Below, piece after piece: positions 1 through 64,000 of a DNA stretch of 64,000 nucleotides. The translations under genes were made by a program, and so were the position numbers. The notes beneath the pieces are model-generated. The model saw only the letters and a program-made list of their open reading frames with translations. It did not search any database and was not told the DNA's origin. Each line of letters starts with the position of its first letter. Positions within the stretch are counted from its first letter, which is position 1. This DNA comes from a virus, in the IMG/VR virus record IMGVR_UViG_3300012582_000005, positions 126,001 to 190,000 of that record; one strand, 5' to 3'.

Positions 1-108
1 CATAAAATGACTAATGCCGTACCAACCTTTTTTTTCTAAGTTAATAGAGCCTTTATATACAAAATATATACCAGATAAGTCTGTGGGATTTTTAAGATTT
101 ATAATCAT
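1..108 (-). CDS. M16-type zinc peptidase, N-terminal fragment (cut by window edge)
   Basis: A reading frame starts at an ATG at 106-108 on the minus strand and runs off the left edge, giving 36 residues that end in GWYGISHFM. In M16 (insulinase/pitrilysin-like) peptidases this position leads into the zinc-binding HxxEH motif, usually preceded by a G-[IL]-[SA]-HF stretch after a conserved N-terminal strand; here the window stops at the methionine after HF. The preceding residues (SGIYFVYKGSINLEKKGWYG) fit the family's N-terminal strand, where a short loop precedes the helix. The gene lies downstream of two minus-strand genes and is probably co-transcribed with them. The catalytic Glu-His pair is outside the window, so activity cannot be judged. 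Confidence 0.6.
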   Translation of the reverse strand, partial: MIINLKNPTDLSGIYFVYKGSINLEKKGWYGISHFM

Positions 109-150
109 TGAGTTTTGTTTAATTTTGTTATTATACAAACTCTTATTTCA

Positions 151-456
151 TTAGTTTAAGTTTTCTTCGACTTTTTTAAATAATTCTTTGATTGTGAATC
201 TTTCGTTTAATATTTTTTCTAACTTTGTATCAATTTTCAATTTATAAACACCATCTACTCTTATAAATTCAGTAGTTGCTGAAAAATAAACTATGTTGTT
301 AAGTCTTGGTCCAATGGATATTCCAACTTCCACCATAGCAATAACTCTATTTGGCATTTTTTCTTTCATTCTAAAATTAAGGTAATACATAAACATTTTG
401 AATACATATTTTTTACCTCTTATGAAGTCAATTTTACTATTTTCAATTTTTACCAT
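151..456 (-). CDS. hypothetical protein, 101 aa
   Basis: Complete ORF with an ATG start 21 bases after the stop of the 653-aa gene upstream, which suggests one operon. I do not recognise a family. The protein is basic and mixed alpha/beta by appearance, with no signal peptide, membrane segment or cysteine motif. The C-terminal third is rich in Lys, Glu and Leu and probably helical. Confidence 0.6.
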   Translation of the reverse strand: MVKIENSKIDFIRGKKYVFKMFMYYLNFRMKEKMPNRVIAMVEVGISIGPRLNNIVYFSATTEFIRVDGVYKLKIDTKLEKILNERFTIKELFKKVEENLN

Positions 457-477
457 AAATAAACCTTTTAAAATTAT

Positions 478-2439
478 CTAAAATCTAAACATATCATAGT
501 GTGATTGCGTATTTAAATATTGATAGAAGTTTTCTTTTAAATCTCTTTCTAAAATTGTTAATTCTTTAACTGAACAATAAACATCACCATTTTTAAATTT
601 AACTCGAATGGAATCTCTTCTATATCCATCATTTACACCAATAACTTCACCATAATCATATGGTATAGATTTATCTTTAGTTATAAATTTTATAAGTTTT
701 TCTATTTTACTTAATTCTCGCAAACGTTTTACTTTAGTTTTAAGTGATAAACAAGTAAACCAATATGGTTCAGCTTGAATATAAATATCATCATCACCAC
801 TATCTGTTAAAAAACATTTCGATACACCATACTTATTTTCTATTTCATTTTTAGTGACTTTATACATATTAGACTTGCATATTTTTTCAATTATTTTTTT
901 AGATACCTTTATAGCTATTTTACCTTCGATTAAAGACAAATCGGGATATTTTATAATATATTTTTGAATAACCGTCTCTTCAAATAAATGTTGAGTTCTA
1001 ATAAATTTTTGAATATCAATATTAAATATAATTTCTGGATTTTTTTCTAAAATTATATTTAATAGCTCTTTAGATAGTTGTGTAATATCACTCGAAATTA
1101 CTGTCTGTGGTGCTTCATCAAGAACCATTTTAAAATGTTCTGAACATATAGAATATAATTTAAATTGAGTATATTGTTTTAAATATTGATAAGTATTATC
1201 TACTTCAAAAATTAAATCATCTTTAAATAAATCAAATAAATATACATGATATTCTGTTGGGACTACATCACCAATATGTGATATTATATTAGTATCACTA
1301 TGATTAAATTTAGATTTTAAATTTTTCTTTACGCCTTTAACAGTTATCAATTCATCACTACCTTTGATCAATTTAATATTAAATATAAAATTCTCTTGAT
1401 ATACTCTTCCATAATCAGTATCGTCAATCCAAGCATATCCATTATCATATTTAATTAAAATTAAATCACCAACAGTCAATCTCCTATTAAGTAAGTCTCT
1501 TCTACTATCATAATTTACATTATCATAAATATTTCCATCAGTACCTTTAAAATTAAATTTAAAATTACATTTATTATATGAAGTAAGAACTGGTAAACAT
1601 TTATCATTATTAGAAATATATCCAAAAAATGACATTGTATCAATATATGGCATTTTAGGACAATTTTCCCAATTTATTTTTTCATTTAGATGAAATATAA
1701 TATTTGGATTTTCTATAGTTTTTTTACCATTACTAATAGATACATTTCCACTACCTTGATTATTTTTAAAATACCAACCTCTACTTTTACAATAATTTTT
1801 AACTGCTGATTCAAATAGAGATTTTGTTGTGTATATTCTATCTAAAAATACCGAATCTTCGCCATTGATAGAAGTTTTATCCCATACAATAGCTCTACCA
1901 ATAAGTTTCTTTGTTTCTTTATTTATTAGACACAACATGGAAACATTTTCGTTATCTCTATAAATTTTGAAATAGTCCGAGCTTACGGCTCTCATACAAC
2001 TATTAAAAAGACTACCACTACCATACCGATTATCGTAATTTTTTTCTTTGTACCATTTAACAATATCTTGACCTTTAACTAAAATAAAATTAAAATCAAA
2101 TTGTTGATATTTATATTGATTTACAAATTCTTCCAATTCAAACTCTTTATATTGGACACCTTTAATTTGTAAAATTGCTCTTACCCATTTTCCAATAGAC
2201 ATGGACTGTCTACCAGTTAGCCATTTATCACTTTCAGTTAACTCTTTTCCATTTTTAGAATTTTCTCGCTTTACTGGTAAATATGATACTTCACCTTCTT
2301 CCTTAGAAAAAGCTATATAAGAATTATCAACCACTTCTTCCTTATTTTCATGTGAATCAATAAGTATTGTAGAGAATCTATGATCGATAGATTTTAAAAC
2401 CGATACCAATTCATCACTGAGTATTATTTGTTTAGGCAT
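478..2439 (-). CDS. phage protein with SLFNSCMR signature, paralogue of the gene at 20327-22411
   Basis: 653 aa, function unknown. It is a clear paralogue of the 694-aa protein at 20327-22411. Both open with a [PQ]K-[QC]-IIL-x-LxSIDH-type N-terminus. Both carry a conserved block at about residues 125-230 containing WY, a G-S-L-[FY]-NSCMR motif, dYFxIY, a [KR]-L-x-GRAI-[VL]-W segment, FLDRIYT and GWxFKN. The invariant Cys within NSCMR and the GRAI-W / LDRIYT strands look like a core enzymatic or binding fold, but I cannot name a reaction. The C-terminal halves diverge strongly. A good Bacteroidota-type promoter (2477-2508) lies upstream, which suggests early, host-polymerase-driven expression. 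Confidence 0.7.
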   Translation of the reverse strand: MPKQIILSDELVSVLKSIDHRFSTILIDSHENKEEVVDNSYIAFSKEEGEVSYLPVKRENSKNGKELTESDKWLTGRQSMSIGKWVRAILQIKGVQYKEFELEEFVNQYKYQQFDFNFILVKGQDIVKWYKEKNYDNRYGSGSLFNSCMRAVSSDYFKIYRDNENVSMLCLINKETKKLIGRAIVWDKTSINGEDSVFLDRIYTTKSLFESAVKNYCKSRGWYFKNNQGSGNVSISNGKKTIENPNIIFHLNEKINWENCPKMPYIDTMSFFGYISNNDKCLPVLTSYNKCNFKFNFKGTDGNIYDNVNYDSRRDLLNRRLTVGDLILIKYDNGYAWIDDTDYGRVYQENFIFNIKLIKGSDELITVKGVKKNLKSKFNHSDTNIISHIGDVVPTEYHVYLFDLFKDDLIFEVDNTYQYLKQYTQFKLYSICSEHFKMVLDEAPQTVISSDITQLSKELLNIILEKNPEIIFNIDIQKFIRTQHLFEETVIQKYIIKYPDLSLIEGKIAIKVSKKIIEKICKSNMYKVTKNEIENKYGVSKCFLTDSGDDDIYIQAEPYWFTCLSLKTKVKRLRELSKIEKLIKFITKDKSIPYDYGEVIGVNDGYRRDSIRVKFKNGDVYCSVKELTILERDLKENFYQYLNTQSHYDMFRF

Positions 2440-2476
2440 TTTAAAAGAGATTATTGTTTAAAATGTTGAATTCTTA

Positions 2477-2508
2477 CAAATATATGAATAAAAATGTAAA
2501 AATCCAAA
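2477..2508 (-). promoter_or_regulatory. Bacteroidota-type promoter for the minus-strand operon 2439-1
   Basis: Read on the minus strand, TTTG (2505-2508) is followed by exactly 20 bases and then TATATTTG (2477-2484). This matches the Bacteroidota sigma consensus (-33 TTTG, -7 TAnnTTTG). It lies about 40 bases upstream of the ATG at 2439. Confidence 0.65.
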
Positions 2509-2540
2509 CATTTTTCAATAAGTAAAGAATATATTATTTT

Positions 2541-2550
2541 AATATATAAC
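2541..2550 (+). promoter_or_regulatory. candidate late promoter box (AATATATAAC)
   Basis: TATATAAC ends 17 bases before the GTG start of the 1983-aa structural gene. Similar TATATA-A boxes precede the portal and several other structural genes. The gp55-like sigma factor in this window is a plausible reader, by analogy with the T4 late promoter TATAAATA. Confidence 0.4.
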
Positions 2551-2567
2551 AAAAAGTGTAGAAGTTT

Positions 2568-5500
2568 GTGATTAATATACTAACCATAAATAAAAATAAT
2601 GAGCCTTTCGATATAAATCACGTAAATATTAAAGAAGAGGTATTTTTCACTTACGAAGATGGTTCAGCTTCAACAGCACCCTTAATACTAAATGGTACAG
2701 AAAAATGGATATGGAACTTCGATGAAGGATATGTAGGCACATCAGATCAAAAACTGTTTGAAATTATAGGCTTTAGTGACCCAGTTTCCACAGTTTTCTA
2801 CAGATCTGGTGCAAGAACTGTATCAGTAAGCGTTTTTGAAGATTCTGGTACATCATGGAACTTGAAATATTTCAATTCAATTAATTTTAATGTTTTCGAA
2901 TTTCCAACTGAAATAATAGGACCAGATTATACTAATTATAATACTAACATTACTTTCAATATAAATACAACATTTCCTGCTCAAGGATATACATGGAAAG
3001 TTAATGGTAAATCGGCTGGTAGTAATGGTAATACTTTATTAATTGAAAATTTTAAAGTACGTTCTTTAATTGAATGTTCTGTTACAAATGGTATTAATAC
3101 TATAAAATTAACTAAAAATTGTATAATATCTGTACATAATTCGGTATTTGGTAAAAAATATGAATCTGATGTAACTCCTAATTTAATGTTTTTTAATAAA
3201 GAGGGTGATAATTTAAATTTCGAGTTTATTAATAATGATGGTGTGAATAGATGGGAAGGTGATATGATATTCAATCCAAATAGCTCCGACACATTTAAAA
3301 CAGTAGGTTTATATGTTTTAGAAAAAGTAGAGCCTATAAAATTAACATCAGAAGATTTAATATTGGATAAAATGCAAATATTCAATGAACATGGTGTTGA
3401 TTTTGAAAAAAAATGGGCAGATGATATTTTAATAACAAACATAAAAGCTGTTAATACTGATGCTAATTTTTATACTAAATGGATAGAAGGAAATGATATT
3501 CAAATAAAGATTCCACTAGGATCTGAAATATATTTTCAGGATGTTTATTCAGTTGAATTGGATACAAATGGTTTTTATCTTTCGCAACAACCAATAGCAG
3601 ATTTTTCATCTTTCACAACATCAGGCTTAAAAACTTATACAGTCGTTGGTAATAGAAAAGATGCTATTATGGTAATAACGGATACGCCAAACTCTACTTA
3701 TAGTAGTCAATATGGTACTGCGGGAAGTTTAGGACAAGATTATAATTTTGGAGAATTTAGAAATTTACTCAATGCAATTAAAAAAATACCACAAGGTATA
3801 GTAAAATGTATTAATTTAATAAAATTATTTGATACACAATTGTATAATTCTGAATGGAACGAACAAGAATATAAAGCACTATTATATGATAAGAAAAAAT
3901 TAACAATCATCAATTCACAAAAAAATGATGGTGTTTATACAGTTAATTATATTAATGATGACATTAGTAATGACATTATATCAAAAATTATAAAAATAAA
4001 CTGCGTTGATATAAATGTTCTAATTCCTGATGTTAAATACGGATTTAAAATTGATGTTAAATTTAAAACAAATAGAGTTTTAATTTCTTCTACGCCAGTT
4101 GATTTTCTTCCAAAATCTTCTGAAAATGCTTTTTTAAATAATAGAGATATTTTAGTATGGGAGAAATTATCTAATAAAGATTATACTCCAAATTTATTAA
4201 AACCAGATTTAGGATTTTATTTTGAAAACTTAATTACTGAAAATAATTTGAACTTCCAATTTAAATGTATACTAGTAGATCAAGCTAAAAACATATTAAC
4301 ACCACAAACTAACGATGAAAGTGGATATAGAATAGAATTAATTGATTATAAACTTATAAAATCAATAACATTTTCTATTTTAATAAATTCTACATCATCA
4401 TATAATTTAAAAGAAGGCGTTGATTGGTTGAGGGGTAATACTTTAGAAGAAGGTGCTTTTAATTTAGCAAAAGCTATAAGAGATACTGTGGTTGGTATTG
4501 CTGCTATATCAGTAGATAAAGAAGTTTGGATATGGGAAAAAACTAATTATAAATTTGAATTAACAAATATTATAAATACAACAACACCTAAACAATTTAT
4601 ATTACACAATGGTATATTAACTGATAATAAACCTAAATATGGTGTGGTTGGTGACGAATGGGTAGTTATTGATAATAGTTTATTTAATGGTTATGTACAC
4701 TATAGAAAATCACAAGGCAATTTTCATATAGTATATTTCACAGGAACATATCCCAATGAAGCAGCTAATTGGTATGTACTACCCGATGATAAAAAAATAG
4801 TATGGGTTGATTCAAATGATGAATCCAATCCTACTAATATATTAGAATTCAAAGAAAACATAATAGCAGATTGTTACTTAAATGACAATGTTGTATCTTT
4901 TGTACAAAATGGTGATGTAAATGCCACAACTGATATATTAATATCTAGATTTATTTCTAATTTTACACAAGGACTTGCTGGATATGGAATTGATTTATAT
5001 CAAGATTTAACTGAGCTTTGTTTTGCTAGAAATTATTTAGTAGAATCAAATACATCTAATGATGATTATATTGATATAACTTTCTTTAAAGATAATACAA
5101 TAGCTGTTAACGAATTTTTAGCTATGGCTGCCACTAATGGTACAGCAGGCACTAATGTACCACCTACATATGAAGTAATAACACCAATAAATGATTACAA
5201 AACAGTAGATTTATTAAATACTGTTGAAACTCTTATAACAGAATATAATCACACTTATGGTAAATATAATAAACCAAGAAGCATTTCGCAACTTTGGGAA
5301 AGAAAAATAATAATTAAAGATATTGATAATGAATTCGGATTCTTAATGAAAATAAATGGCATTGATTATCCAGTTACTTTTGATAACGTGACAACAATTT
5401 TATCTCCGACAGAGGACAATATTGTTGATATAGAAGAAACTTTATTCAATTGGGGAACAACTAAATTTACATTAACACAAGATAAAACATTTCCAGATAA

Positions 5501-8500
5501 TACTGAAGTTGGAAGAAGATACTTTGAAGTATTGGAATCACTTGGTATTTTAACATGGCTTGAAAAAAGTGAAGAAAGTTATGTACAAGGAAATCCAAAA
5601 TATGATACAATAGTACTTCAATCAAAATATCCAAATGTTCATATTGACTATGAGGTTAATGGAACACTTAATAATCATAAAATTTTACACTCAGATATTG
5701 AATTTAAAGAAATTGGAACAATATTAACTATAACAATTAATAGACAACCTTACTCAATTACATATCAAGGATCAATACCTACTACTATAGCGGCATGGAA
5801 AGACGAGTGGGAAGCTACATTAATCGACCAAGAAATAATAATTGATCATTTTCAAGATAGCACAAGTGGAACATCCTTTATTGATTTAAATAATAATATT
5901 TTAAGATTATCTACACTCAGGGAAAAAACAAATTTTAATTATACTGTATGGGTAGGTAAAAATCCAACGCCAGGTAGTGAACTTTATATCATTACTAATT
6001 GGAGGCCTGGTAACAGTGGTATCATTTTAGCTGGAAATGAAGTTAATTTAGTATCTGGTGCAGACTTCCAAGAAATTGGTTTTGGTACAGGAATGGTTAC
6101 TGCTATAAATGGTTCTATTTATCCATTAAATAACCAAGAATATAATATTATTTTAGTTGAACCTATAACACTTGGTTTAAGTTATCAAGGACCATTTTGG
6201 GATAATACTGATACTAATAGTTATATAGAAACTAGAAGTAGTTTTGTTTGGAACACTTATGATAATTCATCATCTGGTATAGGTGTAAATTTAATTGATA
6301 ATCCAACATTCGGAAGTAATAGTTCTGCTTGGTGGGTTTACAATGATGTTTATCAAGTATTCAATGAGAAAGTTGAATTCTTTGAAAATTTAGGTATTAG
6401 CACACCTATATTTGCAGCATCACACGGAAAATATAATTTCAAATATACTACATATAATAATGGTACTAGTGGTTACTTTGGTAGCACATCAGGTACTTAT
6501 GTACCTGGTTCAGTTTCAATATATAAAGTATATGGACCAACGACATTTACACTATTATACCAAAATATACAAACTAGTTTCGGAACGTTTAATATAGATA
6601 TAGACATACCATCTACAAATATTAAAATTGTTTTTGCATCAGGATTATCTAATGGTTATGTTGCTATGGATAATATAGAATTTACAAGATTATTGGATGT
6701 ACCTGTTGTAAATACTGTCACATTAAGTACAAGAGAATTTTTAAGATACCCAAGAGAAAGATTTGATGGTGAAGCACCTGTTCAATTCAAAATGACTTGG
6801 TTGGAGGATGATGATATATCAGTATTCTTTTATGATTTTTCGGGAGAACAACTAAAAATAACAGACGAAGGAATTTATCAATATAAAGGAATAACACCTT
6901 TAATTGATACTGATAATAATGTTTATTTAAATGACAGCCCAAACAGAGATATTAGTAAAATAACTGATTTAAAATATCAACAAACAATATTCAATGATCT
7001 CACATTTAATCTTAAACTTATAGATTCTGAACAAGATTTAAATCCTTTACCAGTCCCACTTCAAGTATTCATGGGATATAAATCATTAGATGAAGGTGTA
7101 AATAGAAGAACTTTATTAATACAGAGATTAGAAAATATCAATCAAACTATTACAACAAGAAAAATAATAAATAATTCATTTCAAGAAGTATGGAAAGATG
7201 TTTGTGAATTCAATAATGATAGACAAGAATTATATGTCACTGAACCTACAATAAATTTTATTCAAGCAGGATTTAAAGTTGGACAAAGAGTTAGAATTAC
7301 GGGTAAAGATATTACAAGTAAATTGAATCAAGCAGTATTTAAAAATTCAGGATTCGAAGGAGAGATAACTTTAGTTAATGTTGCTTTAATGAGATTTAGA
7401 CCTTTAAATAAAGATATTAAAACTGAAACAACATTAACCACAACTAAAAATATAATTCCACCATTTAAAACAAAAGTTGTAGCAATAGAAATTAATATAG
7501 AAGTTATTCCACAAGAAATAGCACGTATATCTTTAAAAGGACAAACAGAAATAGAAGATGAAAGATTTAATGTAATGTTAAATAATTTTGGATATAATAT
7601 AAACCATAGGGACGTATTTATATTCAAAGAGTATGACATAAAAGAAAATGGTATTGATTGGATATTTTTGAACCAAAAAAGAAAAGAAATGCTATTAGTA
7701 TATCCAGAAATTTATAATTATTTAGGTTCTTATAAAGCTCTTATAAATGCTATCAATTACTTTGGATACAATGATTTAGAATTATATGAATACTATAAAA
7801 ACATAGATAGTAAATCTAAAAATTTTAACAAATTACACAAAGTAGAAATTCCTGACATATTCGATAATACTGTACCTGGTTGGACAGCTAATGATTATAT
7901 CATACAATCCCTTCCAAATTTTAGATACGAGAAAACCAGGTTATTTAATTTAACATATAGAATAACCGACAAAGATGGTAATATAATACTGGCATATTCA
8001 TTAGATGAAGTTATCACTAAATTATTAGGATTGAAGAAATGGTTAAGAGATAAGATAATGCCTATAGGAACACGTATAAAAGATATAACGGGTAGAGGTG
8101 ACACTTCACACAATACCGAACTATGGCACGATGTTAAACATAGTAGAAAATTCCATATTAAAGAAATGTTAACACCAGTCGACTTTAAAATAGAAGGGTA
8201 TTTACAACCAGTTGAAAATAATTCGAGAACATATAATATTCACTTAGAATTTTTCACTAATTCAGAAGAATTTAAACCATATTTTTATACAGTAAAAATT
8301 ATGACATTTGCAGCTAATCCAAATTTTAAAGATCCAAATTTTAAATTAAAAAGCGTTAGAATAATCAACCATTTGAAAACGGACATGAAACCATTGAACT
8401 TTGCTGTAGATAGGATAATGGACCCATTTATTTTAGTTGAAGTAAATTGTGAAAATGGATATGGTGCAAACTATACAGTAAAAAGAACATATTCAATCGA

Positions 8501-8519
8501 ATTAGAAGCGTTCATTTAA
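2568..8519 (+). CDS. giant virion structural protein, probably baseplate or tail (1983 aa)
   Basis: 1983 aa, GTG start at 2568 preceded by a TATATAAC box. The N-terminal ~150 residues look like PKD/Ig-type beta domains (WxWNFDEG, a SGARTVSVSVFED strand pair, YTWKVNG). The middle is a long series of Asn/Thr/Tyr/Ile-rich beta segments typical of tail fibre and baseplate proteins. The last ~400 residues include a YLGSYKALINAINYFGYNDL segment, a helix with KKWLRDKIMPIGTRI, and a final beta domain. The combination of a large beta-rich body with a helical C-terminal wedge-like region suggests a baseplate wedge or tail structural component acting outside the cell. No enzymatic motif is visible. It is the largest gene in the window and stands alone between two opposite-strand blocks. 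Confidence 0.65.
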   Translation: MINILTINKNNEPFDINHVNIKEEVFFTYEDGSASTAPLILNGTEKWIWNFDEGYVGTSDQKLFEIIGFSDPVSTVFYRSGARTVSVSVFEDSGTSWNLKYFNSINFNVFEFPTEIIGPDYTNYNTNITFNINTTFPAQGYTWKVNGKSAGSNGNTLLIENFKVRSLIECSVTNGINTIKLTKNCIISVHNSVFGKKYESDVTPNLMFFNKEGDNLNFEFINNDGVNRWEGDMIFNPNSSDTFKTVGLYVLEKVEPIKLTSEDLILDKMQIFNEHGVDFEKKWADDILITNIKAVNTDANFYTKWIEGNDIQIKIPLGSEIYFQDVYSVELDTNGFYLSQQPIADFSSFTTSGLKTYTVVGNRKDAIMVITDTPNSTYSSQYGTAGSLGQDYNFGEFRNLLNAIKKIPQGIVKCINLIKLFDTQLYNSEWNEQEYKALLYDKKKLTIINSQKNDGVYTVNYINDDISNDIISKIIKINCVDINVLIPDVKYGFKIDVKFKTNRVLISSTPVDFLPKSSENAFLNNRDILVWEKLSNKDYTPNLLKPDLGFYFENLITENNLNFQFKCILVDQAKNILTPQTNDESGYRIELIDYKLIKSITFSILINSTSSYNLKEGVDWLRGNTLEEGAFNLAKAIRDTVVGIAAISVDKEVWIWEKTNYKFELTNIINTTTPKQFILHNGILTDNKPKYGVVGDEWVVIDNSLFNGYVHYRKSQGNFHIVYFTGTYPNEAANWYVLPDDKKIVWVDSNDESNPTNILEFKENIIADCYLNDNVVSFVQNGDVNATTDILISRFISNFTQGLAGYGIDLYQDLTELCFARNYLVESNTSNDDYIDITFFKDNTIAVNEFLAMAATNGTAGTNVPPTYEVITPINDYKTVDLLNTVETLITEYNHTYGKYNKPRSISQLWERKIIIKDIDNEFGFLMKINGIDYPVTFDNVTTILSPTEDNIVDIEETLFNWGTTKFTLTQDKTFPDNTEVGRRYFEVLESLGILTWLEKSEESYVQGNPKYDTIVLQSKYPNVHIDYEVNGTLNNHKILHSDIEFKEIGTILTITINRQPYSITYQGSIPTTIAAWKDEWEATLIDQEIIIDHFQDSTSGTSFIDLNNNILRLSTLREKTNFNYTVWVGKNPTPGSELYIITNWRPGNSGIILAGNEVNLVSGADFQEIGFGTGMVTAINGSIYPLNNQEYNIILVEPITLGLSYQGPFWDNTDTNSYIETRSSFVWNTYDNSSSGIGVNLIDNPTFGSNSSAWWVYNDVYQVFNEKVEFFENLGISTPIFAASHGKYNFKYTTYNNGTSGYFGSTSGTYVPGSVSIYKVYGPTTFTLLYQNIQTSFGTFNIDIDIPSTNIKIVFASGLSNGYVAMDNIEFTRLLDVPVVNTVTLSTREFLRYPRERFDGEAPVQFKMTWLEDDDISVFFYDFSGEQLKITDEGIYQYKGITPLIDTDNNVYLNDSPNRDISKITDLKYQQTIFNDLTFNLKLIDSEQDLNPLPVPLQVFMGYKSLDEGVNRRTLLIQRLENINQTITTRKIINNSFQEVWKDVCEFNNDRQELYVTEPTINFIQAGFKVGQRVRITGKDITSKLNQAVFKNSGFEGEITLVNVALMRFRPLNKDIKTETTLTTTKNIIPPFKTKVVAIEINIEVIPQEIARISLKGQTEIEDERFNVMLNNFGYNINHRDVFIFKEYDIKENGIDWIFLNQKRKEMLLVYPEIYNYLGSYKALINAINYFGYNDLELYEYYKNIDSKSKNFNKLHKVEIPDIFDNTVPGWTANDYIIQSLPNFRYEKTRLFNLTYRITDKDGNIILAYSLDEVITKLLGLKKWLRDKIMPIGTRIKDITGRGDTSHNTELWHDVKHSRKFHIKEMLTPVDFKIEGYLQPVENNSRTYNIHLEFFTNSEEFKPYFYTVKIMTFAANPNFKDPNFKLKSVRIINHLKTDMKPLNFAVDRIMDPFILVEVNCENGYGANYTVKRTYSIELEAFI

Positions 8520-8542
8520 TTAAATGGCTAAATGATAATTGG

Positions 8543-9226
8543 TTAATGAATATTAATATTTGAATCTATTTTTTTATAAAAAGATATTAAAAGTAAATAT
8601 TTATTTTTCAATAATTGATTATTTTTAATATCTATTTTATCAATATCAAAAAACAATGTTTCTGCTAAAGATGCCATATCTTCGTCTATAGAAATAGTTG
8701 CATAATCATATAGAAAACCTTCTTTAAAAAGCTCTGGTTTATGAGATTTACTATCACTACCATTATAAGAAGCTTTAAATCCACTACCAATATATTGTAT
8801 TTTATTATTTTTCATCCACTCTGTAGTAGGGAATAAATTATCATACTTAAAATACAAAATATGACAAAACTCATGATGGAGAGTTTTCTCTATATTTACA
8901 TCTGTTATACCTTTAACCTTAATAAAAATAAAACCATCGTATTTTGTGCCGCCCATAGACACCCCATTAGATGCAAGAGTATTCAATAAATATACTTTTT
9001 TAATATTTTTTAAAATACTAACAGGGTATTTATCCAAAGAAGATTTAATAATATTCACATAATGTGCTTGATTCTGAATATTTTTAGTTTTTGTAATTTT
9101 CCAAGATTCTGGAATGTAAAAACTTGTATCAAATGAGATATCAATATTAGCTCTCTCATACTTAAATGTTTGTGAAAAAGATAATGTTGATAAGAAAATA
9201 AAAATAAATAATAGTAAGATTCTCAT
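8543..9226 (-). CDS. secreted HExxH zinc metalloprotease-like protein
   Basis: 227 aa. Residues 1-19 form a signal peptide (basic start, Leu/Phe/Ile core, SFSQ end) of the style common in Bacteroidota, so the protein should cross the inner membrane. A zinc-binding HEFCH motif sits at residues 118-122 in a predicted helix. A downstream acidic helix near residues 190-200 (DEDMASLAETLF) is positioned to give the third, Glu ligand of a gluzincin. The family resembles putative zinc-binding metallopeptidases of Bacteroidota; the substrate is unknown. A strong Bacteroidota promoter lies directly upstream, so it is probably expressed early by host polymerase. Confidence 0.7.
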   Translation of the reverse strand: MRILLLFIFIFLSTLSFSQTFKYERANIDISFDTSFYIPESWKITKTKNIQNQAHYVNIIKSSLDKYPVSILKNIKKVYLLNTLASNGVSMGGTKYDGFIFIKVKGITDVNIEKTLHHEFCHILYFKYDNLFPTTEWMKNNKIQYIGSGFKASYNGSDSKSHKPELFKEGFLYDYATISIDEDMASLAETLFFDIDKIDIKNNQLLKNKYLLLISFYKKIDSNINIH

Positions 9227-9242
9227 ATTTTGAATTATAATA

Positions 9243-9274
9243 CAAATTTACAAAAAATATATGAGAAATACAAA
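9243..9274 (-). promoter_or_regulatory. Bacteroidota-type promoter for the HExxH protease gene
   Basis: On the minus strand TTTG (9271-9274), exactly 20 bases, then TAAATTTG (9243-9250), about 17 bases before the ATG at 9226. The -33 TTTG is formed by the end of the U-tract of the upstream terminator, so terminator and promoter are fused. Confidence 0.7.
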
Positions 9275-9302
9275 AAAAAACCTCTATTTTAGAGGTTTTT
9301 TC
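9275..9302 (-). terminator. intrinsic terminator of the PG-binding/annexin-like gene
   Basis: AACCTCT and AGAGGTT form a stem with an ATTTT loop, flanked by A-runs on one side and T-runs on the other. It is just past the stop of the 9304-10977 gene in the minus direction, where a run of nine T follows the stem. Confidence 0.75.
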
Positions 9303-9303
9303 A

Positions 9304-10977
9304 CTATGCTATATAATTTGGAACTATTTTTCCAATTAACTCAGAATCAACATCATCATCTGCTAAATCATCACCCAAAGTAGCATTATATTTTGATAAA
9401 TACTCTGATGCTATTCGTTGCTTATATGAAGCAGGTTTTCCTGCTCTTTTATTAATTAACATTTCTATTATATTATCTTCTGTACCAGGTCCATCTATAC
9501 ACCAATGTAATACATTAGCATCTGTTTCAGCATCTTGTAAATATGTAGTTAAAATATCAAGTAAATTAAATTGTGTAGTATAATTCTTTCTCATATTCCA
9601 AGCAACATTAAATCCAGTACCAGCTATTGCAAAAAGTGCAACAGGCGAAAGAATAGAAGAAGTAAATATAGATTTAGTTGCATCCGACCAAGAGGATTCA
9701 TATTTTCCATCAAAAGCAAATTGAAATAAATTACTATTTGTATTTTTAAAATATAATTCATTTATACCATGAATTGCATTAGAATTATCAGCATTGTTTA
9801 CTATTAAAGCTAAAACTGTGTTAGGATTATTATACCAAGCATTTCCTGCATTTTTTAGAGTTTCTAATGACATATCTTTACCGCGTACATCCTTTATAAT
9901 ACCTTTTCTGTTTTCAATAGTTACGGACTCTCTTTCAATACCTAAAGCAATTTTAACTTTTGACATTTTAGCTATATCTTTAATTATAGCACCATTAACA
10001 TCTAAATTAAATACTTCTTCTACAATTTTACCTAAATTTGAAAATTGTAATTTTATTGTTTTACCATCGTTAGCTAAAACTTTAACTTTCACATCATTTT
10101 TAGATACTACTGCTTCAAATATTTTATTTTCAAATAAAGATGCAACAGTCTTTGAATTTAAATAACTACCTACTTTAATTGAAGTTAATTTGTTAACATT
10201 ATTTACTATTGGTGTTGAAGTTGAAATAATTTTTAACCCTTTTATCGGATTACCCGATAAATCCATAATTTTCTCCCATGTTAAAGGTCCAACTACACCA
10301 TCATCTGCTAAATTATTAGCAATTTGAAATTTCCTAACTTCTAATGAAGTATTATTTCCAAATTTACCATCAAGTATTAAATTACTTTTATTATTAAAAT
10401 TTAAAAACTCTTGTACAAACAGAACATATTCTTTCTTACTTGTATATAATGAATTCATGTCAGCAATTTTTAATAATGGTACACCATTTTTAACACCATC
10501 TGTTTTAATTAAATTAATAACAGATACCCACTTCTTATTAAAATCTTCCCATGATATTTTTTGTATATTTGTTTTAGGCTCAGTTTTAACCTCTACTTTT
10601 TTATCATATTTTTCTTCTGGTTTAGATACTTCTACATCCGCTCCTTTACTAATTAAAAGATTCAATATGTCTTCTTTTTTACCTTGCTCAAATAAGTCAG
10701 ATTTAATGTAAACTTTAATTTTTTCATTACTATCCTGCTTATATTTAAAAAGTACATTTTTTCCTCTTCTATCTACTACTATAATATCATCATTTTTAAT
10801 TCTAACTTTATTATTTAAAATATCTGAAATATTTTCAATACCTTTGATATATGTAAAAATGTCATTTAAAAATGCTTTTTCTTCATCTTTAGACATACCT
10901 TTATTCTTTATAAGAATAGACTCATTTTCAGTAGCCTCATTAATAGAAAAATTACCGTATTTCTTTAAATACTTCAT
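9304..10977 (-). CDS. peptidoglycan-binding protein with C-terminal annexin-like repeat
   Basis: 557 aa. Residues 1-14 (MKYLKKYGNFSINE) match a short N-terminal peptide found on several unrelated proteins in this window and resemble a T4-type capsid-targeting peptide. Residues ~184-240 form a PG_binding_1 domain (a FVQEFLNF helix, LDGKFGNNT, a VRKFQIANNL helix, DGVVGPLTWEKI). Residues ~485-550 resemble one annexin repeat: DANVLHWCIDGPGTEDN, then an IIEMLI-KR helix, a YKQRIASEYLSKY helix and a DDLADDD-SELIGKIV end. A hydrophobic segment near residues 445-460 (ILSPVALFAIAGTGF) might be membrane-associating. No hydrolase motif is evident. The likely role is a virion or injected protein that contacts the cell wall and possibly the membrane. 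The annexin match is read by eye. Confidence 0.6.
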   Translation of the reverse strand: MKYLKKYGNFSINEATENESILIKNKGMSKDEEKAFLNDIFTYIKGIENISDILNNKVRIKNDDIIVVDRRGKNVLFKYKQDSNEKIKVYIKSDLFEQGKKEDILNLLISKGADVEVSKPEEKYDKKVEVKTEPKTNIQKISWEDFNKKWVSVINLIKTDGVKNGVPLLKIADMNSLYTSKKEYVLFVQEFLNFNNKSNLILDGKFGNNTSLEVRKFQIANNLADDGVVGPLTWEKIMDLSGNPIKGLKIISTSTPIVNNVNKLTSIKVGSYLNSKTVASLFENKIFEAVVSKNDVKVKVLANDGKTIKLQFSNLGKIVEEVFNLDVNGAIIKDIAKMSKVKIALGIERESVTIENRKGIIKDVRGKDMSLETLKNAGNAWYNNPNTVLALIVNNADNSNAIHGINELYFKNTNSNLFQFAFDGKYESSWSDATKSIFTSSILSPVALFAIAGTGFNVAWNMRKNYTTQFNLLDILTTYLQDAETDANVLHWCIDGPGTEDNIIEMLINKRAGKPASYKQRIASEYLSKYNATLGDDLADDDVDSELIGKIVPNYIA

Positions 10978-11040
10978 AATATAGAAGATGTACTTTTTTG
11001 TATATATTCTATATATTAAATAGGGAATTGCTAAAATAAA

Positions 11041-11064
11041 AAGAGGAGCTAATTAGCTCCTCTT
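11041..11064 (-). terminator. terminator, 24-base perfect palindrome overlapping the end of a gene
   Basis: AAGAGGAGCT-AATT-AGCTCCTCTT is its own reverse complement, with T-runs on both sides. The TAG stop of the 866-aa peptidase gene (11049-11051) lies inside the stem, so the last codons form half the hairpin. Confidence 0.8.
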
Positions 11065-13649
11065 TTTTTAAATGGTACTTTATCTTTAATTTCCTCCCAA
11101 AATTCATCAAATGAATTAATAGAATTAACACCGCTAAAATATAAATTTTCCATTCTATCAACCTGTTTAACGCCTGTATTTGTTTCTGGTAAATCTTTAT
11201 ATTTAACCAATTTAACGACTGACTTATTTTTATTTTTACCACAGTGTATAAAGAAATTTTTATCAGTTTCTTTATGATAATAAAAACATCTGAATTTACT
11301 ATCTACCAAATCAAAATACGTTGATACATTATCTTGTGTAAATGATACTACTTCTCTCTTTTTAAATTTAACATGTAATTGAACATCTTTCCATATATCA
11401 TCAAATGAATTATACACCGCACCATCAACAATAGTGTTAAATTTTCCATTTATTCTTTCCCACAAATAAACTATATTGTTTTCAAGAATATCAAAATAAT
11501 ACTGTATATTGGTATCTTCTGTTAAATAATGTCTACTTCTTAGTTGTTGTTCCTTAAAATTAAAAACCCTACAAACATTATCATTTGTAAATGGTATTTT
11601 TAAAGATTCTTTTGATAAAACTGGTTTAGATTCATTTTTTTTAAAATCTACCTTATCTTTAATATCTTCCCAAAGTTTTTCGAATGAATTATATCTAACA
11701 TAATTAATAATAACTTGTGTTTTACCATTTAATTGACCAGATAAATCTACCATGTATACATACCCATCTTCTTCGATTTTAAAAAAGTATGATTTATCAT
11801 TTTCAGATTTGAAAAATAAACTTTTTTTATTTGCGTTAGTATGACTATTATCTCTTTCTCTTCTTTTTAAATTAAAGAATTTTTCGATATTATCTGATCT
11901 AAATGGAATTTTCAATTGAGATAGTATATCATCTAAATCATCCTCTCTCTTTTTAAATTCTACTTTATCTTTAATCTCACTCCAAAAACTATCAAAAGAA
12001 AAGAATTGTTTATTATAAACTAATGATGAAGATCCAGAATTCCTTTCCCAAACATAAGCTTTTGAATTTGGTGAAATCTCAATAAAATATATTTTTTCTC
12101 CATTAGGACTTTTATAGTAATTATCAACTGTACTTTTATTTACACTAACTTTTACTAAATCAAAATATTTATCAACATTTTCATGTGTAAATGGTATAAC
12201 ATTATTAACATTTACTACATCAAGTATCTTATTATAAGACTTAATTTTAGTCCCCCCATTAAAGAATGGATTTTCAGCTTTACCGTTTCTTCTAAATGGT
12301 ACGTATTCTCTAATATCAGCCCACAGTTCAGAGAATGATTTAAAAGTATTATCGTTGGCATATATCGGACTCACATAAGGTTCTCTATTTAAAACTTCCC
12401 ATATACCAACCCATTTATCATCAAATTCAAATTGAAACTCTCTTAAAGTCAATGGGTCTATAAATAATCTATTTTTGTGATTATCCATTATTTCTTCCAA
12501 ATCAAAATACTCACAAATATTGTTTTGATAGAATGGAATATTTTTTTGTTCTTCAATTGGTTTAAAAGAAATTTTTAAATCTTTTATAACATACCATAAT
12601 TCTTCAAATGTAGTTGGTAAATTATCTTTTTTAACATAATGCTGTATGAAATATGGATATACATGATACATATCTTCTTCAACAGCAACTAAATTATAAT
12701 CAATATTAATATAATAACTTTTACCATCTTCTGATTTATAGTAAATTTCTTCACCTTCAACAATTTTTTTCAAATTGAAGAACTTATCAATATTAGAAAC
12801 ATCAAATTCTAATCCACATTCACTAATAGATTTTTTCTTAATTTCTGCTTTAGGTTTTACATCATAAGAACGATATTCATCAAAATAGCTATCCCATTCA
12901 CTACTATAGTTATTATAACTTTTCCATTCTTTTTTAGAGAAGTCTCTATTAGAAGGTAATTTTTCCCAATCAACCAATGAAGCGGCTTTTGCAATTTCTT
13001 CACAGTGTACAATATCAATCTTTTCAGATGTTGTATGTTCACCCATAACTGATGCCGACAAATTAGTACACTCTGGTATTGCATCGATAAATGTATAAGT
13101 GTCCGTATATGATCCACCTGAATCAGCTTTATATTCTAATCCCGATTTAGCCATTTCTTTAGAAAGAGCTTCTGTGAATTCTGATGATGCACAAAGTCTT
13201 GAGCTTTGGTGAGTAATAATAGAGCCCCTATTTCTTCTATCAAAAGCTATCGCACGTTTAAACTTCCTAAAAAAGTCTCCATTATTTTCTAATGCCCATT
13301 TAGAACCTAAACGTCCACACTCTTCACCCACAAAGAAGTAATATGTACCAGGAACATTTTGTTCAATTAGATACATCAAAATACATACTCCTGCTTTATT
13401 GTCACCACCTAATATTGTTGTGCCATCTGTTTTAATCCAATTATCTTCAAAAACATGTGTAATTTTAGCTCTACTTGATACTGTATCTAAGTGACATGTA
13501 AAAAGCGTTTCAGACTCCCCTATAGTAATAGAATAATTACCTTTACCGTCTTTCTGACATCCTTCTGGTAGTAAATGTGTAATACTTTCCTCATATCCAT
13601 GAGGTATTACCCATTGTGTTAAATCTATAAAGGTTTTTTTAAAGTCCAT
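11049..13649 (-). CDS. M20/M28-type metallopeptidase with six C-terminal repeats
   Basis: 866 aa. Residues 1-~240 form a zinc exopeptidase domain of the M20/M28 clan: TCHLDT (His53, Asp55), GGDNKAG (bridging Asp83), the FFVGEE pair (Glu109/Glu110) and a C-terminal MGEHT histidine. Residues ~275-866 consist of about six diverged repeats of 85-110 residues. Each starts with IPF or VxF plus a [DE]N-[IV]-x-x-[YF]-F-[DN]-L-type helix, continues through YYKS-ExGKSYYF-like strands, and ends with a SFxExWxxI-K-D-KVxFKKRE helix. A 398-aa paralogue at 45008-46204 has the peptidase domain without the repeats. The repeats look like binding modules. A Bacteroidota promoter lies upstream. Confidence 0.75.
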   Translation of the reverse strand: MDFKKTFIDLTQWVIPHGYEESITHLLPEGCQKDGKGNYSITIGESETLFTCHLDTVSSRAKITHVFEDNWIKTDGTTILGGDNKAGVCILMYLIEQNVPGTYYFFVGEECGRLGSKWALENNGDFFRKFKRAIAFDRRNRGSIITHQSSRLCASSEFTEALSKEMAKSGLEYKADSGGSYTDTYTFIDAIPECTNLSASVMGEHTTSEKIDIVHCEEIAKAASLVDWEKLPSNRDFSKKEWKSYNNYSSEWDSYFDEYRSYDVKPKAEIKKKSISECGLEFDVSNIDKFFNLKKIVEGEEIYYKSEDGKSYYINIDYNLVAVEEDMYHVYPYFIQHYVKKDNLPTTFEELWYVIKDLKISFKPIEEQKNIPFYQNNICEYFDLEEIMDNHKNRLFIDPLTLREFQFEFDDKWVGIWEVLNREPYVSPIYANDNTFKSFSELWADIREYVPFRRNGKAENPFFNGGTKIKSYNKILDVVNVNNVIPFTHENVDKYFDLVKVSVNKSTVDNYYKSPNGEKIYFIEISPNSKAYVWERNSGSSSLVYNKQFFSFDSFWSEIKDKVEFKKREDDLDDILSQLKIPFRSDNIEKFFNLKRRERDNSHTNANKKSLFFKSENDKSYFFKIEEDGYVYMVDLSGQLNGKTQVIINYVRYNSFEKLWEDIKDKVDFKKNESKPVLSKESLKIPFTNDNVCRVFNFKEQQLRSRHYLTEDTNIQYYFDILENNIVYLWERINGKFNTIVDGAVYNSFDDIWKDVQLHVKFKKREVVSFTQDNVSTYFDLVDSKFRCFYYHKETDKNFFIHCGKNKNKSVVKLVKYKDLPETNTGVKQVDRMENLYFSGVNSINSFDEFWEEIKDKVPFKKRGAN

Positions 13650-13669
13650 GTATTTCTATAATTGAAACA

Positions 13670-13701
13670 CAAATTTATACAATTTATGTTAAAATACCAA
13701 A
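13670..13701 (-). promoter_or_regulatory. Bacteroidota-type promoter for the repeat-bearing peptidase
   Basis: On the minus strand TTTG (13698-13701), 20 bases, then TAAATTTG (13670-13677), about 20 bases before the ATG at 13649. Spacing and both elements are the same as at 9243-9274. Confidence 0.7.
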
Positions 13702-13754
13702 TAAAATCGAATATTTATTTACACAACACTATTTTTATCTTTTTCGCTTCTTGC

Positions 13755-14162
13755 TCAAAATAGTGTGTAAAATTTTTCAGTTATATTAATTTGAAAGAAA
13801 AAATGATTTACAACAGGAAACGCAATTAATACAAAATGAAGAATTCTTATAAATTTATTCAAATTAATATTTAAAATAGTAGGATTTGTTATCCAATTAT
13901 ATTTTCTGTGAACTATTCTAAGCAAGTATATTAAAACAATATAAAAAATAAAGTATATCATCATGCTATGTTGAAATATTCCAATTAAAATCCATAGTAT
14001 AAATAAATTAAATTTATAAAAATTCTTACTATTCATACTAATAACTTTATTGTTATCAACAACGCCTTTATTATTTAAAATTGAACTATAATTAATATTC
14101 TTTATTGTAAATAATATCAATAAAGAATTTATAGCACCCCATATGTAAAATAGTGTTATCAT
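13755..14162 (-). CDS. small integral membrane protein, 135 aa
   Basis: Three to four hydrophobic segments are visible: residues ~2-20 (ITLFYIWGAINSLLILFTI), ~50-66, ~68-85 (MMIYFIFYIVLIYLL) and ~108-124 (FIRILHFVLIAFPVVNHFF). No signal peptide cleavage site and no recognised family. It begins directly after the stop of the upstream minus-strand gene, so it is the last gene of an overlapping small-gene operon (15300 to 13755). It could be a holin-like or superinfection-exclusion protein, but nothing in the sequence decides this. Confidence 0.55.
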   Translation of the reverse strand: MITLFYIWGAINSLLILFTIKNINYSSILNNKGVVDNNKVISMNSKNFYKFNLFILWILIGIFQHSMMIYFIFYIVLIYLLRIVHRKYNWITNPTILNINLNKFIRILHFVLIAFPVVNHFFFQINITEKFYTLF

Positions 14163-14163
14163 A

Positions 14164-14508
14164 TTATTCGTCCTCTAAGAAATCTTTTAATACATCTCTT
14201 CTTAAAAATATTGGTATTCTATTTTTTATTTCTAAATCAACTATTTCTTCATGATGAAGTAGTTGATTATTTTTATTTATAACTTTAAATAACCAAATAT
14301 CAACACTGCTCCCTGATACATATTTCTTTCTCAAATAATATCTTATCTCACCATTTATATTTCTAAAAAATTTAATATTATCTTCATCCAATGCTTTAAA
14401 TCCAAATTTTTCTGGTTTAAATGTATGTAAATATGTTGGTTTATAACTATTAGTATTCGGTAATGATGATGAAAAGTCATCAAGATTTAAATCTTCAAAT
14501 AAACTCAT
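14164..14508 (-). CDS. hypothetical protein, about 114 aa
   Basis: An upstream in-frame ATG exists at 14529, but the start at 14508 (MSLFEDLNLDD) is preferred because it overlaps the TGA of the upstream gene as ATGA, the arrangement repeated in this operon. The N-terminus is acidic with Ser/Leu repeats. The C-terminal part is beta-rich with several Arg/Lys. No family recognised. Confidence 0.55.
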   Translation of the reverse strand: MSLFEDLNLDDFSSSLPNTNSYKPTYLHTFKPEKFGFKALDEDNIKFFRNINGEIRYYLRKKYVSGSSVDIWLFKVINKNNQLLHHEEIVDLEIKNRIPIFLRRDVLKDFLEDE

Positions 14509-14804
14509 TTTAAAATTTCCTTTATCCACGTTTTTACATAATATGGCATTCTACTTTTATTATCTTTTACTTGATTTTTTATTGTATGTGTTAGTAAAAC
14601 TATTTCATTCCATTCGGGATATAATGTATACCTATCTATAATAAACATATCAACATCAATACCATCAAAATCACTATAATATCTCAATACAATAGTCTCG
14701 TTATTAATTATAGCTTGATAATTATCTTCAATAGCTACCCATTGAAGAATACCACTTTTGGTATCATTAATTAATTTATTAATGAATTTAGTTGTCTTGT
14801 TCAT
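14505..14804 (-). CDS. hypothetical protein, about 99 aa
   Basis: The preferred start is the ATG at 14804 (MNKTTKFINKL), with a purine-rich GGGATAAG upstream; an in-frame ATG at 14843 would add 13 residues. The protein has a beta-rich core with acidic patches (YYSDFDGIDVDMFIID) and a basic C-terminus. No recognised domain. Its TGA stop overlaps the next gene's ATG. Confidence 0.55.
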   Translation of the reverse strand: MNKTTKFINKLINDTKSGILQWVAIEDNYQAIINNETIVLRYYSDFDGIDVDMFIIDRYTLYPEWNEIVLLTHTIKNQVKDNKSRMPYYVKTWIKEILK

Positions 14805-14876
14805 ACTTATCCCGTATAAAAATTTTACTTCATAAAATCTCAAATTAACAATTGTTATACTACGCAGTATAACATA

Positions 14877-15065
14877 TTAATTTCCTATAGGAGTTTTATT
14901 ACAAACTATTTTACTTAGAACATTTATTATATCCAATTCTGAATATTCATAACCTGGCTCTTCCTTAGATTCAAATTCCATTAAAACTCGTTGAATAGCA
15001 ATAGATAAATCCATTCTTGCTCTATCTTGTCTCATTAATTTTTCGTATTTAGTTAACTTTCCCAT
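14877..15065 (-). CDS. small hypothetical protein, about 62 aa
   Basis: The reading frame is open from 15134, but the start MGKLTKYEKL at 15065 follows directly after the upstream stop (15067), as in the rest of the operon. A longer start would read Met-rich sequence inside the neighbour. Charged and mostly helical. No family recognised. Confidence 0.5.
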   Translation of the reverse strand: MGKLTKYEKLMRQDRARMDLSIAIQRVLMEFESKEEPGYEYSELDIINVLSKIVCNKTPIGN

Positions 15066-15066
15066 A

Positions 15067-15300
15067 TCAATTATTTTCTTCTGAACTATATTCATCATCA
15101 TAACCTTCATATGTTTCATCACAATCATAAACATGAATATTTTTAATTATATCGGGTTCTACTATAACAATTAAACCCATATCATTAGCTTTTATTTTTA
15201 ATTCTTCAATTTGATCACGAGCCTCGCCTTCATCAATATCTTGATTATGGTATTCAACCAAAATTGAATACATCTCTTTATAAAATTCAACTAATCTCAT
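15067..15300 (-). CDS. small acidic hypothetical protein, 77 aa
   Basis: The ATG at 15300 overlaps the TGA of the PRPP-synthetase-type gene as ATGA (15297-15300), which indicates translational coupling. The N-terminal half is helical (FYKEMYSILVEYHNQD). The last 20 residues are very acidic and Tyr-rich (YDCDETYEGYDDEYSSEE). No family recognised. Confidence 0.55.
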   Translation of the reverse strand: MRLVEFYKEMYSILVEYHNQDIDEGEARDQIEELKIKANDMGLIVIVEPDIIKNIHVYDCDETYEGYDDEYSSEENN

Positions 15301-16241
15301 ATATCAGATGTTAATTGTTTAACACTTACTTTCCTGCTTATTCCAGCAATTACTTTAGCCAACATAGGAGCAGATGAAAACACTTTTATAGTATCTCCCA
15401 TCAATTTACCTTCTATCGGCAAAGTATCAGATATAAACAGATTTGTTAAACACGATTTATTTATTTTTTCTATAGCATTACCCGATAGAACTCCATGCGA
15501 AATACATGCCGATACACCAATAGCACCTTTTTGTATAAGTATATCAGCACATTTAACCAAAGATCCACCTGTATCCACCATATCATCTACAATCATTACT
15601 TTTTTACCTTTAACATCACCCACTAATTCCATTGATGCTATTGAATTTGGTTTATCTCTTCTTTTATTCATTACAACCAAAGGAATATTTAATTTTTGAG
15701 AAAATCCAGATGCTCTTGTAACTCCACCTGCATCAGGTGAACATATAACCCAACTATCATCAATTATACCTTTTAAACACGGAATAAATACCGATTTTCC
15801 TTGTATATGTACCACAGGCATTTTAAAAAATCCTTCAATTTGACTAGCATGTAAATCAATTGTCATTAAAGTGTCCGCACCAGTAGATTCGATAACACTC
15901 GCTATTGCACCTGCGCCAATAGCACCTCTATGTTTATCTTTTCTATCCTGTCTCGAATAACCATAATAGGGAATTACAACATTAATTTGTTTCGCACCAG
16001 CTCTTCTTGCAGCATCAACAGTAAGTACTAATTCTACAATAGAATCTGAATTATGCGTAGAACCAACAATAAAAATTTTTCTGCTTCTTATAGATTCTTC
16101 AAAACCAGGAGACATTTCACCATCTGAAAATTTATCAAGAATCAAGTTTCCAAGATTTAAATTTAATTCTTTAGCGATATTTTCACCTAACGCTTTTGAT
16201 TGAGATAGTGCGAATATTTTGATTTCTTTCATATTTTCCAT
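15297..16241 (-). CDS. prs: ribose-phosphate pyrophosphokinase-type enzyme (Prs, or an Adps-like relative)
   Basis: 314 aa, close to the normal Prs length. Family hallmarks in order: FSDGE, a RAGAKQINVVIPYYGYSRQD block, TIDLHASQIEGFF (metal/ATP region), the CSPDAGGVTRA flexible-loop region and the VDDMVDTGG PRPP-binding motif. Canonical Prs makes PRPP from ribose-5-phosphate and ATP for nucleotide and NAD synthesis. Phage proteins annotated as Prs include ADP-ribose pyrophosphate synthetases (Adps) that rebuild NAD after host NADase defences, together with a Nampt-like partner. No Nampt-like gene is in this window. A TATATTTG (-7 match) lies at 16311-16318 on the minus strand, but its -33 element is weak. 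Starts at 16241 and 16232 are both possible. Downstream genes are coupled by ATGA overlaps. Confidence 0.85.
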   Translation of the reverse strand: MENMKEIKIFALSQSKALGENIAKELNLNLGNLILDKFSDGEMSPGFEESIRSRKIFIVGSTHNSDSIVELVLTVDAARRAGAKQINVVIPYYGYSRQDRKDKHRGAIGAGAIASVIESTGADTLMTIDLHASQIEGFFKMPVVHIQGKSVFIPCLKGIIDDSWVICSPDAGGVTRASGFSQKLNIPLVVMNKRRDKPNSIASMELVGDVKGKKVMIVDDMVDTGGSLVKCADILIQKGAIGVSACISHGVLSGNAIEKINKSCLTNLFISDTLPIEGKLMGDTIKVFSSAPMLAKVIAGISRKVSVKQLTSDI

Positions 16242-16358
16242 AAAATTTCTCTTTATTGAGTTTTTTGTGGTGATTGTTTCAAAAAAGAGTATATTTTTTT
16301 ATCCACAAAACAAATATAACAAAAATTGTTAGAAATAAAAAATAATTGTATAATTATC

Positions 16359-16964
16359 TTAAAAGTATGTATTTCTGACAATTAGAAGAGATTTTGGTAC
16401 TACACCTATAATAATACGTTTTATAATATATCTTAAACAACCCGATAAATTTTCTATCTTACATTTTAATATTATTACACCATTCGACGATCCAAATGTT
16501 ATATTAACATCTTTATTCAAATTTGAACCATTTATAGTTGCTGTACCACTTTCATTTATTATTTCCCATTCATATGTAAAATTATTATTTATGTCATATA
16601 CAGGATCAATAAAAAAATCATAGGTAGAATTTATCTCTACCCTTTTTTGTCCAAATATTCTTGTTGAAAATGGTTTTGGATAAATAGTTATTCCTATTTC
16701 TTCAAGTGTTTTCCAATCAGTTCCATTTGTTCCAGCATCTTCATCGTGTATAGTATTATAATGACTAAAACCTTCAAAAGCTAATATTTCTTTAGGTGTA
16801 GCATTATATGGAATATCTGGAAATAATCCTACAGGAGCTTCACCTATAATCAAAGAAGCTGATAAAGTAATTTTTTCATCAAATATTTCACCGTCATAAT
16901 ATATTATAACTCTTCTCACACCATTTATGGTTTTTACTAAGGGTGTAGGTATTGGTTTAGACAT
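16359..16964 (-). CDS. tail-fibre-like structural protein, 201 aa
   Basis: Beta-rich protein starting at 16964, 14 bases after the stop of the beta-helix protein upstream. Residues ~105-175 look like an Ig/PKD-type domain (a FFIDPVYDINN-FTYEWEI strand pair, then an NITFGSSNGVIILKC-type strand pair). The N-terminal part has a YYDGEIFDEK strand and a Pro-rich loop. Probably a virion accessory or fibre protein; no receptor-binding motif is identifiable. Confidence 0.5.
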   Translation of the reverse strand: MSKPIPTPLVKTINGVRRVIIYYDGEIFDEKITLSASLIIGEAPVGLFPDIPYNATPKEILAFEGFSHYNTIHDEDAGTNGTDWKTLEEIGITIYPKPFSTRIFGQKRVEINSTYDFFIDPVYDINNNFTYEWEIINESGTATINGSNLNKDVNITFGSSNGVIILKCKIENLSGCLRYIIKRIIIGVVPKSLLIVRNTYF

Positions 16965-16978
16965 AATAATTATTATTT

Positions 16979-18223
16979 TTATATAGTTGGATTGTATAAA
17001 AATCCAACACCACCATTTAATGAGTTTGTTAATGTTCCAGTTCCACCTATATCCAAACCACCATATACACTAATAAATTGCATATTCATATTATAATCTG
17101 AATACAATGAATTACCACCTATTGTATATATGGAAGATACTCTACCTCTCAATTTAACATTATCAAATAATGTCATATCTGCCGAATTAACATTATTTAT
17201 ATTAACCATTTTATATCCACTAGTAGAAGAAACAAAATATATAATTAAATTTGAAAATACATAACTATTAAGATTAAAACCATAAGTAATATCTACTACA
17301 ATAGGTGCATTTCTTGCACCATCCCCCACCGAAGCATTACCATAACCAAATATATCAGCATTTCTTACAAGTACCTGATTTGCATCATTAATAACAAGAG
17401 TTTTATTAGCTTTTGATGTAGATTGTAAAGATCCAGTACTATAACCATTAAATAATACACGACCACCACTTTCAACAGTTATAGTATCACCATGTCTACT
17501 TAGAATTCTTTCTGTAAAGTTAAATACTACACTCGTTGATGGACAATTACCAATACCAAGTAATTTAGAAGTCGTAATAGTTGATGATGATGTGCCATGC
17601 ACTAACTTAACAAAATTAAATTGTCTTGAATGAACTGGATATGATTGTGTATGTTGCGCATAAAATGCATATCCATTTGCAGTAAACGTACCACTATAAC
17701 TAATAACAAACTGTCCAAATCCAAAAATATCACCATCTGTTGTAGAATTTCCAATATACAATCCATATGTACCGTTATAATTTATAAGCGTATTTGGATG
17801 GAAGTAATAACTATAGCTTGCGCCTGGATACATCAAACCATATGGACAATCAGTATCATCCAAATTATATGTACCTGGTAAAACTTCTATTAATGCTCCA
17901 TAATTAAGTCTTGCTACGTTTATAGCAGCTCCAATAGTTTCAAATGGCATAAGAATATTTCCTATTTGTGCAGTATTATCATCACCACCATATCCAACAA
18001 CATAACAAGTTAACGCTGAAAAACCACCAATGGTAATATCACCAACCATCCCATTAACAGAAGTTACTGCTCCAAAAGGATACCAATTAACACCATTATC
18101 TTGTGTATATTCCCATATATCAGTTGTGGAATTAAATCTAATCCTTCCTGTAACAATTGGCGCACTACCATGTGATTGAACTTCAGCCCCAGATACAAAG
18201 ACTATATTATCAAGTTTCTTCAT
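16979..18223 (-). CDS. tail spike/fibre-like protein with right-handed beta-helix
   Basis: 414 aa. The N-terminus (RIRFNSTTDIWEYTQDNG) is a capsule-like module common on phage fibres. From residue ~75 it shows the signature of pectate-lyase-type beta-helices: GNILMPFETIGAAINVAR, then IEVLPGTYNL, then many Gly/Asn/Ser-rich rungs. No catalytic residues of a known depolymerase can be assigned by eye. It is the first gene of a minus-strand unit reading from the divergent region 18224-18287 and is followed at 14 bases by another beta-rich structural gene. Confidence 0.6.
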   Translation of the reverse strand: MKKLDNIVFVSGAEVQSHGSAPIVTGRIRFNSTTDIWEYTQDNGVNWYPFGAVTSVNGMVGDITIGGFSALTCYVVGYGGDDNTAQIGNILMPFETIGAAINVARLNYGALIEVLPGTYNLDDTDCPYGLMYPGASYSYYFHPNTLINYNGTYGLYIGNSTTDGDIFGFGQFVISYSGTFTANGYAFYAQHTQSYPVHSRQFNFVKLVHGTSSSTITTSKLLGIGNCPSTSVVFNFTERILSRHGDTITVESGGRVLFNGYSTGSLQSTSKANKTLVINDANQVLVRNADIFGYGNASVGDGARNAPIVVDITYGFNLNSYVFSNLIIYFVSSTSGYKMVNINNVNSADMTLFDNVKLRGRVSSIYTIGGNSLYSDYNMNMQFISVYGGLDIGGTGTLTNSLNGGVGFLYNPTI

Positions 18224-18243
18224 TTATTAATGCTTTGATTTTT

Positions 18244-18257
18244 ATTATATATTAAAA
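18244..18257. promoter_or_regulatory. divergent late-promoter-like box (TTATATATTAAAA)
   Basis: In the 64-base gap between the divergent structural genes at 18223 (minus) and 18288 (plus), a near-palindromic TATATATTAA box with flanking T- and A-runs is present. It resembles the boxes at 2541, 23218, 56234, 60126 and 61439. Confidence 0.4.
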
Positions 18258-18287
18258 AACAGCAGTAAAAAAATAATATATAGAAGT

Positions 18288-18881
18288 ATGAAATATATCA
18301 AAGAATTCAATAGCCATAGAGATTACCAATATATTAAAGAAAGATTAATTCATCTTTATCATATTCCTGTATCTGATTCAGATTTAGAATCCTTCGAAGA
18401 CAGTAAAAATTATAAAGATTCGTATTCGGATAAAGAATACATTAAACAGTATGTTCTTTATGCTATGAGTATTTCTGAATTCGAAGAAGAAATATCCGAA
18501 GATGTTGGTGTTGGTACTGTTAATATGGGATCATTAGCTGGCATGGGACCAGTTATGGGTTCTCAACCAAGCTCTATCCCAGGCCAAACTACGTCAACGG
18601 GTGGTTTTTCTACGCCATCGGCAGGTGATTCTTTTGGAAGTGGTGGTGTCGTTGGGTCGGGTGATATAGGTTCAAATTGGTCTAATTCAATAGCTAATAA
18701 TAAGAATATAAGAAAAAGAGATGCTAACTTACCAAGAAATAGACGAAAAAGTAAAGCTCTTAATGCTTTAAAAGCAATGAAAGCCAAAAAATCATCGGAT
18801 TTTACTGTAAAACCTAATAATGAAGTTGACTTCAAGAAAACAAATGGTATTAAATCATTCTCTGATTTTTCAAAGAAATAA
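18288..18881 (+). CDS. virion-associated-type protein, low complexity, 197 aa
   Basis: It starts with MKYIKEFNSHRDYQYI, one of the recurrent N-terminal peptides seen in this window. Residues ~65-140 are Gly/Ser/Pro-rich and probably disordered. The C-terminal 60 residues are very basic (RKRDANLPRNRRKSKALNALKAMKAKKS), suggesting nucleic-acid binding. The combination of a targeting-like peptide and a basic tail fits a DNA-associated internal head protein. No enzyme motif. Confidence 0.55.
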   Translation: MKYIKEFNSHRDYQYIKERLIHLYHIPVSDSDLESFEDSKNYKDSYSDKEYIKQYVLYAMSISEFEEEISEDVGVGTVNMGSLAGMGPVMGSQPSSIPGQTTSTGGFSTPSAGDSFGSGGVVGSGDIGSNWSNSIANNKNIRKRDANLPRNRRKSKALNALKAMKAKKSSDFTVKPNNEVDFKKTNGIKSFSDFSKK

Positions 18882-18924
18882 CCGATTTTTAAAACTTTGA
18901 TATAACAAAATGATATATATCATT

Positions 18925-19785
18925 ATGAAGAATTTTATATTATTTCTGCTATTATTTGTATTTTTCCAAGTTAAAGTGGAAGCACAAATAATAAGAGAAC
19001 ATATTGATACTCTCACTATATGTGACACTTTACACAATGATAGTGGGTTTGAATATGATAGTATCATTTGCTACAATAGAATAGAAAAATATTACTATTA
19101 TGAGAAATCTATTGTATCGGAAGATAGTACTTTTATATCATATGCTTATGATACAACATTTTACAATCAACTAAAGCATGATGTACTTGGACTAGATATA
19201 TCTAAATGGCAAGGTTATATTAATTGGAAATTAATACCAGAAGAATATAAATTTGTATTTATAAAAGCTACACAAGGATTAACAACTGATCCTAATTTTA
19301 ATACTAATTGGAAAAATTGTCATTTAATAAAAAGTGCATATCATTTCTTCAATCCTTGTATTAATGGTATAACTCAAGCGAAATACTTTTTATCTATAGT
19401 AACTATTAATAAAGGTGATCTACCACCTGTTATAGATGTGGAATACATTAGACTTTGGAGAAAAGTGAATCGTTATACTGCTGCAAAAAATTTGAAATTA
19501 ATGTTGGATTACATAGAAAATGAAACAGGTGTGAGACCAATAATTTATACAAACTGTAATTTTTGGAACAGATATGTATATAAGTATTTTAAAGGTGATT
19601 GTAGTAAATACTATTTATGGGTAGCTAATTATAAAGATATTACAGAAGAACCATGTTTACCAGACGGATGGAAAAAATGGACTTTTTGGCAATATACCGA
19701 TAGAGGTAAAATAAAAGGACATCCTACATATTGGGATTTAAACTACTTTAATGATAATGATTTAAATAAAATTTTAATAAAATAA
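18925..19785 (+). CDS. GH25 lysozyme (endolysin-like) with signal peptide
   Basis: The preferred start is the ATG at 18925 (MKNFILFLLLFVFF). An in-frame start at 18910 would extend the frame to 291 aa. Residues ~1-21 form a signal peptide ending in VEAQ. Residues ~85-286 match glycoside hydrolase family 25: GLDISKWQGYINW, FVFIKATQG, SAYHFF, the catalytic DxE pair in PPVIDVEY, WVANY, and WTFWQYTDRGKIKG at the end. GH25 enzymes cut the N-acetylmuramyl-beta-1,4-N-acetylglucosamine bond of peptidoglycan. The exporting signal peptide suggests Sec-mediated delivery to the periplasm for lysis without needing a classic holin. About 65 residues between the signal and the GH25 domain have no recognised fold. 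Confidence 0.85.
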   Translation: MKNFILFLLLFVFFQVKVEAQIIREHIDTLTICDTLHNDSGFEYDSIICYNRIEKYYYYEKSIVSEDSTFISYAYDTTFYNQLKHDVLGLDISKWQGYINWKLIPEEYKFVFIKATQGLTTDPNFNTNWKNCHLIKSAYHFFNPCINGITQAKYFLSIVTINKGDLPPVIDVEYIRLWRKVNRYTAAKNLKLMLDYIENETGVRPIIYTNCNFWNRYVYKYFKGDCSKYYLWVANYKDITEEPCLPDGWKKWTFWQYTDRGKIKGHPTYWDLNYFNDNDLNKILIK

Positions 19786-19834
19786 AGTATTTTAGCCATT
19801 TTTACTATATTTTAATAAATATTTTCTAAAATTT

Positions 19835-19864
19835 AAAACTTTTAAAAACTTCAAAGCTATAATG
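19835..19864 (+). promoter_or_regulatory. candidate promoter AAAACTTTT-N14-TATAATG
   Basis: AAAACTTTT (19835-19843) and TATAATG (19858-19864) are separated by 14 bases, upstream of the AP2 gene. The same arrangement with a 14-base spacer occurs at 23723-23750 and 52068-52098. Confidence 0.4.
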
Positions 19865-19907
19865 CTTGTATTTTAAAACAAATCAAATTTAACCAAAAAT
19901 CAAAAAA

Positions 19908-20216
19908 ATGAAAAATTCAAAAACAACTGCTTCAAAGAAAGCAAAAAACACAAACCCTAATCCTGAAGGTCTTTCTAAAATCGGAAAACCAGTTAATACA
20001 GGTAAAGTGAACAAAACAACTGGATTCAAAGGTGTTCACAAAATCCAATATCCATCTGGTAAAATCATGTTCCGTGCAAGATTAATGTTTGAAGGCATTG
20101 AATACGGTTCAGTACACCCAACAAAATTAGCAGCTGCTGAAGTTTACAACAAACTTGCTGTTGAATTCTACGGAAGAGGAACAGCTAATAAGCTTAATCT
20201 TCTTAACTTAATTTAA
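19908..20216 (+). CDS. stand-alone AP2-domain DNA-binding protein, 102 aa
   Basis: Residues 1-40 are Lys/Asn/Thr-rich and basic. Residues ~41-98 match an AP2 domain: TGFKGVHKIQYPSGKIMFRARL, GIEYGSVHPTKLAAAEVYNKLA, FYGRGTANKLN. These are the three beta strands and amphipathic helix that contact DNA, ending in the typical G-x-A-x-x-N. AP2 domains usually sit on HNH homing endonucleases; here there is no nuclease domain. It may be a regulator or DNA-packaging factor, or a relic of a homing endonuclease. It has a 130-base leader and its own terminator, which suggests high monocistronic expression. Confidence 0.7.
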   Translation: MKNSKTTASKKAKNTNPNPEGLSKIGKPVNTGKVNKTTGFKGVHKIQYPSGKIMFRARLMFEGIEYGSVHPTKLAAAEVYNKLAVEFYGRGTANKLNLLNLI

Positions 20217-20256
20217 TCTGTATTTTTATCAGTTTAAATATTAAAATTTTTAGAAA

Positions 20257-20290
20257 AGAAGGTTGGATTTTTTCAGCCTTCTTTTTCTTT
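20257..20290 (+). terminator. intrinsic terminator after the AP2 gene
   Basis: AGAAGGTTG (20257-20265) pairs with CAGCCTTCT (20274-20282) over 9 bp with one G-U, followed by TTTTCTTT. Confidence 0.8.
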
Positions 20291-20326
20291 ATCAATTGAA
20301 TTCATTCATATTTTAAAAGTTTTGAA

Positions 20327-22411
20327 ATGCAAAAATGTATTATTTTAGGTCAATCTTTAATGAATAAATTACAATCAATCGATCATCCAATTGCTGAATT
20401 TATTCTTAAATGTGCGGAAGAGAAAGAACAATTAGATGTTGACTTTTCTTATTTTGACTTTATAAAAGACGAAGGTAAAATAAGTTTTTTAAAAAATAGA
20501 TGGGAAGGTGATGGCAAAGAATTCGATTCTTCAAGAAGAGAAACAATGAAAATTGGTAGATTAATCATTGCATTATCACAAAAAAAGAATATGACTTTTC
20601 ATGACAAAGAAATAGAAGACTTTGTAAATAAATATAAAATATTTCAACAAGATTCACATTTTGAAATATTCAAAGGTAAAAATATACCAAAATGGTATAA
20701 CGAATCTAAATATGATAAATCTGGTGAAGCTAATGCATCTCTATACAATTCTTGTATGAGACATAAAGAATGTAAAGATTATTTTTCAATATACGAAAAA
20801 CATCCTAATGTATCTCTATTATGTTTATTGAGTGCTGATAAAAAATTACAAGGTAGAGCTATTCTATGGGAAAATATTACTTTAGATGGTGAAAAAATAT
20901 TCTTTTTAGATAGAATTTACACATATAAATATTCTGCTGAAGCAATATTTAAAGACTATGCTATTAAAAATGGATGGTGGTTTAAAAATAAACAAAGTAA
21001 TTCTTGTCATATAATAACAAATGGTATAAAAGATATTAGTGATTTTGAACTAAGAACACACTTACCAAAAAATGTAGAATGGGATTCGGTATCAAAGCCA
21101 TACATGGATACTATGAAATTTGTAAAAGAAGATGTTGTTAATGGTGATATAATAGAATATTTATCTAGTAATGGTGATGATCAAAATTATAAACAATATT
21201 GGACACAAACTAGTGGTAATCACAATACAAACAATTCATATCTAAGTATTAAAGATTCTTCAACCGCTTTATATCAACATTTTAAATCACCTGTAACTAT
21301 TATTAGCGCTAAACAAATGGAGTGTAATAATAATGAATATAAAGTTGAAAATCATTACACTATAAGAAAATTTGTTTCCGATAAATTTGTAGAAAACAAA
21401 AGTAGATTCATAAGCATCGATAATATAAATGAATACATCGAACACATAAATATACCTTTGGTAGTAGCGAATGAAAACTCAAGAGATATAATTATAAAAA
21501 ATATTCATAATATATCATCTTTAAATGATAATATCATTGATTATTTAGAACCCGAAGATAAACATAATTATATTAAAACATTCCTACAAAAAAATATTAA
21601 TTATTTAAAAAATCTAAAGAATTTATCTTTAAACAAAATTAAAATTCTTCCTTCTTTACGTGAAAGTGTAGAACGAAATGGTTGGCCTGAACAAATGAAT
21701 ACTCTTATAGATCAAATATTCACATATGAATACGAAAGAGCCAATGATTATCGTATAAGAACAAGTAGAAGCCATTATTCAATACCATCAAAAGATGTTG
21801 AAGTAATTAAACATGATATTAATTTTAATAAATCAGATAATGAAATTATTGAGCAGATTGCCAATTTATTCAGCAATGATACTATAAGTATTTTAAATAT
21901 ATTTAAAAGTATCAATAATTTTAAAATAGGTGATAAAGTAGTATGTATAAACAGAGGCTCAGTATTTTATAATGTTCAAGGCATTATAAAAGAATTTATA
22001 AATAATGAGCCTAAAATTGGGATAGCATTCAAAGAAAATAAAGGTGGGCACAATTTAAATAATAGCGGTAAACCTAAAACTAGACAAGGCTATGGATATT
22101 ATATGTATCAAACAGAAGTGAGAACACTTGATATTTATGTAGATACTGATTATTATAAATTTTTTAGCTTACTTTCAAATGAAAATAAGCTAAAATATAT
22201 CAAAAATGAAGTTATTCAATATATAACACACGAAGATATTAAAAAATTTGATAAAGAAAGTCAATTAGAAATGTTATACTTAGATATTAAAAATTTACCT
22301 GATCGTTTTGATCATAATAAAATTCTAAATATCCTTAATAACATGTCTGAATATGAAATGATAAACAGTAATAAATTTTATTTCATAAAAGAAAAAACTC
22401 CTAATTTATAG
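20327..22411 (+). CDS. phage protein with SLYNSCMR signature, paralogue of the gene at 478-2439
   Basis: 694 aa, function unknown. The block at residues ~115-220 holds KWYNESKYD, ASLYNSCMR, DYFSIYEK, a KLQGRAILW strand, FFLDRIYT and NGWWFKN, matching the paralogue almost motif for motif. The central region (~240-560) is Asn/Ile/Lys-rich and helical. Near residues 575-630 there is a KIGDKVVCINRG...KEFI strand pattern like an SH3-type barrel, and the 653-aa paralogue has a comparable VxVNDGYRRDSIRVKFKNGD segment near its end. No signal peptide or membrane segment. The conserved Cys in NSCMR makes an enzymatic role possible. Confidence 0.7.
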   Translation: MQKCIILGQSLMNKLQSIDHPIAEFILKCAEEKEQLDVDFSYFDFIKDEGKISFLKNRWEGDGKEFDSSRRETMKIGRLIIALSQKKNMTFHDKEIEDFVNKYKIFQQDSHFEIFKGKNIPKWYNESKYDKSGEANASLYNSCMRHKECKDYFSIYEKHPNVSLLCLLSADKKLQGRAILWENITLDGEKIFFLDRIYTYKYSAEAIFKDYAIKNGWWFKNKQSNSCHIITNGIKDISDFELRTHLPKNVEWDSVSKPYMDTMKFVKEDVVNGDIIEYLSSNGDDQNYKQYWTQTSGNHNTNNSYLSIKDSSTALYQHFKSPVTIISAKQMECNNNEYKVENHYTIRKFVSDKFVENKSRFISIDNINEYIEHINIPLVVANENSRDIIIKNIHNISSLNDNIIDYLEPEDKHNYIKTFLQKNINYLKNLKNLSLNKIKILPSLRESVERNGWPEQMNTLIDQIFTYEYERANDYRIRTSRSHYSIPSKDVEVIKHDINFNKSDNEIIEQIANLFSNDTISILNIFKSINNFKIGDKVVCINRGSVFYNVQGIIKEFINNEPKIGIAFKENKGGHNLNNSGKPKTRQGYGYYMYQTEVRTLDIYVDTDYYKFFSLLSNENKLKYIKNEVIQYITHEDIKKFDKESQLEMLYLDIKNLPDRFDHNKILNILNNMSEYEMINSNKFYFIKEKTPNL

Positions 22412-22420
22412 GAGTTTTTT
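22392..22420. terminator. bidirectional terminator between convergent genes
   Basis: AAAAAACTCCTA (22392-22403) and TAGGAGTTTTTT (22409-22420) form a perfect stem with an ATTTA loop, serving both the 20327-22411 gene and the minus-strand gene ending at 22422. Confidence 0.85.
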
Positions 22421-22421
22421 C

Positions 22422-23207
22422 TTATTTTATCGAGTGTTGTTTATCGTATGCTTGTAATTTTAAATCTACAATTTTTTCAATATACCCATTTCTTCTAAGA
22501 AGTTTAAATATAATATTTCCTGTAGATAGTTCAGCATCATGTGATACTAATCCCTCTGCTCTATATTTTTTAATTTTTTCCCATACTTTTTTTAATAATG
22601 CTTCAGACTCATTATAAGTCATATCATGTAAATTATCTTCTATGTAATCAACTTGACTCATTATATCTTTTGATTTTTTATTTACTACATCTTTATCAAT
22701 TTGATGATCAAATGGATGTGGTTCTACAATCCACTTATTATTCATTAAAGAGAATATACCAGATGAAACATGTGGTTCATTAATATCTTGTAAATATATT
22801 TCAACATCATATTCATGTATTTTAATATTATGTCTTACATTCCACATACCCTTTACACTATCAAAATATTTTTTTACTAATTCTATATTTGAATCTACTT
22901 TTTTAAAATCTAATAATATGTGAAGATCGAAGTCACTATACTCAGACCAGTTATAATTAGAATTACTTCCAGTAAGAATAATATCAGAAGGTTGAAAATC
23001 TAATTCCAAATCATTATATAAATCATTAGCAATTTCTAATAAATCTTTTCTTATTTCTGGATCAATAGTATTTTCATCAATCCATACAGCAGGATTCAAT
23101 TCTTTTTGAGTTTTAAAACTCTTCATGGGTATATCAATATCCTTTTCTTGATTAAATTCATTCAATTTTAAAACAAATTCGTTTAATTTTAAAACTTTAG
23201 ATTTCAT
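22422..23207 (-). CDS. minimal nucleotidyltransferase-type protein
   Basis: 261 aa. The core is IILTGSNSNYNWSEYSDFDLH at residues ~80-100, the GS-x(8-10)-SDxD signature of the DNA polymerase-beta-type nucleotidyltransferase fold; a third acidic residue is likely in the YDVEIYLQD strand at ~150. Members of this fold transfer NMP to proteins, RNA or small molecules; the target here is unknown. The N-terminus has two tandem LKLNEF(V/N) units (VLKLNEFVLKLNEFNQ), resembling the recurrent N-terminal peptides of other proteins here. It diverges from the 23257 gene across a 28-bp palindrome. Confidence 0.7.
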   Translation of the reverse strand: MKSKVLKLNEFVLKLNEFNQEKDIDIPMKSFKTQKELNPAVWIDENTIDPEIRKDLLEIANDLYNDLELDFQPSDIILTGSNSNYNWSEYSDFDLHILLDFKKVDSNIELVKKYFDSVKGMWNVRHNIKIHEYDVEIYLQDINEPHVSSGIFSLMNNKWIVEPHPFDHQIDKDVVNKKSKDIMSQVDYIEDNLHDMTYNESEALLKKVWEKIKKYRAEGLVSHDAELSTGNIIFKLLRRNGYIEKIVDLKLQAYDKQHSIK

Positions 23208-23217
23208 TATTTAATAC

Positions 23218-23245
23218 AGGATTTTTAATATATATTAAAAATCCT
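23218..23245. promoter_or_regulatory. 28-base perfect palindrome with central TATATA, divergent promoter candidate
   Basis: AGGATTTTTAATAT and ATATTAAAAATCCT are exact reverse complements. The palindrome sits between the divergent genes starting at 23207 (minus) and 23257 (plus), so either strand presents the same TTTTTAATATATATTAAAAA box. It most resembles a symmetric version of the late-promoter-like boxes; it could also bind a dimeric regulator. Confidence 0.5.
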
Positions 23246-23256
23246 AATTCGGTTTT

Positions 23257-23640
23257 ATGATTGAAAAATTCAATGATTATCTATACGAAAACGCAAGAAA
23301 CGAAGAATTTCTTAAAAATTACCACGATAAATGGATAAAGAAATTCCCAGAATTAAAACTATTCAAATTAGAAGCTGGTGACATTAACCGCAATATTATA
23401 TGGTTATATTCTCTAAATCAAGATAATTTTAATGGTTATAATATAGATATTTCATTAGAAATAAAAAAAGGTGTATCTTGGTCAATAGAATTTGAATTAA
23501 ATAAAATTTCAAATGGAAATATTTCAAGTAATCAAGAAAAACATTTTACACAAAACGGATTAGATTATAATTCATTACAAATCCAATTAAATAGAGTATT
23601 TACTTTTATTAGAGAATCTAATATTGAATTATCTATTTAA
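23257..23640 (+). CDS. hypothetical protein, 127 aa
   Basis: The start MIEKFNDYLYENARNEEF resembles the recurrent N-terminal peptides (F-x-x-[FY]-x-x-EN). The rest is alternating beta/alpha (IIWLYSLNQ, YNIDISLEIKKG, WSIEFEL) without cysteines or catalytic-looking motifs. Family not recognised. Expressed from the palindromic region upstream. Confidence 0.55.
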   Translation: MIEKFNDYLYENARNEEFLKNYHDKWIKKFPELKLFKLEAGDINRNIIWLYSLNQDNFNGYNIDISLEIKKGVSWSIEFELNKISNGNISSNQEKHFTQNGLDYNSLQIQLNRVFTFIRESNIELSI

Positions 23641-23722
23641 TAATATATTATCATCAATTTATTTAATCAATTTTATTATAAAAGAATATAAAATTATTTC
23701 CATTTAATATTTCTTTATATTT

Positions 23723-23750
23723 AAAACCTTTATAATAATATATTATATAA
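23723..23750 (+). promoter_or_regulatory. candidate promoter AAAACCTTT-N14-TATAA
   Basis: AAAACCTTT (23723-23731), 14 bases, then TATAA (23746-23750), upstream of the M42 peptidase gene. Same spacing as at 19835 and 52068. Confidence 0.35.
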
Positions 23751-23786
23751 GCTATATATCATGATCTTGTATAAATTAAATTAAAA

Positions 23787-24890
23787 ATGAAGAAAGACAA
23801 AGACAAAAAACCACTTGGATTCAGAAAAGAAAGTTATAATTTTTTGGAATCATATCTCAACAATTATTCACCATCAGGTCATGAAGCACCTGGACAGCAA
23901 ATATGGCTCGATTATGTACGCCCATATGCTGATAAAATCATCACAGACGTTTACGGAACTGCTGTAGCAATAGTTAACCCCGATGCTAAATTTAAAGTGG
24001 TTATAGAGGCACATGCGGATGAAATAGCGTGGGTTGTTAGTGGTGTTAATGAACATGGATATATCAGTGTTAAAATGATTGGTTATCCCGATGTTCAAAC
24101 TGCCCCAGCGAAAAGAGTTAATATTTTCACTAAAAATGGTATTGTTAAAGGTGTAATAGGCTGGCCAGCAATACACACACGTAAAGAAGATAATGAATTA
24201 CCTACAGAACTAAAAAACCTCTTCATTGATATTGGTGCTAATTCAAAAGAAGATGTTGAGAAATTAGGAATTCATATAGGCACTGTTGCAGCTTTCGATG
24301 ACCATATGACAACACTTAACGATACATTTGTTGTTGGTAGAGGACTTGATAATAAATTAGGTGGTTTTATGATTGCAGAAGTTCTTAGAAAACTTCGTAA
24401 AAATGGTATAGAACTTCCGTTTGGACTATATGTAGTAAATGCAGTCCAAGAAGAAATTGGTTTGAGGGGTGCTGAAATGATAGCAAGGAGGATAAAGCCT
24501 GATGTTGCGATTTGTACTGATGTGTGTCATGACACTCAATCTCCTATGTATGATAAAGCTAGAGATGGAGATTTTTCATGTGGTAAAGGACCAGTGATAA
24601 CATATGCTCCTGCTGTACAGAAAAATCTCAGAGAGATGTTGATAAATGTTTCAGATAAAAATAAAATATCTTTTCAAAGAGATATAGGAAATTATCATAC
24701 AGGAACAGATACAGATGCTTTTGCTTATTCCAACGAAGGCGTGGCATCTGCTTTAATTTCTTTACCGTTAAAATATATGCACACTACAGTAGAAACAGCA
24801 CATAAAGACGATATTAAGAATGTTATTGAATTAATTTATAATTTCTTAATTCAATTAGAATCAGGACACGATTTTAGAGAAATAAAATAG
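23787..24890 (+). CDS. M42-family aminopeptidase (FrvX/TET-like)
   Basis: 367 aa, normal family length. Metal and catalytic residues expected for M42 are visible: EAHADE (His, with Asp), GRGLDNKLGG (bridging Asp), the VQEEIGLRGA pair (catalytic and metal Glu), CTDVCHD (Asp) and MHTTVETAH (His). The beta-barrel insertion between the first His and the bridging Asp is present (residues ~85-185), as in TET aminopeptidases that assemble into dodecameric cages. Such enzymes trim short peptides in the cytoplasm, so the phage copy may recycle peptides or process a host peptide. It is unrelated by motif layout to the two M20/M28-type genes in this window. Confidence 0.85.
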   Translation: MKKDKDKKPLGFRKESYNFLESYLNNYSPSGHEAPGQQIWLDYVRPYADKIITDVYGTAVAIVNPDAKFKVVIEAHADEIAWVVSGVNEHGYISVKMIGYPDVQTAPAKRVNIFTKNGIVKGVIGWPAIHTRKEDNELPTELKNLFIDIGANSKEDVEKLGIHIGTVAAFDDHMTTLNDTFVVGRGLDNKLGGFMIAEVLRKLRKNGIELPFGLYVVNAVQEEIGLRGAEMIARRIKPDVAICTDVCHDTQSPMYDKARDGDFSCGKGPVITYAPAVQKNLREMLINVSDKNKISFQRDIGNYHTGTDTDAFAYSNEGVASALISLPLKYMHTTVETAHKDDIKNVIELIYNFLIQLESGHDFREIK

Positions 24891-24949
24891 CAATTTTAAA
24901 ACTTTTAATAAAATAATAATAGAATAATTAAATTAAAACTGAAATAAAT

Positions 24950-25441
24950 ATGGGAACACATCGTAAAAATCATAAACAAAAATTAGCAGCATTTAAACAA
25001 AGAAAGAAAGATTCTGAAAACAGAACAAAGAAAATGCAAAAAATGTTTATGGATAATTATATTCAACAGCAAGAAAATGCTAGAAAAGAATTTATGTTAG
25101 AAACTATTTACATGAATCGCAACGAACTTGTTAAAGAAGTTGAGGGTGTTTGGACATTAAATACAGATGTAATAGAAACTCAAAATGACATGTTAGTTTG
25201 GAAAGCTGATGGAAATCCTATTTTAGCAGGTTTAGAAACATCTATTGATGCTTACGCTGAATATACAGAAGAATTTGTAAACCAATTATTACCACAGATT
25301 CAAAGTAGATTAAAATGGAAAGCTGAAAAAGAAGCAGCTGATTTGGCATCAGAAGCAAATATTCAAATCTTAGATGATCCAAATTTTATAGATGCTTTAA
25401 ATGAAGCAGAAATTATTGAAACTATAGAAAAAACTGAGTAA
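24950..25441 (+). CDS. hypothetical coiled-coil protein, 163 aa
   Basis: The N-terminus is strongly basic (THRKNHKQKLAAFKQRKK) followed by a long helical segment to residue ~55. The central part contains a LVKEVEGVWTLNTD strand pair, and the C-terminal 60 residues are acidic and helical. No recognised family. It follows the M42 gene with a 59-base gap that contains AAAACTTTT at 24898. It ends at a strong bidirectional terminator. Confidence 0.5.
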   Translation: MGTHRKNHKQKLAAFKQRKKDSENRTKKMQKMFMDNYIQQQENARKEFMLETIYMNRNELVKEVEGVWTLNTDVIETQNDMLVWKADGNPILAGLETSIDAYAEYTEEFVNQLLPQIQSRLKWKAEKEAADLASEANIQILDDPNFIDALNEAEIIETIEKTE

Positions 25442-25472
25442 AGAAAAAGGAGCTAAATGCTCCTTTTTCTTT
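25441..25472. terminator. bidirectional terminator
   Basis: AAGAAAAAGGAGC and GCTCCTTTTTCTT form a stem with a TAAAT loop, between the gene ending at 25441 and the minus-strand gene ending at 25472. Confidence 0.85.
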
Positions 25473-26269
25473 TAAGAATCAAAATTTTCATAATCTACAC
25501 CATCTTTCATTTTATCATATCTTCTGAATACGTCAATATCTAATCTATTTAATTTAAGATTATTAAATGCTTTAGCCATTTCAGGATCAACTTTTATTGG
25601 ATTATTATCCATATGAAATTTATCCCTAACATTTTTATCAATTTTACCATAAATATTTATACCATAGTAATCCTTAATATAATTAATTATTAATTCTTCT
25701 GAGCGATATTTATCATATCTTTTATCAATTAATAATGCACCATTATCTGTTAATAAAACATAAAAAGATGGATCTTGAATAAGATTAGACCACATTTTTT
25801 TAGCCGATGGTGTAGCATCACCAAATGTTGTTATATAACCCAATCTTTTAACCACGGCTTTATACATTTTAAAACCTAATCCAAGTCCTCTCATAAAACT
25901 AGGTATTGCTTCAATATGTGTTCTATTATGATTACTAGCTTCAACTCCAATTTGCATTTTTTTGTTCAAAACTTCATTTTTATAAAAATCATTACCAATT
26001 TTTTTAAGTTTATCAACTATATGTTCAGGTAATTGAAAATAAATTGTAAAATTACTGAATGAAGAACCACTCTTTTTAACTTTTAAATCTTTCCAAGAAA
26101 TTTTTTTAATATCTTCCCTAATTTCATCTAAATCAGTAATTTGCGTATCATTTAATCCCATATCTTTAACAACTCTTTCTGGTTTTTCACCATTCATATA
26201 ATTTTTTAAATATACATCTTGGGATTTAATATCAGATGGTTTAAATGCTTCAAATTTCTGTATTTTCAC
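25472..26269 (-). CDS. GNAT-like acetyltransferase with N-terminal targeting-like peptide
   Basis: 265 aa with a GTG start (MKIQKFEAFKPSD), whose first residues match the recurrent N-terminal peptide. Residues ~110-165 carry a GNAT-type acetyl-CoA motif: a strand with HIEAIPSFMRGLGLGFKMYKAVV, in which R-G-L-G-L-G is the Q/R-x-x-G-x-G/A pyrophosphate loop, and then an ATPSAKKMW helix. The acceptor is unknown. About 90 C-terminal residues are helical and charged. T4-type phages inject modifying enzymes with the genome; the targeting-like peptide makes that a possibility here. Confidence 0.55.
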   Translation of the reverse strand: MKIQKFEAFKPSDIKSQDVYLKNYMNGEKPERVVKDMGLNDTQITDLDEIREDIKKISWKDLKVKKSGSSFSNFTIYFQLPEHIVDKLKKIGNDFYKNEVLNKKMQIGVEASNHNRTHIEAIPSFMRGLGLGFKMYKAVVKRLGYITTFGDATPSAKKMWSNLIQDPSFYVLLTDNGALLIDKRYDKYRSEELIINYIKDYYGINIYGKIDKNVRDKFHMDNNPIKVDPEMAKAFNNLKLNRLDIDVFRRYDKMKDGVDYENFDS

Positions 26270-26298
26270 AAATTTATTGTATTTTTACTATATATAAT

Positions 26299-26329
26299 TT
26301 TGATAAGAGATATTTTTTTATTAGTTTTG
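26299..26329 (+). promoter_or_regulatory. Bacteroidota-type promoter
   Basis: TTTG (26299-26302), 19 bases, TAGTTTTG (26322-26329), 7 bases before the ATG at 26337. Drives the overlapping gene pair 26337-26944. Confidence 0.6.
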
Positions 26330-26336
26330 TAATCAA

Positions 26337-26570
26337 ATGGTGGTATATAAAGTAATTTTAAATAAAAACGAAATAATTTTCATATCTAATGCAGATAGAG
26401 AAATGGTATCATATTTATTCAAAATTTACAAAAGTGAAGCTTTATCAGGAAATATAAACTTTTACTTTAAAAGAACAGGATACACATTTAGAGAATTTAA
26501 ATTACCTGAAACCAATTTACGAAAAAAGATTTATTTTAAACCCAAGATTAATTTTACTATAGAAATATGA
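26337..26570 (+). CDS. small basic hypothetical protein, 77 aa
   Basis: Beta-rich and basic, with no recognised domain. The promoter sits only 7 bases before the ATG, so the leader must be very short. Its TGA overlaps the ATG of the next gene (26567-26570, ATGA), which indicates coupled translation. Confidence 0.55.
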   Translation: MVVYKVILNKNEIIFISNADREMVSYLFKIYKSEALSGNINFYFKRTGYTFREFKLPETNLRKKIYFKPKINFTIEI

Positions 26571-26944
26571 GCGATTATTTACTGAAGGAGGCTATTAGAT
26601 ATGCTATAGAAGATAGTCCAATTTTAATAAATCATATAGAAGGTGATAGCATTAAAAGAATTTTAAAAGATATTGATTTTTACTATAACGGTAAAAAATA
26701 TTATCTCACGATAGAAATAATAAATAGTGGAAAATGTAAAGAGGCATATTTTCATGAATATATTAATAAAGATGGTATATCAGTAAATACTTATAAGTCA
26801 ATAAAAGAAATTATTCAAATAGAAAGCGAAGAAATCAACCATATTATAAATTTGATGTTTAATTTATCAGATTTTAGCAAATCCGAAATAAAATTAGCAG
26901 AAGCAATAAAAGTAGAATTTCTAAAAAATAAAAGAAGGCTTTAA
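26567..26944 (+). CDS. hypothetical protein, 125 aa
   Basis: Translationally coupled to the preceding gene by ATGA. Alpha/beta composition with acidic helices near the C-terminus (IIQIESEEINHIINLMF). No recognised family, signal peptide or metal motif. Confidence 0.55.
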   Translation: MSDYLLKEAIRYAIEDSPILINHIEGDSIKRILKDIDFYYNGKKYYLTIEIINSGKCKEAYFHEYINKDGISVNTYKSIKEIIQIESEEINHIINLMFNLSDFSKSEIKLAEAIKVEFLKNKRRL

Positions 26945-26956
26945 AGCCCTCTTTTT
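26932..26956. terminator. terminator between convergent genes
   Basis: AAGAAGGCT-TTAA-AGCCCTCTT forms a stem with one A-C mismatch, followed by TTTTTAT in the plus direction, overlapping both gene ends. Confidence 0.65.
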
Positions 26957-27815
26957 ATAAAATATTAACACTCATTTTCACAACATTAATATCAATATCT
27001 AACGCATATCTTTTTAAGAGCTTGAAGAAATCACCAGTAAAGTACATTTCATCGTCTTTTAAATATAGGAAATAAAGTTCTCTATCAAGCATTGTATATT
27101 CTTTGAGAGTGTTTACAATTCCTTCTAATTTACTAACTTCTATATCATTTGCGTTTAATTTAATTGAAAAACATTTACCGTTCTTAATATCTTCTTCCAT
27201 TAATTTTTTCCAAAATTCCTCTGCCATTTTACCTAAATAATTGTTCTTATCAAAAATTTGCAATAATTTTTCAGTTTCAACTTCTGTTCTTTTTTCAAAC
27301 ATATTTTTTGTTAAATGATGTGCTTCTAAAGATTTAAGTAAATCATCAGCATTAATTTCATCAAAAGCCTCTTCATTTTTAGTTTCCATTTCTAACATCG
27401 CATGATTATTTAAAACATGTAACATTGTTCTGTAGAACCCTTCATTATTTAGTAAATCATTATCCGCTGATTCTGTGATAATTGCTTCATGTTTTTTATA
27501 TACTAATTCAAGTTTCTTAACCGAATCTAATATCATATTCATCTGTGTGATATTATTAACTTTCTCATTTAAACATAATCTCTTTAAAAGCACAATTAAT
27601 GTTTGGTATTGAGATGGTGATAATGATAAATTGAATAATTGAGTTTCGGGAGAAAATTGTACATCAGTTGGTTGAAAGTGATATGCGCCTTTTTCTTCTA
27701 AAAGCTCATTAAGTTTTTCTTCAATCAAATCTTGAAGAACAAAACCTTCCTTTTCTGCTATTTTCTTTAATTCTTCGTGTAAATTTACACTTAGTTTAAC
27801 TGTTTTAGTACTCAT
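26955..27815 (-). CDS. ribbon-helix-helix N-terminus plus large helical domain, 286 aa
   Basis: Residues 3-43 (TVKLSVNLHEELKKIAEKEG, then a helix through LQDLIEEKLNELL) fit a ribbon-helix-helix DNA-binding motif: one strand with alternating residues, then two helices. The rest (~45-286) is helical and acidic with no recognised domain. RHH proteins bind operators as dimers, so this could be a phage transcription regulator; the long C-terminal part is unusual for the family and may bind a ligand or partner. The region upstream (27816-27900) is AT-rich with repeated GTAGAA elements. Confidence 0.55.
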   Translation of the reverse strand: MSTKTVKLSVNLHEELKKIAEKEGFVLQDLIEEKLNELLEEKGAYHFQPTDVQFSPETQLFNLSLSPSQYQTLIVLLKRLCLNEKVNNITQMNMILDSVKKLELVYKKHEAIITESADNDLLNNEGFYRTMLHVLNNHAMLEMETKNEEAFDEINADDLLKSLEAHHLTKNMFEKRTEVETEKLLQIFDKNNYLGKMAEEFWKKLMEEDIKNGKCFSIKLNANDIEVSKLEGIVNTLKEYTMLDRELYFLYLKDDEMYFTGDFFKLLKRYALDIDINVVKMSVNIL

Positions 27816-27902
27816 ATTATAGACTTCTTTTTTAATATCCTACCTTTCAAATACATAAAGTAGAAAATTGTAGAATTATATATCCATAATTTATCTTCTC
27901 CT

Positions 27903-27934
27903 TTTGCATTTTTAAAAAATTATAACTATCTTTA
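27903..27934 (+). promoter_or_regulatory. near-consensus Bacteroidota promoter for MetRS
   Basis: TTTG (27903-27906), 20 bases, then TATCTTTA (27927-27934), one base off the -7 consensus, 20 bases before the ATG at 27955. Confidence 0.5.
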
Positions 27935-27954
27935 CATTTCTATTATAAAATTCA

Positions 27955-29412
27955 ATGAAAGCAGAAATTAAAATTTATATAACTACCACCCTTCCATATG
28001 TGAACTCAGTTCCACATATAGGACATTCCTTGGAAATGATACAGGGAGATTTTATTGCTAGATATTTGAAATTAAAATATAAGGACGTACAATTCAATAC
28101 TGGTGTTGATGAAAATGGACTTAAAGTATATACAACATCCGTAGAGAAAGGTATTGATACACAGGTACATTGTGATTATTTAACTAAAATATGGCAAGAA
28201 TTTTTACATAAATTTCATATTAAACCAGATACATTTTGGAGAACTACTAGTGAAATTCATAAGGTAGGCGTTTTAAAAGCTTGGGAAAAGTGTTTAAAAA
28301 ATGGTGATATTTATGAAAAAGAGTATTCGGGTATTTATTGTTTAGGATGTGAATCATTTAAAACTACTAAAGATTTAGTAGATAATAAATGTCCAGATCA
28401 TCCTCATTTAGAGCCTAAAGAAATTAAGGAAAATAATTACTTCTTTAGATTATCTAAATACAAAGAATATCTTCTCGAATGGCTTGATAAAAATCCAGAG
28501 TTTTTAACGCCTAAGTCTAAAACTGAGGAATTGAGAAACCTTATTTTGAATGTGGAGGACATCTCCATATCAAGACTTAAAACATCTGTACCATGGGGTA
28601 TCACTGTTCCTAATGATAGTGAACAAAATATTTATGTGTGGTTTGAAGCACTACAAAATTATTTTATTTCAACTGGTTATGATACTGAGAGATGGGAAAA
28701 TTCTATACAAATATGTGGAAGTGATAATTTAAGATTTCAAGGTGTTATATTACAAGGGATACTTAAAAGTTTGGGTTTAGCACAAACTAAAAAATTATTA
28801 GTACACGGCACAGTATTAGATAACAATGGTGTAAAGATGTCAAAATCTATTGGTAATGTAATTGATCCAATATCACAATTAGATAAATATGGATTATCTG
28901 CTGTAAGATTTTATACTCTTGGCGCGCTACCAACTTATTCAAATTGTAATTGGTCAGAAGCAGATTTAGTATCTTTTTACAACGCACATTTGGCTAATAA
29001 TTTAGGAAATCTTATTAATAGAGTAATTACTATTTTATTAAAAAATATTGATATCGATGAATTAAGAAATTTATCTTGGATTAAGATATACCATGATAAT
29101 GCTTTTCCTGATTTCAATAATGAAGTTAAAGAAGCTTTAAATAGAATTGAGGAATATTTGTCTAAATATGAAATAAGAAGTGCTGTAGAAGAGCTCAATA
29201 GTATTAGTACATATTTAAATAAGTACATAACATCAAAAGAACCTTGGAAAAAAGAACGTGAAGAATGTATAGGAATTTTATCGAATTTATATTGGGGACT
29301 TTCTAAAATACTACCTTATTATAAATTAATTCTTCCCGATAAAGAAGAAATTATTGACAAAGTATTTCACAACTTTGAGAAAGAAATTATATTTCCAAGA
29401 ATTGAAAAATAA
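27955..29412 (+). CDS. metG: methionyl-tRNA synthetase (phage-encoded)
   Basis: 485 aa. The class I signatures are exact: HIGH at residues 21-24 and KMSKS at ~294-298, with the MetRS start YITTTLPYVNSVPHIGHS and a GVDENG motif. A zinc-knuckle-like CLGCESFK...NKCPDH insertion is present near residues 123-143. The anticodon-binding helical domain follows (NLGNLINR onward). The C-terminal EMAP-like tRNA-binding domain of longer bacterial MetRS is absent, as in monomeric forms. It charges tRNA-Met, supplying both initiation and elongation. No tRNA-Met gene is present in this window, so it must act on host tRNA or on one elsewhere in the phage genome. Confidence 0.92.
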   Translation: MKAEIKIYITTTLPYVNSVPHIGHSLEMIQGDFIARYLKLKYKDVQFNTGVDENGLKVYTTSVEKGIDTQVHCDYLTKIWQEFLHKFHIKPDTFWRTTSEIHKVGVLKAWEKCLKNGDIYEKEYSGIYCLGCESFKTTKDLVDNKCPDHPHLEPKEIKENNYFFRLSKYKEYLLEWLDKNPEFLTPKSKTEELRNLILNVEDISISRLKTSVPWGITVPNDSEQNIYVWFEALQNYFISTGYDTERWENSIQICGSDNLRFQGVILQGILKSLGLAQTKKLLVHGTVLDNNGVKMSKSIGNVIDPISQLDKYGLSAVRFYTLGALPTYSNCNWSEADLVSFYNAHLANNLGNLINRVITILLKNIDIDELRNLSWIKIYHDNAFPDFNNEVKEALNRIEEYLSKYEIRSAVEELNSISTYLNKYITSKEPWKKEREECIGILSNLYWGLSKILPYYKLILPDKEEIIDKVFHNFEKEIIFPRIEK

Positions 29413-29417
29413 AAACA

Positions 29418-29756
29418 ATGAATATTTTAGAATTTAAAAATGAATGGGTGATAAGTATTAAAAATGGTAAACCTACAGAAAAGTATGTAAAATTGATAAC
29501 TATTTTAGTAGAGAAAGAAGTTAATAGTTCTACATATCTTTTTGATATACTACAAGAAAATAAAAAAAGCATAATACATTTCACCATAGAAAAAACAATA
29601 GAGGCTATAAATAAATTCAATCCACAAAAAAAGGGTAATATTTATTTATATTTTAGAACTGTAGCAATATATTATATTAATAGAAGTTTATCACCTAATA
29701 TGGTAAAATTATATAAGAGATTGAAAAGAATTGATGATACATTAAACGAAAAATAA
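29418..29756 (+). CDS. small sigma-region-2-like protein, 112 aa
   Basis: It follows MetRS at 5 bases. Residues ~60-95 (IEAINKFNPQKKGNIYLYFR, then TVAIYYINRSL) can be aligned with the gp55-like sigma factor at 59638-60042, where the matching stretch is FDVSKSTNAFAYFTEVFKRGIARGF. The shared pattern is F-x(3)-K-x(2)-N-x(3)-YF-x(2)-V-x(4)-I-x-R, the core-binding helix of sigma-70 region 2.2 and its lead-in. No region 4 is present. It may be a diverged alternative sigma or an anti/co-sigma factor. The similarity was judged by eye. Confidence 0.45.
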   Translation: MNILEFKNEWVISIKNGKPTEKYVKLITILVEKEVNSSTYLFDILQENKKSIIHFTIEKTIEAINKFNPQKKGNIYLYFRTVAIYYINRSLSPNMVKLYKRLKRIDDTLNEK

Positions 29757-29834
29757 ATTAATTAGAAAAAAATATCTAAAGAGGAAAACATTTCTACAAT
29801 ATATACGTTTAATAAGATAGAAACTTAAATTAAA

Positions 29835-29939
29835 ATGAAAACAGTTAACACAAATATCGCAATAGTTGAAATAGCCGTGATAGGGGGCGCAGAGGAAGGC
29901 GTTATGGGTGTATATTGTTTAAATTCTAAGACAAGTTAA
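29835..29939 (+). CDS. 34-codon leader peptide of the tRNA cluster (candidate attenuator)
   Basis: ATG at 29835, TAA at 29937-29939, preceded by an A-rich stretch like other starts here. Residues 8-26 read IAIVEIAVIGGAEEGVMGV: 18 of 19 are Ile, Ala, Val, Glu or Gly. These are exactly the five amino acids of the six tRNAs downstream (Glu, Ala, Ile, Val, Gly, Glu). Three of four Ile codons are ATA, which the phage tRNA-Ile(TAT) would read, and GTG, GCC, GGG and GGC occur although the phage is AT-rich. Codons 24-29 form the left arm of a 16-bp stem that competes with the terminator at 29973-29998. I infer a regulatory leader; a stable protein product is unlikely. Confidence 0.65.
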   Translation: MKTVNTNIAIVEIAVIGGAEEGVMGVYCLNSKTS

Positions 29940-29976
29940 TGTAAAAAGAATAAACTAAACAAACAATATACACCCA
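29905..29976 (+). promoter_or_regulatory. antiterminator-like stem, 16 bp
   Basis: TGGGTGTATATTGTTT (29905-29920) and AAACAATATACACCCA (29961-29976) are perfectly complementary, with a 40-base loop containing the leader ORF's stop codon. The last four bases of the right arm (CCCA, 29973-29976) are also the first bases of the terminator's left arm, so the two structures exclude each other. Confidence 0.75.
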
Positions 29977-29998
29977 AAGCCAAAAGCTTTGGGTTTTT
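29973..29998 (+). terminator. attenuator terminator upstream of the tRNA genes
   Basis: CCCAAAGC (29973-29980), loop CAAAA, GCTTTGGG (29986-29993), then TTTTTTG. It is 11 bases before the first tRNA, so it would block the whole cluster unless prevented from folding. Confidence 0.8.
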
Positions 29999-30008
29999 TG
30001 TTTTATAT

Positions 30009-30079
30009 GTTCCTATAGTGTAGTGGTAGCACAAAATCCTTTCAAGATTTTAGGTCGATTTCAAATATCGATAGGAATA
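30009..30079 (+). tRNA. tRNA-Glu(TTC), copy 1
   Basis: 71 nt. Acceptor GTTCCTA/TAGGAAT (G1-U72), D stem GTGT/GCAC, anticodon stem AAATC/GATTT with loop CTTTCAA, T stem TCGAT/ATCGA with loop TTCAAAT. No encoded CCA. Confidence 0.88.
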
Positions 30080-30088
30080 CTAATAATG

Positions 30089-30161
30089 GGGGCAATGTTG
30101 TAATTGGTTAACATTGGATACTTGCAATATTCAGATTTCGGATCGTACCCGAATTGCTCCA
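30089..30161 (+). tRNA. tRNA-Ala(TGC)
   Basis: 73 nt. Acceptor GGGGCAA/TTGCTCC with one G-U, D stem TTGT/ACAT with a T-T mismatch in the first pair, anticodon stem GGATA/TATTC with loop CTTGCAA, T stem TTCGG/CCGAA. The T loop ATCGTAC departs from TTCRANY. No CCA encoded. Confidence 0.8.
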
Positions 30162-30167
30162 CAAAAT

Positions 30168-30238
30168 ACGCTTATAGTGTAATGGTAACACTGTTGTCTT
30201 ATATACAACCATACTTGGTTCAATTCCAAGTAAGCGTA
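30168..30238 (+). tRNA. tRNA-Ile(TAT), reads AUA
   Basis: 71 nt. Acceptor ACGCTTA/TAAGCGT, D stem GTGT/ACAC, anticodon stem GTTGT/ACAAC with loop CTTATAT, T stem CTTGG/CCAAG with loop TTCAATT. A UAU anticodon decodes AUA directly, useful for this AT-rich phage, whereas most bacteria use a lysidine-modified CAU tRNA. Confidence 0.85.
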
Positions 30239-30248
30239 CAATATTTAT

Positions 30249-30326
30249 TGTCGTGTAGCTTAGTGGCGAAAGCACTACTTTTACATAGTAGCATTTACAT
30301 CAGGGGTTCGAGTCCCTTCACGACTA
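30249..30326 (+). tRNA. tRNA-Val(TAC) with enlarged variable region
   Basis: About 78 nt. Acceptor (T)GTCGTG/CACGAC(T), with positions 1 and 72 unpaired T-T; D stem GCTT/AAGC, anticodon stem CTACT/AGTAG with loop TTTACAT, T stem AGGGG/CCCTT with loop TTCGAGT. The variable region is 10 nt (CATTTACATC) instead of the usual 4-5. Confidence 0.78.
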
Positions 30327-30327
30327 C

Positions 30328-30439
30328 AATTAGGTTGCCCTGCTTATTCCGTATGGGGCTATAAAGTTAGAATCAATTAACGGAGTCCATGATGGTAGCA
30401 CTACCGAAGAAAGTGTAGAGATTCTAATACAACCTAATT
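30328..30439 (+). ncRNA. structured RNA of about 112 nt within the tRNA cluster
   Basis: The ends AATTAGGTTG (30328-30337) and CAACCTAATT (30430-30439) pair perfectly over 10 bp. Inside, TTAGAATC (30367-30374) pairs with GATTCTAA (30420-30427) over 8 bp. GGTA/TACC (30394-30397, 30402-30405) forms a small hairpin, CCC/GGG a 5' hairpin, and TTCCG (30347-30351) can pair with CGGAG (30381-30385) as a pseudoknot. There is no T arm or anticodon arm, so it is not a tRNA. It lies between tRNA-Val and tRNA-Gly, 1-2 nt from each, and is presumably released by tRNA processing. T4 has comparable stable RNAs of unknown role in its tRNA cluster. Confidence 0.65.
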
Positions 30440-30440
30440 T

Positions 30441-30512
30441 GCGATAGTAGCTCAAAGGTAGAGCATCTGTTTTCCAAACAGAGGGTTGAGATTTCGAAAT
30501 TCTCCTATCGCT
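30441..30512 (+). tRNA. tRNA-Gly(TCC)
   Basis: 72 nt. Acceptor GCGATAG/CTATCGC, D stem GCTC/GAGC, anticodon stem TCTGT/ACAGA with loop TTTCCAA, T arm GAGAT/TTCTC with loop TTCGAAA. No CCA encoded. Confidence 0.9.
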
Positions 30513-30539
30513 CAATTAATTTAATGTAATATAGCTCAT

Positions 30540-30725
30540 ATGAATAACGAAGATAAAAATGAAATCCTTAATACTTTTAAATGGATAAAAGTAAAAAAGT
30601 TCAAAGATGATGAAACTAAAACGTGGGAAGAGAGATACAAAGACTTGGAAAAACATCACGTAGAAGAAACTCAATTTTTGATTGATAAAATTAGAGAAAT
30701 TATTAAAAATGCTCCTATAGTGTAA
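30540..30725 (+). CDS. small charged protein, 61 aa, overlapping tRNA-Glu
   Basis: An ORF between two tRNA genes with a strongly charged, helical sequence (TWEERYKDLEKHHVEETQFL). No recognised family, but the amphipathic spacing looks like real coding. Its last five codons and stop lie in the first 15 bases of the downstream tRNA-Glu, so tRNA processing would cut the mRNA at its 3' end. Confidence 0.55.
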   Translation: MNNEDKNEILNTFKWIKVKKFKDDETKTWEERYKDLEKHHVEETQFLIDKIREIIKNAPIV

Positions 30726-30784
30726 TTGGCTAACATATCGCTTTTTCACAGCGAGGACTACGGGTTCAATCCCCGTTGGGAGTA
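30711..30784 (+). tRNA. tRNA-Glu(TTC), copy 2
   Basis: 74 nt. Acceptor GCTCCTA/TGGGAGT (G1-U72 and one more wobble), D stem GTGT/ACAT, anticodon stem TCGCT/AGCGA with loop TTTTCAC, T stem ACGGG/CCCGT with loop TTCAATC. Same anticodon as copy 1 but different stems, so not a recent duplicate. Confidence 0.85.
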
Positions 30785-30896
30785 CTAAAAATATAAACAT
30801 ATTATGAAATCAATTTTTAAAACAATTCATCTTGGGGAAACCCTACTATTAAATTAATAATAGGAAATTGAAGTTATACAAAAAAAAAAAGAAAAC

Positions 30897-31574
30897 ATGA
30901 AAAATTTATATAATAAAAACAGCTTAGTATTTTGGACACAAGAAGAAATTAAATTAAGAAGAATGTTTGAAGATTATTTCTCAGAAAATATTTACTCTTT
31001 TTTAAAGATTATGAATCCTGCATTTGAATTTATTCAAGTAGAGGCTTCACAATTGACACCAATAGAATTAATAAACAAAAATTACACTAAAGAAGATGTA
31101 TATTTTGTTGATGATGAATTAGCATTACGACCAGAAACTACAATGGGTTCTTTCTTATATGCACAAGATTTATTGAATTCACATAATGACAGAAAAGTAA
31201 GATTACCATTATGTGTATGGCAACACGGTAAGAGTTTTAGAAATGAACAAGATAAAACTCAATCAAATATGAGATTGAAAGAATTTTATCAACTGGAATT
31301 TCAAATAATTTATTCAAAAACTACATCAAATGATTATTATAGTAAGATAGTTCCTTACATTAATAATTTAATAAATAATATGATTGATAAATCTTTTATT
31401 GAGCAGTCGGATAGATTACCTGATTATTCTGAAATAACCACTGATATTATTATTGAATCTAATAAAATGGAAGTATGTAGTATTTCAAAAAGAAAAGATT
31501 TTGAAAATGCTAATGTTGTAGAGATAGCCATAGGTACAGATAGATGCGTTTACAATTTTATGAATAAAAAATAG
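30897..31574 (+). CDS. minimal class II aminoacyl-tRNA synthetase core, GlyRS-like
   Basis: 225 aa, against about 450-600 for a full GlyRS. LRPETT at residues ~77-82 matches the GlyRS LRPETAQG block. Motif 2 is GKSFRNEQDK...MRLKEFYQLEFQ (residues ~111-136; GlyRS has GKSFRNE...LRVREF-x-x-AE). Motif 3 is VVEIAIGTDR near the C-terminus. There is no anticodon-binding domain. It could charge the phage tRNA-Gly, or glycylate or adenylate another acceptor, as domain-lacking synthetase paralogues do. ProRS-like assignment is the main alternative, but the LRPE and FRNE contexts favour GlyRS. It begins 112 bases after the last tRNA. Confidence 0.7.
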   Translation: MKNLYNKNSLVFWTQEEIKLRRMFEDYFSENIYSFLKIMNPAFEFIQVEASQLTPIELINKNYTKEDVYFVDDELALRPETTMGSFLYAQDLLNSHNDRKVRLPLCVWQHGKSFRNEQDKTQSNMRLKEFYQLEFQIIYSKTTSNDYYSKIVPYINNLINNMIDKSFIEQSDRLPDYSEITTDIIIESNKMEVCSISKRKDFENANVVEIAIGTDRCVYNFMNKK

Positions 31575-31579
31575 AAGTT

Positions 31580-31774
31580 ATGGAAAAGAAATTTTATGAA
31601 TTATGGTATAGAGAAACTGATAAACAAGCTATTTTACTCGAACAAGAAAATGAAATTATTAAAAGTTTGTTTAAAGATAACGATAAAATGATTATAAAAT
31701 TTGAAGCATTTTCGGTAAGTGAAGCTATTCTTAAAATGTACGAATTTATAAAAATGTTTAACAAAAATAAATAA
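31580..31774 (+). CDS. small hypothetical protein, 64 aa
   Basis: Starts 5 bases after the GlyRS-like gene, so probably co-transcribed. Composition is helical and charged (FYELWYRETDKQAILLEQEN), with a FEAFSVSEAI segment. No recognised family. Confidence 0.5.
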   Translation: MEKKFYELWYRETDKQAILLEQENEIIKSLFKDNDKMIIKFEAFSVSEAILKMYEFIKMFNKNK

Positions 31775-31828
31775 TACAATTATGACCACAATAAACTTAA
31801 CAGAATTAATAAAAATAACACAGTAAGA

Positions 31829-32014
31829 ATGGATAGTTACAGACAAGGGCAACTTTATTATAATATTGATTTTAAAGGTGAAACGTATCAATTTACTGTA
31901 CCTATTGACGATGTTGGAACAGCAACGATGCCAAAAGAGGATAAGGCAATTTATTACATGCGTTGGATTAAACCTGCACTTAAAGAAAGCACATTTATGA
32001 AAATACATGGTTAA
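31829..32014 (+). CDS. small hypothetical protein, 61 aa
   Basis: Beta strands at the N-terminus (GQLYYNIDFKGETYQFTVPI) then a helix (KEDKAIYYMRWIKPAL). It looks like a small single-domain protein and ends shortly before a strong terminator. No recognised family. Confidence 0.55.
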   Translation: MDSYRQGQLYYNIDFKGETYQFTVPIDDVGTATMPKEDKAIYYMRWIKPALKESTFMKIHG

Positions 32015-32052
32015 AAAGGCTATAATTATTATATAAATGCTATTTTTATGAA

Positions 32053-32078
32053 AAGGGAGAATTATTCTCCCTTTTTTA
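32053..32078 (+). terminator. intrinsic terminator
   Basis: AAGGGAGAAT and ATTCTCCCTT pair over 10 bp with almost no loop, followed by TTTTTT. Closes the GlyRS-like gene unit. Confidence 0.8.
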
Positions 32079-32212
32079 TTGACTTTATCATAAATATTTT
32101 GTAATATTGTAAATAATAAGAGAGTTTAAAATCAATAGTGGTTTAGAATAGCCGATTAAAAAAGTAAAGAAAATTATATTTAAGGGATTAAGTATTACAA
32201 AAAAAAAAGATT

Positions 32213-32542
32213 ATGAATGGCTTTTTTAAATTAATAAAAAAAGATGATTTCTTTGAAATAATAGATATTAATCCGAATATGGTTTTTGTAAAAAATACCG
32301 TAGAAATAAATGGTAAAAAAGTAATCAGAGATTTCTATTTATCAAAACCTAAAATGCTTAGACGATATGGATCAACCTGCTCATGTTGTAAAATCGAAGG
32401 TAGATACTTTATGCTTTATAATAGTGGTGATATTAAACTATTTGCAGTTTCAGAATTTAAAGAATTAGAAATTACTCTTCATAATAAAAAGCCACTTTGT
32501 TCTTTTTGTAAAGAGATGAAAACTAGCATATTAAATAAGTAA
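32213..32542 (+). CDS. small CxxC zinc-finger-like protein, 109 aa
   Basis: Two cysteine pairs, CSCC at ~56-59 and CSFC at ~96-99, spaced about 37 residues apart, suggest one zinc site. The N-terminal half is beta-rich (FFEIIDINPNMVFVKNTVEI). The layout recalls HNH-nuclease zinc frames, but no HNH histidines are visible, so a DNA- or protein-binding function is more likely. About 130 bases after the preceding terminator. Confidence 0.55.
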   Translation: MNGFFKLIKKDDFFEIIDINPNMVFVKNTVEINGKKVIRDFYLSKPKMLRRYGSTCSCCKIEGRYFMLYNSGDIKLFAVSEFKELEITLHNKKPLCSFCKEMKTSILNK

Positions 32543-32622
32543 ATAAAATAAAAATTAAAAAAAGAATTATTAAGAATAAAACAATTCAAATTTTAAATAC
32601 TATAAGGTTAAATTTAAACAGT

Positions 32623-32859
32623 ATGACTATGTTAGATGATTTTGATGATCGATTAAGAGAAATTGTAGATAATTACACTGATGTTGAAAAAAAGGGCGAA
32701 TTATTACAAATACTCAAACAATTGAAGAAAGACATTATTAAAGAAGCTCTTCATAAAGTAGTACAAGGGTTTGATGCTACAATCAATGATATTGAAGTAC
32801 ATCACTTGGATAAAGGTTTAGTTAATACTAAGGATAAGGAGAATGGAGAACAAAACTAA
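32623..32859 (+). CDS. small helical acidic protein, 78 aa
   Basis: Predicted all-helical with heptad-like Leu/Ile spacing (ELLQILKQLKKDIIKEAL). It overlaps the next gene by 17 bases in another frame, so the two are translationally coupled. No family recognised. Confidence 0.5.
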   Translation: MTMLDDFDDRLREIVDNYTDVEKKGELLQILKQLKKDIIKEALHKVVQGFDATINDIEVHHLDKGLVNTKDKENGEQN

Positions 32860-33058
32860 GAAGTTGTTAAAATCCAAGTATAGTTTAGATGTTTCTTATA
32901 GGCAGTTATCAGTCTTCATTAAAGAATATAACAATCACAGAATGTCTCTAAGTGAATGTATTAAAACTATACATAGTAAACCCTATGATTTTTATCATTT
33001 TATTTTAGAACACATAGAAATACCTTTGTTTAAAAATGTCAGAAGCAAAAAGAATTAA
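32843..33058 (+). CDS. small basic helical protein, 71 aa
   Basis: Overlaps both neighbours (17 and 23 bases), a compact three-gene unit. Basic and helical (DVSYRQLSVFIKEYNNHRMS). Could be a small nucleic-acid-binding protein. No family recognised. Confidence 0.5.
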   Translation: MENKTKKLLKSKYSLDVSYRQLSVFIKEYNNHRMSLSECIKTIHSKPYDFYHFILEHIEIPLFKNVRSKKN

Positions 33059-33245
33059 GGAAATATTTTTAAAAAGGATGATAGATTTATCACTATCATT
33101 TTATGATTTAGCATTAATAATGAATAGATGCGAAAATCAAATAAAAATGTGGTTATCTAAAGATTACAATTTAAATTTATCCATTTTTTGTAAAATTAGT
33201 AATGCCTTGAATTTAAAATTTAAAATAGATTTAGTAAAAAACTGA
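33036..33245 (+). CDS. HTH (XRE-like) small protein, 69 aa
   Basis: Residues ~14-60 fit a helix-turn-helix of Cro/CI type: LSLSFYDLALIMNRCENQIK as helices 2 and 3, then IFCKISNALNLKF as the dimerising helix. Likely a small repressor or anti-repressor; DNA target unknown. Last gene before a strong terminator. Confidence 0.55.
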   Translation: MSEAKRIKEIFLKRMIDLSLSFYDLALIMNRCENQIKMWLSKDYNLNLSIFCKISNALNLKFKIDLVKN

Positions 33246-33280
33246 TTTCGGATGTCGCCAACAAACGCTTTTGGTTTTAA

Positions 33281-33320
33281 GGGGGAATGTTTTTTCGCAA
33301 AGAAACTTCCCTCTTTTTTT
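33281..33320 (+). terminator. intrinsic terminator
   Basis: GGGGGAA...GTTT (33281-33292) pairs with AAACTTCCCTC (33303-33313), with one bulge and one G-U, followed by TTTTTTT. Confidence 0.75.
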
Positions 33321-33367
33321 ATAAACATTTTTAAATAGTTTGTTATAATAACAAATCTATTGTATTT

Positions 33368-33712
33368 GTGAAATTAAAAATTGATTATAGTAAAGGCTAT
33401 CCAAGTAAAATAGATGAAGTAAAAATTGATGGTTTATATGAAATTCTTTTAGAGCATAGAGGACTTTTTATAGACTATTATTATAAGAATGTTGATACTA
33501 AAGCATTATCGCATATTTATTTTACGAATGATTGTGGTTCACTAAAAGATAGCTTAATTTTCATAGCAACAACTTCATTAAACATAGATAAATATATTTT
33601 TTGGACAAATACTGATTCAATTGTTCAAATTTGTTCAAATGATTTTTTACCTTTATTAAATATAATAAAGACATTTGTAAGAGAATACAAAATTACTAAT
33701 CTTTTAAATTAA
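33368..33712 (+). CDS. hypothetical protein, 114 aa
   Basis: GTG start at 33368. Mixed alpha/beta (LYEILLEHRGLFIDYYYKN, SLIFIATTSLNIDKYIFW). No recognised family. It precedes the glycan operon by 44 bases and may be its first gene. Confidence 0.5.
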   Translation: MKLKIDYSKGYPSKIDEVKIDGLYEILLEHRGLFIDYYYKNVDTKALSHIYFTNDCGSLKDSLIFIATTSLNIDKYIFWTNTDSIVQICSNDFLPLLNIIKTFVREYKITNLLN

Positions 33713-33756
33713 ACTATTTTTATATTTTTGGTATAATTAAAAAATAATACCTTTTT

Positions 33757-34407
33757 GTGTTTCATAAATACTTCAGTAAAACATTCCTTATCAATCTTGA
33801 TAGAAGACCAGATAGATTAAGAGCCTCACAAAGACGTGCTGATTTAATAGGATTAGAATTCGATAGATTTCCTGCATGTGATGGTGCTAAAGAAAAATTA
33901 CAAATACCTACACCATCAGAAGTTGGTCAATCACCAACATATTGGAATTTAGCTGCTGCTGGGTTATGCGTAACACTTTTAAGAATATATGAAAAAGCTA
34001 AAGCGGAAAAATTAGACTCAATTCTCATTTTAGAAGATGATTTTGAGTTTAGCCCCGATGTTAAAGATATTAACACTTTCATTGATACTAATATGAAAGA
34101 CATTCCATCTGATTGGGAGACTATATATTTTGGTGCTAATCATGCAAAACCATTTTTACATCTTACCGAAAACGTAGCAAGATTGGGTGGAGCATATACT
34201 ACACATGCACATGCTATACGTTCGACAGTATTTGATATTATGATAGAAGAACTATCTAAAATGAATAATCCTGTGGATGTTACTTATTGTAATACTATTC
34301 ATTCAAGAGGAAATTCATATGTATTTAGACCACATCCAATATTACAAGCGGAAGATTATTCTGATATAGTAAAAAGTAGAGTAAATTATACATTTTTAAG
34401 ACGATGA
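33757..34407 (+). CDS. glycosyltransferase family 25-like protein
   Basis: 216 aa, GTG start. Family GT25 features: FLINLDRRPDRL at the N-terminus, FDRFPACDG, an ILILEDDFEF strand with the acidic pair typical of the nucleotide-sugar metal site, WETIYFGAN, and a TTHAHAIRS segment. GT25 enzymes extend lipooligosaccharide or protein glycans, commonly with UDP-galactose. First transferase of a tightly overlapped glycan operon; its TGA overlaps the next ATG. Confidence 0.8.
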   Translation: MFHKYFSKTFLINLDRRPDRLRASQRRADLIGLEFDRFPACDGAKEKLQIPTPSEVGQSPTYWNLAAAGLCVTLLRIYEKAKAEKLDSILILEDDFEFSPDVKDINTFIDTNMKDIPSDWETIYFGANHAKPFLHLTENVARLGGAYTTHAHAIRSTVFDIMIEELSKMNNPVDVTYCNTIHSRGNSYVFRPHPILQAEDYSDIVKSRVNYTFLRR

Positions 34408-35198
34408 AAATAGTAAATCTAAGGGATAATAATTTTGGACATCAAGAATATGTGTCTAAATATGGTAATTCAAATTTGATTAAATGGGATAGAAAATGTT
34501 CTCAACCAGGTATTACTGTTTATACTGATATGTACTTAAATGATCACATTTTAAGAATTGGTGGTGATAAAATTGCGTGGTTAGTTGAGCCGATTGCAAT
34601 CAATGGATATTGTTATCAATGGATAATTAATAACTATTCATCATTTAAAGAAGTGTGGACACATGACGATGAAATTTTAAAGCTTACTCCAAATGCTAAA
34701 TTTGTACCCACTGGTGGCGCGTGGGTAGATTTACCAGAACATAAAATTTGGGATAAAACAGAACTATATTCATTTATAGCAAGTAATAAAAATTGGACTA
34801 CTGGACATCAACTTAGACAACACATAAGAGCTATCTTACCATCTAATATTCCACAATTTGGTAAAGGTTATAAAGAAATAAAAGAAAAGTCGGAGGCTCT
34901 TAATAATTTTGCATATTCAATAACGGTTGAAAACATACAAAGAGATACATATTTTACCGAGAAAATAATAGATTGTTTTTTAACAGGGACAGTTCCTATA
35001 TATTGGGGTACTAAAAAAGTAAATGATTTTTTCGATGAAAATGGAATAATCCATTTCAATTCAATAGAAGAATTACAAAGTATACTTAAAGATATTTCAT
35101 TTGAAGATTATAACAAAAGATTAGAATCAATAAGAAATAATTTCGAGCAAGCGAAAAAATATATTATACCAGAGGAGTGGGGTATTAAATCATGGTAA
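34404..35198 (+). CDS. GT10-like (alpha-1,3-fucosyltransferase-type) glycosyltransferase
   Basis: 264 aa. The C-terminal signature SITVENIQRDTYFTEKIIDC followed by FLTGTVPIYWGTKKVNDFF matches the GT10 donor-binding motif (FEN...YVTEK...L-x-G-x-VPIYWG). The N-terminal half (KIAWLVEPIAING, a VWTHDDEI strand, FVPTGGAW) fits the acceptor domain. Known GT10 enzymes add fucose from GDP-fucose; the actual sugar here is not proven. Overlaps both neighbours. Confidence 0.8.
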   Translation: MKIVNLRDNNFGHQEYVSKYGNSNLIKWDRKCSQPGITVYTDMYLNDHILRIGGDKIAWLVEPIAINGYCYQWIINNYSSFKEVWTHDDEILKLTPNAKFVPTGGAWVDLPEHKIWDKTELYSFIASNKNWTTGHQLRQHIRAILPSNIPQFGKGYKEIKEKSEALNNFAYSITVENIQRDTYFTEKIIDCFLTGTVPIYWGTKKVNDFFDENGIIHFNSIEELQSILKDISFEDYNKRLESIRNNFEQAKKYIIPEEWGIKSW

Positions 35199-35926
35199 AA
35201 CTATTTTATAGTGGTGGTAGAAAAGGAAATCAGATGATGGAGTATTCCGTAGCAAGAATTATTGCAGAATCTAAAGGATATAAATTATACGCTGATTCAA
35301 TAGAAGGATTTGAAAATACTAAGAATATAGTAGATGGGAATATTATAAATAATAATTTTTATTATAATAAACATCAATTTAGATTAGATATGCAACATAT
35401 TTTAAATCATAAAGGTGGTATAGTTTTAAGTGGATATTTTCAAAGATATGAATTAATTAAAGGACATAAAGAAAAACTTAAAAATTGGTTTTATATCGAA
35501 AATGATACTTGGAAAAAACCAGGTAATAATGATTTAGTCGTTCATATAAGATTGGGTGATTATAAAAATATAGGTAAAAACTATTTAGGGTTTGACTATT
35601 ATTATAATACTATAAAATCAGAATCGTTCGATAATTGTTACATAGTCACTGATGAACCAACACACGAAGATATTAAAAAATTAGAATCAGAAGGATGTAA
35701 AATAATTAGTAATAGTGCATTAGAAGATTATTATTTTCTTAGAAATGCAAAAAAATTAGTAATATCACATTCCACATTCAGTTGGTGGGCAGCTTATTTA
35801 GGTGATGCACACACTATTCATTTTCCAGTTTATTCCAATTCCGATAGCAGAGGTTTATGGGGAATAGGGTATGATTTAGATTTAATCATCGATGACGATA
35901 CAAGAATAATTTATAAAAATATTTAA
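35192..35926 (+). CDS. GT11-like (alpha-1,2-fucosyltransferase-type) glycosyltransferase
   Basis: 244 aa. GGRKGNQMMEYSVARI corresponds to the GT11 GGLGNQMFQYA start; VVHIRLGDY is the HxRxGD motif; CYIVTDEPTHEDI and ISHSTFSWWAAYLG match the C-terminal motifs (SxSTFSWWxAxL). Such enzymes transfer fucose in alpha-1,2 linkage. Two fucosyltransferase-type genes side by side suggest a defined oligosaccharide. Confidence 0.8.
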   Translation: MVKLFYSGGRKGNQMMEYSVARIIAESKGYKLYADSIEGFENTKNIVDGNIINNNFYYNKHQFRLDMQHILNHKGGIVLSGYFQRYELIKGHKEKLKNWFYIENDTWKKPGNNDLVVHIRLGDYKNIGKNYLGFDYYYNTIKSESFDNCYIVTDEPTHEDIKKLESEGCKIISNSALEDYYFLRNAKKLVISHSTFSWWAAYLGDAHTIHFPVYSNSDSRGLWGIGYDLDLIIDDDTRIIYKNI

Positions 35927-36246
35927 TGAAAATAGATAATATAGATGTTAGTAAATTAACATATTTTGGAACTACTGATGAGAAATGTAAATGTTTTATA
36001 TATGATGATGTGTTATTAATGGTAAGCCCAAGTAGTATTATGATTCGTGAATTGTCTAATATTAATATTATTAAACTTAATACATCATATATTGATTTAA
36101 ATACATTTGAAATCAAGTTTAAAATCTTTGATGAAAATTTTAATGAATATTTTAAAAAAATAAAAATTATTAATATAAATCAAAAAGATATATTTAATAT
36201 TGCTAAAGCAGAACAAAGAAAAAGAAAAATAGATGGTATCATATGA
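35926..36246 (+). CDS. hypothetical protein in the glycan operon, 106 aa
   Basis: Starts at the stop codon of the GT11-like gene (TAATG) and overlaps the next gene by 4 bases, so it is a genuine operon member. Beta strands in the first half (LTYFGTTDEKCKCFIYDDV), charged helix at the end. No family recognised. Confidence 0.55.
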   Translation: MKIDNIDVSKLTYFGTTDEKCKCFIYDDVLLMVSPSSIMIRELSNINIIKLNTSYIDLNTFEIKFKIFDENFNEYFKKIKIININQKDIFNIAKAEQRKRKIDGII

Positions 36247-37133
36247 TTTTAGATAATATAAAAAATATAGTATTCTTTAATCATTTTCATAATGGTGATG
36301 TGCATGTTTCAAGAGGATTTTTAAAATTTATTATTGATAAATTTCCACAATTCAATTATTTCTATACACATAAAAATGATAGTAATTTAACAAAAGATTT
36401 GAATTTAACATTCTTACCCAATGATATAAAAAATAATACTATTATTCAAGAAGAATTAATGTCATATAAAAAAGTAGATGATACTATTTATATAAATACT
36501 TGGTATTGTTCAGGACATAGAAAATTTTTTCAAGAATGCACATTTATTAGTTTATACAATCTATTTGGTTTTTATTTTCAAGAAATATTTGGAATAAATA
36601 TTAATGATTTTGATGAACAAACATTTTTACCATCTATAGATTTTAGTAAATGTTTAACTGAACATATAGATGAATTTTTTAATAAAAAGAACAATCCATG
36701 TATTTTAATATCAAATGGTAATACTTTATCTGGGCAATCATTTAATTTTGATTTTAATCCACTGATATTACAACTATCTAAAACATTTCCAGAACATAAC
36801 TTCTTATTAAGTAATAAAATGGGGAATATTGTAAATGAAAGCAATGTTTTCTATACGGAAGATATTATTAAATCATCAGAAAATGACTTAAATGAAAATT
36901 CATATATTTCATTAAAATGTAATATTATTATAGGAAGAGATTCAGGAACATATACATTTTGCTATATAAAAGAAAATATACTAAATCCTGACAAAACTTT
37001 TTTGAGTTTTAGTTATAATAATATTATAACAAATTGGTATGAAAAAAGAACGGCTAAAATATTACATAGTCGCAATATGAATTCTTATCAAGATATTTTT
37101 AATGTTATAGCGTCAGTTATAAAAAATAATTAA
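36243..37133 (+). CDS. GT-B-like glycosyltransferase or related enzyme, 296 aa
   Basis: FFNHFHNGDVHVSRGFLKFI at the N-terminus resembles the first nucleotide-fold loop of GT9-like (heptosyltransferase-type) proteins. The C-terminal half has ILISNGNTLSGQSF and CNIIIGRDSG segments typical of the donor-binding domain. No metal-binding DxD is evident, as expected for GT-B. Donor and acceptor unknown. Confidence 0.5.
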   Translation: MILDNIKNIVFFNHFHNGDVHVSRGFLKFIIDKFPQFNYFYTHKNDSNLTKDLNLTFLPNDIKNNTIIQEELMSYKKVDDTIYINTWYCSGHRKFFQECTFISLYNLFGFYFQEIFGININDFDEQTFLPSIDFSKCLTEHIDEFFNKKNNPCILISNGNTLSGQSFNFDFNPLILQLSKTFPEHNFLLSNKMGNIVNESNVFYTEDIIKSSENDLNENSYISLKCNIIIGRDSGTYTFCYIKENILNPDKTFLSFSYNNIITNWYEKRTAKILHSRNMNSYQDIFNVIASVIKNN

Positions 37134-37138
37134 TATAC

Positions 37139-37741
37139 ATGAAAAAAATATGTATTTTTGGTTCAGGTGGATTTGCTAAAGAAGTGTATGCATTAGCACT
37201 TGATTGTAAATATATCGTAGATGCCTTTATAGATGTTAAAGAAAATAGTGATATTTTAGGATTACCAGTAAAAACAGTTGAATATTACGATACGTATAAA
37301 CATTACGGTGTATTAGGTATAGGTTCTCCAAAAATAAGAGAAAAAATAGTAAGAGAAAATCCAAATGTTGAATGGATTTCACTAATTCATCCAAATGCTG
37401 TTATATCATCTTTAAATATACAAATAGGTAAGGGTGCTGTTATATGTGCAAATAGTATAATAACAGCAGATATAAAAATAGGAGATTTTGTACAATTGAA
37501 TTTAGCTACTACTATAGGACATGATTGTATTATAGGTGATTATTTTACCACTGCACCAGGTGTTCATATAAGTGGTAATTGTTTAATAGGAGATAGAGTA
37601 TATTTTGGTACAGGGTCATCATCAAAAGAAAGAATAAACATTACATCTGATTCAACTATAGGAGCAGGTGCATGTGTTTTAAAAAGTATAATCGAACCAG
37701 GTGTTTATGTTGGAATACCTGCTACAAAAATAATAAAATAA
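37139..37741 (+). CDS. PglD/NeuD-like sugar N- or O-acyltransferase
   Basis: 200 aa. An N-terminal Rossmann-like fold (KKICIFGSGGFAKEVYALA, sugar-nucleotide binding) is followed by a left-handed beta-helix with hexapeptide repeats (IGKGAVICANSIITADIKIG, IGHDCIIGD, VHISGNCLIGDRVYFGTGS, TIGAGACVLKSI, GVYVGIPATKII). The catalytic His is probably in TTIGHDC. PglD acetylates UDP-4-amino sugars and NeuD sialic acid; the adjacent DegT aminotransferase makes a 4-amino sugar substrate plausible. Confidence 0.85.
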   Translation: MKKICIFGSGGFAKEVYALALDCKYIVDAFIDVKENSDILGLPVKTVEYYDTYKHYGVLGIGSPKIREKIVRENPNVEWISLIHPNAVISSLNIQIGKGAVICANSIITADIKIGDFVQLNLATTIGHDCIIGDYFTTAPGVHISGNCLIGDRVYFGTGSSSKERINITSDSTIGAGACVLKSIIEPGVYVGIPATKIIK

Positions 37742-37758
37742 AAAATAAATATAAAACT

Positions 37759-38067
37759 ATGGCAGACACTTTAGGAAGTTTAATGGACAAACTCATAACA
37801 GTTGATATGAAAATGTGGGATAATCAAGAATTGTTATATGAAATCAGAAGAATGACATTTGATGAGTATAAAACTAAATATTTCGCAGATGAAAAAGGTG
37901 CTGAATTATTATGGGAGGGTTTAAAAAAAGCATGTGACCTTAATGTTCAAAGAAATCAATTAATTGATGAAATTGATCAAAAAATAGTTAATTTAGTAGA
38001 AGCTAAATTTAGAGGTGATGATTTAGATGATGGTAAAAATATCCAAAGAAAACATAAAACATATTAA
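37759..38067 (+). CDS. small helical protein in the glycan operon, 102 aa
   Basis: The start ATG at 37759 (MADTLGSLMDKLITVDMKMW) is preferred; an upstream in-frame start at 37672 would lie inside the acyltransferase. All-helical, Met/Lys/Asp-rich. Proteins with a similar ADTLGSLxDKLxIVxxKxW start occur in sugar and LPS gene clusters, but I cannot name the function. Its stop overlaps the next start. Confidence 0.55.
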   Translation: MADTLGSLMDKLITVDMKMWDNQELLYEIRRMTFDEYKTKYFADEKGAELLWEGLKKACDLNVQRNQLIDEIDQKIVNLVEAKFRGDDLDDGKNIQRKHKTY

Positions 38068-39182
38068 TGATACCAATTTATAAACCTTTTTTAAACGAAA
38101 AGAATTTATATCATGCCCATAAAGCAATAGATTCTACTTGGATTTCATCTGTTGGCGATTATTTAGATTTATCAAAAAATAAACTAAAAGAAATCACCAA
38201 TAGTAAATATGTAGTGCTAACAAATAATGGTACTACGGCTACACATTTATTAGCATTAGGTTTAAAATTTAAACACCCGAAAATCAATAGAATAATTGTT
38301 CCAAACAACGTTTATGTAGCTGCTTGGAACAGTTTTATATTTGGTCCTAAATATAAGTTAATTCCAATTGATGCAGATTTAGATACTTGGAATTACAATC
38401 TTGATGAAATAGAAAAACATATTGATGAATATACTGCAATATTAGCAGTTCATAATGTTGGAAATATTATTAACATACCAAAACTTAAAGAGAGATTTCC
38501 AAACACACCAATACTAGAAGATAATTGTGAAGGATTTTTAGGTAAATATTCTAAAGATGGTAATTTAGTGCATTCTGGTACAGAATCATTAATGAGTTCA
38601 ATTAGTTTCTTTGGGAATAAAACAATTACATGTGGTGAAGGAGGTGCGGTTTTAATACAAGACGAAGAATTATTCGAATATATCAACAATATCAAATCAC
38701 AGGGTCAATCCAATATTAGATATATTCATAAATATCTTGGATATAATTATAGAATGACTAATATTCAAGCTGCTCTACTTTACGGTCAAATGGAAGACTT
38801 GGAAACTATAACATCATTGAAACATAATGTAATAACAGAATATAAAATTAAGTTGGATTATTTAGTCGAAAAAGGATTGCTACAATATCAAAAAAGTGAA
38901 GATGGTACTCAACATTCAATGTGGATGTTCGGTGTCAGATTTCCTACTATTAATCAAAAGATAAAAAAAGAATTGGAATTATATTTATATTCTAATTCTA
39001 TTGAATCAAGACCAATGTTCTATTCAATAAAACATCATGAACATTTAAAGAATATTAAATGTGAAACTAAAAATGCAGATTTACTAAATTCTCAGTGTCT
39101 TATATTACCATCATATCCAGAATTATCTGGTAGTCAGATTAAATATATAGGTGAAAAGGTAGTTAAGTTTTTCAATGTTTAA
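38067..39182 (+). CDS. DegT/DnrJ/EryC1/StrS-family PLP aminotransferase
   Basis: 371 aa. Family features: WISSVGDYLDLSK, YVVLTNNGTTATHLLALGL, PNNVYVAAWNSF, LAVHNVGNI, LEDNCEGFLGKY (PLP Asp), SFFGNKTITCGEGGAVL (PLP-binding Lys in GNKT), and a LGYNYRMTNIQAALLYGQ C-terminal motif. These enzymes transfer an amino group to C4 (or C3) of a nucleotide-linked keto sugar. No dehydratase (RmlB/PglF type) is in this window, so the keto-sugar substrate would come from the host or another phage gene. Next to a PglD-like acyltransferase, the pair could make an N-acylated amino sugar. Confidence 0.88.
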   Translation: MIPIYKPFLNEKNLYHAHKAIDSTWISSVGDYLDLSKNKLKEITNSKYVVLTNNGTTATHLLALGLKFKHPKINRIIVPNNVYVAAWNSFIFGPKYKLIPIDADLDTWNYNLDEIEKHIDEYTAILAVHNVGNIINIPKLKERFPNTPILEDNCEGFLGKYSKDGNLVHSGTESLMSSISFFGNKTITCGEGGAVLIQDEELFEYINNIKSQGQSNIRYIHKYLGYNYRMTNIQAALLYGQMEDLETITSLKHNVITEYKIKLDYLVEKGLLQYQKSEDGTQHSMWMFGVRFPTINQKIKKELELYLYSNSIESRPMFYSIKHHEHLKNIKCETKNADLLNSQCLILPSYPELSGSQIKYIGEKVVKFFNV

Positions 39183-39975
39183 GATAAAGTTGTTTCTTGG
39201 AATAGGTGATATTATATTAACCAAGTCTTATTTACTACATATTCTTAAAACTCAACCAATAGAAGTTGGGTTTCATGATGCTATAATTAAAAGTTATATT
39301 TCTAATCCTAAAATAGTAGATTTTTCATACGAATTTTTAAAAACTGTTTATCACGAACATGGATTTTCAATATCTAAATCCCCCACCTTACACGAAAACC
39401 CTTTAAATTGGTCAGATCTTAGAAACAGAAAAGTACCAGAAAGTATAATTGATTTATCATCAGTTTTAGCTCCATATGAAGTTCAATATTCTAATTATAT
39501 TTGTATTAATACTAAAATTAGAGATTTACATCATGATAAATTTTTAAAATTATTACCATTCTTTAAAACAGTTCTAAATGAACTATCTTTAAAATATAAT
39601 ATAATATTAATGGGTGAGAAAGAAGTTGAAAAAACAATTGAATATAATAAATTACCCAATTTAGTTTATAGTATGTATCCATATATTAAAGATATAAAAT
39701 GTATAGATTTAACTGTGGATAAACTAGGAAATACTGAATCAAATTTAGAGAAACTAAAATATGATGCATCATTAATGAGGAGTGCTGTATGTACAATAAA
39801 TGTAGGTGCGGGCGGTAATTTGTCAATAAGTAGCTCAGTTGGAAAATCAATCAACTATATGGAAAATGTAGTATATTTCAATCATAATTTTTTGGATTTT
39901 AAAGATAATGTCTACAAAAATTGTTCAGTATATACAAATTTTGATAAATTTTTACAAGGATTGAGAAATCTCTAA
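39175..39975 (+). CDS. GT-B-like glycosyltransferase or related enzyme, 266 aa
   Basis: Overlaps the aminotransferase by 8 bases. Start FKIKLFLGIGDIILTKSYLL resembles the GT9/heptosyltransferase GxGDxI loop. A central IILMGEKEVEKTI and a C-terminal CTINVGAGGNLSISSSVGKS loop fit the donor-binding half. The family is distantly related to the 36243-37133 protein in layout. Last gene of the glycan operon. Confidence 0.5.
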   Translation: MFKIKLFLGIGDIILTKSYLLHILKTQPIEVGFHDAIIKSYISNPKIVDFSYEFLKTVYHEHGFSISKSPTLHENPLNWSDLRNRKVPESIIDLSSVLAPYEVQYSNYICINTKIRDLHHDKFLKLLPFFKTVLNELSLKYNIILMGEKEVEKTIEYNKLPNLVYSMYPYIKDIKCIDLTVDKLGNTESNLEKLKYDASLMRSAVCTINVGAGGNLSISSSVGKSINYMENVVYFNHNFLDFKDNVYKNCSVYTNFDKFLQGLRNL

Positions 39976-40026
39976 TTTATTAGATAAAAGTGCATTTTGT
40001 TTGACTTTAAAATAAATATATACTTT

Positions 40027-40692
40027 ATGAAGTATTTAAAACACTATTTCTATTATATCAATCAATTAACTATAAAAGAATCATTTTCTATTATTTTAGA
40101 AAATGATGAAGTAGCATTTAAAACACAAGTACCCGAATATAAAGTTTTGGGTAAAGTTAATATTGATGATATAGAAAACAAGAAAAGAAAGAGATTAAAC
40201 AATTCAGAAATAATGGCTAATACTGTAAAAGTTGTTGAAGAGCCAAAAAATACTAATAGTTTAATTAGAAAACATTTTACTGAAGAATTTAACTGCAAAT
40301 TTAATATTTATTTTAAAGAAGAGCATGTTAAACAAAGAATGGAAGAAAGAAACATCACAGAAACAGAAATAATAAATTTAATTAAGAGTTCTATAAAGCC
40401 TATGGTATATTTCGCATTTAAATATAAGTTTCATATTTTAAAAAATATTGATGTTAATAATGTTAATAACAATTCATTCATGATAAGATATTTACACAAT
40501 CATACCAACGATTTACAAATTCCTATTAATGTTGTATATAAAAGCTTTAGTGAATATGATATAATCGTACATACTGTAATAAATTATGATCCAGTAAAAA
40601 TGTGGGATGGTCAATATATTATTAATATTCATGATGATGAACAACCCGAACTTCTTATTAAAAGAAATGGTTCTCTTATCCCAGTAGAATAA
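40027..40692 (+). CDS. hypothetical protein with targeting-like N-terminus and DUF4258-like segment
   Basis: The frame is open from a TTG at 39997, but the ATG at 40027 (MKYLKHYFYYINQLTIKES) is preferred because it yields the recurrent N-terminal peptide. Residues ~95-150 (FKEEHVKQRMEERNITETEI) resemble the HxxxRMxERxI helix of DUF4258/RelE-like small proteins. Residues ~170-215 are beta-rich. If the relation holds it could be a nuclease-like or RNA-binding protein packaged in the virion, but that is speculative. Confidence 0.5.
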   Translation: MKYLKHYFYYINQLTIKESFSIILENDEVAFKTQVPEYKVLGKVNIDDIENKKRKRLNNSEIMANTVKVVEEPKNTNSLIRKHFTEEFNCKFNIYFKEEHVKQRMEERNITETEIINLIKSSIKPMVYFAFKYKFHILKNIDVNNVNNNSFMIRYLHNHTNDLQIPINVVYKSFSEYDIIVHTVINYDPVKMWDGQYIINIHDDEQPELLIKRNGSLIPVE

Positions 40693-40750
40693 TAGTTGAT
40701 AATTAAGGTAAAGTTGTGAGTATCATCGTGTAAAAAGTAAAATATGATAT

Positions 40751-40762
40751 TTTATATATACT
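40751..40762 (+). promoter_or_regulatory. candidate late promoter box (TTTATATATACT)
   Basis: TTTATATATACT lies 19 bases before the ATG at 40782, similar in sequence and spacing to the boxes of other putative structural genes. Confidence 0.4.
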
Positions 40763-40781
40763 AAAAATATAATTCAATTCA

Positions 40782-42047
40782 ATGAGTAAATCTCTTAAAA
40801 ATTTCTCCATTTTTTTAAAGGAAAATTGGTCAAATAAATTAGAAGAGTTTGTTGATGATGTAGTAGAAGATGATGATAACGTTTCTGATAATAACATTTC
40901 TGGTGAAAATGTGGATGCTTCTGAAGAAGAAACAGACACAGAAGACGCAAAAGATGAGCAAAAAGAAATAGTTAAACCATCTGTTGAACACACATCAGTA
41001 CCTTCTGTTAATTCTGTTAATACTGAATGTAAAGTAGTTTTTTTGTCTGGTGTGGTATCTACAATAGGTAAAGAAAATGTAAATAGTATCATTAGCGCAA
41101 AACTTAAAGACAAACTTTGTAGTGATAATTGCAAAGATGTACAACTTTTTCAATTAAATATTCAACCAGCATCAGAAGGTGATGAACCTATGGACGGTAT
41201 GGTTCAAGTTTATGATGCTGTTAAAGAAGCTGATGCTATAATAGTTTGTTCTGATTTAAAGAAAGGACAAATATCTTCAGTATTACAAACTACATTAGAA
41301 AGATTATCTAACCATTTTAAAAACAAAGAATTAAGAAATAAAGTATTCGGCTCTGTAATTACAGGTGAAGAAGACGCACATCAAAGTGTTAAATCATCAC
41401 TATTGAATTTTGCTAATAATATGGCTATGATTGTTGGTGGAGATTGTAATGTTTTCTGCCCTATTTCAGAAGGAGAAACTTTAGGTGATTGCGATAACAA
41501 TTTTGAAACTGATACAACAAGTGCATCTACTTGCATTAAAGAATTATGTCATGCTACAGCATCTATTCGTGGTACAGTGGAAACTATGACACCTTTAGTT
41601 GATGATACTAAACCTACGGCTATATCAACAATTTTAAATTTTGACAACTTTGAAAATAAAGAAGATGAAAATTCTGATGATTCGGAATATGATGATGATG
41701 GTGAAGAAGAGGAAGATGATGAAACAGAAACAGAAAAAACTTCAACTGAAGAAGATTCGAAATTAAATAACTTCGATGAATTTGATGGCGAAGAGGAAAA
41801 CTTTGAAGATGATGATGAATCTGATGAAAAATCAATGGAAGAAGAGGAAGAAGGCTATTACTATGACTATAATAATAACATTTGTAATAACAGAACTGAA
41901 ACTCCTATGACAAAACCAAATCCAGTTAAGCTTACAAATGAATCTAACGGTTGTGGTAAAAAAGGTTGTGAAAATTGTAAATGTAAAAAAACAAACGAAT
42001 CTTCACTTTTAAATTTTTCTAAATTTATGAACCAAAGAAAAAAATAA
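40782..42047 (+). CDS. acidic protein with flavodoxin-like core and repeated LxNFxxF motifs
   Basis: 421 aa. N-terminus SKSLKNFSIFLKENW, then an acidic linker. Residues ~80-260 look like a flavodoxin/NADPH-dependent FMN-reductase fold: CKVVFLSGVVSTIGKEN strand-loop, VYDAVKEADAIIVCSDLKKG, ISSVLQTTLERL helix, KVFGSVITGEEDAHQSVKSS. The usual phosphate-loop Ser/Thr cluster is not obvious, so FMN binding is uncertain. Residues ~285-370 are extremely acidic. L-x-N-F-x-x-F motifs recur at LKNFSIF, LNFDNF, LNNFDEF and LLNFSKF (C-terminus). A Cys-rich CGKKGCENCKC segment precedes the end. It may be a head scaffold or adaptor. Confidence 0.55.
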   Translation: MSKSLKNFSIFLKENWSNKLEEFVDDVVEDDDNVSDNNISGENVDASEEETDTEDAKDEQKEIVKPSVEHTSVPSVNSVNTECKVVFLSGVVSTIGKENVNSIISAKLKDKLCSDNCKDVQLFQLNIQPASEGDEPMDGMVQVYDAVKEADAIIVCSDLKKGQISSVLQTTLERLSNHFKNKELRNKVFGSVITGEEDAHQSVKSSLLNFANNMAMIVGGDCNVFCPISEGETLGDCDNNFETDTTSASTCIKELCHATASIRGTVETMTPLVDDTKPTAISTILNFDNFENKEDENSDDSEYDDDGEEEEDDETETEKTSTEEDSKLNNFDEFDGEEENFEDDDESDEKSMEEEEEGYYYDYNNNICNNRTETPMTKPNPVKLTNESNGCGKKGCENCKCKKTNESSLLNFSKFMNQRKK

Positions 42048-42067
42048 TTATGCATTTTAGCATAATA

Positions 42068-42098
42068 AAAAACCCTGACTTTTTAAATCAGGGTTTTT
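42068..42098 (+). terminator. intrinsic terminator
   Basis: AAAAACCCTGA and TCAGGGTTTTT form an 11-bp stem with a CTTTTTAAA loop, just after the 421-aa gene. Confidence 0.85.
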
Positions 42099-42248
42099 AG
42101 TTACTTAACAATTTCACACTTTTTTACGTTATAAAACATGAATACTTTAAAATCTTCATGTTTTAGTTATTTTAACTTTGTGATATAACCACAAGTAGTT
42201 TAAAATCCCAAAAAAATAATTGAAAATTTAAAACATTTCGCTTTTTAA

Positions 42249-44408
42249 ATGATAAAAGGTATAAATAAAGAGGAATATAGCATGTCAGTAGCAACATCAG
42301 AACTTCACCCTAAAATCATACACAACATTGAAATGATGTTGTTAAATTCTAAAATAAATTTACCTTATTATGGTGAATTTTTACTACATGTTAATTTCTT
42401 TTGTCGCCCAAATGATCCACAACTACAAACAGCGGGTGTAAATGTAACATCGAAGGGTATGAATTATTACTACAATCCTGAGTTTATTGACAAACTAACT
42501 CAAGAACAAGTAAATTTTTTGAATATACACGAGCTTTTCCATTTACTTTTAAATCACCCTAGAAGAACTAGGATGGGTGGATTTGATCACGAGCTATCTA
42601 ATATCGCACAGGATATGATTATTAATCAGATTATTATCCAAGATATTAAACCCGATTTCGTAGATATACCAAAAGATCATTTTGGTAGAAATAGTGCATT
42701 ATTTATACCAAAAGAATACGAGGGTGAATGGGTATTTGAAATTCTATATGATTACCTTAAAGGTAGAAAAGAAGAATTTGTAAAAAGAAAGCAAAAGAAA
42801 GAAGATAATAGAATATTTGGAGAACTATTTGTAAAAGAAGATAGACCAACTCATATAGAATTGACTACAAAATATCACGGACAACACGCCATTTTTACTG
42901 ACATTCTAATAGAAAAAAGTAAAACTGAGTATGAAAAATATATTGGTAATTTTACTAGAAAGGCATTAGTTTCTTTGCAACAAGGTATTCCTTTCCAAGT
43001 AATAGGACACACTGATAGTTTCATACCTGATGGTTCTCCTGCTAATTATAATCAAGATTTATCAGAAAGAAGAGCTAATTTATTTAAAAATGCTGTAATT
43101 GAAAATATTGACATGTACATAGATAAATATACACTATGTATGGCAATTATGGAACAAGAAGCCACCCAATCTGAAAATGATAAATTAGAATTTATTTTCA
43201 AATATGAAGAAATTGCAAATAAAACAGTACAAAAACAAAGAGAAGTTGAACTAAAAAAAGTTGAAGATGGTCAACAAGGTGATAAAATAGATATGCTTTT
43301 TAAAGAATATCGCTTTACCGAATTGGATAAAATGGACGAAAATACTCTTAGAAATATTTTGAGAGTTAAAGGACTTACACTACCTAATATGGCACAGTCT
43401 AAGACTACAATTATTGGACTTGCTAATAATTTGATTCAAGCATCAGGTAAAGGGGATACAGAATTAATTATTGAAAATGATACTGATGATAATACACTTG
43501 CTATTCTAAGAGCAGAAGTAGCCAACAATCCAGAATATGCTACTTATAAGAAATTGCTTAAATCAGAATATAAAAGGGGTATAAATAGACGCATTGAATA
43601 TAAATTTGATAAATCTCAAGATGATAATATGGGAGGTGGATCAGATGCAAATTCGGAAAATCAAGGAAATAAGAGTGGATATGGCAAAAATGGTAAAAAT
43701 GACCAAGAATGTCATAGCGTAGAAGATATTCTAAGGGATATAGATGAAAATGGTGGACAATTTTTAGATTCACATATTCAAGATGGTGTACCTGATGAAT
43801 TGAGAGAACAGATGGTTAAAGATGTTCAAGAAAAATTAAAAGCACGTGGTTTGATTTCAGGTGATATTGAAAGAACTCTTGAAAAACTTCAAAAAAAGAA
43901 GAAAGATTATCTTAAAGAAATTAAGAGAGGTGTATCATTTATAAAAGGACATGTAAAAACTAAATCTATTACAAGACCTAACCGTAAAGGTATATCTGGG
44001 TTAAAAGGTAATAAAAAATTAGGTGCTAAGATAAACTGTATTCTCGATACATCTGGTTCTATGAGTGGTTATTACAGTAAAGCATTATCCTTTATATTTA
44101 GAAGTGATATTGAAATAAATCTTATCTTCTGTGATACAAAAGTGCATTCTGTAGAAAACGTTAAGTCTATGGCAGAACTACAGAGAGTTGTGCCGAAGGG
44201 TGGTGGTGGAACTGTGATTAATCCAGCATTTGAATTAATTGCGGAAAAATATAATGAATTTAATACACTTTTAATTACTGATGGCTACGTCGATAATCTA
44301 AATTTAGGTAAAATAAAAGGTAAAGTTCTAATTATTTCGAATAGTGTAGAATGTCCGATATCGGTGTCGAACGGAAAAGTGAAACAAATTATAGTTAAAG
44401 ACGAATAA
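42249..44408 (+). CDS. DUF2201-like metallopeptidase plus VWA protein with OmpA-like and SAP-like inserts
   Basis: 719 aa. Residues ~10-130 form a putative metallopeptidase domain with HELFHLLLNH (zinc HExxH at 94-98, extra His103) and the GGFDHELSNIAQDMIIN follow-up typical of the MoxR-associated DUF2201 family. The C-terminal ~120 residues are VWA-like with the MIDAS motif DTSGS near residue 600 and a LLITDGYVD strand. Unusual is the middle: ~250-285 reads QVIGHTDSFIPDG...NYNQDLSERRANL, the OmpA C-terminal peptidoglycan-binding signature, and ~362-398 resembles a SAP motif. No MoxR ATPase is in the window. Its leader is about 150 bases, AT-rich. Confidence 0.7.
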   Translation: MIKGINKEEYSMSVATSELHPKIIHNIEMMLLNSKINLPYYGEFLLHVNFFCRPNDPQLQTAGVNVTSKGMNYYYNPEFIDKLTQEQVNFLNIHELFHLLLNHPRRTRMGGFDHELSNIAQDMIINQIIIQDIKPDFVDIPKDHFGRNSALFIPKEYEGEWVFEILYDYLKGRKEEFVKRKQKKEDNRIFGELFVKEDRPTHIELTTKYHGQHAIFTDILIEKSKTEYEKYIGNFTRKALVSLQQGIPFQVIGHTDSFIPDGSPANYNQDLSERRANLFKNAVIENIDMYIDKYTLCMAIMEQEATQSENDKLEFIFKYEEIANKTVQKQREVELKKVEDGQQGDKIDMLFKEYRFTELDKMDENTLRNILRVKGLTLPNMAQSKTTIIGLANNLIQASGKGDTELIIENDTDDNTLAILRAEVANNPEYATYKKLLKSEYKRGINRRIEYKFDKSQDDNMGGGSDANSENQGNKSGYGKNGKNDQECHSVEDILRDIDENGGQFLDSHIQDGVPDELREQMVKDVQEKLKARGLISGDIERTLEKLQKKKKDYLKEIKRGVSFIKGHVKTKSITRPNRKGISGLKGNKKLGAKINCILDTSGSMSGYYSKALSFIFRSDIEINLIFCDTKVHSVENVKSMAELQRVVPKGGGGTVINPAFELIAEKYNEFNTLLITDGYVDNLNLGKIKGKVLIISNSVECPISVSNGKVKQIIVKDE

Positions 44409-44417
44409 CAAAAATGA

Positions 44418-44450
44418 GAAAACCCATCAGGAGCGAATTGATGGGTTTTC
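44418..44450 (+). terminator. intrinsic terminator
   Basis: GAAAACCCATCA (44418-44429) pairs with TGATGGGTTTTC (44439-44450) across a 9-base loop. The next ~50 bases (44451-44500) are unusually GC-rich for the window and contain no gene I can see. Confidence 0.75.
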
Positions 44451-44527
44451 AGACACATTGCCGTGCCATAACGGTCCTAACGCTATATCTTTGTAATTAT
44501 TTAACTACTTATATTTCTATATATTTA

Positions 44528-44559
44528 TTTGGAAATGTCAAAAAATATCACTAATTTTG
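44528..44559 (+). promoter_or_regulatory. Bacteroidota-type promoter
   Basis: TTTG (44528-44531), exactly 20 bases, then TAATTTTG (44552-44559), 12 bases before the ATG at 44572. Confidence 0.65.
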
Positions 44560-44571
44560 TATATTATTTGT

Positions 44572-44940
44572 ATGGTAGAAAATATAAAAAATATAATATT
44601 TAACAGCTTAAATAGCTTTAATGATTCCTCTATTTGGAATATTAAGGCTTTTGATATTAACATATTCGATGTTAATTATCATATGGATAAGCCTGTTAAG
44701 AACAAATTAAAGGAATTGTCCAATAGTCAAAACTTTATATCTACCTGTTTTAGTACAGATTCTATCGAAAAGAGGAAATCTATTAAAGAATTAGTAGATA
44801 TTTTGGAAAAAGAAATAGGATTTAAGATAGTACACATTAAAAATTTAACTACGAATCATTTTTACATATACTTCGAATATAATCATAATTATATCTTTGA
44901 TACCAAATCAAGAAAGAAGCTTATATCACAATCACATTAA
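44572..44940 (+). CDS. hypothetical protein, about 122 aa
   Basis: The ATG at 44572 (MVENIKNIIFNSLNSF) is preferred over a TTG at 44557, which lies inside the promoter -7 element. Mixed alpha/beta with a SIEKRKSIKELVDILEKEIG helix and a C-terminal hairpin. No family recognised. Stands alone under its own host-type promoter, so probably an early accessory gene. Confidence 0.5.
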   Translation: MVENIKNIIFNSLNSFNDSSIWNIKAFDINIFDVNYHMDKPVKNKLKELSNSQNFISTCFSTDSIEKRKSIKELVDILEKEIGFKIVHIKNLTTNHFYIYFEYNHNYIFDTKSRKKLISQSH

Positions 44941-44956
44941 ATAATTTTCTAATATT

Positions 44957-44988
44957 TTTGGATTTCTAATAAAATTTCCTTAAATTTG
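44957..44988 (+). promoter_or_regulatory. Bacteroidota-type promoter for the second M20/M28-type peptidase
   Basis: TTTG (44957-44960), exactly 20 bases, then TAAATTTG (44981-44988), 19 bases before the ATG at 45008. Identical -7 element to its paralogue's promoter at 13670. Confidence 0.7.
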
Positions 44989-45007
44989 TATTATAATACA
45001 GAATTTT

Positions 45008-46204
45008 ATGGACTTTATAAAAACATTTGTAGCACTAACCGAATATACTATACCATATGGTACTGAAGATAGTATATCACATCTTTTACCAAAAGGACTT
45101 CAAAAAGATAAAAAAGGTAATTATTTTATCACTATTGGAGAAAATAGTAAAACTCTATTCACATGTCATTTAGACACTGTTTCAAGAAAAAGAAGTAAAG
45201 TCAAACATAATATTCACAATGTTGGTGATACTACCTTTATAAGTACTGATGGCACAACAATATTAGGTGGTGACAATAAAGCTGGTGTATGTATTTTGAT
45301 GTATCTAATTGAACAAAATGTTCCTGGTACATATTACTTCTTTGTGGGTGAAGAAGTAGGTGCTATAGGCTCTAATTGGGCTCTAAATAATAATAGGAAG
45401 TTCTTTTCAAAATTTAATAGAGCAGTTGCTTTTGATAGAAAAAAATATGGTTCTATTATTACACATCAAAAAGGTAGTAAGTCCACAAGTTTAATTTTCG
45501 CAAATAAACTTTCAGAAGAATTTGGTAAATATGGTATGGAATTCAAACCAGACAATTACGGAATATTCACCGATACCGCTGTATTTATGGGCGTTATTCC
45601 CGAATGTACAAATATTTCTTCTGGTGTATTTGGTGAACATACGAAAGATGAATATGTAGATATTACTTATACCGAAGCTGTCGCAAAAGCATCCGCACAA
45701 ATTGATTGGGAAAATCTACCTACAGAAAGAACTCCTAAGATGTTTACTAGTTGGAATTCTAATATATTACATAAAGGAATATTATCATCACATCCTGCTT
45801 TTGCAACAACTACACAGAAAAGAATATGGATTGATTCCGATAAATCGACACAATATATTAAAAACAAGAATAAAAAAGTATCTGTAGAAGAAGCAAGAGA
45901 TATAGCTATTAGTAAAATAAAAGATATGGTTTATAAACAAGAAGTTTATAAATCCTTCGTAAATATATCAGCTTTAATGTTCGATCCATATTTTGTTAAA
46001 TATAATCTTAAAAAAGAGCCAAACATTAATGAAATTATTAAATGGATGGAGAATATTCAAAATCTTGGAAAACCAGCAATTTATGATAAACTAAAACCTT
46101 ATCTTAAAAAAGAATTTTGGAGTATTCGATTAACAGAAGAAAACATTCAAAATAAAATTAAAAGTTTAGATATTAAAATTAAAGAAGAAACAAAACCTGT
46201 CTAA
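45008..46204 (+). CDS. M20/M28-type metallopeptidase, paralogue without repeats
   Basis: 398 aa. Catalytic residues: TCHLDT (His54, Asp56), GGDNKAG (Asp89), FFVGEE (Glu115/116), AFDRKKYGSIITHQ and FGEHT. The first ~240 residues align closely with the 866-aa protein at 11049-13649 (MDF-KTF, SHLLP-G, QKD-KGNY). The C-terminal ~150 residues are helical and unrelated to the repeats of the paralogue. Both genes have the same promoter type. The substrate is unknown; these exopeptidases cut N-terminal residues from peptides or dipeptides in the cytoplasm. Ends overlapping the minus-strand gene by four bases. Confidence 0.75.
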   Translation: MDFIKTFVALTEYTIPYGTEDSISHLLPKGLQKDKKGNYFITIGENSKTLFTCHLDTVSRKRSKVKHNIHNVGDTTFISTDGTTILGGDNKAGVCILMYLIEQNVPGTYYFFVGEEVGAIGSNWALNNNRKFFSKFNRAVAFDRKKYGSIITHQKGSKSTSLIFANKLSEEFGKYGMEFKPDNYGIFTDTAVFMGVIPECTNISSGVFGEHTKDEYVDITYTEAVAKASAQIDWENLPTERTPKMFTSWNSNILHKGILSSHPAFATTTQKRIWIDSDKSTQYIKNKNKKVSVEEARDIAISKIKDMVYKQEVYKSFVNISALMFDPYFVKYNLKKEPNINEIIKWMENIQNLGKPAIYDKLKPYLKKEFWSIRLTEENIQNKIKSLDIKIKEETKPV

Positions 46205-46854
46205 ACTTTTTTTACAAATAATTTATTTCCTTCTTGTATTAATAAATATCCAGGTATCAAACTACCGAAGTATGATTTCAAACTTTTAGTTGCACTTGCT
46301 TTAGATGCATAATGGTGGTGTATATTTTCTATTAGAATTTTATACTCCACTTTTTCTTTGTCTTGTAAATATTCATTTATAAGCGTTATAGTCTTCTTAA
46401 AAAGTGTGAAGTATTTTCCTTTATCTCCTGCAATATTAAGTTTTTGTTCTTCATATAAAGTAGGATACTGTGGCTTTGGATTATACTCAGATTGAACTGT
46501 TTCATAAACTACATCGTTACTATCAACTTCTATCACACCAATTTTTAAATAATTTTTACAAATATCATTTCCAAATTTTCTAAGTTTCCATTCTTTTCTT
46601 TTTGCTTTTGGAACACCTATGAAAACTTTATTTGCCTCATTTTTATGTTTAAAAGCTTGTTCAAAAACTTTTAATGAATATGCAATTTTTGTTTCAACAA
46701 TAATACCTTCTTCAATATCACCATTTTCATTTCTCTTAACAAAAAAACAATCACTCCTTCTACTACCCTTATCGGACATGACTTCTTTATATGATTCATA
46801 TCCCATCCTCTCAAAATAATCAATGATAACACTAGCTAAATAACTTTCTTTCAT
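46201..46854 (-). CDS. PD-(D/E)XK nuclease-like protein with possible HTH tail, 217 aa
   Basis: Residues ~30-70 contain a RSDCFFVKRNENGD-EEGIIVETKIAYSLKVFEQA arrangement: Asp at the end of one strand, then E-x-K on the next strand followed by a helix, which is the core of the restriction-endonuclease-like fold. A KVFIGVPKAKRKEW strand follows. Residues ~155-217 could form a small helical DNA-binding domain. Function may be recombination, repair or host DNA degradation. Its 3' end overlaps the convergent peptidase gene (46201-46204). Confidence 0.5.
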   Translation of the reverse strand: MKESYLASVIIDYFERMGYESYKEVMSDKGSRRSDCFFVKRNENGDIEEGIIVETKIAYSLKVFEQAFKHKNEANKVFIGVPKAKRKEWKLRKFGNDICKNYLKIGVIEVDSNDVVYETVQSEYNPKPQYPTLYEEQKLNIAGDKGKYFTLFKKTITLINEYLQDKEKVEYKILIENIHHHYASKASATKSLKSYFGSLIPGYLLIQEGNKLFVKKV

Positions 46855-46909
46855 AATATATTAAAACTATTTTAAGTTTTTTAGTATATATGATACTTTA
46901 CACTCACAC

Positions 46910-47101
46910 ATGAATAGAAAATTTAAAAGAGGCGATCTGGTTAAAGTTAAATGCACATTAGATAATGTACCTGCTATATTCAGCCACTACACTTTTGATG
47001 ATAATTGCTCCATAATTACAGAAATAGGAATTCTTATAATACATCAAGATGATTTATATTTAAATAGAACAGAAATTATCAATCAACTTTTAGACGAATA
47101 G
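46910..47101 (+). CDS. small SH3-like/KOW-like protein, 63 aa
   Basis: The start NRKFKRGDLVKVKC followed by short beta strands suggests a small beta-barrel. No specific family. It is 13 bases upstream of the clamp-loader gene and likely co-transcribed. Confidence 0.5.
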   Translation: MNRKFKRGDLVKVKCTLDNVPAIFSHYTFDDNCSIITEIGILIIHQDDLYLNRTEIINQLLDE

Positions 47102-47114
47102 TAATATAATCAAT

Positions 47115-48059
47115 ATGATAACTGAAAATTTATTTTGGGAGAAGTATCGTCCAACTAAACTAGAAGATGTAATTATTCCTGATAGAATTAGAAGGATGAT
47201 AGAGAAAGGGATCCATACAAATATGATATTTACAGGACCACCTGGTTGTGGTAAAACTACATGTGCAAGGATTTTATTACAAGACTACCATCATAAAATA
47301 ATTACAGCTAAACAAGGTGTAGATGTTTTGAGAAATGATATTGATAACTTCTGTAAAAAGATGATAGTATCAATGGATGAAAAAGATAGAGAGAAAGACA
47401 AAAGAGTCAGAGTAGTTTATTTTGAAGAGTTCGATAGAGCAACAAATCAATTACAAGAAGAACTAAAATCATTTATTGAAGAACATTCATCTAGAGTTAG
47501 ATTTATCGCAACGTGTAATACAATAAGTCAAATTAATGAGCCTATACAGAGCAGATTTAATATAATAGATTTTTCACCAGTAGGACAAGAAGAAACAACA
47601 GAACTTAAAAGACAATATGCAAAAAGACTTGTTGATATAATAAATTCAGAGAGTCTTAATATACCAAAAGAAGATGTCAAAGACATTATTATAAAAAGTT
47701 TTCCTGACTTTAGAAAAATTTGGCAACATGTACAATACTATCATTTATCTGGTTTTAATATTGCTAAAACAAATATAGCCGATGATAAACTATATGAAAT
47801 TATATTCAATAATAGTAGTACAGTAGATATATGGGATTATTTACACATCAATTGGTCGGATAAAGTGTCGGTAGGATTTACAAAATTAGGTAGAGAATTT
47901 TTCACATGGGTAAAAGTTAGAAAACCTGAATATACGAATAAGTTAGGTGATGCTTTAATAACAATATCTGAATATTCAGATGTTAGATTACCACATGCAA
48001 TGGATAGCTTCATAACATTTTATGCTCTTGTATGCAAATTACAACAGATTTTTAAATAG
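47115..48059 (+). CDS. 44: sliding-clamp loader ATPase (T4 gp44 type)
   Basis: 314 aa, matching T4 gp44 length. FWEKYRPTKLEDVI start typical of RFC-type loaders; Walker A GPPGCGKTT at residues 41-49; Walker B VVYFEEFDRA near 100-109; sensor/Arg-finger region QSRFNII around 146. AAA+ family. It opens the sliding clamp and loads it on primer-template for the phage DNA polymerase. The small subunit (gp62) and clamp (gp45) are not recognisable here; the 92- or 93-aa genes downstream are too short for gp62. Confidence 0.9.
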   Translation: MITENLFWEKYRPTKLEDVIIPDRIRRMIEKGIHTNMIFTGPPGCGKTTCARILLQDYHHKIITAKQGVDVLRNDIDNFCKKMIVSMDEKDREKDKRVRVVYFEEFDRATNQLQEELKSFIEEHSSRVRFIATCNTISQINEPIQSRFNIIDFSPVGQEETTELKRQYAKRLVDIINSESLNIPKEDVKDIIIKSFPDFRKIWQHVQYYHLSGFNIAKTNIADDKLYEIIFNNSSTVDIWDYLHINWSDKVSVGFTKLGREFFTWVKVRKPEYTNKLGDALITISEYSDVRLPHAMDSFITFYALVCKLQQIFK

Positions 48060-48074
48060 TAGAAAAAAGTAGAA
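48058..48074. repeat. 17-base leader motif shared with 61446-61462
   Basis: AGTAGAAAAAAGTAGAA occurs identically here and before the portal gene, with looser versions near 27859 and 2558. Confidence 0.35.
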
Positions 48075-48085
48075 CAATAAATAGA

Positions 48086-48093
48086 TATATAAT
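48086..48093 (+). promoter_or_regulatory. TATATAAT box abutting a start codon
   Basis: TATATAAT is immediately followed by the ATG at 48094. If it is a promoter, transcripts would start inside the gene or be leaderless, so it may act for the downstream genes or be part of an AT-rich ribosome-binding region. Confidence 0.25.
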
Positions 48094-48372
48094 ATGAGAA
48101 GAAAGTACGAGTTAGAAAGAAGTAATGCAATATGGAGTAATATACCATATTTTGAAGATAGAGTAGATGGTAATGACATAACATTATTATGTCGTGAAAT
48201 ATTAGGTATGAGTGATATTGATGCTATAATGCTTTTACAAAGTACTGGACACGATATGAGAATTGTTAAAGAAAATAATGAGGAAATTTCATATACCAAA
48301 GAAGTAAATGAAAAAAGAATTAATGTTGCTATAGAAGAGAATGTAGTAACTGGAATTATAGGGATATTTTAA
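48094..48372 (+). CDS. hypothetical protein, 92 aa
   Basis: Located between the clamp loader and RNase H genes. Starts MRRKYELERSNAIWSNIPYF; the C-terminal half is beta-rich. No family recognised. Possibly part of the replication operon. Confidence 0.5.
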   Translation: MRRKYELERSNAIWSNIPYFEDRVDGNDITLLCREILGMSDIDAIMLLQSTGHDMRIVKENNEEISYTKEVNEKRINVAIEENVVTGIIGIF

Positions 48373-48389
48373 AAAAATAATTATATACA

Positions 48390-48671
48390 ATGAATACATC
48401 AGCACTATACAAAGAACAAATGATAAGAGAATATATCATGAAAGTTAATTTCAAAGATAATTTTTCAATAAAACAAATCAAAGAGGATTTAAGAAGAATA
48501 ATTAAAGAGACTCCTGGTATTGATGTAAAATGGAAAAAAGATGATATAATGAACGAAGTTAAAAGTGGCACTAAAGTTGTAGAAAGTGTTAAGTCTATAA
48601 GTGTTGCTATAACAGATGGTGATAATCCTGATGGTACTCCAAAAGTACATTCATTTACATATTTTATTTAA
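48390..48671 (+). CDS. hypothetical protein, 93 aa
   Basis: Starts 17 bases after the previous gene. A helical N-terminus with FKDNFSIKQIKEDLRRIIKE and a C-terminal strand pair ending in KVHSFTYFI. No family recognised. Confidence 0.5.
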   Translation: MNTSALYKEQMIREYIMKVNFKDNFSIKQIKEDLRRIIKETPGIDVKWKKDDIMNEVKSGTKVVESVKSISVAITDGDNPDGTPKVHSFTYFI

Positions 48672-48694
48672 ACTTTTACTAATTTTTTAATATC

Positions 48695-49687
48695 ATGTAT
48701 ATGAATATAAAAGTTAATTTAATAATTGATGGTAATTACATGTTGTATAGAAATATATTTTCTCTACACAAAACCAAAACACTTTTTGGAGATTTACTAA
48801 CTTCACTAGAAGTATCAATAAATAGACACATTAAGCAATACCCTTTCGAAAAAATATATTTAGTTTCTGATACTCGTTCAGCTAGTTGGAGAAAATCAAT
48901 ATATTCTGCATATAAAGAACAAAGAAAGAAAGATGAAAACATTGATTGGGATTTTTGTTTCAATACATTCGATCAATTTAAAGAGGAATTAAAAGAAACA
49001 AATAAAAGAGTAACAGTACTACAAAGTGAAGGATTAGAAGGTGATGATTTTATTCATTTTCTAACTAAGAGAGCCAATAAAAAAGGAGAATCAAATGTAA
49101 TAGTAGCATCCGATGGAGATATAATACAATTGCTGGATTATAGATTAAATCCAACGTGGATTAATATTCAATTAAAAGATGATGCATATCGCCCTAAATT
49201 ATATGTTCCACAAGGCTATAAATTATTTTTAAGAGAATTAAAAACAGCGGAACAAGATTTATTTAATCTAAATGATAATGATTTATTTTTATCGTATTAT
49301 AACACATTAACTGATAGATGTCCTGTAGAAGAAGTTGATAGTGAACATAGATTATTTATTAAAATCGTAAGTGGTGATGTAGGAGATAATATAAAATCTA
49401 TATTAATAACTGAGCAAAAATCTGGCATAAAAAGAGGTATAGGTGAAGCTGGTGCAAATAAAATATGGGAGAGTTATAAATTACACTATCCTAATCAAAT
49501 TATATTTTCTGAAGATAAATGGATAGATAATTTAATACCTTATGTTGCTGAATATAAGAAAGTAGAATTATCTACTGAAATGGAAGCTCTTATAAAAAAC
49601 AATGTACAATTTAACAGAAAACTTGTACACTTTGATATTAAACATTATCCAAAGCAAATTTTAGAAAAAGCAAAGGCTATACTATGA
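48695..49687 (+). CDS. rnh: 5'-3' exonuclease / flap nuclease (T4 RNase H type)
   Basis: 330 aa (T4 RNase H 305). FEN/PIN-type acidic residues: LIIDGNYMLYRN (Asp), VSDTRSASWRKSIYSAYKEQRKKD (Asp, with the RKxxYxxYKxxR DNA-binding stretch), LEGDDFIHFL (EGDD), IVASDGDIIQL (SDGD), and a VSGDVGDNIKSI region (GDxxDN). Removes RNA primers and flaps during lagging-strand synthesis, consistent with the clamp loader nearby. Starts at 48695 or 48701. Confidence 0.88.
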   Translation: MYMNIKVNLIIDGNYMLYRNIFSLHKTKTLFGDLLTSLEVSINRHIKQYPFEKIYLVSDTRSASWRKSIYSAYKEQRKKDENIDWDFCFNTFDQFKEELKETNKRVTVLQSEGLEGDDFIHFLTKRANKKGESNVIVASDGDIIQLLDYRLNPTWINIQLKDDAYRPKLYVPQGYKLFLRELKTAEQDLFNLNDNDLFLSYYNTLTDRCPVEEVDSEHRLFIKIVSGDVGDNIKSILITEQKSGIKRGIGEAGANKIWESYKLHYPNQIIFSEDKWIDNLIPYVAEYKKVELSTEMEALIKNNVQFNRKLVHFDIKHYPKQILEKAKAIL

Positions 49688-50379
49688 TTTTAAATCCTAA
49701 TAATATTGGTATTAATATTTTTAATATTGCTGATGAAATCGTACCTAAGTATTATTATTTAGAAATTGTAGATGGTGTGGAAGAAGGCTCACATGGTTTA
49801 AATAATTTTTCAATGCATTTAGCAAGTACTAATGTTAATTTAACAAATAGCGTAATTGGTACAATTGAAGAAATAGAAGAACAATTAAAATATTTCGTAT
49901 GGGAACATATAAAAAATTTTGAAACAATTACATCATCAGTTAGAGAAATAGTACCACCAATAGAGAGTTCAACAAAAAAATCAATTGGTACATTTCATCA
50001 TCTTATGCAAATGGCTTATCTTGAAGTTAAACTCAAAGCATCTAAAATAGGATTTGGATATAATAATATAACAAATATTTCTTTACATATTGATGCTAAA
50101 GATTATATTTATAATAAATTTGATTTTAATATACATAAATTATTAAATATTAATGTAACTATAAATAATAATTTACCTAGAAATAAAATGATTTTTACCA
50201 ATGTATCAAATGATACTATATCACATGGTAATGTATGTTTAGTTTATAAAAATATTGATAATGGCAACCAAACTTTTACTACAATGTTTGCTATAATAGC
50301 AAAAGATTCAGATATGGTAATATCTGTAGATTTACCAAGTAAAGTATTTAGAAAAAATAAAATAGAAGAATTATTATGA
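49684..50379 (+). CDS. hypothetical protein, 231 aa
   Basis: Overlaps the RNase H gene by ATGA and the next gene likewise (50376-50379), so it is translated as part of the replication unit. Asn/Ile-rich with alternating strands. No catalytic motif recognised. Confidence 0.55.
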   Translation: MILNPNNIGINIFNIADEIVPKYYYLEIVDGVEEGSHGLNNFSMHLASTNVNLTNSVIGTIEEIEEQLKYFVWEHIKNFETITSSVREIVPPIESSTKKSIGTFHHLMQMAYLEVKLKASKIGFGYNNITNISLHIDAKDYIYNKFDFNIHKLLNINVTINNNLPRNKMIFTNVSNDTISHGNVCLVYKNIDNGNQTFTTMFAIIAKDSDMVISVDLPSKVFRKNKIEELL

Positions 50380-50696
50380 AAGCAGAAGAGTTTAATGAAA
50401 TGAGAAAAGACCTTATTAAAAAATGTATCCAATTAACAGATACTAAAGGTAAGGATTATACTAAAGGAAATGTAGATATGTTATATGCTTTTAAACACGG
50501 TGGAGAATCATTTGATGTAGCACCAGAAAAATATTTAGGATTTGGTTTAAAAAAACACATAGATGCTATTTATCATTATATTAAGACTGATGGTGCTTCG
50601 CAATCAGAACCTATTGAAAGTAGAATAACAGATGCAATTAATTATTTAATCTTCTTACAAGGATTGAATAAAGACAAAGAAAATACTAAAGAATAA
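50376..50696 (+). CDS. Nmad1/DUF1599-like protein, 106 aa
   Basis: The pattern KGKDYTKGNVDMLYAFKHGG...KYLGFGLKKHIDAIYHYI...EPIESRITDAINYLIFL fits the nucleotide-modification-associated domain (DUF1599), whose conserved KDY, KH and D-x-x-NY positions are present. Such proteins are often near phage DNA-modification or nucleotide genes; the biochemical role is not settled. Overlaps the preceding gene as ATGA. Confidence 0.6.
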   Translation: MKAEEFNEMRKDLIKKCIQLTDTKGKDYTKGNVDMLYAFKHGGESFDVAPEKYLGFGLKKHIDAIYHYIKTDGASQSEPIESRITDAINYLIFLQGLNKDKENTKE

Positions 50697-50699
50697 AAA

Positions 50700-50891
50700 A
50701 TGGTAAAGTTTTGTCCAAAATGTGGATCAAATAATATAAAAAATAATGGTGATACCAATGAATATGGTATTAAATTTATTGCCGATGATACAGGAACATC
50801 AATTGAATATTTTTCTTCTTGCGCTATATTTTCTTGTATAGAATGTGATAAAGATACTATTATTGAATATGATATTGATTTAGATTTTTAA
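50700..50891 (+). CDS. zinc-ribbon-like small protein, 63 aa
   Basis: CPKCGS at residues 5-10 and CIECD near 47-51 form a two-knuckle zinc ribbon. The acidic C-terminus follows. Starts 3 bases after the Nmad1-like gene; its stop overlaps the convergent gene by four bases. Confidence 0.6.
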   Translation: MVKFCPKCGSNNIKNNGDTNEYGIKFIADDTGTSIEYFSSCAIFSCIECDKDTIIEYDIDLDF

Positions 50892-51271
50892 AACCAACTT
50901 TCATAAAATTTAATTATATCTTTTAATAAGTATATAGGTAGTCTATCTGATAAATAGCGTATACCTCTTTTTGCTTTAGTGATATATTCTTTTGGTGTTT
51001 TACTGCGTCCTTCATAACCAGTATAAATATCACCATCTATTTCCCCCTCATTTACAAATTCATTGTATGTATCGGACATTCGATGATGTATATCAGGTAA
51101 CTCACTAGTAGCTTTACCCCAATGTTCAGGATTGTCAGAAAAAGTATTCATAAACTTTTCAATACGTTCTTTATAAGAAGCTCTTAATTTAGATTCTTCA
51201 GTTGTATCTTTATTCAATCTGCTTTTATTATTGACAGATTTGAAGTTATTTATATGTTTCATATTATTCAT
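50888..51271 (-). CDS. hypothetical protein with targeting-like N-terminus, 127 aa
   Basis: Starts MNNMKHINNFKSVNNKSRLN; from Met4 it fits the recurrent MK-x-[IL]-x-x-F pattern. The rest is helical and charged, with HWGKATSELPDIHHRMSDTY in the middle. No family. A TATTTTTG -7-like element sits upstream, but no -33 TTTG. Confidence 0.5.
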   Translation of the reverse strand: MNNMKHINNFKSVNNKSRLNKDTTEESKLRASYKERIEKFMNTFSDNPEHWGKATSELPDIHHRMSDTYNEFVNEGEIDGDIYTGYEGRSKTPKEYITKAKRGIRYLSDRLPIYLLKDIIKFYESWF

Positions 51272-51377
51272 AATACAAAAATACTAATTTTTTACAACAT
51301 ATGCTAATAAAAATGTGGAAAGTTTCACTTTTGATTTAAAAAAAGCTTTAAAATGATTAAATCAACGTTTCAAAAAC

Positions 51378-52034
51378 CTATTCATCATCATTTTTATCTA
51401 AAAATTCATCATTAAAAAAATCATACTTAGAATATACACCAAATCTATTTTTAAATATGTTAATAACGCCATGTTCTATTTCACCAGCAATATCAACTTC
51501 GTGTTCCCACTCTTTACCACCTCTATAATCACCAGATTTTGTATTTTGTAATACCAATATAAATGCAGTATTGGAATAAATTGTTTTTAATTCTTTAAAA
51601 TCTTCTATTTCTAATCCTAAATCATTAACAGAATCTAAAATTACAAAAGGATAATCCGTTAAATCTGTAAGTCCCTTAGCGAAGAATAAATTTTCAGGTA
51701 ATTCAAATTCATCCTCTTCCTCCTTACCCATCATATCTTTTAATTTTTTAACAAGCGTAACAGAGCCAAATTCTTCGGAACTAACATATAAAACTTTTCC
51801 TTGTGTGAGTGCTAAATCATGTGCAAATTTTAACAAAAATGTTGATTTCCCCGAAGATGGACGACCGTGTAAAAAAAGCGTAAATGTTTTTGATATATCA
51901 CCAAGCATTTCTTTATATGGGTAACCTAATTCCAACATATCATCAGAATCAACAGAATTTAACAAATCTTTGGCAGAAATTACTCTATCAGTAATTCTTT
52001 TTTCAAACAAATCGAAATTTTTGAAATATTTCAT
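51378..52034 (-). CDS. RecA/RadA-fold ATPase with targeting-like N-terminus
   Basis: 218 aa. Walker A GRPSSGKST at residues 57-65 and a Walker B-like FVILDSVNDL strand; GKVLYVSSEEFG matches the strand-2 acidic motif of RecA/RadA/DnaB folds. Very short for RecA (about 350), with no DNA-binding loop L2 evident. Starts MKYFKNFDLFEKRI, the recurrent N-terminal peptide. Could be a virion-delivered or recombination-related ATPase; function unknown. Confidence 0.65.
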   Translation of the reverse strand: MKYFKNFDLFEKRITDRVISAKDLLNSVDSDDMLELGYPYKEMLGDISKTFTLFLHGRPSSGKSTFLLKFAHDLALTQGKVLYVSSEEFGSVTLVKKLKDMMGKEEEDEFELPENLFFAKGLTDLTDYPFVILDSVNDLGLEIEDFKELKTIYSNTAFILVLQNTKSGDYRGGKEWEHEVDIAGEIEHGVINIFKNRFGVYSKYDFFNDEFLDKNDDE

Positions 52035-52067
52035 ATTGTATATATTATATACAAGTTCTCTAAAAAT

Positions 52068-52098
52068 AAAACTTTTAAGATATAAAATGCTATAATAG
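52068..52098 (+). promoter_or_regulatory. candidate promoter AAAACTTTT-N14-TATAATAG
   Basis: AAAACTTTT (52068-52076), 14 bases, TATAATAG (52091-52098), 23 bases before the clpS start. Same architecture as at 19835 and 23723. Confidence 0.4.
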
Positions 52099-52120
52099 GC
52101 TAAGAAATAATTAATAAAAT

Positions 52121-52405
52121 ATGATTAAATTAGGAATACTCACAGAAATACAAGAAGACACAGATGTTTTATTGGAAGATAATCTATCAAAAAAGATAGT
52201 TGTTTATAATGATGATTATAACACATTTCAACATGTAATAAGATGTCTTATTTCTTATTGTAAACACACACCCCACCAGGCAGAGCAATGTGCTATGTTT
52301 ATTCATGAAAAACAGAAATATGCTGTTAAACATGGCGAATATGATGAATTAAGACCAATTAGAGATGCACTTACTGAAAATGGATTAGATGCTAAAATAG
52401 AATAA
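52121..52405 (+). CDS. clpS: ClpS-like adaptor of the ClpAP/ClpCP protease
   Basis: 94 aa, normal ClpS length. VVYNDDYNTFQHVIRCLI carries the NDD N-degron-binding motif, and HTPHQAEQCAMFIHEKQKYAV matches the second helix with the conserved His, as in Bacteroidota ClpS (YNDDVNTF, AEQC, IH). Host ClpS delivers N-degron substrates to ClpA/ClpC. A phage copy could redirect the host protease to host or defence proteins, or protect phage proteins by competition. The usual Gly after the His-x-x is replaced (HEKQK), so substrate preference may differ. Confidence 0.88.
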   Translation: MIKLGILTEIQEDTDVLLEDNLSKKIVVYNDDYNTFQHVIRCLISYCKHTPHQAEQCAMFIHEKQKYAVKHGEYDELRPIRDALTENGLDAKIE

Positions 52406-52420
52406 ATTATCCATATAAAT

Positions 52421-52451
52421 TTTGAAATCTTGATTTTTTTATTTATTTTTG
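52421..52451 (+). promoter_or_regulatory. Bacteroidota-type promoter for the TPM protein
   Basis: TTTG (52421-52424), 19 bases, then TATTTTTG (52444-52451). The leader to the ATG at 52521 is about 63 bases. Confidence 0.6.
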
Positions 52452-52520
52452 TAAGAAGTAATAATAGAATTTCTACAATATTACAATTCCGTTATTTAAT
52501 AGATTGATAATTAAATACTT

Positions 52521-54296
52521 ATGAAAAAAATATTTATAGTTTTATTAACATTAATTTCAATCACTGTATTTGGGCAAGATAGTATCCCTGAACCAAATCC
52601 TATTACATGGGTAGTAGATGATGCTAATGTTCTTAATAAAGATGAAGAAATAAGTCAAATGTTGCTTCAATGGGAAGAACAGTACAACACAGGTGTTGAA
52701 TATGCTGTAATCACTGTAAAATCTCTTGAAGGATATGACGTTGCATCATATGCAACCGAAGTAGGCTATAGATGGGGTGTCGGTAAAAATGGCTCTAATA
52801 ATGGTATTGTTATATTAATAGCACCAAACGAACATAAAATATGGGTAGCCACTGGATATGGTATAGAAGCTATTATTACGGATGCTGATGCAAATCATTT
52901 ATGTAACATTGCATATCCAATAGAAGAATTAAAAGCGGGTGAATTTGATAATGGTACTCTAAAGCTTATTGATTTAATTCATGAAAAAATAGGCAAAATG
53001 AGTGAATCCGATAGAGAAGATTGGAGAATTCGTGAAGAAGAAGCTCGTGTATTAGAACAACAAAGACAGACAGAAAAAGCAGCAGAAAATACTAAAAATT
53101 TCTTCATATGTTTAGTATTAGCTTTTATTTTAGGCTTTGTAATCTATAAAATTTATAAATTTATTAAAATAAAAAATGAATATAGAAAAATTAAAAATAA
53201 AATAAACACTGATATTGAAGCTATTAGAAAATCTAATAAAACTATACCATACAATGATACCGATTTGATTAAAAAATTAGTGTTAGATACAAATAAACTT
53301 GAAGAATCTGTTAAAAAATCAAATCCTCTAAAAATAAATCACATACAACAACAAACATTTGAATTAAAAAAGGAATATACGGAAGTTGCCATTAATTATA
53401 ATAAAATATGTAGTTTAATTGATATTAAACATATAATGGAAGTTGATGTCAATTCCATGATAGATTATCTATCTAAATGGACTACGCATCCTAATGTTTT
53501 ACCAATGCTTACTAATTTGCAAAGTATGGTAGGAAATATTAAATTAAATACTACTATAACATATAGCTACGATAATATAAAAACGAGATATACCGAAGTA
53601 AAAAATGATATAAATGTGAGATTAGATATAGAGTCTGGTATGGATTTGTCTAAATATATTAAAATGAATGATAAAGCCAAAGTTATTTCAAGAGATTTAT
53701 CATTAAATTTTATTGGTTCTGATATAATTATTGAAGAGTCTAAAAATGTTTTGTCTAAAATTGATAATTACAAAAATAATGGAGATTTAGAAAAAAATTG
53801 GACTATAGTAAGAGAACTGTGGTTGTCTACAGTTAAGAAGCTCAATGATTATTATACTAAAGCAAATACTATATTAACTATTGAAAGCGATTATAAAACA
53901 GCATTAAAAAATATCCCTAGTAGAGCATCTAATGTTGCGTGTACAGTAATAGATTGTTCAAATAAAATTACTAATAGTGGTGTTAGTTCAATGTCAAAAA
54001 ATTGCTACGAATCTTTTTTAACTAAATGGGAAAAAACAAGAAAGAATGCTGATGGGTTAGCTACATTAGATGCTATTAAATTATCATCAACACTCTTCAC
54101 TTTACACAATGATATAAAAGATATATTGAGCAAAATAGAAAGAGAACATAAAAATCACGTTGCTAGTCAACAAAGTGTAAGTTCGAGTTATAGCTATTCA
54201 AATAACAACAGTGGAAATATTTCTGGGGGTAGTAGTGGAGGCAATAGTTATGGTGGCGGAGAATTTGGTGGCGGTGGTGGTGGAAAAACATGGTAA
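52521..54296 (+). CDS. TPM-domain membrane protein with Gly-rich C-terminus
   Basis: 591 aa. Signal peptide residues 1-19 (IFIVLLTLISITVFGQ). Residues ~28-160 form a TPM domain: VVDDANVLNKDEE, EYAVITVKSLEGYDVASYA, a GVGKNGSNNGIVILIAP core and KIWVATGYGIEAIITDA. One transmembrane helix at ~194-215 (FFICLVLAFILGFVIYKIY). Residues ~220-560 are long cytoplasmic helices. The last ~30 residues are Gly/Ser-rich (GGEFGGGGGG), as is typical of bacterial YgcG-type TPM proteins. Host relatives are membrane proteins of uncertain function, linked to stress and envelope repair. It may act in host membrane takeover. Confidence 0.75.
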   Translation: MKKIFIVLLTLISITVFGQDSIPEPNPITWVVDDANVLNKDEEISQMLLQWEEQYNTGVEYAVITVKSLEGYDVASYATEVGYRWGVGKNGSNNGIVILIAPNEHKIWVATGYGIEAIITDADANHLCNIAYPIEELKAGEFDNGTLKLIDLIHEKIGKMSESDREDWRIREEEARVLEQQRQTEKAAENTKNFFICLVLAFILGFVIYKIYKFIKIKNEYRKIKNKINTDIEAIRKSNKTIPYNDTDLIKKLVLDTNKLEESVKKSNPLKINHIQQQTFELKKEYTEVAINYNKICSLIDIKHIMEVDVNSMIDYLSKWTTHPNVLPMLTNLQSMVGNIKLNTTITYSYDNIKTRYTEVKNDINVRLDIESGMDLSKYIKMNDKAKVISRDLSLNFIGSDIIIEESKNVLSKIDNYKNNGDLEKNWTIVRELWLSTVKKLNDYYTKANTILTIESDYKTALKNIPSRASNVACTVIDCSNKITNSGVSSMSKNCYESFLTKWEKTRKNADGLATLDAIKLSSTLFTLHNDIKDILSKIEREHKNHVASQQSVSSSYSYSNNNSGNISGGSSGGNSYGGGEFGGGGGGKTW

Positions 54297-54300
54297 AAAT

Positions 54301-54323
54301 AAAGGGATTCGAAAGAATCCTTT
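54301..54323. terminator. intrinsic terminator between convergent genes
   Basis: AAAGGGATTC-GAAA-GAATCCTTTT, a stem with a stable GAAA tetraloop followed by ATTTTT. Confidence 0.8.
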
Positions 54324-54535
54324 TATTTTTTATTCCTTATAAATCTAAAGTAAATAAAAGATACTGATGATACTATACAAAATACAAGTCCAAACCATAC
54401 TCCCGACGAAGGTTCTTTTATAAGCTCTATTATTAAAAGAAATATAAAAAGTGCCATCATAATTAAGAAAAGTAAGTCAAATATTTTTGCAATGAAATCA
54501 AATGCTTTGTTACAAAAATTAATGAATTTTTTCAT
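54323..54535 (-). CDS. small two-helix membrane protein, 70 aa
   Basis: Two hydrophobic helices at ~17-38 (IFDLLFLIMMALFIFLLIIELI) and ~44-62 (SGVWFGLVFCIVSSVSFIYF), basic ends (KKFINFCNKAFD; RFIRNKK). The size and topology fit a holin or superinfection-exclusion protein, but nothing is diagnostic. Confidence 0.5.
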   Translation of the reverse strand: MKKFINFCNKAFDFIAKIFDLLFLIMMALFIFLLIIELIKEPSSGVWFGLVFCIVSSVSFIYFRFIRNKK

Positions 54536-54609
54536 AATTATTCTTTTATTTTTATATATTAATTAAACATTTTTGATTTTTTTGTAATAATATAAAAATG
54601 TGTTGATAT

Positions 54610-55053
54610 ATGGCATATGAATTAGTACAGGATTTCCAGTACATTAATGATAAGAAACAAATTCTAACTCTTCCCAAAGGAACTAAAGTTGATAACGAAA
54701 AAGAAGGCTTCTTTATTTTTAAAGTGAGGGGTAAAACATTAAGTCTAGAAAAAGATTTAGTAACAAATAACCCTGAATTTTTTAAGAAAACTGATTGGGT
54801 GATTGATTTGGCTGAAATTTTAAAAAAGAATAAAAAGGCTACTTCACCTAGACTTGCTAAAATAGTAGGAGATTATGTTACTGATAATGTTATGAAAGGG
54901 CAGACTTTAGTATCTGAGCAAGTATTACACACGATGTTAGAAGCTTGTAGAATACAATATTATTCAATTAAAGACGAATCTTTTTTAGAGCCAATAAAAA
55001 TTCTTGGTTGGAGTTATAACGAAAGAGGTGTATATCCACCACTTGTAAGATAA
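54610..55053 (+). CDS. hypothetical protein upstream of gp15-like, 147 aa
   Basis: Beta-rich N-terminus (AYELVQDFQYINDKKQILTL, DNEKEGFFIFKVRGK), helical C-terminus. No family recognised. The position before head/neck genes suggests a virion-assembly role, but no motif supports it. Confidence 0.5.
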   Translation: MAYELVQDFQYINDKKQILTLPKGTKVDNEKEGFFIFKVRGKTLSLEKDLVTNNPEFFKKTDWVIDLAEILKKNKKATSPRLAKIVGDYVTDNVMKGQTLVSEQVLHTMLEACRIQYYSIKDESFLEPIKILGWSYNERGVYPPLVR

Positions 55054-55057
55054 GAAA

Positions 55058-55363
55058 TTAATTATAACAAAATGATTTTGAAGAAGATAATGCTAATGAT
55101 TTTAAGTTTCCATTTAAATCTACATGCACATTCTTCTCAATATTTCTATAAATAGTAAGCCATTTATCATGAATGTTATTCACTAATTGTATAGCTTTTT
55201 CTTCATCTTCTATTTTAAATGTGTTTCCAACACGCTTACCAGCAAACTCACTATTTCCAATAGGAGTAGCTACTACAATGTATAACGTGTTCGATGCATA
55301 GTTTAATACAATATTAATTATATTTTTTCCTAAAGTTTTAGTGTAAATTATTTTATCTACCAT
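55058..55363 (-). CDS. hypothetical protein, 101 aa
   Basis: Beta-rich with a helical centre (EEKAIQLVNNIHDKWLTIYRN). Sits head-on between two structural genes with its own host-type promoter, so probably an early accessory gene inserted in the late region. No family recognised. Confidence 0.5.
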   Translation of the reverse strand: MVDKIIYTKTLGKNIINIVLNYASNTLYIVVATPIGNSEFAGKRVGNTFKIEDEEKAIQLVNNIHDKWLTIYRNIEKNVHVDLNGNLKSLALSSSKSFCYN

Positions 55364-55382
55364 ATAAATTTGTATTATAGTA

Positions 55383-55414
55383 CAAAGGTATGCATTTTTT
55401 ATGAGAAATACAAT
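55383..55414 (-). promoter_or_regulatory. near-consensus Bacteroidota promoter
   Basis: On the minus strand ATTG (55411-55414), 20 bases, then TACCTTTG (55383-55390), 19 bases before the ATG at 55363. Confidence 0.5.
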
Positions 55415-55453
55415 ATCACATAAAAAAAATTTAAGAAATTAATATATAATATT

Positions 55454-56194
55454 ATGGATTTTGAAAAGAGTTATAATTATGATGATGTTTTTTTAAGAAG
55501 TGCAACAGTTTCTTTAATTTCACAACTTCACAATAGATTAAGATGGTATAATACATTTGAAGATAAAAAAGTATTAGTTTCTATACCATTTCAATACTCA
55601 TTGGTTGGAGATGAAAGATATTTAATGGATGCTTTCATGGATGATACTTATGGAACACGTCCAGAATTAAATATAGAACAATTACAAAGAGCTATTGTAT
55701 TATTAACTTCAAGAAGTACCAAAACCGCAGAATTTGCTAATCCAAATGTTCCTATACAAGTATATAAAGAAATTGATGGTCAATTACAAAAGGTTACTAT
55801 CCAAAATCAACGTATACTACCTTTAAAATTAACTTATGATATAACTATAAAATTATCAACTGAAGCAGAAATGTTTAAATGTGAACAAGCTATATGGAAT
55901 ACATTATATCCTTATAAATATTTTAATTTTGAGTGGAATTATTATAGAATAGATTGTACGATGTCTATTCCAGATTCAGTTAGTGCTGAAATACCAAGAG
56001 AAATACAAGGGTTTTCGGGAGAAGATAAAAAAACTATAAAATTATCTATTGATGTTAATACATTTTATCCGATAGAACCCGTACAAGCACCAATTTCATC
56101 ATCAAGAAAGAAAGTAGAATTTAGGGGTTCTATGTGGGAATTAAGAAAACAAAATAGAGAAAGAAAGTGGCTTGGTGGTACAAGTTTTGATTAA
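55454..56194 (+). CDS. gp15-like tail completion / sheath stabiliser protein
   Basis: 246 aa (T4 gp15 is 272). The pattern of blocks follows T4 gp15: an N-terminal R-x-WY then KKVLVSIPFQYSLVGDERYLMDAF, a central LKLTYDITIKLSTEAEMFKCEQAIW helix-strand block, PYKYFNFEWN, and a KKTIKLSIDVNTFYPI end. gp15 caps the tail and joins it to the head neck. Judged by eye from block order, so tentative. The ATG follows a TATATAAT box (55444-55451) by only 2 bases. Confidence 0.6.
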   Translation: MDFEKSYNYDDVFLRSATVSLISQLHNRLRWYNTFEDKKVLVSIPFQYSLVGDERYLMDAFMDDTYGTRPELNIEQLQRAIVLLTSRSTKTAEFANPNVPIQVYKEIDGQLQKVTIQNQRILPLKLTYDITIKLSTEAEMFKCEQAIWNTLYPYKYFNFEWNYYRIDCTMSIPDSVSAEIPREIQGFSGEDKKTIKLSIDVNTFYPIEPVQAPISSSRKKVEFRGSMWELRKQNRERKWLGGTSFD

Positions 56195-56233
56195 AATATA
56201 ACAAAAAATCGATTTTTTACAGAATTTGGTTTT

Positions 56234-56244
56234 TATATATAATA
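56234..56244 (+). promoter_or_regulatory. candidate late promoter box (TATATATAATA)
   Basis: TATATATAATA lies 19 bases before the ATG at 56264. Best match in the window to a T4-like late TATAAATA element. Confidence 0.45.
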
Positions 56245-56263
56245 AAAAATAATATATCAGAAA

Positions 56264-57571
56264 ATGATAAATAATAGCAAATTAGTTTTAGAATTATTCA
56301 ACTACAAAAAAAGCTTATCACACGATCAAGCTGATGTAGAAAGAGTGGTGAATTATCATTTGGGATTATTCAACTGTGATGAAACAGGTAAAACACCTTC
56401 TCAAAAACAGATTATTTCATCTTTATCAGAAGGATTAAAGAAATTTTCATATGATGAAACTGTGAAAGCATTAGTAGAAAGTGTTAGTGCTGCTATAGGT
56501 GATGAAGAATTGTTCTACGAACTAGATGATTTATATCGTGCATTGGAAAATGCAAATCAGGGTATGATTTATAGACACCCTATGCAAGTTATTCTTAATA
56601 TTATCAACGAAGGTGATGATAGAGATAAGCAAATTAAAATTCTTAATGAGTTATCACAATATACTTGGATTCGACAAGTTAAAAACTTCATGTTTAAATA
56701 TACAACTAAGCCATCAGATAGAGCTAATCTTTCTAGTGCAGGTGGAAGAACACAAGAAGTATATTCAGTTGTTGAAAAAGTTCAAGATGGTTTCTTAACT
56801 TTTGTTGGAGATAAATGGTTTCATTTAACTGAAAAATCTATTGAACCTTCAACACCTTCTAATCACATCAGTGATACAGGATTGTTATTACAATTGACTA
56901 TGCTTGAAAAAGCTTTAAGAATTGGCGATATCGATGGTGATCAAATAAATTTCCAAATTGAAGAAGGTTTATCTTTAGGTGTATCATTCAAAAATGGTGA
57001 TTTGTTCTTAAATGGTGAGAAATGTGATAAAGCAACTACACTGGAATCTATATTTAGTTCTCCTATAATTCCTTATATGAGACATGATATGTATCCAGTT
57101 ATTTTTAACTGTGTAAATGGTTTGGATAAATTCGTAGAATTAGATATTGTACAAAAAGTTTCTAATATCACTAATCCATTCTTAGAATGCTTTGCATTCA
57201 ATTATAAGGATGCAATGTATGTTTATTCAATGGATAAAAGATTTGGTAATACATTCTATGAATATGATTCAGCTACTATGCTTTGTAATGAAATGAATAA
57301 TCAATTAGGATTTGATATGTCAGATTTCTTTAAAAACAAATTTAGCAAAGAAGTACAAGTTAGACATGATTTGGAAAGAAGAGAAAAAGTTGTTTTAACT
57401 AAAATATCAGAAATTAATGAGAATATCACTAAACTTGAATATAGTGGATTATTAGAAATAAACGAGCAAGTTAAAGGTGCTTATGTTGCTTTAAAATCAG
57501 AAAAATCAGAATTAGAACAAGAACATATTACAATTAAAGAAGCTTTCTTGGGAAATAAAAATTTGAAATAA
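56264..57571 (+). CDS. putative virion or head-neck protein with coiled coil, 435 aa
   Basis: No recognised domain. N-terminus helical (SKLVLELFNYKKSLSHDQAD), central region beta-rich, C-terminal ~60 residues a predicted coiled coil (VLTKISEINENITKLEYSGLL onward). Between the gp15-like gene and the sigma/gp4/portal genes, transcribed from a late-type box and closed by a strong terminator; a virion assembly role is likely by position. Confidence 0.5.
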   Translation: MINNSKLVLELFNYKKSLSHDQADVERVVNYHLGLFNCDETGKTPSQKQIISSLSEGLKKFSYDETVKALVESVSAAIGDEELFYELDDLYRALENANQGMIYRHPMQVILNIINEGDDRDKQIKILNELSQYTWIRQVKNFMFKYTTKPSDRANLSSAGGRTQEVYSVVEKVQDGFLTFVGDKWFHLTEKSIEPSTPSNHISDTGLLLQLTMLEKALRIGDIDGDQINFQIEEGLSLGVSFKNGDLFLNGEKCDKATTLESIFSSPIIPYMRHDMYPVIFNCVNGLDKFVELDIVQKVSNITNPFLECFAFNYKDAMYVYSMDKRFGNTFYEYDSATMLCNEMNNQLGFDMSDFFKNKFSKEVQVRHDLERREKVVLTKISEINENITKLEYSGLLEINEQVKGAYVALKSEKSELEQEHITIKEAFLGNKNLK

Positions 57572-57590
57572 TTAATATCTTTAAAGAAAT

Positions 57591-57620
57591 AAAAAGGGTA
57601 ACTATTAAGTTACCCTTTTT
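57591..57620. terminator. bidirectional terminator
   Basis: AAAAAGGGTAACT and AGTTACCCTTTTT form a stem with an ATTA loop between the plus-strand 435-aa gene and the minus-strand homing endonuclease. Confidence 0.85.
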
Positions 57621-57625
57621 ATTGT

Positions 57626-59578
57626 TTATTTATAATGGTATTCCCATCTAACTTGTCCACATCCAAATATTCTATAATAACCTCTTTCGTGCATAATTTC
57701 TACCTCTGTTTTATTTGGATCAAATCCTTCTTTTATTAAATTATCTTTTCTAAATTTCCATCTATGTTCTCTTTTTTTATCAACCACCCAAAAATAATTT
57801 GGTTTCGATAAATGTTTATATTCAAATCCTAACATTTCATACATCTTACCATCAAATAAAGATAATTCGGAATATGATAATATGTACCCTTCTTCTACTT
57901 TATAGTTATTAATGAAGTATTTGAATAATTTAGAAGAAGCACCAACAACATTAGTATTAATTTTATTACAAAATCTAATCAATTCAAACTCCTTTTTACC
58001 ATTAGTATATCTGTATCCAAATGTCATTAGGCTAACTAATTCATTTTCGAAGTATAAACCTAATTTATAAGTACTCTTACAACCGCCTTGAATGTGATTA
58101 TCATCTAAAAATTTTATTGCATCATTAGATTGAACTCCTTTAATTTCACATTTTCTTCCAAAAATTCTATTTTCTATTTTATTCAATTTATTTAGAATAA
58201 TAGATTTTACTATATCTTTTTTATGAATCCAATCATCTTCAAATATATGAAGTAAATTAATATTTTTTTCTTTGCATAAAAGAGATTTGTTTAAATGATA
58301 TTTTTCACTTTTATATATTTCAGAATGCCAATAGACACCATTAAATTCAATAGCCAAATTATGTGTTGGTATATAAATATCCAAATGTTCTTTTGAATTT
58401 TCAAAAAAATCTTTATTATTATAAATAAAATCAATATTATGCTCTTCTAAAAAATGTTTTATTTCAATTTGTTGAGAAGAATCATCCGAATTAATTGGAT
58501 TACATATAGTACAAATCATACCAGATTCATCTCTTTCTCTATCATAAATATTTTTTCTTGTTATTTCAAATGTATGTTCCTTACTTATATGTTTACAAAC
58601 AAACATATTATCTGAATATTCGATAAATTCTATATCTGGTAAATTAAGTTCTTTATATTTTAAAAGAGTTTTTTCATTTTTATTTTTATGCTCTGAATAT
58701 GAAGGAACACAAATTTTACAAAAATTACTAAAATCACGTCTCTGTAATATTGTATAATATTTGACAGTGCTTATATTTTTACATTTATTACATAATATTT
58801 CAACATTATCTTCAGTATGATCATAATTTAATAAGGTGCATTTATCTTTTAAAATTGATATTATTTTATTTTTAGTTTTATCAACAGTTGTATCTATCTT
58901 TTTTTTAATTCTTTTATCTATATTATCTTTAAATGATAATGGGTGCATACCCCAATTTAATTTAAATGTATTATCACGTTTTTGTTTAACTTCATCGTTT
59001 AATAGCGGATATTCAGTACCATACTTTATAATATTAGTTTGTTTTGTTTTATTTTGAACATCAACATTTTTAGCAATATTATCTACACCATATTTAGCTA
59101 AATTTGTTTGTTTTCTTTTTTCGTTAGATTCGGTACAATCTTGATTATTTTTTGTATCACTTATTTTTTCTTTAATATTATTTAATTTAGCAATATTATC
59201 TACACCATATTTTTCTTTAACGGTATTTAATATTTTCTCTCTTACTTCTTTTTTTGCGAAAGGTGTAGTAAAACCATAAGTTTTTAACATTGTTTCTTGT
59301 TTCTTCTTAATGTTAACTGGATCTCTACTTGAACAGGTACTAGTGCAATACGTGTTATATTTTCCTAACATATACTTAACACTATTTTTGCACATTTTAC
59401 ATTTAATCGGACAATTAATATCAGATATAATATTAAATATCATTTGACCAAATTGAATGCCATCAAAATTTTTATTGTAATCTAATACATGTAAATATAA
59501 TATAGGAAACCATTTTTTAATATAAGTCTCTGTTCTTTTACCTTTAGATAATTTTAAAATTTCTTCTTTAATGGTCAT
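57626..59578 (-). CDS. large homing endonuclease (EDxHD/Vsr-like core) with zinc fingers and repeats
   Basis: 650 aa. N-terminus ~45-75 has a CPIKCKMC...CTSTC zinc knuckle. Residues ~90-215 contain repeated [KR]-x-YG-[VT]-x-[NY]-x-[AL]-type modules (KYGVDNIAK twice, KYGTEYPLL). A second zinc-knuckle region CNKCKN...CKICVP lies around 265-290. The nuclease core is near ~395-450: DIYIPTHNLAIEFNGVYWHS, LLHIFEDDWIHK, matching Vsr-like (E-D-x-H-D type) homing nucleases. The C-terminal ~170 residues (GRKCEIKGVQSNDA onward) are shared with the truncated relative at 63185. Selfish element inserted against the direction of the head genes. Confidence 0.75.
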   Translation of the reverse strand: MTIKEEILKLSKGKRTETYIKKWFPILYLHVLDYNKNFDGIQFGQMIFNIISDINCPIKCKMCKNSVKYMLGKYNTYCTSTCSSRDPVNIKKKQETMLKTYGFTTPFAKKEVREKILNTVKEKYGVDNIAKLNNIKEKISDTKNNQDCTESNEKRKQTNLAKYGVDNIAKNVDVQNKTKQTNIIKYGTEYPLLNDEVKQKRDNTFKLNWGMHPLSFKDNIDKRIKKKIDTTVDKTKNKIISILKDKCTLLNYDHTEDNVEILCNKCKNISTVKYYTILQRRDFSNFCKICVPSYSEHKNKNEKTLLKYKELNLPDIEFIEYSDNMFVCKHISKEHTFEITRKNIYDRERDESGMICTICNPINSDDSSQQIEIKHFLEEHNIDFIYNNKDFFENSKEHLDIYIPTHNLAIEFNGVYWHSEIYKSEKYHLNKSLLCKEKNINLLHIFEDDWIHKKDIVKSIILNKLNKIENRIFGRKCEIKGVQSNDAIKFLDDNHIQGGCKSTYKLGLYFENELVSLMTFGYRYTNGKKEFELIRFCNKINTNVVGASSKLFKYFINNYKVEEGYILSYSELSLFDGKMYEMLGFEYKHLSKPNYFWVVDKKREHRWKFRKDNLIKEGFDPNKTEVEIMHERGYYRIFGCGQVRWEYHYK

Positions 59579-59637
59579 TGATATAGGTTTACATCATTAA
59601 ACGTTAATTTGTTCATTTTGTTTTAAAAAGTATAAAA

Positions 59638-60042
59638 TTAAATATTATACATACCATCACCTTCATTTGAACTGTGTAATGAAATCATTCTCACATCACC
59701 ATCAGGATCACCTTTATATTTATGCAACTCGTTAAATCCCCTGGCAATACCTCTCTTAAATACTTCGGTAAAATAGGCGAAAGCGTTAGTAGATTTACTA
59801 ACGTCGAAATTATGCCAATTTGAAAACATCACTAATAATCCAGTTTGTAAACAATCCTCTCTATCTATAGGATTGTAATATCTCATTTTTTTAATGGTTT
59901 TATTTGCCAATAGAATCATCATTTGTTGAGCTTTATAAGTCAATTCTTTTTGTTCTTTAGAAATTAAAATTTCTACAACAAAATCTTTGTTCTTTAAATA
60001 CACCGATTTCTCATCTTTTTTTGGTTTTAAGCTTTCGTACAT
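59638..60042 (-). CDS. 55: gp55-like late sigma factor, 134 aa
   Basis: Region-2-type sequence: RYYNPIDREDCLQTGLLVMF, then NFDVSKSTNAFAYFTEVFKR, corresponding to sigma-70 regions 2.1-2.2 that bind the RNA polymerase beta' coiled coil. T4 gp55 (185 aa) directs late transcription from a TATAAATA box and likewise lacks regions 1 and 4. Lies beside head genes. Presumably reads the TATATAA boxes of structural genes in this window. Confidence 0.75.
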   Translation of the reverse strand: MYESLKPKKDEKSVYLKNKDFVVEILISKEQKELTYKAQQMMILLANKTIKKMRYYNPIDREDCLQTGLLVMFSNWHNFDVSKSTNAFAYFTEVFKRGIARGFNELHKYKGDPDGDVRMISLHSSNEGDGMYNI

Positions 60043-60125
60043 CTATTGTATGTTATTTTTTTGAAAAGTTTGAAAATATTACTTTTTTTATATAGCAAAA
60101 AAGTATATACCTGTTCACTAATCTA

Positions 60126-60136
60126 TTATATATAAT
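60126..60136 (+). promoter_or_regulatory. candidate late promoter box (TTATATATAAT)
   Basis: TTATATATAAT lies 20 bases before the ATG of the gp4-like gene at 60157. Confidence 0.45.
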
Positions 60137-60156
60137 TGAAATATAATTATTTTGAT

Positions 60157-60690
60157 ATGGCATATCACGCAAGGCCCAATAAACCAAATCAGTATAAACA
60201 GGGCTATTTCGCGCCGCAGAACGTATCGAAGTATATTTCAAATCTTCAACAAATAGTATATAGATCTTCATTGGAATATAAATTCTGCATTTATGCGGAT
60301 AAGTCAGATAAAGTAGTAAGATGGGGATCTGAAGTAATTTCAATACCGTATAAAAACATAGAGTTTGATAATTATGGAAATCAAAAAATGGTAGAAAGAA
60401 CATATCACGTTGACTTTTATATGGAAGTTAAAAGCCTGAAAGATCCAGACTTAATAGAGAGATGGGTGATAGAAGTAAAGCCTGATGTAGAATACCAACG
60501 AGTAATTAATGGTATACCACCAGAAAAACCAGAAAAAACAACACCAAAAAGTTTAAAAAATTGGGAATACGCATTAAAAGAATATATTAAAAATAAACAG
60601 AAGTGGACATTCGCTAAAGAATGGTGTAGACAAAGAGGTATGTTTTTCTTTGTATTCACAGAAAAAACAATAAGTACACTATTTAAATAA
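60157..60690 (+). CDS. 4: gp4-like head completion protein
   Basis: About 177 aa from the ATG at 60157 (MAYHARPNKPNQYKQGYFAP), preferred over a TTG at 60136 because family members begin at this point. Family features: YRSSLEYKFCIYADK, VVRWGSEVISIPY, HVDFYMEVK, RWVIEVKPD, an E-V-K nuclease-like core, and KEWCRQRGMFFFVFTE. gp4 is needed for tail attachment to filled heads and has an endonuclease-like fold. Overlaps the next gene (TAATGA). Confidence 0.8.
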   Translation: MAYHARPNKPNQYKQGYFAPQNVSKYISNLQQIVYRSSLEYKFCIYADKSDKVVRWGSEVISIPYKNIEFDNYGNQKMVERTYHVDFYMEVKSLKDPDLIERWVIEVKPDVEYQRVINGIPPEKPEKTTPKSLKNWEYALKEYIKNKQKWTFAKEWCRQRGMFFFVFTEKTISTLFK

Positions 60691-61421
60691 TGAGCTTACT
60701 AGAAAAATATGTTAAACTTAAGAAGTTAAAAGATTACGTTAAAGTTTCTAATGAATGGTTCAATAAAAATTTATTAAAACCAAATTTAGAATTTAGAGAA
60801 GTTTCTCCAAATTATATAAGAATAGGGGGATTTTACTTTTTTGATTATGATCCAGGTAAAATAAATAAGTCTACTAAAATAGAACAAAAATCAATAGTTT
60901 TTATTGTTGATTACAAACCTCTAATTAATAGTAAAATAATAAGAGCTATTAATTTTAATTTTCTTCCTTCTGAAATAAGAAAGATATTTTTTTTAAAGGT
61001 ATTAGGTAATACAAAATATGATGGATTATTTAATAATAATGATAATAAAAAAGATTGGTTAGACGAACTTCCATTTACTGGTATATCAGAAGATAAAATA
61101 ATAAGAGCATTTATAGAAATATTTGGTACTGAGGGCGGTTTATTGTATTCAAAGAGTATACGATCATATCATTTAGATTTATTATTAAAAATATATGGTA
61201 TATCAACTAAAAATTTAGATAAACTAATTTCATTAGATGTAAAACCAATTTCTGGTATGGATGATGAAGGAATACTTAAAGTTCTTAGAGGAAAATTAAA
61301 GAATGAAGGTGTAGAAAATTTACAGAAAGAACTCTATCAAGTTAAATCAAACTACGAAGAAATATTAAAAGACTTACAAGAAAGATTCAAAAATTTAGAG
61401 AAAAAATTTGGAAAAATATAG
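60690..61421 (+). CDS. head/tail assembly protein of unknown type, 243 aa
   Basis: Start overlaps the gp4-like stop. SPNYIRIGGFYFFDYDPGKI and a FIVDYKP / FNFLPSEIRKIFFLKVL strand-helix pattern resemble a family often found in T4-like jumbo phages next to gp4, in which YxRIGxxYFFDYxP is conserved. The C-terminal ~35 residues are a coiled coil (LYQVKSNYEEILKDLQERFK). It may be a DNA-end or neck component; the exact function is unknown. Confidence 0.5.
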   Translation: MSLLEKYVKLKKLKDYVKVSNEWFNKNLLKPNLEFREVSPNYIRIGGFYFFDYDPGKINKSTKIEQKSIVFIVDYKPLINSKIIRAINFNFLPSEIRKIFFLKVLGNTKYDGLFNNNDNKKDWLDELPFTGISEDKIIRAFIEIFGTEGGLLYSKSIRSYHLDLLLKIYGISTKNLDKLISLDVKPISGMDDEGILKVLRGKLKNEGVENLQKELYQVKSNYEEILKDLQERFKNLEKKFGKI

Positions 61422-61438
61422 GAAGAATGTGTTTTTAA

Positions 61439-61447
61439 TATATAAAG
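61439..61447 (+). promoter_or_regulatory. candidate late promoter box of the portal gene (TATATAAAG)
   Basis: TATATAAAG lies 22 bases before the ATG at 61470, followed by an A-rich leader with two GTAGAA units. Confidence 0.45.
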
Positions 61448-61462
61448 TAGAAAAAAGTAGAA
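61446..61462. repeat. 17-base leader motif shared with 48058-48074
   Basis: AGTAGAAAAAAGTAGAA is identical to the sequence before the 92-aa gene at 48094. It consists of two AGTAGAA units. Confidence 0.35.
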
Positions 61463-61469
61463 AGTAAAA

Positions 61470-63167
61470 ATGGCTTCGTACAATGTTAATAAAGACGATG
61501 GTTTAAATAATAACGGTAGGAAATTTTTTAATAAATTATTAAGAAATATGCCTTCTTGGGGACAGAATTTTGATGATATGTTAATTAAAAATTCAGTCGC
61601 TATAGGTTTGAATCAAATACCAATGACAAATAATGGTGATGCGAGAAATATGTATGACTTCTTTTCAAGTAATGCATCATCAAATTTATTTAATAAGAAA
61701 TCTATTTCATATTTGGATGTATCATATCCACAGAAAAGACAAATATTGAGAGAGTATTCTAGAAAGGATGAGATAAGAGATTTTGTTACCATGATTTCAG
61801 ATGAGTCCGTTGTATACGATGAAAATACAAAATTTTTAATACCCATAGGATTATCAGAAGAATTTAGCGAAAACATTAAAAAGAAATATTTAGAAAACTT
61901 CGATTCTATATACAATCGTTTTGGATTTTCTGAAGGTATTAATGCTTGGAATTATTTCAAAAAGCTTTTGGTAGATGGGTATTTAGCATTTGAGATAGTG
62001 TATGATGATAAACAGAGAGAAATTATTGGATTTAAAGAACTTGATACTACTACTTTAGTACCAGGTGTTGATCCAATGTCAGCAGAAAGAATATGGATAC
62101 AATATCCAGAAAGCCCTGAATATAGAACTATATTACTCGATTCTCAGATAATATACATTTCGTATTCAACTGGACTAGAGTATTCGGAAACTTCATATGT
62201 TGAAAATTTGATAAGACCTTATAATCAATTAAAACTTCTTGAACAAACAAGAATCATGTTTAATATTGTGAATGCTATGTCATATAAACAATTTACTATA
62301 CCAGTTGGTGGATTATCTAAACAAATGGCAGAAGAACAAATTGCTAAACTTATAGCTAACTATAAAGATGAAATTACATGGGATGACCAAATGGGTACTG
62401 TCCAAATTAATGGATCACCACATATACCATATTCAAAAGAATATTGGTTTCCTGAAGGAGAAGGTGGAACACCAAAAGTAGAAATAGTAAAACAAGAGGG
62501 ACATAATCTTAATGAAAATGATATGTTAACTTGGTTTTTTAATGCTTTAAAAAGATCTAGTAAAATACCATTCACTCGCTTTGATAAAAATAATGGTGGT
62601 GGAAATGTATTTTCCGATCAAAATGATGTATCAAGAGATGAAGTGTCTTTCTATAATTTTGTATCGAGATTGAGAGCTATCTTTAAAGAAATATTATTAA
62701 AGCCTTGGAAAATAAAAATGATTCTTGATTTTCCTGAATTAAAAGATGATGAGAATTTTTTAAATTCTATAAATGCCGAATTTAATGGTGTAAACTTATT
62801 TCATGAGTGGAAAAAATTAACAAACCTTTCTAAACGTTCTGAAATTTTAGGTAGTTTATCGTCAAGTATTCTAGATTCGGAAGGTAAACCATATTTCCAT
62901 ATAGAATGGCTTGTTAGAGAAATTCTTAAACTTGATGAAGAAACCATTGAAGAAAACGATAGATGGAAGAAAGCATCAGCATCGGGTACAGCTATCCCTC
63001 CAGAAGGTGGTGGAGTTGGACCTGGACCATCAGAATTTGGTGGTGGTGCAAATGAATTTAGTCCTGCTCCAGAAGCATCACCAATTGAAACTCCTGCTCC
63101 AGCAGAGACTCCAACTACACCAGAAGCACCTGCACCAGAAGGCGGTGAAACTAATTTTGATTTTTAA
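61470..63167 (+). CDS. 20: portal protein, T4 gp20 type
   Basis: 565 aa (T4 gp20 524). KRQILREYSRKDEIRDFVTMISDESVVYDENTKF near residues 90-125 matches the gp20 N-terminal wing. The FNIVNAMSYKQFTIPVGGLSKQMAEEQI region and WYFN-like helices follow, and a long stem region ends near residue ~505. The last ~60 residues are Pro/Ala/Glu/Gly-rich, probably flexible. The portal dodecamer sits at one capsid vertex, drives packaging through the terminase and joins the tail. Preceded by a TATATAAAG box and followed by a bidirectional terminator. Confidence 0.9.
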   Translation: MASYNVNKDDGLNNNGRKFFNKLLRNMPSWGQNFDDMLIKNSVAIGLNQIPMTNNGDARNMYDFFSSNASSNLFNKKSISYLDVSYPQKRQILREYSRKDEIRDFVTMISDESVVYDENTKFLIPIGLSEEFSENIKKKYLENFDSIYNRFGFSEGINAWNYFKKLLVDGYLAFEIVYDDKQREIIGFKELDTTTLVPGVDPMSAERIWIQYPESPEYRTILLDSQIIYISYSTGLEYSETSYVENLIRPYNQLKLLEQTRIMFNIVNAMSYKQFTIPVGGLSKQMAEEQIAKLIANYKDEITWDDQMGTVQINGSPHIPYSKEYWFPEGEGGTPKVEIVKQEGHNLNENDMLTWFFNALKRSSKIPFTRFDKNNGGGNVFSDQNDVSRDEVSFYNFVSRLRAIFKEILLKPWKIKMILDFPELKDDENFLNSINAEFNGVNLFHEWKKLTNLSKRSEILGSLSSSILDSEGKPYFHIEWLVREILKLDEETIEENDRWKKASASGTAIPPEGGGVGPGPSEFGGGANEFSPAPEASPIETPAPAETPTTPEAPAPEGGETNFDF

Positions 63168-63170
63168 AAT

Positions 63171-63200
63171 AAAAAAGGGAGTTTTTAACTCCCTTTTTTA
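63171..63200. terminator. bidirectional terminator
   Basis: AAAAAAGGGAGTT and AACTCCCTTTTTT form a stem with a TTT loop after the portal gene and the convergent homing-endonuclease fragment. Confidence 0.85.
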
Positions 63201-64000
63201 TTCCATATGTATATTTTACTACCCGAATCATATACTCTAAATATTTTTCTATCTAACATAATTTGGTGTTCTGTTTTAGATTTGTCGAATCCTTCTTTAA
63301 CTAATTTATGTTTTTGAAATAGAAATCTATTCTGCCTCATACCATCTATAATATAATAATAATTTTCTTTGGTATTATGCAAAAAGTTAAAACCTATTTT
63401 ATCGTATAAATCACCATTACTCCAACTTCTATCGGCACAACTTAATATCTCTAATGGATCATACGTTTTTACAAAATATGTAAATAATTTAGATGCTGCG
63501 CCAATTACGGAAGTATTTATTTTATTACAAAATCTTGTCAATTCATAAGAATTAGCTTTCTTTTTATGATTTAAATTTTTTCGATATGAGCCAAAAGACA
63601 TTAAAGAAACTAATTCATTATTATAAAATAATCCGACATTATATTTAGATGCCATTATATTTCCTTGAATATGATTTAGTGAATAAAAAATATTAGCATC
63701 TTTATTATTTATATTCATTATAATGCATTTTCTAGCCCATATTCTATTGGATTTATTTAGTAAATTTAAAATTCTAGATTTAACTATATCTTTTCTATAA
63801 ATCCAATCATCCCCCCATATATGTATTAGTTTAATTCCTTTTTTTAAGCAATTGTTTGTTTTTTCCATATGATACTTATTATTGTAATATTTTTCACAGT
63901 GCCAATACAAACCATTATGCTCAAATGCTAAATTTAGTTCTGGTAAATAAATATCCAATTCTTTACCATCCAAGATAGATTTATTTAACCTTATAATAGT
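63185..64000 (-). CDS. second homing endonuclease, C-terminal part (5' end outside window)
   Basis: The frame remains open through the right edge (residues TIIRLNKSILDGKEL lead in without a stop), so the gene is cut, not necessarily truncated. It contains the same blocks as the 650-aa protein: LDIYLPELNLAFEHNGLYWHC, LIHIWGDDWIYRKDIVKSRI, RKCIIMNINNKDA, NELVSLMSFG, LTRFCNKINTSVIGAASKLF and KTEHQIMLDRKIFR. The two copies differ substantially, so they are separate acquisitions or an old duplication. Minus strand, head-on to the portal gene. Confidence 0.75.
   Translation of the reverse strand, partial: TIIRLNKSILDGKELDIYLPELNLAFEHNGLYWHCEKYYNNKYHMEKTNNCLKKGIKLIHIWGDDWIYRKDIVKSRILNLLNKSNRIWARKCIIMNINNKDANIFYSLNHIQGNIMASKYNVGLFYNNELVSLMSFGSYRKNLNHKKKANSYELTRFCNKINTSVIGAASKLFTYFVKTYDPLEILSCADRSWSNGDLYDKIGFNFLHNTKENYYYIIDGMRQNRFLFQKHKLVKEGFDKSKTEHQIMLDRKIFRVYDSGSKIYIWNKKGS

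Follow-up and report, generated by a model that had tools for sequence, protein, structure and literature searches.

The short leader ORF ahead of a six-gene tRNA cluster in the window (the whole 64,000-nucleotide stretch of virus DNA analysed here) is very probably, judging from its sequence, a ribosome-mediated transcription attenuator of the trp/his type, which would monitor how much charged Glu, Ala, Ile, Val, and Gly tRNA is available and control the cluster behind it. The window is part of a 288,572-base virus record; over 25 kb, its sequence is the same as that of LR756504.1, a 636,363-base uncultured phage genome. Phages of 634, 636, 642, and 735 kb are the largest complete ones, belong to the Mahaphage clade, and have predicted Bacteroidetes hosts (Al-Shayeb et al. 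2020, PMC7162821). These four genomes are designated here W01 (LR745206, 634 kb), W02 (LR756504, 636 kb), W03 (LR756502, 642 kb), and W05 (LR756501, 735 kb). Most of their tRNA clusters display the same order of leader ORF, terminator, and tRNAs.

The leader and tRNA genes of the window

The locus comprises the following features.

29783-29819, + strand: probable promoter or 5' leader motif GGAAAACATTTCTACAATATATACGTTTAATAAGATA, shared with other W02 leaders
29835-29939, + strand: leader peptide ORF of 34 codons, MKTVNTNIAIVEIAVIGGAEEGVMGVYCLNSKTS
29856-29912, + strand: regulatory codon block (codons 8-26)
29905-29920, + strand: antiterminator arm 2 (inverted repeat), within leader codons 24-29
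29961-29976, + strand: antiterminator arm 3 (inverted repeat), overlapping the terminator 5' arm
29972-29994, + strand: intrinsic terminator hairpin, 9 bp with a 5-nt loop
29995-30005, + strand: terminator U-tract
30009-30080, + strand: tRNA-Glu(ttc)
30089-30162, + strand: tRNA-Ala(tgc)
30168-30239, + strand: tRNA-Ile(tat)
30249-30327, + strand: tRNA-Val(tac)
30441-30513, + strand: tRNA-Gly(tcc)
30711-30785, + strand: tRNA-Glu(ttc), second copy
30897-31574, + strand: short glycyl-tRNA-synthetase-like class II catalytic domain, 225 aa (Pfam PF00587, 1.3e-9)

The ORF reported in the first-pass annotation is present, and 18 of the 19 residues from 8 to 26 are indeed Ile, Ala, Val, Glu, or Gly. 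These five amino acids together make up 30.7% of the residues in the long ORFs of the phage, so that the probability of at least 18/19 for this fixed set is 7.8e-9, before a modest correction for the choice of the start point; the earlier judgement that such a run is unlikely by chance is thus upheld. The six tRNAs (Glu, Ala, Ile, Val, Gly, and Glu) were found at 30009-30785, and the perfect 16-bp inverted repeat formed by arms 2 and 3 was recovered as described. The terminator lies ahead of the first tRNA, as had been proposed, with TTTTTTGTTTT directly 3' of its stem and the tRNA starting 14 nt past it. The overlap between the two helices had been limited to CCCA, and this part did not stand: once weak pairs on its flanks are counted, the antiterminator helix can span the whole terminator 5' arm (overlap 9/9), and the fold predicted for this leader with arm 2 free contains no terminator.

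In the proposed mechanism, a shortage of Glu, Ala, Ile, Val, and Gly tRNAs in their charged form would stall the ribosome at about codons 8-19, leaving arm 2 free to pair with arm 3; this pairing would block the terminator and let the polymerase read into the tRNA genes. Under fluent translation, the ribosome would run over arm 2 while the terminator is being synthesized, the terminator would form, and transcription would end ~10 nt before the first tRNA. From this arrangement we infer that the ORF is translated and that control runs in this direction, with anticodon nucleases or an ill-matched host tRNA pool as the putative physiological trigger. Since arm 2 of the window ends ~17 nt upstream of the stop codon, its coverage by a ribosome at the stop would be only partial.

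The motif upstream of the leader recurs, as ..AAAACATTT..ATATATACGTTATAATA, ahead of the W02 leaders at 309669 and 401993, and partly at 135606. Several W01 and W03 leaders have a TTTG..TAnnTTTG-like pattern upstream, which resembles Bacteroidota promoters; the AT-rich motif common to the W02 leaders is unlike it. The tRNA cluster is flanked by MetRS (27955-29412) and by the GlyRS-like domain, which matches the NCBIfam glycine--tRNA ligase model at 1.5e-16, far below the family cut-off. This gene is possibly co-transcribed with the cluster; its W01 homologue is found downstream of an Ile/Gly leader, and jumbo phages of Caulobacter and Brevundimonas encode relatives of the 225-aa domain. Between tRNA-Val and tRNA-Gly, a gap of 112 nt (30328-30439) is closed by a perfect 10-bp inverted repeat (AATTAGGTTG/CAACCTAATT) and contains an 8-bp repeat. 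This stretch has no match in Rfam (fold z -1.6) and is possibly an unusual small RNA or an aberrant tRNA.

Leader modules ahead of tRNA clusters in related phages

Close relatives of the window locus itself were sought by several routes. A tblastn search of the phage collection with the window leader peptide matched only LR756504, IMG/VR scans via MetRS, AspRS, and ThrRS returned none, and the scan via the GlyRS-like protein returned two contigs, both without modules. An exact search with the stem arm gave 68 IMG/VR matches, judged to be about chance level for a 15-mer. W01, W03, and W05 were used instead, together with IMG/VR contigs reached through GlnRS.

A scan blind to amino-acid identity was applied to the four genomes. 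It required a terminator stem of at least 7 bp, arm complementarity, a tRNA within 800 nt, and an ORF starting with ATG and ending 44-76 nt before the terminator end. It yielded 27 modules, in which an ORF of 16-42 codons is enriched in the amino acids that the tRNAs behind it carry and an arm in its last codons pairs with the terminator 5' arm. The 27 leaders hold 343 cognate residues out of 728; reassigning leaders to clusters at random gives 145 +/- 17, and 0 of 300,000 permutations reach 343. The W01 and W02 subset has 161 (62 +/- 13 by permutation), and 17 more modules on eight of the IMG/VR contigs have 159 against 98 +/- 13 (0/200,000). Not all of these leaders are independent events, because those of W01 and W03 and those of the IMG/VR contigs are partly orthologous. 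The signal is frame-specific across the 27 leaders, with 47% cognate residues in the ORF frame versus 21% and 14% in the other two. The expectation that leader composition would track the tRNA set in relatives is therefore strongly supported, in four complete huge phages and in IMG/VR contigs. Codon-to-anticodon matching is weak (37/58 readable versus 29 expected, p 0.015).

The correspondence can be read off individual W01 and W02 leaders. Leader MKAMILSLCLSLSLSLQKLG.. precedes Leu/Ser/Cys tRNAs, ..FWHFHF.. His/Phe tRNAs, ..IIKKKKRD.. four Lys tRNAs, MKTIAMIIRMRIIRP.. Arg/Ile/Met tRNAs, MTTTQQIQQQQINQTD three Gln tRNAs, and ..SKSSSRSSS.. Arg/Ser tRNAs. A leader stands upstream of 31/38 ARAGORN tRNAs in W02, 50/59 in W01, 43/46 in W03, and 53/59 in W05. 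Control tRNA regions from LR756508, Sinorhizobium phage Phosso, and Lak-A1 were devoid of tRNA-linked modules, with the exception of a single poor match in Phosso. Beyond what the first-pass annotation claimed for one locus, the module occurs in many copies, is nested in places, and is also found ahead of aminoacyl-tRNA synthetase (aaRS) genes. With at least 27 of these modules spread over four related huge phages, much of their complement of tRNA and aaRS genes would be regulated by demand, and the tRNAs left over in several operons would be covered by a second leader located further downstream.

In the largest clusters (L286, L290, W01 387700, and W03 401158), the leaders hold nearly all the amino acids of the 12-19 tRNAs behind them, and L290 carries a second leader, MRNRNLNMNLLNLM.., ahead of its last five tRNAs (Leu, Met, Arg). 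On the minus strand of W02 (401993-398664), three serial leaders each cover their downstream genes: DKQYQPQYD before Asp and the rest, KKQQYKQYQPQYK before (Pro) Tyr Tyr Gln, and KKKK before Lys.

Leaders in W02 and W03 contain Trp or Pro residues for which ARAGORN gives no matching tRNA, and the clusters behind them were therefore inspected for missed genes. Three tRNA-like genes missed by ARAGORN were found, with anticodons read by eye from the folds. In W02, one has the loop ATTGGAA (anticodon TGG, Pro), with an 8-bp anticodon stem and a score of only 29 bits; another, a putative gene, has the loop CTCCAAA (CCA, Trp). The third, in W03, has a CCA anticodon (Trp) and scored only against the tRNA-Sec model, below the cut-off. 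The leader residues predicted these candidate tRNA-Trp (W02 and W03) and tRNA-Pro (W02) genes.

Geometry and RNA folding of the proposed switch

Even when complementarity between arm 2 and the terminator is left out of the selection, all 27 terminators with an in-register ORF show it, versus 52% in shuffles (combined p 1e-17). In 26 of the 27 modules, the stop codon lies 48-65 nt from the end of the terminator. For a codon metaprofile, the antiterminator arm was located by complementarity alone. The cognate fraction is 0.84 at codons -9 to -7 relative to arm 2 and 0.81 at -6 to -4, then 0.47 at -3 to -1 and 0.21 inside the arm, where 0.20 is expected. This peak appears to sit where a stalled ribosome would just leave arm 2 free. 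Stem covariation in relatives, another earlier expectation, was found in a single ortholog pair and there involves all three strands: between the His/Phe leaders W01 342380 and W03 372930, GTTCGG/CCGAAC/GTTCGG has become ATTCGA/TCGAAT/ATTCGA.

Partition-function folds were computed on the RNA free downstream of the ribosome, up to the terminator loop, the terminator 3' arm being absent. When the A site lies 5-9 codons ahead of arm 2, antiterminator pairing amounts to 0.99, whereas a ribosome that has reached the stop leaves it at 0.00; as the arms were picked for complementarity, these absolute values are flattering, and it is their dependence on position that counts. Pairing is lost at codons -4 to -1, which coincides with the end of the cognate block. 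This co-transcriptional scheme was adopted because full-length equilibrium folding fails to separate stalled and fluent states for most modules: with a stalled ribosome, the terminator is still favoured in most of them (mean P 0.83), and the switch would therefore usually have to be kinetic. The window is an exception whose equilibrium fold switches, with P(terminator) of 0.01 when stalled and 1.0 at the stop. A 1:2 protector hairpin was sought; none is conserved, and upstream complementarity to arm 2 is no better than in shuffles. In our view, this protector or pause hairpin, present in trp, does not define the attenuator class.

Read directly from the DNA are the parts, their co-occurrence, the frame specificity, the composition match, the geometry, and the covariation of one pair. 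The attenuator hallmarks among them are a short leader ORF, cognate enrichment, a terminator, an exclusive antiterminator, and codon placement, the last being clear in the metaprofile and co-transcriptional folds and less clear in full-length equilibrium folds. Composition, covariation in one pair, and cognate codons placed to free the antiterminator arm together support the attenuator reading proposed at the outset.

Synthetase genes, other readings, and known attenuators

Module-linked protein genes without nearby tRNAs were identified with NCBIfam and Pfam. They include an aspartate--tRNA(Asn) ligase (leaders ..NDD.. and ..KDD..), IleRS (..IIII..), AsnRS (..NNRN..), a ValRS-like protein (VVVNVSV), and a HisRS-like protein, whose leader has one H only. 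A PheS-related ligase (SrmL) and, in W02, elongation factor G belong to the same group. Mixed operons also occur, with a Gln leader ahead of three tRNA-Gln and GlnRS, and a Thr/Asn/Arg leader ahead of tRNA-Thr and ThrRS. On the IMG/VR contigs L284 and L288, leaders VVVV, NNNNHN, and QQLQQQ precede ORFs interpreted as ValRS, AsnRS, and GlnRS; for ValRS and AsnRS, only the start of the sequence was used. Per-leader cognate enrichment in the aaRS modules varies, with p between 4.5e-6 (Gln) and 0.17 (Asp), and is weak for the HisRS and AspRS leaders. On the minus strand of W02 (68058-65765), a phage elongation factor G gene has a module, MKTVLKFIIKTIIVSRYDRVYID, 40 nt ahead.

Several other readings of these modules can be considered. 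The terminators might be the 3' ends of small protein genes, the leaders ordinary or accidental low-complexity ORFs, and the tRNAs transcribed by read-through. Short ORFs followed by terminators are common in these AT-rich genomes, and 330 such combinations (stem of at least 9) lie away from tRNAs. However, composition follows the downstream tRNA set in the 27 leaders (0/300,000) and in the IMG/VR contigs, cognate codons are placed relative to arm 2, the gap between terminator and first tRNA often leaves almost no room for a promoter, and Lak-A1, of similar GC, has no tRNA-associated module; this explanation is thus very improbable. We give equally little credence to a leader acting as a specific nascent-chain arrest peptide, as in TnaC or ErmCL, or to an RNA binding uncharged tRNA directly, as in a T-box. 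Both are known means of controlling a terminator or a downstream gene, but the leaders vary widely between clusters, track composition, and share no fixed motif. Rfam detects no riboswitch in the window, and no T-box either in the window at the gathering threshold or around the locus at E<=5.

A more serious contender accepts attenuation and differs on what is sensed, namely mainly amino-acid or aminoacylation status (general starvation) rather than tRNA loss, the tRNA genes belonging to a wider translation regulon. It accounts for the same modules ahead of aaRS genes and the EF-G gene, and a stall reports charged tRNA whatever the cause. Yet the five convincing W05 modules are all ahead of tRNA clusters and, on general reasoning, an extra tRNA would leave an amino-acid shortage unrelieved; this reading is possible but rather unlikely. 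A broader interpretation, which we consider fairly probable, is that in the largest phages genome-wide, partly nested multi-amino-acid attenuators meter each tRNA or aaRS operon by demand, so that the phage replaces just those tRNAs that become limiting in infection (e.g., after host anticodon-nuclease attack), with leader composition predicting hidden tRNA genes and aaRS specificity.

The modules resemble the trp, his, thr, ilv, and leu attenuators in their short leader with regulatory codons, their mutually exclusive antiterminator and terminator, and the position of the latter before the first gene. They differ in the genes that they would control, which are phage tRNA clusters, in carrying codons for up to about eight amino acids, and in occurring several times per genome, sometimes nested, with no 1:2 protector hairpin detected. 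T-box riboswitches likewise control terminators of translation genes by charged-tRNA status, but they bind uncharged tRNA directly and need no translated leader. In bacteria, leader-peptide attenuators of amino-acid operons and aaRS genes are established, the latter including pheST in gamma-proteobacteria, and trpS and leuS in Streptomyces (PMC1262725). The phage GlnRS, IleRS, ValRS-like, and AsnRS modules similarly use codons of the synthetase's amino acid, although they reside in phages and are shared with tRNA genes. The main text of Al-Shayeb et al. 2020 (PMC7162821) contains neither "attenuat" nor "terminator", and the full-text literature searched, mostly without subscription papers or preprints, holds no account of phage tRNA clusters controlled in this way.

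If the leaders work as read here, huge phages would gauge how much the ribosome needs each tRNA set and respond operon by operon, a feedback of which the literature searched has no description for phages or tRNA clusters. Such a feedback would bear on why phages carry tRNAs and on how they set the amounts. The leaders would also serve as a readable label of the amino acids served by each operon. On the minus strand of W01 (LR745206, 615030-613818), the "mystery ligase" SrmL (NF051887, 6.7e-127), a PheS-related ligase, is preceded by leader MNTNTTFNFFFSHKMV with the motif FNFFF, which suggests, if the leader rule holds, that SrmL is tied to phenylalanine.
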